Part shown: positions 1 to 41,622 of the stretch, one piece after another | How positions within the stretch are numbered: the stretch's first letter is position 1 | Layout of the letters: every line of letters begins with the position of its first letter | DNA from: Candidatus Woesearchaeota archaeon | Lineage (GTDB): Archaea; Nanobdellota; Nanobdellia; Woesearchaeales; SKIA01 | DNA: 41,622 nucleotides | Reading direction: 5' to 3' | NCBI GenBank assembly: GCA_007117065.1 | Contig: SKHI01000012.1 | Span: 1-41,622, forward strand | Made by a program: the position numbers and the translations under genes | The notes under the pieces: generated by a model | The model's database searches: none | Told to the model about the DNA's origin: nothing | The model's input: the letters and a program-made list of their open reading frames with translations, nothing else

Positions 1-397
<397 letters not shown>

Positions 398-607
398 TTT
401 TTGTTGTTAGTCACAATTATTGTACTTATTGTTTTGGAATTGTCGTTTGTTCTCACATGCCTACTATGCTATGTAGGTTTCTACATAACACTTTGTAATA
501 CACAAGTATGATACTTGCATAAACATAATATGCCGTTTTGGCAGGAGGCGATAAATGAATTTTCTGCGTGTGCAGTTGTGAACCGAAGTTCGAAGAGATT
601 TATAAGT

Positions 608-709
608 CTACCTATTTCGTCTTCTTCTTTTTTCTTTTTTCATACGCTTTCTTTGCCATTTCCATCGCATCTGGCCTTTTTTCTTCCAGCGTCGTGAACT
701 TCGTTTCAT
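608..709 (-). CDS. rpl41e: 50S ribosomal protein eL41 (33 aa)
   Basis: Reverse-strand translation MKRSSRRWKKKGQMRWKWQRKRMKKEKRRRRNR*. It has the RWKKKGxMRWKWxxKRM core of archaeal eL41 and a TATA-like TTATAAAC about 28 nt upstream. Too short for the supplied ORF track. Confidence 0.85.
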   Translation of the reverse strand: MKRSSRRWKKKGQMRWKWQRKRMKKEKRRRRNR

Positions 710-932
710 TACAGTAAGCGAATTTTATTTTGTTTATAAGGTTTTGTATTTATTTGGCACGTACAACAAAAAAATCATGGCAACGTACACATAGCCACCT
801 TTTTTTGTCAGGTCTTGCCAGCGCAACACATACATGCGCTCATCAGAAAGAACAACCACATTATCCGAGGAGTGCGCAACCAATTGCGCATCAGCAGAAA
901 AAAAGGCCTGCATACACAGAGCATGTGCGCCC

Positions 933-1199
933 TCATATCCCAAAACTATCAAAAAGGTGTTGCGCACGTTTGTATTCTTGAAGAAACAGTCTTCCTTGCT
1001 CTGTTATTCGTATCAATTCACCAGTAACTTCCACAAGGGCATTCTCTTCAAGCTCATCAAGCAAGAGTTTCATTCGAGGATGGTTTAAGTTTGCCTTATA
1101 CATGAGATGTGTTGGCTTCTGATCTTTGCTGCTTAAAGCCTCTAACATATCTGCTATTGTTTCTCGTTTTGTTCGTTTCATATGCGCGCTATTCTCCAT
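933..1199 (-). CDS. archaeal winged-helix transcriptional regulator (88 aa)
   Basis: KRTKRETIADMLEAL...NHPRMKLLLDELEENALVEVTGELIRITEQGRLFLQEY fits the archaeal wHTH pattern. Confidence 0.7.
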   Translation of the reverse strand: MENSAHMKRTKRETIADMLEALSSKDQKPTHLMYKANLNHPRMKLLLDELEENALVEVTGELIRITEQGRLFLQEYKRAQHLFDSFGI

Positions 1200-1741
1200 A
1201 ACATGCTAAACAATAGAAAGAATGCAAGCAATTGCAACATACTTGAAAAGAGCGTGGTAAATGAGAAGAGGAGTGTGAGGTGTGAAAGCAAAAGTACGAT
1301 AAAAGCAACATAGACAAGCAGCGCGTTCGTGCTATTTTTTTGTAAAAAGTTCCGATAAAATTTGTGTGCAAGCAGACTTAACAGAATGATTGCAACCACG
1401 TGCGTGATGACTGGAATAGTTATTGCGAGCAGAGAGGTCTGAAAAACTGCGATGAGAGCGAGCACTCTTGAGCCAGGAGTGGTTGTTTTTTCTACCGCAA
1501 GTAACAGAAGCGTGTACGCTCCAAGGATACTCACATCATACAGTATTCGTAGAAATTCCTGTGATAACAGCGTATTTTGCACGATTGTAGTACAAAGCGC
1601 CACCGCGATGAGTATCGAGCTTGCAAGAAAGGTACGACTCGGGGTTGAGCGGAGCACAGCGTGTGCTTTGTACGCCGCAAACACTAATGTTGCTGACGCA
1701 CAAAAACTCAATGTCGCAAGTATTGTTGCCGCTGCATCCAT
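1178..1741 (-). CDS. polytopic membrane protein (187 aa)
   Basis: Multiple hydrophobic helices; overlaps the downstream wHTH gene by 22 nt (operon). Confidence 0.65.
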   Translation of the reverse strand: MDAAATILATLSFCASATLVFAAYKAHAVLRSTPSRTFLASSILIAVALCTTIVQNTLLSQEFLRILYDVSILGAYTLLLLAVEKTTTPGSRVLALIAVFQTSLLAITIPVITHVVAIILLSLLAHKFYRNFLQKNSTNALLVYVAFIVLLLSHLTLLFSFTTLFSSMLQLLAFFLLFSMLWRIARI

Positions 1742-1810
1742 ACCAGGGTAAATGTGAAGAAGTATTTAATAATTAGGTATATCAACAAGAGAAATAAACA
1801 AAAATAATCT

Positions 1811-1880
1811 GCACCCAGCGGGAATTGAACCCGCGCCTCAGCCTTGGCAAGGCCGTATCATACCACTAGACTATGGGTGC
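1811..1880 (-). tRNA. tRNA-Gly (GCC)
   Basis: Cloverleaf on minus strand: GCACCCA acceptor, anticodon loop TTGCCAA, T-arm GCGGGTTCAATTCCCGC. Confidence 0.95.
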
Positions 1881-1980
1881 GTACAACTGTAAATTCTGTC
1901 TTGATTTATAAATCTTTCAATATCGCTACAAAACGATAAATCAAAGCACTTAAAAATACCTATTTGTTTCTTGCTGGTAC

Positions 1981-2102
1981 GGGCTCATAGCTTAATCTGG
2001 TAGAGCGCTGGTCTTATATGAGGCGACAAGCAGTACGCTTCTCGTTTACACTTGGGCTTCTGAGTGTACCAGTGGTTGAGGGTTCAAATCCCTTTGGGCC
2101 CA
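1981..2102 (+). tRNA. tRNA-Ile (UAU) with a 48-nt intron (about 2019-2066) after position 37
   Basis: Acceptor GGGCTCA/TGGGCCC, D-stem GCTT/GAGC, anticodon stem CTGGT/ACCAG, T-arm GAGGG-TTCAAAT-CCCTT. Bulge-helix-bulge: helix CUUA/UGAG with 3-nt bulges UAU and UGU, giving mature loop CUUAUAU. Confidence 0.88.
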
Positions 2103-2482
2103 TCTTTTTTAAATTGCTACTGCTTATCTCGTGTATGAAACGTTTTTCCGCACTCGCATACACAGGCGATACGTTTTATCACGGCTAGTGTCTTATTGAT
2201 AGGGAACATAATATCGCGTATGTAGCAGATAACCTAACTTAGTGTCCAAGAAAGTTCATATTCTGTACATACACCAGATAACTCTACAACTAGGAGCTCA
2301 AGAACCGTATTTCCATATTCGTACAACACCTTCAGAATTCGCAGAAGAGCAAGACACCACCATGCCTAAGCAGTTTAGCGCATACCAACCCGCAACTTTG
2401 TCTGATTACGAGAATACAATACATTCAAAAAACTTCTGACCAGCGAAAAGCACAATTAGATTTGTTTCCGCATATTCCGCGT

Positions 2483-3544
2483 TCACAAACGCATTTTTCT
2501 GTGCATGAAGATATCTAGACTGTTCATATAGTTTCGTTGGATAATTGCTAATTGATCTTGACTAGGTACAGGAGTGCTTGTTGGTTTGAGTGCAGTAATT
2601 GTTGTCGTTCTTGTATGCACGTCATATACTGTTATTACTTCTCCTATCTCTAACAAATTATAAATACCTCCTTGTAGACCTGCATTGTTTAGGATATAAT
2701 GCGTGTTATCAGTGTATATGTGTTGTGTAAAGCTCCAGTGATTATGGCTTTGTATCCAGATGATATCTTGCACCTTAGTTTCCTGTATAAATGCGTTTAT
2801 TGCTGGCGATAGCGGTGCAAAAAAACCTGTTTGTCTATCGTAATCTCCTTGCGTATGATTATAGATAATAATATGTTGTGCACTCGTAAGAAGTTGTTTT
2901 GCTTGTTGTATGAGTTCTTTTGTTTTATGCTCTTGTGCGTGGGCAGGGCGCGTGTTTCCTATTGCGTCATGACTCTCTCCTGGTATGGGCAGAATGAGGG
3001 TGTTTTGTTGTATGAGCGGTTTGTGTCTTATGTACGCGAATGCGTGTGTGAGCTCCAGTAGTGCAAGTTGTTGTTCGTGTCGAGCAAATATGTCGTGTAG
3101 GGATTCTTGGTTTGGTATACTGGGAAGTTCTTGTTCTGTGAGGAATGCAAGTTCTTGTAGCACAAGAAAGTGATGTGGGCTTTCATGATTTCCCATATTC
3201 CATAGGGTGTACTTTTGTTCTGAGAATTTTTTCAACGTAGTAACCACCCATTCATATCGTTCTTCGACATATGCTATGACCGCTTGTTCGGTCAGGGCTG
3301 CGCCCCAGGAATACTCTGCAGCCCATTTTGGTGCAGCTTGTTTCAAATACGTCTTTTTTTGATCTCTTGTAATAGGCGTTGTATGCTCTCTGCTTCTTTC
3401 GAGTGAGAAAATTCCCAGTAAATCCCCATTAATAACGATCGCATCAACCTCATATGTTGGAAGTATTCGCTGTACTACGTCTTCATATATTTCGTCAATA
3501 ATGTGTGGAGCGTGTGTGTCGCTTATGATAACGTGGCGCATCAT
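2483..3544 (-). CDS. calcineurin-like metallophosphoesterase (353 aa)
   Basis: ISDTHAPH..., VINGDLLG, GNHES, and IQSHNHW motifs. Confidence 0.85.
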   Translation of the reverse strand: MMRHVIISDTHAPHIIDEIYEDVVQRILPTYEVDAIVINGDLLGIFSLERSREHTTPITRDQKKTYLKQAAPKWAAEYSWGAALTEQAVIAYVEERYEWVVTTLKKFSEQKYTLWNMGNHESPHHFLVLQELAFLTEQELPSIPNQESLHDIFARHEQQLALLELTHAFAYIRHKPLIQQNTLILPIPGESHDAIGNTRPAHAQEHKTKELIQQAKQLLTSAQHIIIYNHTQGDYDRQTGFFAPLSPAINAFIQETKVQDIIWIQSHNHWSFTQHIYTDNTHYILNNAGLQGGIYNLLEIGEVITVYDVHTRTTTITALKPTSTPVPSQDQLAIIQRNYMNSLDIFMHRKMRL

Positions 3545-4269
3545 GGCAGCTCTATTCCTGGAGCTGTTGCTTTAATACTTCTTGTTGCTGGGTCTTGCCA
3601 CGACTCTCCATTCCAACCTGTTATCGTACACCCTGCCTCTGCTGCTATAAGGCATCCTGGAAGGAAATCCCATGGTTGTATTTCATATCCTATAAACGCC
3701 ACAAGATTTGCGTCTGCCAGCATACACAGCTCTAGGTTTGCGCTTCCGAGTCTGCGAAAGTCTCTTGTCGCCAGTTTATACGTTTTATATAGCGAATGCA
3801 TGTATTCTATTGCTTCAGGCATGTTTGCATGGCAGAATCCCACCATTCCTTCTTTGAGCAGTTGTCGTTTTGCGTGTATGGGTTGACGGTTTTTTGTTGC
3901 TCCTTTTCCTTTTTCTGCTATGTATATATTGTTTGTAATGTGTGCCTTTACTCCTGCTGCCACTACAGTATTCCTATAAAGGAGCGCTATTGCTGTGCAG
4001 AATAGTGGTATTTGATGCACGTAATTTGTGGTTCCATCTATTGGGTCTATGACCCATTGATAGTCGCTTTCTTCTCGTACCTTTGCTTGTTCTTCTCCTC
4101 GAATTCCGTGTGTTGGATAGCGCGATTGTATTTTTTGTCTGATCTCTTGTTCTATATCTTTGTCCGTTTGCGTTACGAGTTCTCGGGGACTTTTTTCTAT
4201 CGAGAGAGAGATGGGATATGGGACGGACAGTTCTTCGAGTATTTCTTGTATGAAGCCAACATAAGACAT
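3541..4269 (-). CDS. inositol monophosphatase family protein (242 aa)
   Basis: GEEQ, WVIDPIDGTTNYVHQIP and QPWDFLPGCLIAAEAG motifs. Confidence 0.9.
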   Translation of the reverse strand: MSYVGFIQEILEELSVPYPISLSIEKSPRELVTQTDKDIEQEIRQKIQSRYPTHGIRGEEQAKVREESDYQWVIDPIDGTTNYVHQIPLFCTAIALLYRNTVVAAGVKAHITNNIYIAEKGKGATKNRQPIHAKRQLLKEGMVGFCHANMPEAIEYMHSLYKTYKLATRDFRRLGSANLELCMLADANLVAFIGYEIQPWDFLPGCLIAAEAGCTITGWNGESWQDPATRSIKATAPGIELP

Positions 4270-4349
4270 GAAGTAATGATAACGAGATGATTTTTAAGTG
4301 TTGTTGAACAATACGTTTATAAACAACAAGTAAATTTCTCTAATTGATT

Positions 4350-4424
4350 GCCCCGTTGGTGTAGTCCGGCCAATCATTCCGCCCTTTCGAGGCGGAGACT
4401 CGGGTTCGAATCCCGGACGGGGCA
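4350..4424 (+). tRNA. tRNA-Glu (UUC)
   Basis: GCCCCGT acceptor, anticodon stem CCGCC/GGCGG with loop CTTTCGA, T-arm CGGGTTCGAATCCCG. Confidence 0.96.
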
Positions 4425-4467
4425 TCGTTTTATTATCTTCCTCATACAAATATTCTTGTCAGCGTTA
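4411..4467. repeat. att-like direct repeat copy 1 (tRNA-Glu 3' end plus 43 nt)
   Basis: TCCCGGACGGGGCATCGTTTTATTATCTTCCTCATACAAATATTCTTGTCAGCGTTA is identical to 5942-5998. Confidence 0.97.
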
Positions 4468-5115
4468 CTTTTTACACTCAAACAACAGAGCATGTACGAA
4501 GTCGTTTTTTCCGCTGAGTTCATGAATTCTTGTTTCAAGAAATCCTGCATTGTACAAATTTTCTTGATAAACACCTATGGGATTGTGGAAGTCACGTATT
4601 CCAACATCTCGAAGTTTACCGTCTTCGTCTTCAAGTAAGACTGTAAATGGGATGTCTTTTCTCTCATATTTAAACTGTTCATCAAAAACAACCTTATAGC
4701 CTGGTAGATCTTCTCGATGTCGTGTCTGCGGGTTTGTTATAGTAAAGTAAAATGTCCCTTGGTTTCGTAGTGAATACTGGATGTTTTTGAATGCAGCCTT
4801 AATCTGCTCAGCCTTTAATTCTGTAAATACATAGTTTGCTGCGATTACATCTATTCCTAAGTATTGTTCCATAACTCCAGAGTCAGTAACATCGCCCAGC
4901 ACTACATTGTTACCTCTTTTTTGAGCAAATTCAACCATGGATCTATTTATGTCGATTCCTCGGGAGTTATCATATCTATTTAGCATATCTCCAGATCCGC
5001 ACCCTATCTCTAGTAGTGAGTTTGGAGAGCGCGCTGCAATTAGTCCATGCATGGCTTCGTTGTCTTGTTCTCGTTGGTTTTCTGGTTGTTTGTAGAATAA
5101 TTCTGCGTTTTCCAT
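4465..5115 (-). CDS. class I SAM-dependent methyltransferase
   Basis: LLEIGCGSGDMLNRYDNSRGIDINRSMVEFAQKRG...GDVTD motif I/II signature. Start placed at ATG 5115 (MENAELFYKQ), just downstream of a TATA element. Confidence 0.85.
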   Translation of the reverse strand: MENAELFYKQPENQREQDNEAMHGLIAARSPNSLLEIGCGSGDMLNRYDNSRGIDINRSMVEFAQKRGNNVVLGDVTDSGVMEQYLGIDVIAANYVFTELKAEQIKAAFKNIQYSLRNQGTFYFTITNPQTRHREDLPGYKVVFDEQFKYERKDIPFTVLLEDEDGKLRDVGIRDFHNPIGVYQENLYNAGFLETRIHELSGKNDFVHALLFECKK

Positions 5116-5116
5116 A

Positions 5117-5128
5117 CTACTATAGTAG
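5117..5128. promoter_or_regulatory. 12-bp palindrome CTACTATAGTAG in the divergent methyltransferase/TrmB promoter
   Basis: Perfect palindrome between the methyltransferase start and the shared AT-rich TATA region (about 5136-5148). A related half-site ACTACTAT overlaps the regulator start (about 5164-5172). Confidence 0.5.
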
Positions 5129-5161
5129 AGTAACAAAATATAATAAACAGTTGTCACATAT

Positions 5162-5911
5162 ATGACTACTATGATACAAGACGCTCTTGAGGCATATGGG
5201 CTCAATCAAAATGAGATCAAAGTATTTCTAGCGCTTGTAGACATCGGAGGAGGCTTTGCAAGAGATCTTATCGATTCTACAAAACTACACAAAAACATCG
5301 TGTACGATAATCTCTACAAACTCCAAGAAAAAGGTCTTGTATCCGAAATAATCATTGAATCCAAGAAATACTTCCAATGCGAAAGCCCTCAAGCGATTCA
5401 AGAGTTCATCACACAAAAAAAGAAAAAATTTAATACATACGATCAAGCGATTCAAGAGTTACAAGAAGACATACAGCAGAAGAAACAACTACCGCAAAAA
5501 ACATCTACTCGGATGTACACAGGAATTAGTGGAATCAAGCAAATATTCAGCGAAGAGATAGAAATCGGAGAAGATTATTTGCATATAGGAGCGCCAAAAG
5601 AATCAGTGGAGCTATTGGGCGTGCATTTCTGGAAGAATTTTATACGGAAACAAGAAGAGAAGAATATTAGAGGAAAAATCTTATTTAACGAATCATTGAG
5701 AACGTACGCAAATTCAATACATCACGAACTCAACAACATAAGATTCCTTGAAGAACATTTTGAGCCACTGACAGAAATCTGTATTTATGCAAACCAAGTA
5801 GCAATAATTGTATGGTCACAAGAACCAATAGGGACAGTAATTGAAAACAAAGATGTTGCAGATAGCTACAAGAAATATTTTGAAATTCTCTGGAATCAAG
5901 CAAGAAAATAA
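5162..5911 (+). CDS. TrmB family transcriptional regulator (249 aa)
   Basis: IQDALEAYGLNQNEIKVFLALVDIGGGFARDLIDSTKLHKNIVYDNLYKLQEKGLVSEI is a TrmB-type wHTH; C-terminal sensor-like domain. Confidence 0.85.
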   Translation: MTTMIQDALEAYGLNQNEIKVFLALVDIGGGFARDLIDSTKLHKNIVYDNLYKLQEKGLVSEIIIESKKYFQCESPQAIQEFITQKKKKFNTYDQAIQELQEDIQQKKQLPQKTSTRMYTGISGIKQIFSEEIEIGEDYLHIGAPKESVELLGVHFWKNFIRKQEEKNIRGKILFNESLRTYANSIHHELNNIRFLEEHFEPLTEICIYANQVAIIVWSQEPIGTVIENKDVADSYKKYFEILWNQARK

Positions 5912-5941
5912 TACATTCTCCGAGTTCAATTTATATACAAG

Positions 5942-5998
5942 TCCCGGACGGGGCATCGTTTTATTATCTTCCTCATACAAATATTCTTGTCAGCGTTA
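5942..5998. repeat. att-like direct repeat copy 2 (truncated tRNA-Glu 3' end)
   Basis: 57/57 identity to 4411-4467; the 5' part of the tRNA is absent here. Confidence 0.97.
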
Positions 5999-6221
5999 TT
6001 TGTGTTTATAATGCATTGTTTCATGAGAGCACATCCACTCATTAAGGGAGTCATAACCCCGACCATGCAGTGAATCAGCCACCTATTCTCGTTTCTCATT
6101 GCGTATATGATGCCTTCGACAGTACTATGGTGCAACGTTGGAACGGTTTGGTAGCAATGCTACCTTTCGCAGTCAATAATTTTTTCGTAAGATTCTTATA
6201 GGCACATTCTTCTCTTATGAG

Positions 6222-6707
6222 ATGCCAGAACTGCAATTTACGCGTAAACCGTATTTGTTTGATGCTATTACTCCTGTTCTTGGACATTATCTTCTTCGCT
6301 TCGGAGTGGGAGGAGTTGTATCTTATTTACTGTTCTGGCTTATTCGTCCATTCTATCCAGTAAATATGTCTGCTTTATTCTGGTGGCTTGTTGGTATAGT
6401 GCTCTTTTTTTCTGTTCTCGCAATCAAAGCGCGCATCATCACGCTTAGTGCTACGCGGTACATGTTTTACGATACCCACATTGTTCGCGAAGTTCGCTTA
6501 GTTTCTGTGCGTAAAACCAGTATGCCTGTAAAGCAGATTATTAAGGTTACCAATCACTCTTCTTTTTGGAACCGCCTTACAGGCGCATCCGATATCGTCT
6601 TGCACGTCGCTCATCCTGAGCGGACAGAAGATTTTGTACTGTCCTCCATTAAGAACGCTGATGATGTCGAGCACAAGATTTATGCATTAATTAAGAAGAA
6701 GCATTAA
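6222..6707 (+). CDS. PH-domain (bPH2/YdbS-like) membrane protein
   Basis: Two TM helices followed by TATRYMFYDTHIVREVRLVSVRKTSMPVKQIIKVTNHSSFWNRLTGASDIVL. Confidence 0.65.
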   Translation: MPELQFTRKPYLFDAITPVLGHYLLRFGVGGVVSYLLFWLIRPFYPVNMSALFWWLVGIVLFFSVLAIKARIITLSATRYMFYDTHIVREVRLVSVRKTSMPVKQIIKVTNHSSFWNRLTGASDIVLHVAHPERTEDFVLSSIKNADDVEHKIYALIKKKH

Positions 6708-7714
6708 GCAGCAAGTCTTTGCGCGGATTTTTCCTGTAACCGTTTTCTAGTTTGCTCATTGACGTCTATGAGTTTCTCTGCCAATGTACTAATTGAGTTA
6801 AGCATGTCATCTATTGCTACACTGCTCTTCGCATCTTCAGTAAGCACTAGCTCTATGTGTGCACAATTTTTTTTATACGTATCTATTGCTTTGTCTACTC
6901 GTTGTTTTGCTTGTCTTCCTACTCGTTCATTATTTTTTATATGTTCTGTGAATGATGCTAATGACTCAAGGAGATTTTTGTGCCGCTTATCCATAGCACC
7001 AAGCGCTCTTTCGAACAAAATAAATATCTTTCCCAGTTCTTTCTCGAGCGGTTTTAACGCTTTCATGTACCCGAGTAAGAGGAGAAATATATCTGATTGT
7101 ACCTCGTGTCTGGACAATTGATTTCTTATTTGACCATATTGAATGACTACTGGAGCAACTTTTTTCTTCAGTCTATTTACCCGGTAAGAAGCACTTTTTA
7201 GAAGAAAAAAGGTATCTGGTATACCAAACCATCCTTTTGCTCGTTTATCAAGATTTTTTAATGTTAAGTTCTGCTCCGTTTCTGCATCTTGTTTCCATTC
7301 TTGTTTGATAAAAGCAGCGAGCGCGTCATTAAAGGTTGTTATCTGTGCCTTTGTAAAAAGAGAATCATAGTTTCGAATATCCTGGATAAGAATAAATAAT
7401 ACATTATTTATGTCTTGCACTGTTTTTTTTCTCCTCTCAGTCGCCGAATATAAGCGCCGTTCTAGGAATTTTTCTAGTCCCGTCATTATTGTTTCAAGTT
7501 CTTGCAAATCATTCTCTAACGCAGCAATCTTTCTGTTAAGTAAGTATGTGAATACTGTTTTATTCTTTGGAATACGGTCAATGGTGCTTTGATCGTATTT
7601 GCTTAGTCTGTTGTATAGACGTTTAAATTCACGTTTATATTTCAGAACTATCCCTAATTCTCGCTCCAAATCTGCAAAAAAAGATTGCACTGAGTCAGGT
7701 GCTTGCTCATTCAT
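6704..7714 (-). CDS. coiled-coil hypothetical protein (336 aa)
   Basis: Long ORF rich in charged heptads. Confidence 0.7.
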   Translation of the reverse strand: MNEQAPDSVQSFFADLERELGIVLKYKREFKRLYNRLSKYDQSTIDRIPKNKTVFTYLLNRKIAALENDLQELETIMTGLEKFLERRLYSATERRKKTVQDINNVLFILIQDIRNYDSLFTKAQITTFNDALAAFIKQEWKQDAETEQNLTLKNLDKRAKGWFGIPDTFFLLKSASYRVNRLKKKVAPVVIQYGQIRNQLSRHEVQSDIFLLLLGYMKALKPLEKELGKIFILFERALGAMDKRHKNLLESLASFTEHIKNNERVGRQAKQRVDKAIDTYKKNCAHIELVLTEDAKSSVAIDDMLNSISTLAEKLIDVNEQTRKRLQEKSAQRLAA

Positions 7715-7753
7715 ACGTTACTTTGAACAACACAAGTATATAAAGAGTATTCT

Positions 7754-9466
7754 TTAGTTGTATATTCTTCTCGTCCAAGCCTTTGTTTCGTATTCTTGTA
7801 CCATTCGGTGCGTATTAAAGTAATGCGCGAGACTGAGCGCGTGTACCATGTGCTCGCTCCATCTTTCTGGTTGATCATAATATATGTGCGTTATCCGCTC
7901 AAGTTGCTCATAAAGACTTATCTCGTCTCGTTCATCTTCTCTGTGTTCTATGATCCAGCCTGCTAGCGGGTCTTTTGTGATTCCTTCAATCCACCATCCA
8001 TCTAGAGTGCTGAGGTTGGGCACTGCGTTTGCAGTTGCTTTCATACCGCTTGTTCCACTTGCTTCTTTTGGCGGTATAGGATTGTTTAGCCAAAGATCGC
8101 ATCCTTGCGTCATTTTTTGTCCACACTCAATGTTATAATCTGGGATGAATACTATTTCTATATCTCCTTGGAGTTCTTGCGTGTATCGAATCACTTTTGC
8201 AAGTATATCTTTTCCTGCTTCATCTCGGGGATGTGCTTCTCCTGCGAAAATAAATTGTATTTTTTGTTGAGCAATACTGCGTAGTCGTTCTATGTCTGTA
8301 AACAATAAATCGGCCCGCTTATATGGCGCAAATCTTCTTGCAAACCCGACTGTGAGCACGTCTGGTGAGAGTTCTCTTCCTGTTTTTTCTTTTACAAATG
8401 CGAGGAGATCGTGTTTTGCTTGTGCATGTGCTGCACGCAACTCGTTGTGCGGTAATACTTTGTATGCGTGTTTTAGTATTCCTGGCTCTACTCGCCAGCT
8501 AGGAAGATGGGTGTCTAGCAGTTGTTGTATTGCTGTGTGCGTCCAAGTTGGAAGGTGTACACCATTTGTTATGGAGTCGATGGTATATCCTGGAAACATG
8601 TTTCTGCTTACTTCGCCGTGTTTTTTTGCTACGGCATTGCAGTATCGTGATAGGTTGAGTGCGAGGTACGTCATGTTACATTCGTAGTGTCCTGCTAAGT
8701 CTATGCTTTCCCACGCGAAGTCTTCCTCGCTAAACAGTTCTCGTAGCATACCGTAGTCGAATCTATCGTGTCCAGCCGGAACTGGCGTGTGAGTGGTAAA
8801 GACGTGTCCGCTTTTTACGAGTTCGTGTATTTTTGGTTTGTTAAACCCATAGTATTTTCCGAGATATCGCACGTCTTCGAGGGGCGCAAATGCTGCGTGT
8901 CCTTCATTCATATGCAGGGTGTGAATATTTCGACAGTTGAGCGCTCGTAAAACACGCTTTCCACCTATTCCTAAAATAGCCTCTTGTATGGCGCGCATAC
9001 GCGAATCGCCATCGTACAGCCTATCCGTATAGCCCCTGTCGTGTTCATGGTTTTCTTCTACTGCTACATCGAGAAAAAGTATGGGAACTATATGTCTTCT
9101 CTCACCCACAATAATTCCTACGCGCGGGAGAATATGTACCGTACGTCCTTGTAGTTGTAGACAGGTTTTTCCTTCTGGAAGTGCAATGGTGTATGCATCT
9201 ATGTCCCAGGGCTCAGGTTCTTCTTGCTGCCTTCCTTCAATAATATCTTGTCTGAAGTATCCTTTGTGATGAATAAGGGTAATTCCTACGACGGGCAATT
9301 CTAAGTCCGCACTACTATAAAGGGTGTCTCCTGCGAGTATCCCTAGTCCTCCACTGTATGTATGCACATCTTTTTTTAGCCCTATTTCCATGCTGACGTA
9401 TGCGATGTTTGCGTTGCGTATTATTTGAAGAATATAGTCTTTATTTTCTGGTTTATAGAATCCCAT
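7754..9466 (-). CDS. glgP: alpha-glucan phosphorylase (570 aa)
   Basis: IAYVSMEIGL...YSGGLGILAGDTLYSSADL and the PLP-site GTSGMKATANAVPNLSTLDGWW. Confidence 0.92.
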   Translation of the reverse strand: MGFYKPENKDYILQIIRNANIAYVSMEIGLKKDVHTYSGGLGILAGDTLYSSADLELPVVGITLIHHKGYFRQDIIEGRQQEEPEPWDIDAYTIALPEGKTCLQLQGRTVHILPRVGIIVGERRHIVPILFLDVAVEENHEHDRGYTDRLYDGDSRMRAIQEAILGIGGKRVLRALNCRNIHTLHMNEGHAAFAPLEDVRYLGKYYGFNKPKIHELVKSGHVFTTHTPVPAGHDRFDYGMLRELFSEEDFAWESIDLAGHYECNMTYLALNLSRYCNAVAKKHGEVSRNMFPGYTIDSITNGVHLPTWTHTAIQQLLDTHLPSWRVEPGILKHAYKVLPHNELRAAHAQAKHDLLAFVKEKTGRELSPDVLTVGFARRFAPYKRADLLFTDIERLRSIAQQKIQFIFAGEAHPRDEAGKDILAKVIRYTQELQGDIEIVFIPDYNIECGQKMTQGCDLWLNNPIPPKEASGTSGMKATANAVPNLSTLDGWWIEGITKDPLAGWIIEHREDERDEISLYEQLERITHIYYDQPERWSEHMVHALSLAHYFNTHRMVQEYETKAWTRRIYN

Positions 9467-9528
9467 TCTGCACTCACCTATATCTGTATGAACAAAAGCC
9501 TTTTATAAATTAATTGTTTTTTGTTTTT

Positions 9529-10146
9529 GTGGAGACCGAAAAGACGAAAATATCTCGAGTGTTTGCTTTTGAGACGCGTGAACATCTTCGTTTTCGCATC
9601 ATCGCTTTAGCTATTATCATCGCTATTAGTTTGTTTGGAGGATTTCTTGCGGTTACGAGCTTATTCTCTGAGGGAACTTCCTTGAGTGAAGTGTTCTCGT
9701 CTATTCGCCCTGATCTTTCTCTTCTTACTCCTTCAACATTGTTTTATAGTGGAGCCATTAGTGGATTATTTTTTTTCCCCGTTCCTCTTGAGGCCACGTT
9801 TTATCTTGGCGTCACAAATGGTAGCCCTGTTATCGCCAGTATTCTTGCCGTTATTGGAGGGTTTATTCTTGGAAATATTGTAAGTTATCTTATTGGGTGG
9901 AAGCTCTCACGCGCAGTTTCTCACCTTGTTTCTGCAAAGAAAATGTATGCTCTTCGTCGCAAAGTTAATACGTACGGATCCTGGGCCGTGCTTGTCGTAA
10001 ACATGATTCCTGCTCCCAGCCCCCTTCTCACCTTTAGTTTAGGAATCGCTAAGTATAATATTGCGCGCCTTTTTTTCTTTCTTATATTGGGCAATATCAT
10101 CAAGTTTTCTGTGTTGGGGTTAATCGTTACTTTTGGAAGCTTTTAA
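9529..10146 (+). CDS. VTT/DedA-like (SNARE-associated) membrane protein
   Basis: PLEATFYLGVTNGSPVIASILAVIGGFILGNIVSYLIGWKLSR...NMIPAPSPLLTFSLG. GTG start 9529 preferred to TTG 9514 because TATA (TTTTATAAAT, 9501-9510) lies about 24 nt upstream. Confidence 0.75.
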   Translation: METEKTKISRVFAFETREHLRFRIIALAIIIAISLFGGFLAVTSLFSEGTSLSEVFSSIRPDLSLLTPSTLFYSGAISGLFFFPVPLEATFYLGVTNGSPVIASILAVIGGFILGNIVSYLIGWKLSRAVSHLVSAKKMYALRRKVNTYGSWAVLVVNMIPAPSPLLTFSLGIAKYNIARLFFFLILGNIIKFSVLGLIVTFGSF

Positions 10147-10171
10147 GTAATAGTTCTTTCTTTCTTTGTAT

Positions 10172-10639
10172 ATGGAGCACCTTATTACTACTGCAGTCTC
10201 CTTTGAGCAGACTCGTGACGCCCGCACACTCTTAGGTAAGCGCGTTCTTGCCAAGAATGGCATGGTTGTTGGTAGAGTATCTCAAATTCGTTTAGATGCG
10301 AATCAGACTACTGTTGTGGGAATAGTCGTACGAAGAAATGTTTTTCGAAGAATATATATTTGTATCGAGTATGTCTCTCGTTTTACAGCCAAAGCAGTAT
10401 TTCTCTCCATTGACCCGTTCATTCTGTTTAGAAACAGGGCGATGTTTTCTTCTGATGGAAAACGTTTTGGTCGAGTAATTGATGTTTTACGGGAGCAAGA
10501 AACTAATACTATCACTAGCCTTATTGTTCGTCGACGGATATTTTGGAAGTTAGAAGTTCCTATTTCTGAGGTGAACCGAATGAATAAAGTGATTTTTTTA
10601 CATAAAAAGTATGATGAAGCAAAGAAATTCTTTACCTAA
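10172..10639 (+). CDS. PRC-barrel domain protein (two PRC repeats)
   Basis: LLGKRVLAKNGMVVGRVSQIRLD...MFSSDGKRFGRVIDVL. Confidence 0.8.
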   Translation: MEHLITTAVSFEQTRDARTLLGKRVLAKNGMVVGRVSQIRLDANQTTVVGIVVRRNVFRRIYICIEYVSRFTAKAVFLSIDPFILFRNRAMFSSDGKRFGRVIDVLREQETNTITSLIVRRRIFWKLEVPISEVNRMNKVIFLHKKYDEAKKFFT

Positions 10640-11081
10640 TACTGCTCTTGAAGGAGCGATTACTTCTGAGGATGTTCTCGGCAAGGACGTTATTGATAAA
10701 GACGGGTTTGTTATTGGCGTTACGAGTAAGATATATATCGATCCTCAGAGCATGGCTGTTATTGGCGTTATGATCGATAAGGGCTTCTTGCGTTCGGGTT
10801 TAGTTGTTGGCGCCGATCTCATCTCAGATATTACTGATCACGCTGTTTTCTTGTCTTTTCGTCCCGCGTTTCGCTTGACCGGAATGCACGTATTTGACTG
10901 TGACGGAGAGTTAGTGGGTGTTGTTCGTTTTGTTTCTCTAGATTCTACCCAAACAAAGGTTATTTCTCTGGAAGTTCGTCGTCCTGGTCTTCTTGGTAAG
11001 ACCTTGTTAATTAGTGGTTCTGCTGTTTCTCTTATCGAGGATAATGTGCTCTTACATCTCTCTCTTTCGGACTTAATATAG
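10611..11081 (+). CDS. PRC-barrel domain protein (two PRC repeats)
   Basis: VLGKDVIDKDGFVIGVTSKIYID...MHVFDCDGELVGVVRFV; overlaps the upstream paralogue. Confidence 0.8.
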   Translation: MMKQRNSLPNTALEGAITSEDVLGKDVIDKDGFVIGVTSKIYIDPQSMAVIGVMIDKGFLRSGLVVGADLISDITDHAVFLSFRPAFRLTGMHVFDCDGELVGVVRFVSLDSTQTKVISLEVRRPGLLGKTLLISGSAVSLIEDNVLLHLSLSDLI

Positions 11082-12194
11082 GAGTCTTTTTTTTGTTGCT
11101 TGTTTGTATGTCTCTACTGCCGGTTGGTCAAACGCGTTTATCTCGAGAAGGGCTGCCAGATACATTGTAGCGTTCATCCATGTTTGCATAAACGCTCCTA
11201 CCGACTCCTCAGTTGGCTCTAATTCAATTGTGCTGTACGTTCTGTTATGTGTCGTGTAGGCTTCTTGTGTAGCCTCATAAATTGTTTTGTATAAGCTATT
11301 GGTATCAATTTCGTATGGTTGCATTACTTGTTGTGTGTGCTTTGTGTTTACGCGTACAAATATCGTGTGCGTATCATCCGGACCATCTAAGGCACGTTGT
11401 GCTATGCTGTGGAGATCAGTTGTTCCTATACTTATCGTTGGAAGCATCCCTTGAGCGTTTTTTCCCAAGCTTTCTGCAATGAGTTGTCTTACCCATTGTC
11501 CGAGATAAAAACTTTCTTTGTCAAAGAAAAAAAGGTTAAGTACGGGCTTGTTTGTTGCGTGTATGTCTGCTGCTACGTGTACTGCATCGTTTATTTGTGT
11601 TGCTTGTTTTGCTCCTGCAAGAAGATGTTGTATGTTTATTCCTAGTTGTGCTAACGGATATAATCCTACCGGACTAAATACGCTGTATCTTCCTCCTACG
11701 TGAGCGGGTATGATAAGTGACTCTTTTGTGTATAAAGGAGTGTTTTTTTCTGTTATCGTTGTGATAAGTGGTTCTTGGTATGTTTGTTGTTGGTTTTTAA
11801 GCAGTTCATAATTGACGCTTGTCTCTGTTGTAGTTCCGCTTTTGCTAATAATAATGAGTTCTACTTTGTTCTTTCGTTCATACTCTTTTTGTAATTGCCC
11901 TAAGAGACGGTGTATGTCTCTTGGATCTATGGTATCTGCGTAATAAATTGTTTTTTCGTTGTAGAGATAGCGCTCAATTGCTTGTACTCCAAGATTGCTT
12001 CCTCCTATTCCTACGATCACTAGTACGTCTGATTGTTTTTGTGCAGCGAGTATGGGACGTATGTCTTGGGCGTATAAATGAGTGCTCGCTCTTGGATCTG
12101 GTGCTTGAGCATCTATTATCTTTTTTTTCTCGCTCTCAAGTCGCTTTTCATATTCTTGCAAGGTCTTTGCTGTTTGGGCACTGCTATAGTTCAT
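11073..12194 (-). CDS. pgi: glucose-6-phosphate isomerase (373 aa)
   Basis: VLVIVGIGGSNLGVQAIERYLY, IIISKSGTTTETSVNYELL, GGRYSVFSPVGLYPLAQLGI. Confidence 0.92.
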   Translation of the reverse strand: MNYSSAQTAKTLQEYEKRLESEKKKIIDAQAPDPRASTHLYAQDIRPILAAQKQSDVLVIVGIGGSNLGVQAIERYLYNEKTIYYADTIDPRDIHRLLGQLQKEYERKNKVELIIISKSGTTTETSVNYELLKNQQQTYQEPLITTITEKNTPLYTKESLIIPAHVGGRYSVFSPVGLYPLAQLGINIQHLLAGAKQATQINDAVHVAADIHATNKPVLNLFFFDKESFYLGQWVRQLIAESLGKNAQGMLPTISIGTTDLHSIAQRALDGPDDTHTIFVRVNTKHTQQVMQPYEIDTNSLYKTIYEATQEAYTTHNRTYSTIELEPTEESVGAFMQTWMNATMYLAALLEINAFDQPAVETYKQATKKRLLY

Positions 12195-12375
12195 ATGTAG
12201 TATGGGTTATTTCCTCTTTTTAAGCGCTCTTTTTTTTATCAAGATTTTCTTCGATTTCTTGAGAATGTTCTTGTATCAGAATCTGCTGAGGCATCATTCT
12301 TGTTATATTTTTTGAGAAAACGGTTTTTGTCAAAATACTTGCCTAAAGATGATGACTGCTTTTTATTTGCACATA

Positions 12376-14973
12376 TTATTCAAAAAGAAATTCTATGTCT
12401 GCCTGACTGAGTTCTTTGTATATTCCCTGTTCTGTTTCAATTATTTCTTGTGCAAGTGCTTTTTTGGTCTCTTGCATAGCGAGTATTTTCTCTTCTACTG
12501 TTCCTTTGGTTATGAGCTTGTACACGAATACAGGTCTTTTTTGGCCTATTCTATGCGCTCTGTCTATCGCTTGTGCTTCTGCTTGGGGGTTCCACCACGG
12601 GTCTACGATAAATACATAGTCTGCTTCTGTGAGTGTGAGACCTACACCTCCTGCTTTAAGGCTGATAAGAAAGATTTCTGCTTCTCCGTTTTGGAATTGT
12701 TGTACGAGTTCCTGTCTATTTTTTGTTTTTCCATCTATGCGAAGAAACGTTTTGTGTTCAATAAGTTGTTCAAGTGCGTCAAGTATTCCTGTAAAACTGC
12801 TAAACACAAGTGCTTTGTGTCCTTCTGCGGTGAGTTCTGCAAGTTGTTCTGCAAGTACCTTGAGTTTATCTCCTACGAGCGGATATTGTTGGTTTATGAG
12901 TTTTGGATGGTTTGCGAGTTGCCGTAGTCGAAGTAGGCCTGTAAAGAGTGCCTGTTGTGTTTTTGTATCGTTTTTTTCTTTGAGTGCAAGCAGGAGGTCT
13001 TCTTTGTAGTACTCTTTTGTTGCTTGATAGAGTGCTTGTTGTTCCTCGCTGAGTTCTATGTATTGTACTTGTATTTGTTTTTCTGGCAGGTCTTTTGCGA
13101 CTGTTTCTTTTGTTCGTTGCAGTATAAATGGTTTAATAACTGTTTTGAGCTCATCATGATTTGTTGCGTACGTTTGCAAGAAATATTCTCTTGTTCCGAG
13201 AAGTCCTGGGTTTGCAAAGTTCATTTGGCTGTATAATTCTTCAAGGTTGTTCTCTATAGGGGTTCCTGTTACTGCTATGCAGTTTTTTGCTTGTATGCGT
13301 TGTACTGTTTGCGTGATCTTGCTGTAAACGTTTTTTATTGCGTGGCTTTCATCAAGCACAGCGTAGCCGTATGTTTTGTTGAGAAGAAGGTGCTCGTCAT
13401 TTCTGAGTGTGTTGTATGTGGTTATAATAAGTTGTTCTGTAAGCTCTTCTGCTCGTTGACTCCTTTGTGGGCCGTGATGTACTCTGCTTGTGAGTTGTGC
13501 AGAGAATTTTTTCTGCTCTACCTGCCAGTTATGTGCAAGGCTTGTCGGCACCACAATAATGCTTTGCTCCTTGGGATTTTCTTCATGGTATTTGGTGAGC
13601 ACCGCTAGCATCATTATTGTTTTTCCTAGGCCCATATCATCTGCAAGTATCCCTCCAAAACCATAGTTGTGCAGGAATCGTAACCAGTCATAGCCTGTTT
13701 TTTGATATGGTCTTAGTGTGGCGCTGAAATTATTTGGAAGGGGATATTCTTGTATGTGCGTGAATGCTTCAAAGCGCTTTTTTATCTCTGCGTAAAACGC
13801 ATCTGTTGTCTTGGTATCTGCTACTTCCTGTAAAGCCTCTGCTGCACGTAATTGTACGGGCGTTACTCTTGCTCTTGTTTCGTCTAATACTTCGAGCAGT
13901 CCTATAGTGTTCTGGAGTTTATTCACCCATTTTTCTGGCATTACTCCTGTGCTTTGGTCCGCAAGTTTTACGTACCTCTCTCCTTTTCGTAAGAGTTCTT
14001 TTAAAATGCTCAGAGGTATTTTTTCCTCACCTAATGTTGTTTCTATGCGTAGTTCAAGCCAGTCTTGATTTTGTTTGGTATCTACAGTTATGCGTGCTTG
14101 GGTTGTCGTTTTGTAGTGGAGTAAATTTTTTCTTCCATATACCTCAAATCCAAGTGAGAGGAGTTCTTGCACGTCCTCAGTCACCCATTCAAATGGGTTG
14201 TTATTCGGAGTATATCCATCGCGCACCGCACGAACATTATTTTTTTTGAATTGTATAATAAAGAATTCCTCTGTCTTTCTGTCTCTGGGAATGTGGATGA
14301 TAGTTCCTTCTCTGTATTCATATATCTCTTTTGTTGTTCCTGCCAGAAGCTCTTTTTCTGCGTATGCTATCCGTAATTCAATGAGGAGGCGTTGCTCTTC
14401 TTCTCGTAAATACAGTCTTGGTATGGGAGCATGTCTCTCTTGTACTATTGTTTTTTTTGTTAGTTTTGTTCTTCCAAGTCTTCCTTCATTATGATAATTT
14501 TCTTCAAGATAGGTTTTTGTAAACGTGCTTGGAATGTGTTGTTCGCATTGTTCTGACAGAATTCTTGTTGCCTCAGATACGTTTAGTTTGTATAGTTCTT
14601 CTCCTGTGTATGCCCATAGTTCCTCATGCCCAAATAGGCATCCTTTTATGTTTCCTGCATGTGTGTGCAGGTGTAGAGAGTCTCCTTCTATCTGTAAGAA
14701 AACATCTTGTTCTGGGAGTATACGAGTATTTTTTTGTAGTGTTATCTTGGGGAGTAGATTGAGTATTTGAAATTCTTTGTATTCATCTACGCCTTCTATG
14801 CGCGCATGTTCTTCTCCTTGTTTTTTTGCAGCTTCATAAAAGAGTTCATAAAACCGCTTTTCCTCCAATGTCCCGTCAAGTTGTATCAGCGATTCTAACG
14901 CTATGCATTGCTGTGCTTCTGTTCGTATTTCTATTGCAATATTATTGTTGTACGGGCTAATATGTATGTGCAC
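12376..14973 (-). CDS. SNF2-family DEAD/DEAH helicase
   Basis: LADDMGLGKTIMMLAVL, VLDESHAIKN, VTGTPIENNLEELYSQMNF, LKAGGVGLTLTEADYVFIVDPWWNPQAEAQAIDRAHRIGQ. GTG start 14973 (25 nt from TATA) preferred to TTG 14988. Confidence 0.92.
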   Translation of the reverse strand: MHIHISPYNNNIAIEIRTEAQQCIALESLIQLDGTLEEKRFYELFYEAAKKQGEEHARIEGVDEYKEFQILNLLPKITLQKNTRILPEQDVFLQIEGDSLHLHTHAGNIKGCLFGHEELWAYTGEELYKLNVSEATRILSEQCEQHIPSTFTKTYLEENYHNEGRLGRTKLTKKTIVQERHAPIPRLYLREEEQRLLIELRIAYAEKELLAGTTKEIYEYREGTIIHIPRDRKTEEFFIIQFKKNNVRAVRDGYTPNNNPFEWVTEDVQELLSLGFEVYGRKNLLHYKTTTQARITVDTKQNQDWLELRIETTLGEEKIPLSILKELLRKGERYVKLADQSTGVMPEKWVNKLQNTIGLLEVLDETRARVTPVQLRAAEALQEVADTKTTDAFYAEIKKRFEAFTHIQEYPLPNNFSATLRPYQKTGYDWLRFLHNYGFGGILADDMGLGKTIMMLAVLTKYHEENPKEQSIIVVPTSLAHNWQVEQKKFSAQLTSRVHHGPQRSQRAEELTEQLIITTYNTLRNDEHLLLNKTYGYAVLDESHAIKNVYSKITQTVQRIQAKNCIAVTGTPIENNLEELYSQMNFANPGLLGTREYFLQTYATNHDELKTVIKPFILQRTKETVAKDLPEKQIQVQYIELSEEQQALYQATKEYYKEDLLLALKEKNDTKTQQALFTGLLRLRQLANHPKLINQQYPLVGDKLKVLAEQLAELTAEGHKALVFSSFTGILDALEQLIEHKTFLRIDGKTKNRQELVQQFQNGEAEIFLISLKAGGVGLTLTEADYVFIVDPWWNPQAEAQAIDRAHRIGQKRPVFVYKLITKGTVEEKILAMQETKKALAQEIIETEQGIYKELSQADIEFLFE

Positions 14974-14993
14974 TCTCCTCTTAAACAATACTC

Positions 14994-15001
14994 TTTTAAA
15001 A
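14994..15001. promoter_or_regulatory. palindromic TATA element TTTTAAAA shared by divergent SNF2 and UDG genes
   Basis: Centre at 14997.5; UDG ATG (15023) and SNF2 GTG (14973) each lie about 25 nt away. Confidence 0.6.
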
Positions 15002-15022
15002 CACTACTGGTATGGTTTCGTT

Positions 15023-15553
15023 ATGTCTTGGGATGAATTGTGTGCTCGCATTAGCCAAAGTCCTTGTGGTCAGATGTTTCCTGGTACTTCTTGTGTCATT
15101 GGTCGCGGTTCATTAACCCCTGATGTCGTTTTTGTTGGTGAGGCGCCGGGCGCTGCTGAGGATGAACAGGGCATTCCATTTGTTGGTCGTTCTGGACAGT
15201 TGCTTGATAGGTGGATCTCTTTTTTAGGCGTTGATGACCGGTTTTATATCGTTAATGTCTTAAAATGTCGCCCTCCAGGTAATCGTAATCCCACTAGTGC
15301 AGAGGTTTCAGTCTGCACTCCTTTTCTTAATGAACAGCTTGCTTTCTTGCGTCCGCGTATAATTGTTTGTTTAGGTCGCTTTGCGATGCGCTTTTTCTTT
15401 CCCTCTAAGAAAAATATTCTTGCTGAAAGCGGAAAACTCATTGATAATCGGTTTGTGATACTCCCCCACCCCTCTTATTTTATTCGGAGAGGAGGGACTG
15501 GATGGGAGGAGTACCTTGAGCCAATAAAATCTATTCTATCCAATCCTGAATGA
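15023..15553 (+). CDS. uracil-DNA glycosylase, type 4/5-like
   Basis: VVFVGEAPGAAEDEQGIPFVGRSGQLLDRWI, NVLKCRPPGNRNPTSAEVSVCTPFLNEQL, LPHPSY. Confidence 0.9.
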   Translation: MSWDELCARISQSPCGQMFPGTSCVIGRGSLTPDVVFVGEAPGAAEDEQGIPFVGRSGQLLDRWISFLGVDDRFYIVNVLKCRPPGNRNPTSAEVSVCTPFLNEQLAFLRPRIIVCLGRFAMRFFFPSKKNILAESGKLIDNRFVILPHPSYFIRRGGTGWEEYLEPIKSILSNPE

Positions 15554-16241
15554 TTGTAAGAAATGCCTTCACGCCTTGCTCGACCGTTGCGTCCACTGGT
15601 ATTTCCTTCCAACAAATGTCTTGTTCTCGAATATATTGAACAAACCACTCGCTAGCATAACCATTCGCTACTCTTGTTTGCACATCTTGGTTTTCAAACA
15701 CGTCTTGTTCTTTGTGTTTCATTCGATCTACAACTGTTTCTACTTCTTTAACGTGCAAGTAACAAACAAGGTCCGGTTTCTGTGTTTCTGCTATACGGTT
15801 TCCTTCAAGAGCGCGTAGTTCAACAAGAGATAGTGTTGGATCTAACGTTCGTTGGTACACAAGCGAACTCAACCAACTTCTGCTTTGAATGAGTGTTTGT
15901 CCTCTCTGTAGTGCAGGAAGGAGAACTGTTTTGAAATGTATTTCTCTGTCAATCGCGTATGCTTGTGCGAGTGTTTTTTGTGCGTAGCTTCTTGTCGTTG
16001 CTCGTATGAGCTCGTTTCTGATGACCAAACCCATTCCACTGTGCGTTGGTTCGGCTACAAAAAGGATGTCTGCATCCTTCAGGAGTATTCCGTTTTGCTC
16101 GTCCCTCTCTTGTGGCAGTCTTGCATGCTTTTGCTCAAATTCCGCTACATCAAATATGTCCTTATGCGCGTACCGTTCTTTGAGTGCATGCAGTAATGTT
16201 GTTTTCCCAGTTCCATCTATACCTTCAAGAATAATATACAT
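15531..16241 (-). CDS. tmk: dTMP (thymidylate) kinase
   Basis: MYIILEGIDGTGKTTLLHALKERY, LFVAEPTHSGMG, SRSWLSSLVYQ. Confidence 0.88.
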   Translation of the reverse strand: MYIILEGIDGTGKTTLLHALKERYAHKDIFDVAEFEQKHARLPQERDEQNGILLKDADILFVAEPTHSGMGLVIRNELIRATTRSYAQKTLAQAYAIDREIHFKTVLLPALQRGQTLIQSRSWLSSLVYQRTLDPTLSLVELRALEGNRIAETQKPDLVCYLHVKEVETVVDRMKHKEQDVFENQDVQTRVANGYASEWFVQYIREQDICWKEIPVDATVEQGVKAFLTIIQDWIE

Positions 16242-16315
16242 ATAATAGAGTGTACTGTTCTTATTTTTATACTCATATGCTTACGTATTTAAAGAGGAAA
16301 CGCTATTCGCATAAT

Positions 16316-17092
16316 ATGAAATCGTTGATTGCTGAAATGACTCTTCGTGGAATGTCTGCACATACAAAACAAGCGTATGTCCGCTATGTAGAAATGTTTT
16401 TTCGTTTTAGCTCAGTTCCTGAAAAAGACGTGAGTCGTGATGATATCAAGTTGTTTCTTGCGCACTTACTTGGCGAAGGCAAAAGTGCTTCTACCGTGCA
16501 TCTTGCTCGTTCAGCTCTCTTATTTTACTTTAATGATGTTCTTGAGCGCGGCTTTACCAATATTAAAGCTCCAAAACTTGCTAAAAAGCTTCCTGTGTAC
16601 CTCACTCAAGAAGAAGTAGCCCGCCTCATATCATCTGCGTCTTCAGAACAAAGCCAGTTACTTATCACCCTCTTATACGCTTGTGGTCTGCGCGTTTCTG
16701 AGGTGGTAGCACTTCGCTACGAAGATATTCGCTCTGATGGCACACTTGTGGTCCGACAGGGCAAAGGCGCAAAAGATCGCGTTACTGTAGTTCCACAGAG
16801 TATTCATGAAAAGCTATCAGGTTCTGGATATATATTTGGCTCGGGGTCTATGACTACACGCAACGTTCAAGGCATTGTGCATCGTACTGCCCAGAAAGCA
16901 GGTATTACAAAGCACGTTACTCCTCACGTATTGCGTCATAGTTTTGCCACCCATCTCTTAGAACAAGGTGAGAATATTCGTGTTATTCAGGAGCTGTTAG
17001 GCCACAGTAATTTACAGACTACCCAGATATACACTCATGTATCAAGTGATGTTATTCGCGGCGTCAAAAGTCCGTTTAAAGAGAACAAGTAA
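16316..17092 (+). CDS. xerA: XerA-type tyrosine recombinase
   Basis: ACGLRVSEVVAL (R), THVTPHVLRHSFATHLLEQG-like TKHVTPHVLRHSFATHLLEQG (HxxR), LGHSNLQTTQIYTHV (H, Y). Start 16316 about 26 nt after a TATA-like TATTTAAAG. Confidence 0.92.
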   Translation: MKSLIAEMTLRGMSAHTKQAYVRYVEMFFRFSSVPEKDVSRDDIKLFLAHLLGEGKSASTVHLARSALLFYFNDVLERGFTNIKAPKLAKKLPVYLTQEEVARLISSASSEQSQLLITLLYACGLRVSEVVALRYEDIRSDGTLVVRQGKGAKDRVTVVPQSIHEKLSGSGYIFGSGSMTTRNVQGIVHRTAQKAGITKHVTPHVLRHSFATHLLEQGENIRVIQELLGHSNLQTTQIYTHVSSDVIRGVKSPFKENK

Positions 17093-17102
17093 TTGATACC
17101 AA

Positions 17103-19238
17103 TTACCCTCTAATAATCTCTATATATGCTCTTGAAGTAGTATGGTCTCCTTCTAACGGAGAATAATTTACTTGTGATCTGGGTACTGGTTGTGCAAACA
17201 AAGAAATATAAATGCAATCAATGTTAATCGTCGATTCTGTCTCATAATACGTGTCAACAATAGAAAAGAGTTCCTTCTGAATATCTTCTGTAAAGTGTAT
17301 TTCTATTTGTTTAACAAATGATGAATTAGATGTATATATCTGATATATGCCATGGTGATTGTTTTTAAATTGTTCTCTTCTCTCAGCATCTATAAATTTA
17401 TTCTTTGTCTGTATAGTGTTCTTGGTTACGAACATATTGGCTATTTTTTTTAGAGAACTATTTTTATCATTTCGCTTTATTGTTATTGCGTTTACTGCTT
17501 GAAATAACTTACTGGAAAGACTATCAGGAACACGAATGCCGATACCTTTATCTGTCTTTAATATACATTCTACTTTATATAGAAAATTCCAACCAATAAT
17601 TCTGTCCGTAGTTGTAAATGGTATAAGTAATGGATTTCGTAAACTCGATTGCTTAATTATCGCGTGTTTTTTTCCCTTATATTCGTGCTCATTCTCAATC
17701 TCATACTTTGAAACATCAATATCGATATGTGGCGCTTTATTAACAGGCTCAGGAACAGGCTCAGGATCAGGATCAGGATCAGGTCCGGGACCGAGTTTAT
17801 TTCTGTTCAAATACACAGTAATGCCTGTCATGTTGTTCGTGAGTATGAGGCTGTCCGTAACATACTCTTTGAAACCCTCGACTTTTATGTGTAGTTTAAA
17901 CGGAGTATTCTTTTGTGCTTTGAAATTAAGAGTCCAGTCCGCTCCCTGCGGCATTATATCTTTATCTACGATGTTAAATTCATGTATCAGGTTGTTATTA
18001 TCGTCTATCGCATGCATGTTTATATCAGGATTTTGACTAAATTCTCCAGTATCAGCTTTCATATTCACTTGCAGTATAGCATGCTCTTCTAGCGCTTTCT
18101 CTTGTTTCACCCAGATCAGAAGATTTTTAATCGTTATCGTTGCTTCCGTAATTTCAAATACGTCAGTTGGCGTGGCTAATTCTTTTGATTCCGGCGTCGC
18201 TGTTGTGCCAACTAATGTTCCGTTAAACATTTTCCCTTCATCTTCATAGATTGCTTGGAGCGTGTACGTTCCTCGTTCTCGTTTGATGGGGATGGTAAAG
18301 AGCCCTTCATCATGACGAACTGTTACCGGATCTACTTCTGTTACGCGCTCTGTTCGACCAGTATACTGTCTATGAAGAGTTATCTTTGCTCCTACAGGGT
18401 ATTTGATAAACTCTCCGTTAGGATCAACAAGTACAATTCTTCCTTGAATCTGTACGGCATCTGCTCGCACCATAACAACTTTTACGGTTTGATTGCTATT
18501 GGGCGTGAACCGTTCACTGACGAATAACGCGTTTGTATGTATATCTATTGCGTGAATTATGTGTTGTTGATCAGAACTTTTTATTGCCAAGATATATGTT
18601 TGATTCCCTCCGGATACGAGTTGTTCCTGTTGTGCTGCATGTATCTTGTCAGGCGTGTTCGATTCATTCTCAGATAGTATACCAATGTGGAATCGATTGG
18701 GATGCGATGGTACATAAGGCCTGTCCCCGTCATATAGTTCTGCTTGTATACGTACTTTTTGAATGAGTTCTAGACTTACCTCCACTCTGCTTGGTGATTG
18801 TGCTGTAATCGATATGACTTGTTTTTGTATAAATAAGAATTGTTCATTTACTCCCTGAATAACATATGTTTTTTCTTCTCGCGGGATGGACAACGAAATT
18901 GATTGCGTTGATATTGATACTTGTTGATCAAATAATACCTGATTATTCTCAGATGTTAACTCGAGATGAATAGTATTACCCGCATATCTTTGTGCATCTT
19001 TAAATTGAATGACTAGTTGTATGTCATTTTGATCATCTTCGTCTTCAGGCATCAGCTGTCCTTCCCAGTGAATTCCTGTTCCTTTCGTGATAATCTTACT
19101 GAGTTCTTTCTTTGCCCTTTCGTCTTTCATTTTATGCGCTGTGGTCGCCGCAGCATGTAAAGCTTCATTTACGTGTGGTTCAATAAATTCTTTATCTATA
19201 GTATTAACATCCTTTATTGCTTTCTTATCTTCATTCAT
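17103..19238 (-). CDS. large beta-rich hypothetical protein with a PDPDPEPVPEP linker (711 aa)
   Basis: Long ORF; repeated beta-sandwich-like segments; GPGPDPDPDPEPVPEP linker; no obvious signal peptide; 4-nt overlap with the upstream gene. Confidence 0.7.
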   Translation of the reverse strand: MNEDKKAIKDVNTIDKEFIEPHVNEALHAAATTAHKMKDERAKKELSKIITKGTGIHWEGQLMPEDEDDQNDIQLVIQFKDAQRYAGNTIHLELTSENNQVLFDQQVSISTQSISLSIPREEKTYVIQGVNEQFLFIQKQVISITAQSPSRVEVSLELIQKVRIQAELYDGDRPYVPSHPNRFHIGILSENESNTPDKIHAAQQEQLVSGGNQTYILAIKSSDQQHIIHAIDIHTNALFVSERFTPNSNQTVKVVMVRADAVQIQGRIVLVDPNGEFIKYPVGAKITLHRQYTGRTERVTEVDPVTVRHDEGLFTIPIKRERGTYTLQAIYEDEGKMFNGTLVGTTATPESKELATPTDVFEITEATITIKNLLIWVKQEKALEEHAILQVNMKADTGEFSQNPDINMHAIDDNNNLIHEFNIVDKDIMPQGADWTLNFKAQKNTPFKLHIKVEGFKEYVTDSLILTNNMTGITVYLNRNKLGPGPDPDPDPEPVPEPVNKAPHIDIDVSKYEIENEHEYKGKKHAIIKQSSLRNPLLIPFTTTDRIIGWNFLYKVECILKTDKGIGIRVPDSLSSKLFQAVNAITIKRNDKNSSLKKIANMFVTKNTIQTKNKFIDAERREQFKNNHHGIYQIYTSNSSFVKQIEIHFTEDIQKELFSIVDTYYETESTINIDCIYISLFAQPVPRSQVNYSPLEGDHTTSRAYIEIIRG
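17744..17795. repeat. 6-bp tandem repeats (GATCAG/CAGGCT-like) encoding a Pro-Asp/Glu linker
   Basis: caggctcaggaacaggctcaggatcaggatcaggatcaggtccggga. Confidence 0.85.
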
Positions 19239-20224
19239 GGTATTGGTGTCCCGTCGCTTAGACGATATTGGCTTATGTATTTCGCACGAATTCTATTGAA
19301 ATCTGTAAGTTTATCAAAGTAAGCTGAATATGCTGCTGTTAGTGCTGCTGCATGTGAACCTGATAATCTTCCAGCATCAGGATGTGCAGCTATGGCGCTC
19401 TGAGTGCCATTTAAGGCAGTTAAATCACTTCTCAAACGACGGTATATTGGAACCAATTCACGTAGCTTAGTTGTACGTAGGGGAATATTACTTGCTGTAT
19501 GGGCCGCTAATATTTCATTTAATTTATTCTTGTAGCTGGTTACGTCCAATCTTCCAACCTGAGATACGAATTGATTCACCAGACGGATTAAAGTAGGGTC
19601 TATTGGTGATGGCGTACTACTGCCACCGCTACCACTGCCACCACTGCCACCACTGCCACCACTGCCACCACTGCCACCACCCCCGGGAAAGGTCGTATCG
19701 CTCCATCCTTTGATACTGCTTATCGCTTTACCAAAGATACAGATCACTGTTCCGATAACAGAAACTGCCCAGAAGAAAGCGATTATGGAGGCAAGCACTG
19801 AGTTGGTTGACTGTAGTAATGCTGTTGGGTTGCCAAACATTGCCTCAACTGTTGGGTACGTAATAAAGTAGCTCAAACAACCTGCGCACACCGCTGACAT
19901 TTTTATTATATCATGCAGTATGCTGTACAGTAAGAGATAAAACACTGCTGTGATAATCACTAAGGGAAGTATTGATAGTCCTGGGTGTGCTAAGTTCACT
20001 CCTGCACGATACAAAGCAAAGACCAGTGACAAAGTAAAGAAAATGCTTAGTGCTATTGCTAATGATTTACCGTGTCTTTTTCCAAAGCTTTCTTTCCTTG
20101 TAAATACGAACTGCGTTGTTCCCAGAAAGAACACGAAAAGAATGAGAGCATCCCAAAGATAGGGTGCCTGAAGATATATTTCAGCAGGATTGACATAGTG
20201 AAGAAGATTATAAAACTGTGTCAT
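19235..20224 (-). CDS. membrane protein with Gly/Ser linker and helical C-terminal domain (329 aa)
   Basis: Several TM helices, then GGGGSGGSGGSGGSGGSGSGGS, then a helical domain; 4-nt overlaps on both sides. Confidence 0.7.
   Translation of the reverse strand: MTQFYNLLHYVNPAEIYLQAPYLWDALILFVFFLGTTQFVFTRKESFGKRHGKSLAIALSIFFTLSLVFALYRAGVNLAHPGLSILPLVIITAVFYLLLYSILHDIIKMSAVCAGCLSYFITYPTVEAMFGNPTALLQSTNSVLASIIAFFWAVSVIGTVICIFGKAISSIKGWSDTTFPGGGGSGGSGGSGGSGGSGSGGSSTPSPIDPTLIRLVNQFVSQVGRLDVTSYKNKLNEILAAHTASNIPLRTTKLRELVPIYRRLRSDLTALNGTQSAIAAHPDAGRLSGSHAAALTAAYSAYFDKLTDFNRIRAKYISQYRLSDGTPIP
19618..19690. repeat. 9-bp tandem repeat (CCACCACTG)n encoding a Gly/Ser linker
   Basis: ctgccaccgctaccactgccaccactgccaccactgccaccactgccaccactgccaccaccc. 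Confidence 0.9.
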
Positions 20225-23200
20225 GTAGTACCCTCGCTAGACGGCGCATTATTTTGCATGGTATCTAAATAGGTTACATGATTTATAAACGTAGTTAGTG
20301 CGTTCTTAAATGTAGCATCAATACTGGTTGCTTCTTGAGCTGGAGTGTATGTTCTAAATAGCGTATCTATTTCTCTGAGAAGAGCAGTTATGTTTTTGTT
20401 TATTTCATCCTTTTTCGTGCTAATTGCTGATTTTGTTGCAGGTGGTTGCCTGACTAAAAGAATAGCCGCATTTACCTGCGCGATAAATTGAGCAAACAAG
20501 GTTCCTAGTCGTTTAGCAGCGCTAACTTCTTGTGCAAAGCGCACTATGTCCGCCTCGGTTTTTTGTGTTACTGGATTCATGCGAACATACAACTGTTCCA
20601 TTTCATCTAATCTGCCGTTTATTTTTTGTGCAAGAGCAATGTAGTCTTGCTTTCGTGGAATATTTGGGGATGTCAGCTGCGTAGCAATCAGACTTAATCG
20701 ACGAATGCTTTCTTCAAGATGAGATGAAGAAAGAACAGAGAGACCAAATAGTTTTTTCTTTGCTTGCTCTATGTGTGTAAACGCAGTGGTTGAAGAATTT
20801 TTTAGAGCAGCTTCTTGTTTTGAGAAAAGAGACCAGTCATTTGTAAATGGATCGATAAGAGTTTTTATATTTGCATATGCTTGATTCGTGGTTGTTAACG
20901 ATTGTTCAATAGCTTGTTTTTGCGAGGCACAACTTTTATATATGTTAAGTAGTTTGGTTTGTAATTGTGTGAACGAGCTGGTTTCTTGATTGATTGTTCT
21001 ATACGATTGCACTAATGACGGATTTGCTATGCTGTTATATAATGCGTTAAAAGCGTCAAATTGTTCTGTAAAAGACTTGTATGTATCATTCATGAAATAT
21101 TGATGTGCTGAATATTTTTTCTCTAGTTTTTTGAATAATTCTACCGTATTCTGTATCGTTTCCTGGTCTGGAATGGTGCGTATATCTTTTTGTAGTTGCT
21201 GTTCTATTACACGCATTGCTTTCATAATTTTTTCTTTCTGCTCGTCCAGTTCCGCTTTTTGTTCTGCAGTAAGCTCTTGCGGGTTTTTTGCAATTATGTT
21301 CTCGTATTCTTGAGCATGCGGTATATAGGCAGTTATTGTTTGTATGATTTTTTCTATGTATGCTGTTAGTTCTTCCCATGTTGTAATCATTCCTACGTCT
21401 TTTTGTTCGTATTCATGCAGGATGTTTTTTGTTTGTGCAATTACAGCATTTATTTGTTTTGAGACATCTTCAGGAGGTTGGACTGGTTTTGGCGTTTTTT
21501 TAAACCCTGAAGTTGTTTTTTTGAACCATGAAGCCGTTTTTTTGATCGTGCTCGTTCCTAGATTTTTTGCTGATTCTATTTTCGTTTGTATCGCAACGCC
21601 ATCAATGTGATCTCGTAATATACCAAGAACGGTTACAAATAAGTTTTTTGTTTTCTGTACGTCACTAAGCGCGTGTCTTTGTGCTATTTCAGTTATGTTC
21701 GCGGTTAGTGCATCAATTTCTGTTATGAGTTGTTTTTTCTTTTTTTTCTCAATTTTTTGTTCTTGCGGATCCGGTATTGCAGAGAACATGTTATCTAGTA
21801 CTTGATTATATTGCTCATAAGCCCCGCCAAGTTCACTATCGGCAAGAAAACGTTCCGATAATGAAATAACCTTGCTTGATAATTCACTGCGTGCTGGCTC
21901 CATAGCCGTTTGCTTCAACTGTATCTCAGAAAGTACTTGGGTTAGTCTTTTGCTGAGCGCGGTGTAGTCAGCTACCGACATGAGCGTGTCTTTTTCAAGT
22001 TCCTCGGCCGCATTTGTTACGTTATTAAATCCTTTCGAGAGACTTTGCGAATTAACTTCTTCGAAGCCTGCTTTTGTTTGAAGTTTTCCTTGTTCTATCG
22101 AATCAATAGCATTTTTGAGAGCTTCGAGGAATTTTTTTTCTTGATCGGTAAAAAGCTCAACGTCTTGTCTGTAATCATCTATCCCGTCTCTGAGTTCCTC
22201 GACAACCGGAACGAAATCATCTGCTTGTTGAACAAGCTCGTTGATTTCATTAGCTAAGAGTGATCTTTTTCCAAATAAACTGTCCGAGAGATTAAGGTAA
22301 TGATCTGTATTCTGAAAATACGTCTCGTATTGTTGTTTTCTGTCATCCCCAAAAAGGTTTTCTGTAGCAGATAAATACGCCTCTTTACTGTCATTAAGTA
22401 CTCTTGCTTGTTCTTCTGTTTCAAGAATTTCATTAAAATATTCTCGCTCTAATTCTGAGAATGTTTCAAAAACCTGTTTTAAATCATCCTTTTTGGGAAG
22501 GTTTTGTTGTTCCTGAGATAGTCTTTGCTCGACTGCTTCAAGTGCAGTATCCAGTTCTCTTGATCGATCACTTAATGCATCTTTCTGTTCTTGGGGAAGT
22601 TCTGTTTGTTTGCTGTTCCTCAACCACTGCTCGTATTGTTCTATCGCAGGGATATATGCTGATATGGAGTTTGCTACTTTTTTAATATAATTACTGAGCT
22701 CTTCCCAGTTTGCTATACTAGAGAGGTTTGTTTGTTGATGTTGTGTGGTAATATTTGAGAGATTATCAAATGCTGTATCGAGTGTTTCTTTGAGTTTTTT
22801 CTCTTTTTTTTCTTTCCTGTTCGCAAGATCGTCCTCTGTTTTGTCATAACCTTTTTTGATGAAATCCCCCATTTTCTTAAACCCACTTCCATTACCAAAG
22901 TTTAACGATCCACCTCCTCCAAGCCCCAGAGACGACCCTGATTTTGAGATAATATATGCAAGATATATGAGACACAGTACGAGTACGGTAGTTGATAATC
23001 CAGCAGCCGTTATGTACGCAGTTGCAAGCGGAGTCTCACCGAAACGAGGAGTTGTAACAATTCGAAAGAATATTGAGCTCACTGCCAAAAGAGATATGGC
23101 GAGTGCAACAATCCATTGAAACGTATTATGATTTTTTTCAAATATTCTTTCTAATACTGCATCTTTGAGCAATATCCCAAAGACGAGTGTGATAATAACC

Positions 23201-23535
23201 AGCCCCAAAATCGTTATATTGGGATTTTCAAAAAGGAGCGTGTTGGTAGCTGCTTTTGGTATAATAATTCCAAGCCATGCGATAACGGTGACTGCCCAGA
23301 TTGTTGACACACTCAGTCTTTTCTCTCCTGCTTTGAGGAGTACACTTGCTAATAACCAGAGCAGGAGTACCGCATCAAGTGCTTGTGCCCCGGTACCCGT
23401 ATAGTCTACGGGGATGATGAGGAATATTATATTCCCAAGCACGTCCCAAATGTTTTCAATCACCGGGTTAGCTTGTGCTACTGGCACAGCTAATAATCCA
23501 AGAAATACTATGAGGAAAATATAATAAGGTTTCAT
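20221..23535 (-). CDS. giant membrane/coiled-coil protein with internal duplication (1104 aa)
   Basis: Signal-like N-terminus, TM module, Gly-rich linker, then two related long helical repeats. Confidence 0.75.
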   Translation of the reverse strand: MKPYYIFLIVFLGLLAVPVAQANPVIENIWDVLGNIIFLIIPVDYTGTGAQALDAVLLLWLLASVLLKAGEKRLSVSTIWAVTVIAWLGIIIPKAATNTLLFENPNITILGLVIITLVFGILLKDAVLERIFEKNHNTFQWIVALAISLLAVSSIFFRIVTTPRFGETPLATAYITAAGLSTTVLVLCLIYLAYIISKSGSSLGLGGGGSLNFGNGSGFKKMGDFIKKGYDKTEDDLANRKEKKEKKLKETLDTAFDNLSNITTQHQQTNLSSIANWEELSNYIKKVANSISAYIPAIEQYEQWLRNSKQTELPQEQKDALSDRSRELDTALEAVEQRLSQEQQNLPKKDDLKQVFETFSELEREYFNEILETEEQARVLNDSKEAYLSATENLFGDDRKQQYETYFQNTDHYLNLSDSLFGKRSLLANEINELVQQADDFVPVVEELRDGIDDYRQDVELFTDQEKKFLEALKNAIDSIEQGKLQTKAGFEEVNSQSLSKGFNNVTNAAEELEKDTLMSVADYTALSKRLTQVLSEIQLKQTAMEPARSELSSKVISLSERFLADSELGGAYEQYNQVLDNMFSAIPDPQEQKIEKKKKKQLITEIDALTANITEIAQRHALSDVQKTKNLFVTVLGILRDHIDGVAIQTKIESAKNLGTSTIKKTASWFKKTTSGFKKTPKPVQPPEDVSKQINAVIAQTKNILHEYEQKDVGMITTWEELTAYIEKIIQTITAYIPHAQEYENIIAKNPQELTAEQKAELDEQKEKIMKAMRVIEQQLQKDIRTIPDQETIQNTVELFKKLEKKYSAHQYFMNDTYKSFTEQFDAFNALYNSIANPSLVQSYRTINQETSSFTQLQTKLLNIYKSCASQKQAIEQSLTTTNQAYANIKTLIDPFTNDWSLFSKQEAALKNSSTTAFTHIEQAKKKLFGLSVLSSSHLEESIRRLSLIATQLTSPNIPRKQDYIALAQKINGRLDEMEQLYVRMNPVTQKTEADIVRFAQEVSAAKRLGTLFAQFIAQVNAAILLVRQPPATKSAISTKKDEINKNITALLREIDTLFRTYTPAQEATSIDATFKNALTTFINHVTYLDTMQNNAPSSEGTT

Positions 23536-23648
23536 CGCGATTACTACTTATTACGCAGTGTAAACGTATATAAACCTTTGCTGTACAATATATTTATCTC
23601 TAAGAAAAAGAAGAAATATTTATAAAGCCACAGCTACATTTTCGCAGT

Positions 23649-24053
23649 ATGGTTGAATTCCTCCTCCTTCCTGCAATTTACATGGGCGTCATTATTGGCA
23701 TTGTCGAACTCGTATTTGTACACGCTGACGAAAAAGGACTTGGTTGGTTAAGCCATGGTCTTCACGCCCTTCCCACAGCATTCATTTTTACATTTATTGC
23801 CATGAACCTTGAATGGGCTGCGAACATGGCTTCTATTGCCCTTGCTTCAAATTTCTGGCTCGATTTAGGGTTGCGTGTTGTTATCGGCCTCATTGCAGCT
23901 ATCAAGGTAAAAAGTGCTGCTGCTATCGTAAAGGGCCATAACAGTATTGGTGAGAAGATGAGTCACGCCTTGATTGTGGGAGCGTTAATCGCTGCCAGCC
24001 CATATATTTGGGACATTATTGAACCGCTCATGCCTGCATGGCTTCCTCTCTAG
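23649..24053 (+). CDS. small membrane protein (134 aa)
   Basis: Hydrophobic helices; TATA (ATTTATAAAG) about 25 nt upstream of the ATG. Confidence 0.7.
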   Translation: MVEFLLLPAIYMGVIIGIVELVFVHADEKGLGWLSHGLHALPTAFIFTFIAMNLEWAANMASIALASNFWLDLGLRVVIGLIAAIKVKSAAAIVKGHNSIGEKMSHALIVGALIAASPYIWDIIEPLMPAWLPL

Positions 24054-24640
24054 CTATGAAGCAAGAATTAGCAGATATAAGCAAACAACTACGTAGTATT
24101 GAGCGTCGCTTGACTCGAATTGAAAAAAATCAGCGTAGTGAGATGCGTGATGAAGAGACACTTCTTGAAGCTGAAGAAAAAGAATTTGATGAGATGAAGC
24201 GTCTTGAAGAGTTAGAACGCGAAATTCTCTCCGACGTCTCTCCCAAACCTCTTGCGCGTATTACGTATCATGATATTACAAAGGGGATTATTGGAGCTTT
24301 TTTTGGTATAGTTGGCCATTTTGCTTTTTTTTATGGTTCACGTATCGCTGAGACGATAAACTTGCTTCGCGCACACGCCCTCCTTATTACTTCATTAATC
24401 ATTCTCATATTATTCCTTTATTTTAGTGGTTTTCGTAAAACCAAAAAAGAGCATCACTATGTCGCGTGGCGCGTAGTCACTATATACGGTGTTGCACATG
24501 CTATTATTATTTGTGTATTATTCTTATTTGGAATTATTAATTTTGATATGAGCTTTATAGAAATATATAAAAACGTGGCCGCAGTAAGCATTATTGCGGT
24601 AATGGGAGCAGCCACTGCTGATCTTATCGGAGGAGAATAA
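24038..24640 (+). CDS. coiled-coil plus DUF2391-like integral membrane protein
   Basis: N-terminal coiled coil followed by multiple TM helices; the true start may be ATG 24056. Confidence 0.6.
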   Translation: MASSLAMKQELADISKQLRSIERRLTRIEKNQRSEMRDEETLLEAEEKEFDEMKRLEELEREILSDVSPKPLARITYHDITKGIIGAFFGIVGHFAFFYGSRIAETINLLRAHALLITSLIILILFLYFSGFRKTKKEHHYVAWRVVTIYGVAHAIIICVLFLFGIINFDMSFIEIYKNVAAVSIIAVMGAATADLIGGE

Positions 24641-24643
24641 ACT

Positions 24644-25024
24644 ATGAATGAGAATGATAAAGAATACTTAAAAAAGATTCATAACATACTATTCACTGTA
24701 TTAAAAAAACTTGAAGAAGAATTAGAGGTAGCTTCGAATATTGGTGTTACAGATGATATCGAAGAAGATATTAAGAAAATCGCAAAGAAGATCCATGAAC
24801 TGTACAAAATTGAAAAAAATCATCTTATCGAAAAACCAGAAGAGCTACTTAAAGCCGAAATTGAAGAATTAGAGAACGAACAAAAACTTGACAGATTATT
24901 AAGCACCATTAAAGCTCATTTACCTGAAAAAGACGCAGAGAAAATAATATATTCAATCCGAAGTATAATGAATTCGTTGCGTGATACAATTGAGTTAGAG
25001 AATCAGTTTCTTAACGCTGCTTAA
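24644..25024 (+). CDS. helical hypothetical protein (126 aa)
   Basis: Co-directional, 3 nt after the previous gene; charged helical composition. Confidence 0.6.
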   Translation: MNENDKEYLKKIHNILFTVLKKLEEELEVASNIGVTDDIEEDIKKIAKKIHELYKIEKNHLIEKPEELLKAEIEELENEQKLDRLLSTIKAHLPEKDAEKIIYSIRSIMNSLRDTIELENQFLNAA

Positions 25025-25279
25025 TTAAGAAAGAGTTACTGTTTGTGCTATGCTTTGTCCAGGCATTCCTGTTTCAAAGACTACGCGAAGTGCTCCTTTG
25101 TTTCCGTGTGGGCTGGCCACCGTTCCGGTAATATCTTTTTTTCCTGTTTTGTAGGTAACAGTTTTTCCTACTAGTTTGCTTGCTTCTTCTTTGCTCGTTA
25201 CTCCGTCTACGAGTACGATCATTTGATTTCCAGAAGTAATGTGCTTGCTTTGTCGAAAGTGTGCTATCTTTGCGTTCAT
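25025..25279 (-). CDS. rpl35ae: 50S ribosomal protein eL35 (L35Ae)
   Basis: FRQSKHITSGNQMIVLVDGVTSKEEASKLVGKTVTYKTG...GTVASPHGNKGALRVVFETGMPGQSI. Confidence 0.9.
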   Translation of the reverse strand: MNAKIAHFRQSKHITSGNQMIVLVDGVTSKEEASKLVGKTVTYKTGKKDITGTVASPHGNKGALRVVFETGMPGQSIAQTVTLS

Positions 25280-25365
25280 ACAGTCAGAATATCTGTGTTG
25301 TTTTTAAACGTTTCTGTGTCTTTGGAGGGCTAATGTTTTTATAAGAAAGGATTTATTTGTACTTG

Positions 25366-25770
25366 ATGAGTCGCGTATTAGTGTTTGGGACGTTTGATCT
25401 GTTTCATAAGGGACATGAGTTTTTTCTCTCGCAGGCGCGCTTGTTTGGTTCTGAATTATATGCTGTAATCGCCCTTGATGAGACGGTAAAGACGATAAAA
25501 AGCCGTTTACCTGTCCATTCACAAGACGTTCGTTTGCGCTCTGTATCAGCTCACGTGGACAAAGCAGTTCTTGGTCGGCGAGGAGATAAGTACGCAATAA
25601 TTGAAGAAATTCGTCCCCAAGTCATTGTTTTGGGTTATGATCAATCTTTTTTTGTTGATAAACTTGAAGGAGAACTTGAGCGCAGGGGTGTTGATTGCGT
25701 TATTGTGCGTGTTTCAGAAAGTTACCTTCCGCATATTTTTAAGAGTAGTTTGTTACGCGAAAAACAGTAG
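25366..25770 (+). CDS. ribL: cytidylyltransferase / archaeal FAD synthase-like
   Basis: VLVFGTFDLFHKGHEFFLSQA; IRPQVIVLGYDQ. Confidence 0.82.
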   Translation: MSRVLVFGTFDLFHKGHEFFLSQARLFGSELYAVIALDETVKTIKSRLPVHSQDVRLRSVSAHVDKAVLGRRGDKYAIIEEIRPQVIVLGYDQSFFVDKLEGELERRGVDCVIVRVSESYLPHIFKSSLLREKQ

Positions 25771-25802
25771 TTTTTAGAAGTAAAGAATACTTTACTCATT
25801 TC

Positions 25803-27251
25803 ATGACTCGTTTAGGCGTTATACTTGGCGATATGTTGTTTCACTCTCACTCGCTTAATGTAAATACGGTGTTTATGGCTGAGGATGTGGGCTTGTGCAC
25901 GCACTATAGGTATCATAAGCATAAAATCGTGCTGTTTTTATCTGCTATGCGTCATCATGCAGAGAGTATTTCTTCTTCGTTTGAAGTATTGTATCATGAG
26001 TTGTCTGATGAACCGTTTTTTTCTCGACTTAAAAAAGTAGTCCAGACTCGGGAAGTATCCACCTTAGTTACCTATGTGATTGCGGATGATTTTTTTCGTG
26101 ATGAATTCATTTCTTTTTGCCATCACATGAATATTTCTTACGAGTTCGTTCGCAATCCTTCTTTTCTTACCTCTCCGCAAGAATTTGCTTCTTGGCGTTC
26201 CGGTCGTTCTCAATTGTTATTGCATGATTTTTATGTGTGGCAGCGTAAACGTCTGGGCGTATTATTAGACTCTGAAGGATCTCCCGTAGGTGGTTCGTGG
26301 AGTTTTGATGCGCAGAATCGTAAGAAACTCCCTAACGATATTATCCCTGCATCCCTTCCTGACGTTTCTCCTGATGAAATCACTAAAGAGGTTATCTCTC
26401 TTGTGGAAAAACGATTCTCTTCTCATCCGGGCGAGGCCAGTTCTTTTTGGTTGCCTGTCACGCACACAGATGCTGTTTCTTGGATGCATGATTTCTTTGA
26501 GCGACGATTTTCCTTATTTGGCGATTTCCAGGATTCTCTTACTGATGAGTACCCGTTCGTATTTCATTCTGTTCTTAGCCCTCTGATTAATTGCGGTCTT
26601 CTTACTCCTCGAGAGGTTTTGGATGCTGCATTGACGTATTCTGCTCCTCTCAATAGTGTTGAGGGGTTTGTTCGTCAGCTTATTGGTTGGCGTGAGTTTA
26701 TTCGCTACGTCTACACTGATAATCCTTTTGAAAGAAATGTTTTTGGCCATTCAAATAAGCTTTCTTCTGTTTGGTGGGAGGGAGGTTCTGGTTTTGATCC
26801 TCTTGATTACATGGTCTCAAAGATAAATCGCTTTGGGTATGCACATCATATTGAGCGCTTGATGGTCGCTGGTAACTTGATGCTTCTTGCACGTATTGAT
26901 CCTCAAGATTCTTATCGTTGGTTCATGGAGTTTTTTGTTGATAGTGCTGATTGGGTGATGGCTCCTAATGTGTTTGGTATGGGATTGTTTTCTGATGGCG
27001 GAGTGTTCGCTACCAAGCCGTATATTTCTGGAAGTAATTATATTCGTAAGATGGGCTTTTTTCGTGGCGATTGGGAGGAGTTATGGGATGGTTTGTATTG
27101 GACGTTTATCCTTGATCACAAATCGTTTTTTCTGAATAATCCTCGCATGCGTATGATTCTTTCTCTTGCTGATAAAATGAGTGACGAAAAAATTGCTCTG
27201 CATCGACAGAGTGCTGCTGCTGCACTCAAAATTCTTACGAAACAAGAGTGA
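25803..27251 (+). CDS. cryptochrome/photolyase-related protein ((6-4) photolyase PhrB/FeS-BCP-like)
   Basis: LIGWREFIRYVY, NRFGYAHHIERLMVAGNLMLL, DWVMAPNVFGMGLFSDGGVFATKPYISGSNYIRKMG, LYWTFILDHKSFFLNNPRM. Confidence 0.88.
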   Translation: MTRLGVILGDMLFHSHSLNVNTVFMAEDVGLCTHYRYHKHKIVLFLSAMRHHAESISSSFEVLYHELSDEPFFSRLKKVVQTREVSTLVTYVIADDFFRDEFISFCHHMNISYEFVRNPSFLTSPQEFASWRSGRSQLLLHDFYVWQRKRLGVLLDSEGSPVGGSWSFDAQNRKKLPNDIIPASLPDVSPDEITKEVISLVEKRFSSHPGEASSFWLPVTHTDAVSWMHDFFERRFSLFGDFQDSLTDEYPFVFHSVLSPLINCGLLTPREVLDAALTYSAPLNSVEGFVRQLIGWREFIRYVYTDNPFERNVFGHSNKLSSVWWEGGSGFDPLDYMVSKINRFGYAHHIERLMVAGNLMLLARIDPQDSYRWFMEFFVDSADWVMAPNVFGMGLFSDGGVFATKPYISGSNYIRKMGFFRGDWEELWDGLYWTFILDHKSFFLNNPRMRMILSLADKMSDEKIALHRQSAAAALKILTKQE

Positions 27252-27252
27252 G

Positions 27253-28668
27253 TTAGGTTCTTTTTTTCCATGCACTCAGACTTGCTCTTGTTCGTATTTC
27301 TGGTTGTTTGAGAGCATTTCTTGCTTGTTGTATTGTTTGCTTGTATCTGTTTCTTGCTTGCTGCGTTGCTGTTGACAGCTCGATTATGGGTGCAGGGTAT
27401 TTTTGTGGTATGAGTTCTATAAGCAGTGTGGGTTTGTGTGGTTCGTGTATGCGCTCAAGAGGGGTTTCTTGAAGTTCAGGAACCCATTGTTTTATGAATG
27501 TTCCTTCTGGGTCTTGTTCGTAGGCTTGTTTTATTGGGTTGTATATCCTCGGCGGGTGTGCTCCGACTACTCCTGCTTGCATTTGCCATTGTGCATAGTT
27601 TATAGCAGTGTCAGCATCTATGAGGTGGTAGTGCATGAAGTCCGCTCCTATTTGCCATGGTTGGTTGAGTAGGTCGCAATAAAAACTTGCTATCATTGCT
27701 CTCATCCGAAAGTTTATCCATCCTGTTTGTTTCAGACAGCGAATGCTTGCATCAACAAGAGGGTATCCTGTTCTTCCCTCTTTCCAGGCTCGTGTTTTTT
27801 CTTCATCATATTCTCCTTGTGTAGCAAACACTGGGTTTACTGCGGTGGTGCTGAGTTGTGGAAAGTCTTGCATTTTTTGTGTGAAGTGTTGGTTCCAGTA
27901 GAGTCTTGCCAAAAAAAATGCTTGTGCTCTGCTCTGCTTTGTGTATTTGCGTGTTGCTTGGTATACTTCTCGTATGCTCATGCATCCAAAGCTCAAGTGC
28001 GCACTTATTCTTGAACACCCGTTTTCTGCCGTATTTGGACTGCTTATACTTCGCGGGTATTCTTGTATTCTGCTCAGAAAGTCCAGTAATCTTTTTTTTG
28101 CGGACGCGGTTCCTCCTTTAGGAACGTTTTGTTTTTGTTTTTTTATCCCGTATGTATGCATGATTTCTGCAAGCAATATTTGTTTTAGCTGAGGTGGTAG
28201 CGGGAGGTTTTTTGGAAGTTCTGGGATAGGTGTTTGAAAATGTTTTGTGCAGTGCTCTCTCCATTCGGTTCTATTGTATGGCGTTCGTATTATTGCATCA
28301 CTGCTAAAACCTTTGAATCGGTTATTCCCTGCTATTTTGTTATCTCTTGTTCTTCCAAACGGCATGTTCGTATCAAAATTATAATACACCCTCGCATTCA
28401 GCTGTTCTGCTAGCTCAACGAGAACGTCTGGTGTATTTCCATATAGTATTTGTAATTCGCTTCCCTTTTGTCTGTATTGTTCTTGCAGATCCTCAAGACA
28501 CTCTCTCATAAAGAGTATTCTGTCATCACAGGTTTCGCGTTTTTCTCGGAAAAAAAATGGGTCTATCACAAACACTGGCACAGGGATGCCATCTTGTGTT
28601 GCTGCGAGGAGTGCTGCGTTATCTGTTGTACGCAAGTCTCTTCTGTGCCATACGAGTATGTGTTTCAT
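27253..28668 (-). CDS. phr: deoxyribodipyrimidine photolyase (class I-like)
   Basis: LVWHRRDLRTTDNAALLAA; SAHLSFGCMSIREVYQ; TGYPLVDASIRCLKQTGWINFRMRAMIASF. Confidence 0.92.
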   Translation of the reverse strand: MKHILVWHRRDLRTTDNAALLAATQDGIPVPVFVIDPFFFREKRETCDDRILFMRECLEDLQEQYRQKGSELQILYGNTPDVLVELAEQLNARVYYNFDTNMPFGRTRDNKIAGNNRFKGFSSDAIIRTPYNRTEWREHCTKHFQTPIPELPKNLPLPPQLKQILLAEIMHTYGIKKQKQNVPKGGTASAKKRLLDFLSRIQEYPRSISSPNTAENGCSRISAHLSFGCMSIREVYQATRKYTKQSRAQAFFLARLYWNQHFTQKMQDFPQLSTTAVNPVFATQGEYDEEKTRAWKEGRTGYPLVDASIRCLKQTGWINFRMRAMIASFYCDLLNQPWQIGADFMHYHLIDADTAINYAQWQMQAGVVGAHPPRIYNPIKQAYEQDPEGTFIKQWVPELQETPLERIHEPHKPTLLIELIPQKYPAPIIELSTATQQARNRYKQTIQQARNALKQPEIRTRASLSAWKKRT

Positions 28669-28698
28669 AGCATTGTGTGCAAATATCCTTTTTTATAC

Positions 28699-29286
28699 TC
28701 ACTGGTTAATTGTCTTGTGAAATGTTTTTCCATTCCACACATAACCATCTTCTCTGAATGCGTATATATCTTTTTCTTCTGTGATATGTTGTTGTGCAAG
28801 CCATCTGAGGTATCGTCCTTTGATATGTTTTCCGGCGTGTCCTGATCGTATGGTTTTACCGTTTTTTGTGTGCGTAAACTCTATTTCTACTCCTGTTGTG
28901 TACTCAACACTTTTTTTATGTGCTTGCGGTAGGAGGTCTATGACGAATGCTTCTGTGAGTTGTTTGCTGTTTTCTTCGTTCCATTTCTTTGCTGCTTTTG
29001 TTGTTATCGGATACTTGTAGTAGGGTATAGGCGTTTTTGGTGTTATCATGCCGAATAATCCGCTGAGTATTCGTACGTGTTCATCAATGTATTTTTTGTG
29101 TTTTATGGTGTTGTAATCGAGTGCTTTGTACAGTACTCCTGTGTATCTCTTGATTGCTGGTAAGCAGGGGGTGTTTGATTGTGTTGGATTGAGTTCTGTT
29201 ACAATGGGGTGCAGAGTGATGGAGTGTTCTTCTCCCCCGGTTTGTTTGCCTTCACTTGGCGGTATCAGGATAATAAAGTTGTTCAT
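28699..29286 (-). CDS. yaaA: YaaA family protein (peroxide stress / DUF328)
   Basis: IILIPPSEGKQTGG...RYTGVLYKALDY...RILSGLFGMITPKTPIPYYKYPI. Confidence 0.88.
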   Translation of the reverse strand: MNNFIILIPPSEGKQTGGEEHSITLHPIVTELNPTQSNTPCLPAIKRYTGVLYKALDYNTIKHKKYIDEHVRILSGLFGMITPKTPIPYYKYPITTKAAKKWNEENSKQLTEAFVIDLLPQAHKKSVEYTTGVEIEFTHTKNGKTIRSGHAGKHIKGRYLRWLAQQHITEEKDIYAFREDGYVWNGKTFHKTINQ

Positions 29287-29641
29287 AGTCTATTCTTTTA
29301 AAATTTAAGGATATACCTTGAGGGACGGGGAACTGTTTTACTCGGTAATCGCAATCAATTCTTAAATTCTGAATAAGAGGCATTTTTTTTCCGTCTCGCA
29401 GAGTGTTTTTCACTTTAAGTATATCTTTCAAATCTCTGCAATCGCCGATTTCATGAACTTCATTCCCTATTTCTGCATAAACAGTGCCACTCCTATGGAT
29501 AAAGATATAGGATCCCTCAATTTCATCTAGTAGTGGATGTCCTGGTTGTTGTTTAGCCAGATGCTGAACATCATGAGCGGATGTTAAGTACGTAGGCAAC
29601 ATATAATGAGGAATCTCGATCATAGAGTAAATACTCATCAT
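29252..29641 (-). CDS. hypothetical protein
   Basis: 129-aa ORF overlapping the next minus-strand gene in a co-directional run. Confidence 0.5.
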   Translation of the reverse strand: MMSIYSMIEIPHYMLPTYLTSAHDVQHLAKQQPGHPLLDEIEGSYIFIHRSGTVYAEIGNEVHEIGDCRDLKDILKVKNTLRDGKKMPLIQNLRIDCDYRVKQFPVPQGISLNFKRIDYEQLYYPDTAK

Positions 29642-29656
29642 CTCCTTTTAAAAGTA

Positions 29657-30829
29657 TTAGAGAAAATAAAGCGCGACGGGTAAGAGTAAGCAACCCATTG
29701 CGTGTGCGCGACCACATTTTTTTATTGCTGGTATGAGGCCTATTCCCGTTGCGGTAATCAAAACGATCAGACCTCTCCACCCTGTTAGGAATAGAACCAG
29801 TATTGTGATGAGGGCGAGAACTGCAATACAGGTGTTTCTATATGGAAGAATGCTGAGTATGCGCAGTGCTTTTCTTGAGAGCAGGAGACAGAGCGGTACT
29901 GCGATGCTTGCCGTTATCACTGCTGTAAAGAGTAATGTGCGTACAAGTGCTATTTCTGGCTCTGCAAGTGTTGTTATTGCCACTATTGCTCCATTTCTTG
30001 CTCTATCTAGAGCCAGCCAGGTAAGAAGACTCAGACTAAAATTTATTGTATCTATTGCGCCTATGAGGATAAGAAATCCGTGATCACCTATTTTTCTTGT
30101 GAAAGTCATTGCCAAAATTGCTGCTTGTGCATTGCCTAGTCCGGGCAGCATGCTGGTGAAGAATCCTGCAACATTTCCTGCCAGTAGAGCTTGTAGTGTT
30201 GGTCCTTTTTTGAGCTGTATTTCTGTGCTGTCTTGTTGTGGAGGAATGGTTTGATTTTCATTCATGCTATAAAGAAGTGTTGCTGTGCCAAACAGGCCGC
30301 TAAGGAGTGGAAAAAGCGGCTCCTGCACGAGTGCTTTGTTGAGAAGCAGGTATCCGAGAACGCCGCTGAGCATATAAACGCTAAACGCCCATACTCTTTT
30401 GTTATCGCGCAGTATGAGATACGCGCTGACCAGAATAATTGCGTATCCAATAAACGGTGTGAAGTACTGATAAAGTTTGAGTATGTTCCACCAAACTGGT
30501 ATGAGTGCGAGTGCGATGAGGAGTCCGAAGTAACTGCCTACAACAGTTAATTTTATTGCCATAAGCCCATGCCCGTTGAGTAGATAGCGATGACCGGGAA
30601 GAACTCCTAAAGCAGTACTGCTCTCCGGAGCACCCAACAAAATTCCAGGTATGACGTTTATGATACTATGAGTGATTGCCAAGGAGACAATGAATGGGAG
30701 TGCGTTTCCGGAAACACCTGCAGCGATGACAAACGTCGCTACGAGATTAACATGCACCCCAGGAACAAGGCCTGTAAAACAGCCAGCAAGCACTCCGAGG
30801 AGTATTGCAAGCAGTATTTCGAGAAACAT
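29657..30829 (-). CDS. TctA-like (COG1784-type) membrane protein
   Basis: LAGCFTGLVPGVHVNLVA, GILLGAPESSTALGVLPGHRYL, FFTSMLPGLGNAQAAILAM; TATA ACATATAAAT upstream. Confidence 0.8.
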   Translation of the reverse strand: MFLEILLAILLGVLAGCFTGLVPGVHVNLVATFVIAAGVSGNALPFIVSLAITHSIINVIPGILLGAPESSTALGVLPGHRYLLNGHGLMAIKLTVVGSYFGLLIALALIPVWWNILKLYQYFTPFIGYAIILVSAYLILRDNKRVWAFSVYMLSGVLGYLLLNKALVQEPLFPLLSGLFGTATLLYSMNENQTIPPQQDSTEIQLKKGPTLQALLAGNVAGFFTSMLPGLGNAQAAILAMTFTRKIGDHGFLILIGAIDTINFSLSLLTWLALDRARNGAIVAITTLAEPEIALVRTLLFTAVITASIAVPLCLLLSRKALRILSILPYRNTCIAVLALITILVLFLTGWRGLIVLITATGIGLIPAIKKCGRAHAMGCLLLPVALYFL

Positions 30830-31137
30830 ACAAACACTAATTCAGCCAAATTTATATGTTTCAAGGCGTAAAAGCCGAAAATCTTACGGAAAGCTTCAAC
30901 GATTCTTCACTGAAAAACCCTTGTGTTTTGGCATCAAAATAGCCACTTTTTGATGCGTTTTGGATGGCAGCCAATGGGAAATGCTAAATACCCCAATTTA
31001 AAGGCCCACAATCACCCATAACTTAAAATTACTTTTCGTTCTTATCAATCTTATTTGTATCCCCCAACTATTTATATCGAGAAAATACAAAAAATAAATA
31101 GCGTGACATCTTGATAGTAACTACATAATAGAAATAT

Positions 31138-31155
31138 CTAAATACCGCTATTTAG
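31138..31155. promoter_or_regulatory. inverted repeat CTAAATA-CCGC-TATTTAG upstream of the 31254 ORF
   Basis: Perfect 7-bp arms, 4-nt spacer; two direct copies of AATAACAAGCA follow at 31163-31173 and 31197-31207. Confidence 0.45.
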
Positions 31156-31253
31156 TACTTATAATAACAAGCAATAAACGTAAAATAAATACAGAAAATA
31201 ACAAGCATGAGGCAGATGTAAAGTGGGAGCTTTCAAAAGTTGGAAGACATGGT

Positions 31254-31937
31254 ATGGATTCTCCACACGTAGATAAAGAATTACTTCTGTCTGCATTGGA
31301 ACAGGAAATCATTACCCAAGACCAGATCGATGAAATGATTTTAGCGAAGAAACGACTGGATGCAATTGATGCTTACGAAAAGGTTAAACGTCATGGCGAA
31401 GGCAGCGGCGTTCCATATAACTATCACGCACTTAGATGGGGGATAGACAACAAAGTTATTCCAAACATTCTTCCTAATTATATTGGACCTGCCAACACCA
31501 GTCAACAAACTCGCAGATTTAACACCACTCCAGGTACTACGAAAAAAAATTACCCGCTTGAGCAATCGATAGCAGACTTTCTCAAGGAAAAGAAGGTATT
31601 AATTACCCCTATAACCAAAGGACATATGGAAGTTTTGAAATACAGCCATCACGATAAACTTGGACAACCTGACGAACTTGGAGAAACAGTTTATAATATA
31701 AAAAATGGCCGGTCTAAACCACCCTCTTACAAAGTGTTACAAAAAATAGAAAGATTAGAAGGATTTCCAACCATAGAACAAGGGATTAGAAAACTTCTAC
31801 TAGAAACTAAAGGAAAATTCTTTGAAGATCCGAGATGGGATGCTATCCATGGTGCCATAGATAGTATCGAGTCGAGACTAGATCAGACAGATTTATATGT
31901 TTCAAAACCCAATAGCCAAAAAACTTACAAAAACTAG
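31254..31937 (+). CDS. hypothetical protein with possible XRE-like HTH (227 aa)
   Basis: LGETVYNIKNGRSKPPSYKVLQKIERLEG resembles an HTH recognition region. Confidence 0.55.
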   Translation: MDSPHVDKELLLSALEQEIITQDQIDEMILAKKRLDAIDAYEKVKRHGEGSGVPYNYHALRWGIDNKVIPNILPNYIGPANTSQQTRRFNTTPGTTKKNYPLEQSIADFLKEKKVLITPITKGHMEVLKYSHHDKLGQPDELGETVYNIKNGRSKPPSYKVLQKIERLEGFPTIEQGIRKLLLETKGKFFEDPRWDAIHGAIDSIESRLDQTDLYVSKPNSQKTYKN

Positions 31938-31943
31938 AAATAA

Positions 31944-32210
31944 TTACTCAAGTAATTCTATTGTTTTTTTAAATCCTACAGGAAGAAATTGAACATCACT
32001 TCCATGCCTAAATACTTTGTAAAACATGAGTTTTTCAATGTCATCTTTTTCATCCGGTACTGAGAGCACATATTCAAGTTCTGTTTCTTCAGCTGTTAGG
32101 AAATGTTCTATCGCTTCTCTCGCAACCTGTTTAGAGCAAATTTTGAATATCTGGTTATTTATTCTGATTTTATTATCTATCTGCAAAGCCCTTAATTTTC
32201 TGAAATCCAT
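31944..32210 (-). CDS. hypothetical protein (88 aa)
   Basis: Intact ORF, protein-like composition, convergent with the 31254 gene. Confidence 0.5.
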   Translation of the reverse strand: MDFRKLRALQIDNKIRINNQIFKICSKQVAREAIEHFLTAEETELEYVLSVPDEKDDIEKLMFYKVFRHGSDVQFLPVGFKKTIELLE

Positions 32211-32516
32211 ATATCAACTATATGTGTATTAGTAATATATATTATTTAATAAAAGCAGTTATGCGGTATTAAACATATTTTTTGTAGCGACTCTATATAC
32301 TTTGCGTATTAGTAGTAGTTAAGAGTCGTTAATTAATGTATTTTATTACGTTATGGTAATATTCGCATACATAGTAATTTTTAGATTGTGTGAACTTCCC
32401 AAGCAAGCACATACAGTATTTTCAAAAACAAAATATAGAATAACAACTCATCCATACTGACAAAAAAATACACATACAAGATATACACTTTTAAAGAATA
32501 AGCAACTCATACCCTC

Positions 32517-32780
32517 ATGAACTCTAAGCCTTGGTTTCTTGCTGCTCGCGCAGTAGTTCTCATTTCTGCTACAGTTCATGTAACCATTGTTGTTCTTATT
32601 GCTCTTTTTCGCCAAGACATAGCGTTGCTTAATTATTTTCGCATTCTTGAATTAGACCTTCTTTTTCCAGCTATTCTTAGCTTCAATCATAGCACCCTTC
32701 TTTCTTTTGGTGTTGGCCTTTTACTCTACACAGTAACATATACATATTATGCTCAACAAAGAGGTGGACAAAATCAGTGA
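32517..32780 (+). CDS. small membrane protein (87 aa)
   Basis: Hydrophobic; 4-nt overlap with the downstream rdgB-like gene. Confidence 0.55.
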   Translation: MNSKPWFLAARAVVLISATVHVTIVVLIALFRQDIALLNYFRILELDLLFPAILSFNHSTLLSFGVGLLLYTVTYTYYAQQRGGQNQ

Positions 32781-33331
32781 ACCAAACTGTATTTTTTGTT
32801 ACCGGCAACCCTAACAAAGCAGCATACGCCAGCGAACAGCTAGGTCGAGAAATAAACCATATACATTTAGAGCTTGAGGAAATTCAGTCCCTTAATTTGC
32901 ATGAGATCGTATCTCATAAATGTCAACAAGCCTATAAAATAGTGAAACAACCTGTTATCGTAGAGGATGTTTCGTTAGAGATTGATAGTCTTAACGGTCT
33001 TCCAGGCCCGTTTGTCAAGTTTTTTCTTGAGCGCATGTCTTTAGAGTTGTTTTGTAACATAATTCCTGCTTTCGCTTCTCGTCAAGCTACTGCTCGCACA
33101 GTAATTGGTTTTTTTGATGGCACAGACATGCAATTATTTGAAGGCGTTCTTCCTGGAAGCATTGCACAATCACCGAGTGGTTCTCGAGGATTTGGGTGGG
33201 ATGGAATTTTTATTCCTCAAGGATATGCAAGTACCAGAGCAGCACTATCGCCTGAGGATGACCTTAAAACGTATTCGATATTAAAACCGTTTGATCAGGT
33301 AAAAACATTCCTCCATAGCAAAAAAATGTAA
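32777..33331 (+). CDS. rdgB: non-canonical purine NTP pyrophosphatase (RdgB/HAM1)
   Basis: VFFVTGNPNKAAYASEQLG, VEDVSLEIDSLNGLPGPFVKFFLE, GSRGFGWDGIFIPQG. Confidence 0.9.
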   Translation: MNQTVFFVTGNPNKAAYASEQLGREINHIHLELEEIQSLNLHEIVSHKCQQAYKIVKQPVIVEDVSLEIDSLNGLPGPFVKFFLERMSLELFCNIIPAFASRQATARTVIGFFDGTDMQLFEGVLPGSIAQSPSGSRGFGWDGIFIPQGYASTRAALSPEDDLKTYSILKPFDQVKTFLHSKKM

Positions 33332-33724
33332 TTATAATTTTCTGTACGCTTCTTCGTCTCCGTACTCTAAGAAGGTTTTATGATGCTCATGCACGTGGTA
33401 TTTCCTGTTTTGTTTGCTATGCTTTATTCCACACCAGTATTTTTCTGTTCTTGCTGCCACTTCGAGTGCGTATGCAAACATTCCGTTTGCATAACCACAG
33501 TAAGCACAGTTTAATTTTTCAAACCAGTTCAGATAAGAAAGCTTTTGCCTATCAAGAATGACGTAATGATTTCTCTGGGCTCGCGGAATTTCATACAAGC
33601 GCATAGCCGTATTCTGATAAAAAAATAACATAATATCAAGTATTATGACAGGGATTATCATCATCCAAATAAACGGGATACTCAAAAAATGTCGGAATGA
33701 TTTGCGATATTTTTTAAACTCCAT
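33332..33724 (-). CDS. conserved Cys-containing membrane-anchored protein (130 aa)
   Basis: One TM helix, then LNWFEKLNCAYCGYANGMFAYALEVAARTEKYWCGIKHSK. Confidence 0.65.
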   Translation of the reverse strand: MEFKKYRKSFRHFLSIPFIWMMIIPVIILDIMLFFYQNTAMRLYEIPRAQRNHYVILDRQKLSYLNWFEKLNCAYCGYANGMFAYALEVAARTEKYWCGIKHSKQNRKYHVHEHHKTFLEYGDEEAYRKL

Positions 33725-33742
33725 GTCCTCTGAAATCAGCTT

Positions 33743-34441
33743 TCATTTATAATTGTGTATGATACGGTCAAGTGAATCATACGTTCTCTCTGGAGGAGTA
33801 TATGATTGTTGCACACGTTGCCATGTGTCCTTAAGCGAGGTTTGCGGCAGCACATAGTGTTTCGTTCCGTATGCAAGGCTTGCAAACAGAAGCGAGGTAA
33901 GAAGCAGTTTTTGCTTTGCTTGCCTTCGAGCCGATGAAGACAACTTCTGCATCCATTTCGGAGTTGTCACCCCTTGTATAGTTTCGTTTGAGAGTTGCAC
34001 CCACGTTTCTGCTCGAGACATGATATAATGTCCTGCCGCTGCAGGCGGAAGAGTCGCTAACGCTGCTTTTGTTAGAGGATCTTCTACTCCTGAAAAACCG
34101 TATAGAGGAGAAAGTATTGCTGTTCCTGTAGCCCATACATAACCACTATTAAACGCCATATGAACGGCTTTATGAGTATATTCAGTGATTCTTAGCGCCT
34201 GTGCAGTTATTTGCTTGAGACTCATCACCCCAGTCGCCATACCAACATGAAGCAGTCCTACGTTAGACATTCGAGCAGTAAACGATTGCTCCACGCTTAA
34301 GCCAAGGCCCACTGTTTCTATAAATGGCATTGTTGCTGTTGTGGCTACTATGATTCCGTTTGCCAAAACACTGTTTTTTGAATACCATTGTTTGATACGT
34401 GACCAACGAGACTCTTGAGAATACATAAAAAGCGAATACAA
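33743..34441 (-). CDS. hypothetical membrane protein (232 aa)
   Basis: Long ORF with several hydrophobic segments. Confidence 0.55.
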   Translation of the reverse strand: MYSLFMYSQESRWSRIKQWYSKNSVLANGIIVATTATMPFIETVGLGLSVEQSFTARMSNVGLLHVGMATGVMSLKQITAQALRITEYTHKAVHMAFNSGYVWATGTAILSPLYGFSGVEDPLTKAALATLPPAAAGHYIMSRAETWVQLSNETIQGVTTPKWMQKLSSSARRQAKQKLLLTSLLFASLAYGTKHYVLPQTSLKDTWQRVQQSYTPPERTYDSLDRIIHNYK

Positions 34442-34524
34442 AGGCGAGTTATAAAGTTATGTTTAGAGAGTAGTAATTAAATAATTCCGTAATGTTTATA
34501 AGGGATTGTCTCCGACCAAACTGC

Positions 34525-35118
34525 ATGTCAGAAGTTCACATTCGTATTAATAAGCGTTTCTTTGAGCGAACAATTTTTGTTCTTATCATACTAGGTCTCG
34601 TTGCTGCACTTTTTTTTCAAACACCAACTGTGCAAGAAGGAGTTTCAGTAGAGGAGCATGCTCAAGTGCAACAAGAACTTGCCAGTGCACAAGAAGAAAT
34701 TACAGCCCTGCAAGCCGAAATACTGTTATTACAAGAAGAAGCCAATTCTGCTGAAGAAGAAACAACCCCGCAAGAGCCCGTTACAGAACCGGAAACAACA
34801 GTATCAGGTACTGTAAGTGTTTCTTGGACGGTACAAAGTGTGGATAACCGATTTACCTCCGCAGTAACCACGTTTAGAAACGAGCGCACACACACAGAAG
34901 AGTTTACGTATCGCCTTACCTGGAGAGGATTTGAAGAAAACACTGTTTTCCACACAGGCACCATAGTAGTTCCTTCTGGCGAACAACGACCAGTAACATT
35001 CACTGGAGGAGAAAAAACTATTCTAAGTGACCCCCCCGACACAGTTCACACCCTGAGTTTACGCATCACGGACAGTTCCGGGAATTTGGTGGATGTACTT
35101 GAAGAACGTGTGCGTTAG
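34525..35118 (+). CDS. membrane-anchored coiled-coil plus beta-domain protein
   Basis: N-terminal TM, coiled coil and Thr/Pro/Glu linker, then a beta-rich domain. Start at 34525 about 27 nt after TATA (GTTTATAAGG), which overlaps the track start. Confidence 0.6.
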   Translation: MSEVHIRINKRFFERTIFVLIILGLVAALFFQTPTVQEGVSVEEHAQVQQELASAQEEITALQAEILLLQEEANSAEEETTPQEPVTEPETTVSGTVSVSWTVQSVDNRFTSAVTTFRNERTHTEEFTYRLTWRGFEENTVFHTGTIVVPSGEQRPVTFTGGEKTILSDPPDTVHTLSLRITDSSGNLVDVLEERVR

Positions 35119-35461
35119 TTATTTGCTCGTCACGAACAACGCCTGCTACTGTAATACATGTGCCCACTACAGGTGGTTGCTCCGTGAATGTTATCCAATA
35201 GCTCTGTGTTGTTAACAATAATCCTCGTTCGTTTTCGTGCCACACAAGTGTTCCTGTTATGCTTGTTGGTGGCAGTTCTGCGAGAAAAAAAAGTATCAGT
35301 ATCCCCGCAATTGCTACAGTAATTGCCACTCTAAAAAGCGTCTTCTCTTGCACACCACTCATACGCGTAAGAGTATTCTTATAGGTACATAATGTTTTTT
35401 CGAAAATTTTTCGATACACTTTTTTACTATAAGCACCTTCTTGCTCTTTGATGGCACTCAC
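35066..35461 (-). CDS. membrane-anchored small beta/OB-like protein (131 aa)
   Basis: One TM helix plus ITGTLVWHENERGLLLTTQSYWITFTEQPPVVGTCITVAGVVRDEQITNAHVLQVH. Confidence 0.5.
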   Translation of the reverse strand: MSAIKEQEGAYSKKVYRKIFEKTLCTYKNTLTRMSGVQEKTLFRVAITVAIAGILILFFLAELPPTSITGTLVWHENERGLLLTTQSYWITFTEQPPVVGTCITVAGVVRDEQITNAHVLQVHPPNSRNCP

Positions 35462-36080
35462 TTCTCTTGCACAAACGTACCTTTCTCAAATAGGTATTTC
35501 CTCATTGCGTCCTGCTCAAAGCAAGGCCGTTGCTGCAGGATTACTGACCGGAAAGAACGTTCTTGTGTGTACCCCTACCGCTTCTGGTAAAACACTTATT
35601 GCAGAGCTTGCTATGAACGAAGTTGTCTCTCAAGGGAAAAAAGCTGTGTACGTAGTTCCTTTGCGCGCCTTGGGCTCTGAGAAATTTCGTTCTTTTAAGA
35701 AGCGGTTTTCTCGTGTAGCCCTGAGTATTTCTGACGTCGATACTGTTGAGACGGGCCTTGCTGAAGCCGACGTCATCGTTGTTACTGCTGAAAAGCTTGA
35801 TAGTCTTTTACGGCATCGTGTTTCCTGGGTTTCTCGTATCGGCTTGCTTGTCGTTGATGAGGTGCATTTATTAAATGATGTCTCTCGCGGCCCCACTCTG
35901 GAAATTCTTATTACTATGCTTCGTATGTTGTGTAATCCACAGATTCTTGCTTTGAGCGCTACTATCGGTAATCCTGAGGAACTTGCAGGTTGGTTGCAAG
36001 CAGAGTTAGTTATTGATAATTGGCGTCCTGTACGCCTTGATAAAGGCGTTCTCGTTCACGACACCGTTCGTTTTCCTTAA
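35448..36080 (+). CDS. Hel308/SKI2-like helicase, RecA1 domain only (split or truncated)
   Basis: LRPAQSKAV, CTPTASGKT (Walker A), VDEVHLL (motif II), ALSATIGNPEELAGWL (motif III); stops after RPVRLDKGVLVHDTVRFP with no RecA2. Confidence 0.85.
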   Translation: MMALTSLAQTYLSQIGISSLRPAQSKAVAAGLLTGKNVLVCTPTASGKTLIAELAMNEVVSQGKKAVYVVPLRALGSEKFRSFKKRFSRVALSISDVDTVETGLAEADVIVVTAEKLDSLLRHRVSWVSRIGLLVVDEVHLLNDVSRGPTLEILITMLRMLCNPQILALSATIGNPEELAGWLQAELVIDNWRPVRLDKGVLVHDTVRFP

Positions 36081-36406
36081 TTAAGCACATAGCTACCTGT
36101 TGAAGGTTTTTGATAAACAGTAAAATCGGCAGCACCTATATCAGTAACATATTGCACGCGAAATGCGTCAGACCAAGGCTGTGGAACCTTTTTCGAAGAA
36201 TTTAGTAGCTGCATATATATTTCAGTCCTGAAAGAACCATTAACATACAATGCTTTACCCTCAATACGTCCCTTCGCGTGCATATCGCGCATCATTGGAA
36301 GGACTTTTTCTTCTAAATCCTCATACCGAACACAACCACGCGCTATATCAACAAAATACATATTCATTTCATCTTCGAATACAGCCATAAGCAGTAAAAT
36401 GATCAC
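36077..36406 (-). CDS. hypothetical protein
   Basis: Intact ORF; stop codon overlaps the helicase stop (TTAA). Confidence 0.5.
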   Translation of the reverse strand: MIILLLMAVFEDEMNMYFVDIARGCVRYEDLEEKVLPMMRDMHAKGRIEGKALYVNGSFRTEIYMQLLNSSKKVPQPWSDAFRVQYVTDIGAADFTVYQKPSTGSYVLN

Positions 36407-36487
36407 TACATTAAAAATATTTACTTACTAGCAAATGAAGAAGCAAAAAAATAGCTTTTATATATGCTCAATCATTTTTATTCTTTT

Positions 36488-37903
36488 ATGGTTAAAGGTC
36501 TTGTTGCAAAGAAAAGCGATGATTTTTCTGCATGGTATGCTGATGTCGTGCTAAAAGCTGAACTCATCGAGCACACGTCAGTTTCTGGTTGTATGGTGTA
36601 TCGCCCAGGAAGCTTTGCTATATGGGAGGCTCTACAGCGATTCCTTGATTCTGAATTTAAGAAGTTAGGAGTGCAAAACGCGTATTTTCCTTCTCTCATT
36701 CCTGAAAGCCTCCTTACAAAAGAAGCCGACCATGTTGAAGGCTTTGCGCCTGAGGTAGCGTGGGTCACTCATGGAGGGGATAAAGAGCTTTCTGAACGTC
36801 TTGCCATTAGACCTACTTCTGAAACTATTATGTATGAGTCGTATGGGAAATGGATTCGTAGCTATCGAGACCTTCCGCTCAAGTTAAATCAGTGGTGTAA
36901 TGTTGTTCGTTGGGAATTTAAACACCCAAGACCTTTTTTACGCGGAAGAGAATTTTTGTGGCAAGAAGGACATACAGTTCATGCCTCAGAAGAGTCTGCT
37001 CGGCAAGAAGTCTATGCTATTCTTGATGTGTATCGTCGCGCCTATGAAGAAATTTTGGCAGTTCCTGTTCTTGCAGGCGCTAAAAGTATTGCCGAGCGTT
37101 TCGCGGGCGCAGATACGACTACGAGTCTTGAAGCATTGTTTCCTGATGGAAAAGCCGTTCAGGCATGTACCTCTCATTATCTTGGCACTGGTTTTGCTCA
37201 AGCGTTTAATATTACGTTCTTAGATGCATCAGGACAACAGCAGTTTGGTCATCAAAATAGTTGGGGGTTTAGCACGCGTAGTATCGGCATCATGATTGGT
37301 GTTCATGGGGATGACAAAGGCCTTGTTCTCCCCCCTCGCATCGCGCCAGTTCCTGTTGTAGTAGTTCCCATAACGTTTTCTAAAGACAAAGAAGGTTCGC
37401 AGAACGTTCTCTCTGTTGCACAAGACCTCTGTGATACTCATGGCTGGCATCTTGACAATCGAGATCAGTCTCCGGGAAGTCGCTTTGCTGAGTGGGAGAT
37501 GAAAGGAATTCCTGTTCGTATCGAACTTGGACCCCGAGACCTACAAAACAATACTGTTGTGGTTGTTCGTCGTGATACGTCTGAAAAAGCAGTTGTTTCT
37601 CTTAATGAAGTCGCACAACACGTTTCTGTTCTTCTTGAGGACATTCAAAAGTCATTATTTGTGCAAGCAAAGAAACATCTTGATGCAAGTATCGTGGAAG
37701 TCTCTTCTCTCAGCGAGCTTAAAGACGTTGTTGAGCAAGGAAAGATTGGCGTTGCCTGCTGGGTCGATTCTCCAGAAAATGAAGAAGAGATTAAGAAAGT
37801 TACTGGTGCTAAGAGTTTAACAAGCGCATCAGAAAAAGAAGGCATGTGCGTTGTTTCTGGTAAAAAGGTTTCTTCCCGACATTATTTTGGGAAGAGTTAC
37901 TAA
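36488..37903 (+). CDS. proS: prolyl-tRNA synthetase
   Basis: FSAWYADVVLKAELIEHTSVSGCMVYRPGSFAIWE, IRPTSETIMYESYGKWIRSYRDLPLKLNQWCNVVRWE, FLRGREFLWQEGHT. Start 36488 about 28 nt after TATA. Confidence 0.94.
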   Translation: MVKGLVAKKSDDFSAWYADVVLKAELIEHTSVSGCMVYRPGSFAIWEALQRFLDSEFKKLGVQNAYFPSLIPESLLTKEADHVEGFAPEVAWVTHGGDKELSERLAIRPTSETIMYESYGKWIRSYRDLPLKLNQWCNVVRWEFKHPRPFLRGREFLWQEGHTVHASEESARQEVYAILDVYRRAYEEILAVPVLAGAKSIAERFAGADTTTSLEALFPDGKAVQACTSHYLGTGFAQAFNITFLDASGQQQFGHQNSWGFSTRSIGIMIGVHGDDKGLVLPPRIAPVPVVVVPITFSKDKEGSQNVLSVAQDLCDTHGWHLDNRDQSPGSRFAEWEMKGIPVRIELGPRDLQNNTVVVVRRDTSEKAVVSLNEVAQHVSVLLEDIQKSLFVQAKKHLDASIVEVSSLSELKDVVEQGKIGVACWVDSPENEEEIKKVTGAKSLTSASEKEGMCVVSGKKVSSRHYFGKSY

Positions 37904-37940
37904 ACAACAAATTATCTTAAGTAAACATCCAAGAGACCTC

Positions 37941-37979
37941 GTTTGAGAAGACCGCTAAGCGGTCCGCCTACTCTTAAAC
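37941..37979. other. intergenic stem-loop between convergent genes
   Basis: GTTTGAGA.../...TCTTAAAC outer arms (one G-U) and GACCGC-TAA-GCGGTC inner arms. Confidence 0.5.
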
Positions 37980-38036
37980 CATAAAGACATACAGATAATA
38001 ATAAAAATATTTTTTGAATGGAAGTCTAATCCTTGT

Positions 38037-38651
38037 TTATTCCCACCCATCGCCACGAAGTACATCAGCGTGTTGCGCGTGTACGCGAGCGTAGAATGTT
38101 GTTCCTGTTGGGCAGATGTGGCACGCCATACAAACTGCTTCTGCTGTTGTGCTTGAGGTAATAAACGCATCTATTCCTAACAGAGCGTAGTAATTCATCA
38201 TTCTGTCCTCCGCAGTACTTCCAATCATTTCATCCCACGGATATGGGTCACATTGCATTGGTGAGAGAGTGAGTTGTATTTCTTCCTGTATCTCTTCCTG
38301 TGTATACTCATTCCACACACCATTCAGAATAGCCCGCACGATTTCTTGTTCTTGTATCAGAACTTCAACTGTATGTTGTCGTACACCCTCATGATCTTGA
38401 GTTACAAATGTAAATGTCATAACGTGCTGTTCCGGATAGCTTTCAAGTACGTAGTATTCCGTTAGTGTGAGTTCTGAACCGTTCTGTTGGGCATATGTTG
38501 GTGCTTGTCGTATCCAGTCTTGTGCGAGGCGAAGTTCAGGGGTTTCAAAAGAAGGATTCTGTGCATCGTCTTCAATAGGCACAGGCGTATCAACAGTAGC
38601 GCATGCACTCAGTATCAATAATACGCCTAATAGTACTGGTATATGTTTCAT
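38037..38651 (-). CDS. lipoprotein with C-terminal CxxCxxCP motif
   Basis: MKHIPVLLGVLLILSAC lipobox; ...EAVCMACHICPTGTTFYARVH. Confidence 0.7.
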   Translation of the reverse strand: MKHIPVLLGVLLILSACATVDTPVPIEDDAQNPSFETPELRLAQDWIRQAPTYAQQNGSELTLTEYYVLESYPEQHVMTFTFVTQDHEGVRQHTVEVLIQEQEIVRAILNGVWNEYTQEEIQEEIQLTLSPMQCDPYPWDEMIGSTAEDRMMNYYALLGIDAFITSSTTAEAVCMACHICPTGTTFYARVHAQHADVLRGDGWE

Positions 38652-38777
38652 ACTATCTTACAGGACATACTCCTTTATATGTTCTTTGATAGGTCCAACA
38701 GCCTTTGTATTTAAAAAAAAAATGAAATATTTCGCCTAAAGTAATACTTATATACCAAAGGAATGGCACTAGGTACT

Positions 38778-39476
38778 ATGGATTCTGATTCGAGCGCTAT
38801 ACTAAAAAAGATCAGCAAGTATCTTACTGAGGAATTCAATGTAGAAGCACTCATACTCTGTGGATCGCGCTATGTTGGCGATTATAAAAAACATTCTGAT
38901 TGGGATGTGAAGGCTTTTGTACGAAACCCACAAGATATTTCTCGCCACAAACAACCTCCAAGACTAGACGGAATCGATCTTGAATGCACGTTTCATAGCA
39001 TACACACACATTTTTCCTGGGAAGAATTTGGACTAAAACTACGCTTTAGTGGAATAGTATTTGATAATGAAGAACAATCTGCAAAACGAGTGCGAGATCA
39101 AGCACACAGTGAATATGCTAAGGGTCCAAAAAAATGGAGTGCCTACTATGCTCTTGGAAGAATAGAGAGAGTGAAGAGATATGAACAAAAGTTTAGAGAC
39201 TGTCTTGAAAGTAACAATCATCACGAACTCTTTCAAAGAATTGCCTGGCATTTTTTAGAAAATACGTATACTTGGTGGTACGGAGTACGTGGAGAGTGGG
39301 AGCCAAGGCCTCAACAAATCTTTGAGGATATCAAAAAACGGGATCCGCAATTTTATTCCTACCTTGAGATAATATTTACGAGTACGAATAATGAGCAAAA
39401 AGTAGCAGCATTTCGTGACCTGCACAAGTATTTTTTCGCCTCAGAAGAGTTTCAAAAAATAATTCAAGACGACTAA
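38778..39476 (+). CDS. nucleotidyltransferase-domain protein
   Basis: LILCGSRYVGDYKKHSDWDVKAFV; helical C-terminal domain. Start 38778 about 27 nt after TATA CTTATATA. Confidence 0.75.
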   Translation: MDSDSSAILKKISKYLTEEFNVEALILCGSRYVGDYKKHSDWDVKAFVRNPQDISRHKQPPRLDGIDLECTFHSIHTHFSWEEFGLKLRFSGIVFDNEEQSAKRVRDQAHSEYAKGPKKWSAYYALGRIERVKRYEQKFRDCLESNNHHELFQRIAWHFLENTYTWWYGVRGEWEPRPQQIFEDIKKRDPQFYSYLEIIFTSTNNEQKVAAFRDLHKYFFASEEFQKIIQDD

Positions 39477-39692
39477 GGTATCGTTGTCCGTTTCTCCATA
39501 TCCTATCCAATCCCAGGCGATGAGTCGTATATGTGCCGGTAGTTTTTTTGCGAGCTGTTCAAAGGAATCTTTTGCATTTAACCCAAAACCATGCTTTGCA
39601 AGAATCGTTATTGTTCCACTCTGATTCCAGATACAGACTCTGGCGAAAATACGTCTTCCCATAAACTGCATTGGTACTCGTTTTGACTCCAC
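39441..39692 (-). pseudogene. truncated alpha/beta hydrolase fragment
   Basis: ITILAKHGFGLNAKDSFEQLAKKLPAHIRLIAWDWIGYGETDND resembles the hydrolase N-terminus, then terminates; no nucleophile elbow. Confidence 0.5.
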
Positions 39693-39771
39693 TACACTTC
39701 GATTTACTGCACACCTCTTAAAGGTTTGTTAAAGAGCGATCATTTTTATAGGATTTATGCGTACGCAAAGT

Positions 39772-40506
39772 ATGTTTCGTCTTATATTACAGGTAGTAAC
39801 AAGCCTTTTTGTTGCCTATGCTCTCTTGCTCTGTATTCTTTTTTTATTTCAAAATTATCTGTTATACTTTCCTAATGATGATGTGTTCGACGAATGCTCT
39901 TCATTTGAACAAGTAATCGTCAATGATATACGGCTACATGTCGATATGCGTTCAAGCGATATCCTTGTGTTATATCATGGTAATGCTGGAAGCGCCTGCC
40001 AAAGAGAGCAGTTTAGAAACTTCACTAATCGTTCAATTATTATTCTTGAGTACCCTGGCTTTGGTGGCGACGATACGCGCCCTTCAGAACAACGAATAAA
40101 ACAGGCGGTTTGGGAGGTGCATCGGCATGTTTCTTCACTTAATCCCAGATCTGTTGTGGTCATGGGTGAAAGTATTGGTTCTTCTTTTGCTTCATATCAT
40201 GCTACTTTAGGTGGTGTTGATCGTCTTATCCTCCTCTCACCATTTGATAGACTTTCTTCTGTTGTTCGTATGCACTACCCTTATGTTCCCCTCTTCTTGT
40301 TACGTGAAGAGCATCCTGTAACAGATTATTTAGAGCGTTTTTCTGGTCCAGTGTTTGTGATGCATGGTTCTGCTGATACTGTCGTTCCTGCTCGCTTGAG
40401 TGAGTCATTGTCTTCTCAAAGAGTCCTTATTAGGGGAGCAGGTCATAACGATTTATTCACGTTCAGTCAATCAAGAGAAATATTAAGAGAGTGGTTAGAA
40501 GACTGA
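39772..40506 (+). CDS. alpha/beta hydrolase (BEM46/ABHD13-like)
   Basis: DILVLYHGNAGSA, IILEYPGFGGDDTRPSEQ, VVVMGESIGSSFASYHA (GxSxG), VFVMHGSADTVVPA, GAGHNDL. Start 39772 about 25 nt after TATA. Confidence 0.85.
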   Translation: MFRLILQVVTSLFVAYALLLCILFLFQNYLLYFPNDDVFDECSSFEQVIVNDIRLHVDMRSSDILVLYHGNAGSACQREQFRNFTNRSIIILEYPGFGGDDTRPSEQRIKQAVWEVHRHVSSLNPRSVVVMGESIGSSFASYHATLGGVDRLILLSPFDRLSSVVRMHYPYVPLFLLREEHPVTDYLERFSGPVFVMHGSADTVVPARLSESLSSQRVLIRGAGHNDLFTFSQSREILREWLED

Positions 40507-40604
40507 TAATAAATAATTTAGACTAAAGAGCCTAGATTTTGAAAAATGAGAGTCTTGCTATATTGTGTCCAGTCTTGAGTTTACAAGCGAGCTTTGAAGA
40601 TTGA

Positions 40605-40904
40605 CTATATTAACTCCTCATGCAAAAAGATATGTTGTGAAGCTACATCTAAACATGTGCGAGTGAACGTGTTTTTTGTTGCTGTTTTGATCTCTGTTAA
40701 AGTAAAATCTTCCAATGGTTTTCTCGCAACAGACACGAGTAAATCTATCTCTTTCTCTAACTATCCGCTTTTATGGATGTTTTCAGCAAGTCTTGTTCCG
40801 ATTTTGTTAACAAGCTGAATGGCTCTAATTTGATTATTGGCAAAGTCGCTATCGCTGTGTAAAATCCCTACAGGGATGGTATCTTCGATAGTTTGCGTTT
40901 GCAT
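40605..40904 (-). pseudogene. small gene interrupted by one in-frame TAG
   Basis: MQTQTIEDTIPVGILHSDSDFANNQIRAIQLVNKIGTRLAENIHKSG*LEKEIDLLVSVARKPLEDFTLTEIKTATKNTFTRTCLDVASQHIFLHEELI*; TAG at 40763-40761; TATA about 26 nt upstream. Confidence 0.55.
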
Positions 40905-40922
40905 ACCTGCAAGATGTTAAGG

Positions 40923-40938
40923 AATATTTATAAATATT
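40923..40938. promoter_or_regulatory. palindromic TATA element AATATTTATAAATATT
   Basis: Perfect 16-bp palindrome about 26 nt from the minus ATG (40904) and about 28 nt from a plus ATG (40959). Confidence 0.5.
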
Positions 40939-40958
40939 TCTTTAGTTGCTATTGATAA

Positions 40959-41154
40959 ATGACAAAATATTGTGCTGTCAGGTAAACCCCACCATTCATC
41001 AATAAAAAATTCCATATCACAACTCAAAAATGTTACGAATTATTTCCACGCCTTACAGGACCTCCTTTCGGTTCAGACGTCTAGCAGCAATCATGCTAAA
41101 AAAAATCGACTAAATATAGAAAGAGCTCTGGAGTTAGCTTCATTTATCCACTAA
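40959..41154 (+). pseudogene. possible frameshifted small gene
   Basis: ATG 40959 (MTKYCAVR*) then, after a frame change, LSGKPHHSSIKNSISQLKNVTNYFHALQDLLSVQ...ALELASFIH*. Confidence 0.3.
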
Positions 41155-41622
41155 TAGCGTATTAAAATTAGCAATATAGCTCCCTCGTTGTTCGTCCAAA
41201 CCCAAAATAACGATATATGAACTATATTGCAGTACTGCCCTGTATAATGAAATTAACAGATAAATTGATTCAAGATTATATTTCCCATCTGCTACATATC
41301 AACTATGAGTCATCACAAAAAGTGAATAAGCTAATTTACTCTCGCACCCCCATCTTGATGTAGCGTTCTAACAAGATCTCCTTTTTTAACTATTTACCCA
41401 TCCTAAGCAGTCGAATCAATGTGATGACGTGCTGATACTAATCTGCTCCCATCTGACCCGATTTAACTATTCATAAAACAAGCACATGACTACGTACCAA
41501 AGCCACCAACAGCATTCCATTCATATATAAAAACTTCATCAAACGCTTGTTCTGATAATAACAAATAAAACAGAATAAAAACAGTGCTTTCATAAACATT
41601 AAAAAACCGTAAAAATCCACAA

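What the first reader, a model, noticed from the sequence alone, without database searches (positions are those of the whole stretch)
4350..5998. Minimal tRNA-Glu-bounded cassette: 57-bp att-like repeat enclosing only a methyltransferase and a TrmB regulator
Seen directly: 4411-4467 (last 14 nt of tRNA-Glu plus 43 nt downstream) is repeated perfectly at 5942-5998, offset 1531 bp. The left side keeps the whole tRNA and the right side only its 3' end. Tyrosine-recombinase elements that target tRNA 3' ends leave this arrangement. The interior holds only two divergent genes and no integrase. It may be a trans-mobilised mini-element, a remnant of a larger one, or a segmental duplication. A XerA-type recombinase lies about 10 kb away, but nothing links it to this site.
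Basis: partly seen in the sequence, partly recalled or inferred. Interest (0 to 1): 0.78.

Follow-up and report, generated by a model that had tools for sequence, protein, structure and literature searches.

The report
Two-gene cassette beside archaeal tRNA-Glu
A 1.5-kb stretch holding just a methyltransferase gene and its own regulator sits between an intact tRNA-Glu gene and a copy of that gene's tail, as if a tiny DNA circle without its own integrase had slotted into a site that larger mobile elements use in related archaea.

Summary
4411-4467 recurs perfectly at 5942-5998 (59/60 over 60 bp) and nowhere else in the 907-kb genome. It is the last 14 nt of an intact tRNA-Glu(TTC) plus 43 nt beyond. 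The interior is full: a methyltransferase whose stop codon lies inside the left repeat, a 46-bp divergent promoter, and a TrmB regulator ending 30 bp before the right repeat.

Integration is supported, not proven. Neither cargo gene was found in the two sister species. Two relatives carry integrase-bearing elements of about 10-11 kb at tRNA-Glu with matching tail repeats. None of 12 other TrmB loci is bracketed by repeats. A sister species has a similar integrase-less cassette (1.84 kb, one gene) at its other tRNA-Glu, with only a 14-bp repeat. The TrmB operator overlaps its own start, is conserved across the phylum and occurs once in this genome, so the cassette is a self-contained divergon.

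No empty site, circle or cognate integrase could be shown. The XerA 10 kb away is the ordinary chromosomal one. Verdict: a new variant of a known kind, a minimal tRNA-integrated cassette needing an integrase in trans. Tandem tRNA tail copies in relatives are noted separately.

The parts
4350..4424 (+). tRNA-Glu(TTC), intact; target gene
   Evidence: ARAGORN and Rfam RF00005
4411..4470 (+). left repeat (attL-like): last 14 nt of the tRNA plus 46 nt; perfect over 4411-4467
   Evidence: the repeat finder, whole-genome search
4465..5115 (-). class I SAM-dependent methyltransferase, 216 aa; stop codon inside the left repeat
   Evidence: ORF and Pfam PF08242/PF08241; no close relative in GTDB contigs
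5117..5128 (.). 12-bp perfect palindrome CTACTATAGTAG just upstream of the methyltransferase start; possible second operator
   Evidence: read from the sequence; function inferred
5150..5169 (+). operator GTTGTCA-N6-TGACTAC overlapping the TrmB start codon
   Evidence: conserved in 8 homologous start regions, single copy in genome, 0.09 expected by chance in window at up to 3 mismatches
5162..5911 (+). TrmB-type transcriptional regulator, 249 aa
   Evidence: Pfam PF01978; homologues up to 42% identical in the phylum
5942..6001 (+). right repeat (attR-like): displaced tRNA 3' end plus 46 nt; perfect over 5942-5998
   Evidence: the repeat finder, whole-genome search

Best explanation
A 1531-bp circular cassette, with the methyltransferase and TrmB genes diverging from one promoter and converging on a single 57-60 bp att site, recombined into the 3' part of tRNA-Glu(TTC). 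Integration kept the tRNA whole on the left and left a displaced tRNA tail on the right (attL/attR of a T-arm-type tRNA integration). The cassette has no recombinase, so a tyrosine recombinase of another element must have acted in trans. In the cell the TrmB protein most likely represses its own gene, and probably the methyltransferase, through the operator that overlaps its start codon. Shown: repeat, intact tRNA, gene content, conserved operator, no match for either gene in the sister species, integrase-bearing elements at tRNA-Glu in relatives. Inferred: the circle, the recombination itself, the helper integrase, the regulation.
For: Intact tRNA plus displaced 3' end in direct orientation, 59/60 identical. 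Repeat length lies in the 40-60 bp range given for archaeal att sites (PMC8371274). Neither gene found in sister species G001 and G002. The genes fill the interior and the methyltransferase stop lies in the repeat, as expected of a complete small circle. Integrase-bearing elements with tail repeats at tRNA-Glu in G043 (11.1 kb) and G036 (9.9 kb), and an integrase next to tRNA-Glu in G029. Similar elements at tRNA-Phe in G007 and tRNA-Leu in G044. None of 12 other TrmB loci is bracketed by repeats. A second integrase-less cassette at tRNA-Glu(CTC) in G002.
Against: No empty site, circle junction or second location of the cassette is available. No integrase known to act on tRNA-Glu exists in this genome. 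att 25-mer absent from viral and GTDB contigs. Composition is only mildly unusual (GC 6.5th percentile, tetranucleotides ordinary). The G002 parallel rests on a 14-bp repeat. Short tail duplications without genes are common in relatives, so a tRNA tail copy alone is weaker evidence in this group than elsewhere.
Confidence: 0.66

Rival explanations
1. Remnant: a larger integrase-bearing element integrated at tRNA-Glu and lost its integrase and other genes by internal deletion, leaving its two end genes.
For: Larger integrase-bearing elements sit at tRNA-Glu in relatives.
Against: The methyltransferase stop is inside the left repeat, where pNOB8-type integrases would lie, and the two genes share an intact 46-bp promoter with a conserved operator, so a deletion can only have removed DNA between TrmB and the right repeat. 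Both genes are full length and no integrase scrap is seen inside.
Confidence: 0.17
2. Duplication without a recombinase: a 60-bp piece containing the tRNA tail was copied 1.5 kb downstream by replication slippage or template switching, or by the process that makes short tail copies beside tRNA genes in relatives; the genes were already there or came by ordinary horizontal transfer.
For: In relatives tRNA genes are often followed by short copies of their 3' ends 50-180 bp on.
Against: Those copies are spaced 50-180 bp, mostly stop near the end of the tRNA and sit in hairpins; here the repeat runs 46 nt past the tRNA, the right junction has no hairpin, and the genes in between were not found in the sister species.
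Confidence: 0.12
3. Assembly effect: an unintegrated 1531-bp circle sharing 57 bp with the chromosome was threaded into the contig by the assembler.
For: The genome is a 51-contig draft and the repeat is short enough to be an ambiguous node for small k. In G002 a contig ends exactly at the tRNA-Glu 3' end.
Against: The two copies differ at position 58. No reads are at hand to test it; the biology (an att-bearing circle) would be much the same.
Confidence: 0.05

Closest known systems
Archaeal integrative elements at tRNA genes with SSV-type or pNOB8-type tyrosine integrases (review PMC8371274)
   Same: Direct repeat made of a tRNA 3' end, intact tRNA on one side, att length 40-60 bp
   Different: No integrase, no replication or transfer genes, 1.5 kb instead of the 7-11 kb seen in relatives here
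1.8-kb insertion at tRNA-Thr of Caldiarchaeum subterraneum (PMC3293823)
   Different: That one encodes a putative DNA recombinase and the fragment is the tRNA 5' part; here there is no recombinase and the fragment is the 3' part
tRNA gene fragments left by integrated elements in Thermococcaceae (PMC9897764)
   Same: Partial tRNA copies marking the far end of integrated DNA in archaea
   Different: Those elements are about 9 to 23 kb
Integron gene cassettes and CALINs, also known in archaea (PMC9668308)
   Same: One or two genes per circle, recombinase supplied in trans
   Different: No attC-type hairpin at the right junction, no IntI found, anchored in a tRNA gene

Membership tests
tRNA-integrated element (tyrosine recombinase) | Direct repeat containing the tRNA 3' end, intact tRNA at one border, fragment at the other | tested here: met
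tRNA-integrated element (tyrosine recombinase) | att identity of a length known from archaea | tested here: met
   57-60 bp against 40-60 bp typical (PMC8371274)
tRNA-integrated element (tyrosine recombinase) | Own integrase gene | tested here: not met
   Only methyltransferase and TrmB inside; no PF16795 in genome, PF00589 only at 16598-17044 and on C19. So it is not filed as an autonomous member, only as an integrase-less variant
tRNA-integrated element (tyrosine recombinase) | Cargo absent from close relatives | tested here: met
   methyltransferase and TrmB without a match in G001, G002 at the thresholds used; only species-level relatives were available
tRNA-integrated element (tyrosine recombinase) | Empty site or excised circle | not testable with these tools
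   sister contigs end at the tRNA, gene order differs, no reads
Integron cassette | attC-like hairpin at the recombination site | tested here: not met
   right junction folds no better than shuffles, z -0.63
Integron cassette | IntI integrase | tested here: inconclusive
   two XerA-like recombinases; both score below the integron integrase cut-off TIGR02249
Insertion sequence or transposon | Terminal inverted repeats, transposase, short target duplication | tested here: not met
   no terminal inverted repeats, no transposase in the interior, repeat of 57 bp
Element using XerA/dif | att resembles the host dif site | not tested
   dif of this genome was not located

The most novel reading that the evidence does not exclude
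In this genus tRNA 3' ends work as anchors of a cassette-exchange system: one- or two-gene circles without a recombinase are inserted beside tRNA genes by a XerA-like host or guest recombinase (for instance the AT-rich orphan on C19), and the hairpin-bearing tandem tRNA tail copies of relatives are gene-less units of the same system.
Probability: 0.07. Interest if true: 0.9.

Novelty: new variant of a known kind. Interest (0 to 1): 0.47.

Why it matters
If integration is confirmed, this would be a very small tRNA-bounded gene cassette and would show that a single regulator-effector pair can travel without its own integrase, a route for gene gain in very small archaeal genomes. The site also offers a clean test (empty site, circle junction) of trans-mobilisation by tyrosine integrases in an uncultured lineage.

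Tried and rejected
Empty-site search in sister species: not decidable, because tRNA-Glu contigs end right after the tRNA and gene order differs. att 25-mer in viral and GTDB contigs: none (records of the window's own genome may be left out there). Methyltransferase and TrmB in viral contigs: none. Methyltransferase in the GTDB contig collection: none close. XerA as the cassette's own recombinase: not supported, since orthologues are conserved in sisters without the cassette genes. Transposon with terminal inverted repeats: none present. TrmB pairs as generally repeat-bounded cassettes: rejected, 0 of 12. Integron attC at the right junction: no hairpin. Composition as evidence of foreign origin: weak. 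Solved-structure relatives of either protein by sequence: none. Known RNA family for the short tail copies: none above cut-off other than tRNA.

Full report
OBSERVATION. The repeat is real: 4411-4467 equals 5942-5998, 59/60 over 60 bp, offset 1531 bp. The whole 907-kb, 51-contig genome (97% complete; the window is contig C23) holds only these two copies. The left copy completes tRNA-Glu(TTC). The right copy starts just after the T-loop and has no tRNA 5' part. The window carries an archaeal 16S end. Of 37 tRNA genes in this genome, only this one has a tail repeat within the stretches searched; a reversed-query control gave none.

ANATOMY. Between the repeats lie a class I methyltransferase (4465-5115, minus strand; PF08242/PF08241) and a TrmB-type regulator (5162-5911, plus strand; PF01978). 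They diverge from a 46-bp spacer. The methyltransferase stop codon is the last three bases of the perfect repeat, and TrmB ends 30 bp before the right copy. By these coordinates about 95% of the 1471 bp between the repeats is coding. No recombinase, transfer or replication gene is present.

THE REGULATOR BRINGS ITS OWN SWITCH. Aligning the TrmB start region with seven homologues from other families shows a block GTTGTCA-N6/7-TGACTAC that overlaps the start codon, next to a conserved TATA-like stretch, while the sequence further upstream varies. The block occurs once in the whole genome; 0.09 matches are expected in the window at up to 3 mismatches. The gene next door to these homologues differs from genome to genome; in G311 it too reads as a methyltransferase by its motif. 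I infer autoregulation, probably including the divergent gene. None of 12 other TrmB loci is bracketed by direct repeats of 15 bp or more within 5 kb, so the bracket is special to this locus.

DISTRIBUTION OF THE CARGO. Neither gene has a match in the two species of the same genus at the thresholds used (E 1e-3 for the methyltransferase; E 1e-15 for TrmB). The methyltransferase has only remote relatives among 99 genomes (best 27% identity) and no close one in the GTDB contig collection. TrmB relatives are abundant in the phylum but at best 42% identical. GC of the interior is 36.5% against 40.3% for the sampled genome, the 6.5th percentile; tetranucleotide composition is not unusual.

THE SITE IS A TARGET IN THIS ORDER. 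G043 carries an 11.1-kb stretch from tRNA-Glu(TTC) to a 28-bp copy of its 3' end, with an SSV-type integrase (PF16795) whose frame overlaps the tRNA, an AAA/CHC2 protein and restriction-modification genes; phosphoesterase and inositol-phosphatase family genes lie beside that tRNA as they do in the window, though the similarity is weak. G036 has a 9.9-kb stretch with a PF00589 integrase beginning 41 bp after tRNA-Glu, a short 3'-end copy, and a second integrase beyond it. G029 has an integrase within 600 bp of tRNA-Glu and further on a large protein matching a terminase profile; its second repeat was not found. G007 tRNA-Phe (8.7 kb) and G044 tRNA-Leu (7.0 kb) show PF16795 elements. So the anatomy seen in the window is, with an integrase, the signature of integrated elements in its relatives.

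A SECOND MINI-CASSETTE IN THE GENUS. In G002, tRNA-Glu(CTC) is followed by one gene (541 aa, cysteine-rich, HEFSH motif) and then CCCGGACGGGGCAT, 1844 bp on. The gene has no match in G000 or G001 and only a remote partial match elsewhere among 60 genomes. The repeat is short: by my estimate one chance hit of this kind in the whole survey cannot be excluded, so this is support, not proof.

MECHANISM. Best reading (0.66): a 1.5-kb circle with one att site recombined at the T-arm/3' part of tRNA-Glu, with the recombinase supplied in trans. A remnant of a larger element (0.17) is constrained: the methyltransferase stop inside the repeat and the intact shared promoter leave only the interval between TrmB and the right repeat as a place where genes can have been lost. 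A recombinase-free duplication (0.12) does not explain a repeat running 43-46 nt past the tRNA around genes not found in the sister species. An assembly effect (0.05) cannot be tested without reads.

WHICH RECOMBINASE. The genome has two XerA-like proteins and no PF16795 integrase. The one in the window (16250-17092) passes the NCBIfam XerA_Arch cut-off and has about 65% identical orthologues in G001 and G002: it is the chromosomal XerA. The other (C19:270-1076) has 31% GC and is 34-37% identical to these XerA proteins; no closer match was seen in the sister-species stretches compared. Its target is unknown. Neither is tied to tRNA-Glu.

LITERATURE. Archaeal att sites are usually 40-60 bp in several groups, and three integration sub-sites in tRNAs are recognised (PMC8371274). 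A 1.8-kb insertion at tRNA-Thr of Caldiarchaeum with a tRNA fragment was explained by element integration, and the same paper links such events to tRNA introns (PMC3293823). tRNA fragments from elements of about 9-23 kb are documented in archaea (PMC9897764). From these I take the phenomenon as known; what differs here is the size and the lack of an integrase.

CAVEATS. The tRNA survey covers about 180 tRNAs from chosen stretches, not whole genomes, and uses exact 13-base seeds. All key genomes are drafts.

Noticed in passing
L238 (G002 tRNA-Gly, copies at +51, +100, +149), L217, L219, L229, L232, L236, L237, L243, L184, L188, L191, L194, L049, L137: In relatives many tRNA genes are followed 50-180 bp on by extra copies of their own 3' end, sometimes in tandem, each preceded by a hairpin; about 17 of roughly 180 tRNAs, none in the window's genome. 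The tRNA-Gly units are nearly alike in G001 and G002, which hints at conservation. No Rfam family other than tRNA matches.
   Followed up: partly
L105, L106, L107, L108, L110, L115, L116, L118, L124, L125: About ten tRNA-Glu genes of the order have an insertion, probably an intron, in the T-loop between GGTTCRAA and TCCCGG, exactly where the window repeat begins. This fits the published idea that tRNA introns and element integration are linked (PMC3293823).
   Followed up: partly
L099:270-1076 (G000 contig C19): A second XerA-like recombinase, 268 aa, 31% GC against 40% for the genome, at a contig end; no close match in the compared stretches of the sister species.
   Followed up: partly
window 40564-40671 (-): A decayed scrap of a tyrosine recombinase (36 residues, 50% identical to the C19 protein) in a long non-coding stretch at the end of the window.
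   Followed up: no
L139-L146 and window 5150-5169: A TrmB subfamily with a start-codon operator conserved across families but with a different neighbouring gene in each genome.
   Followed up: partly
L044 (G002:C68) end, L043 (G001:C29) end, L009 (G005:C81): Draft contigs of relatives end 0, 113 and about 9 bp past the tRNA-Glu match, as if the downstream side branches in the assembly.
   Followed up: no
genomes G000 versus G001, G002: TrmB-like genes: at least nine matches in the window's genome at E 1e-15 and none in the two sister species.
   Followed up: no
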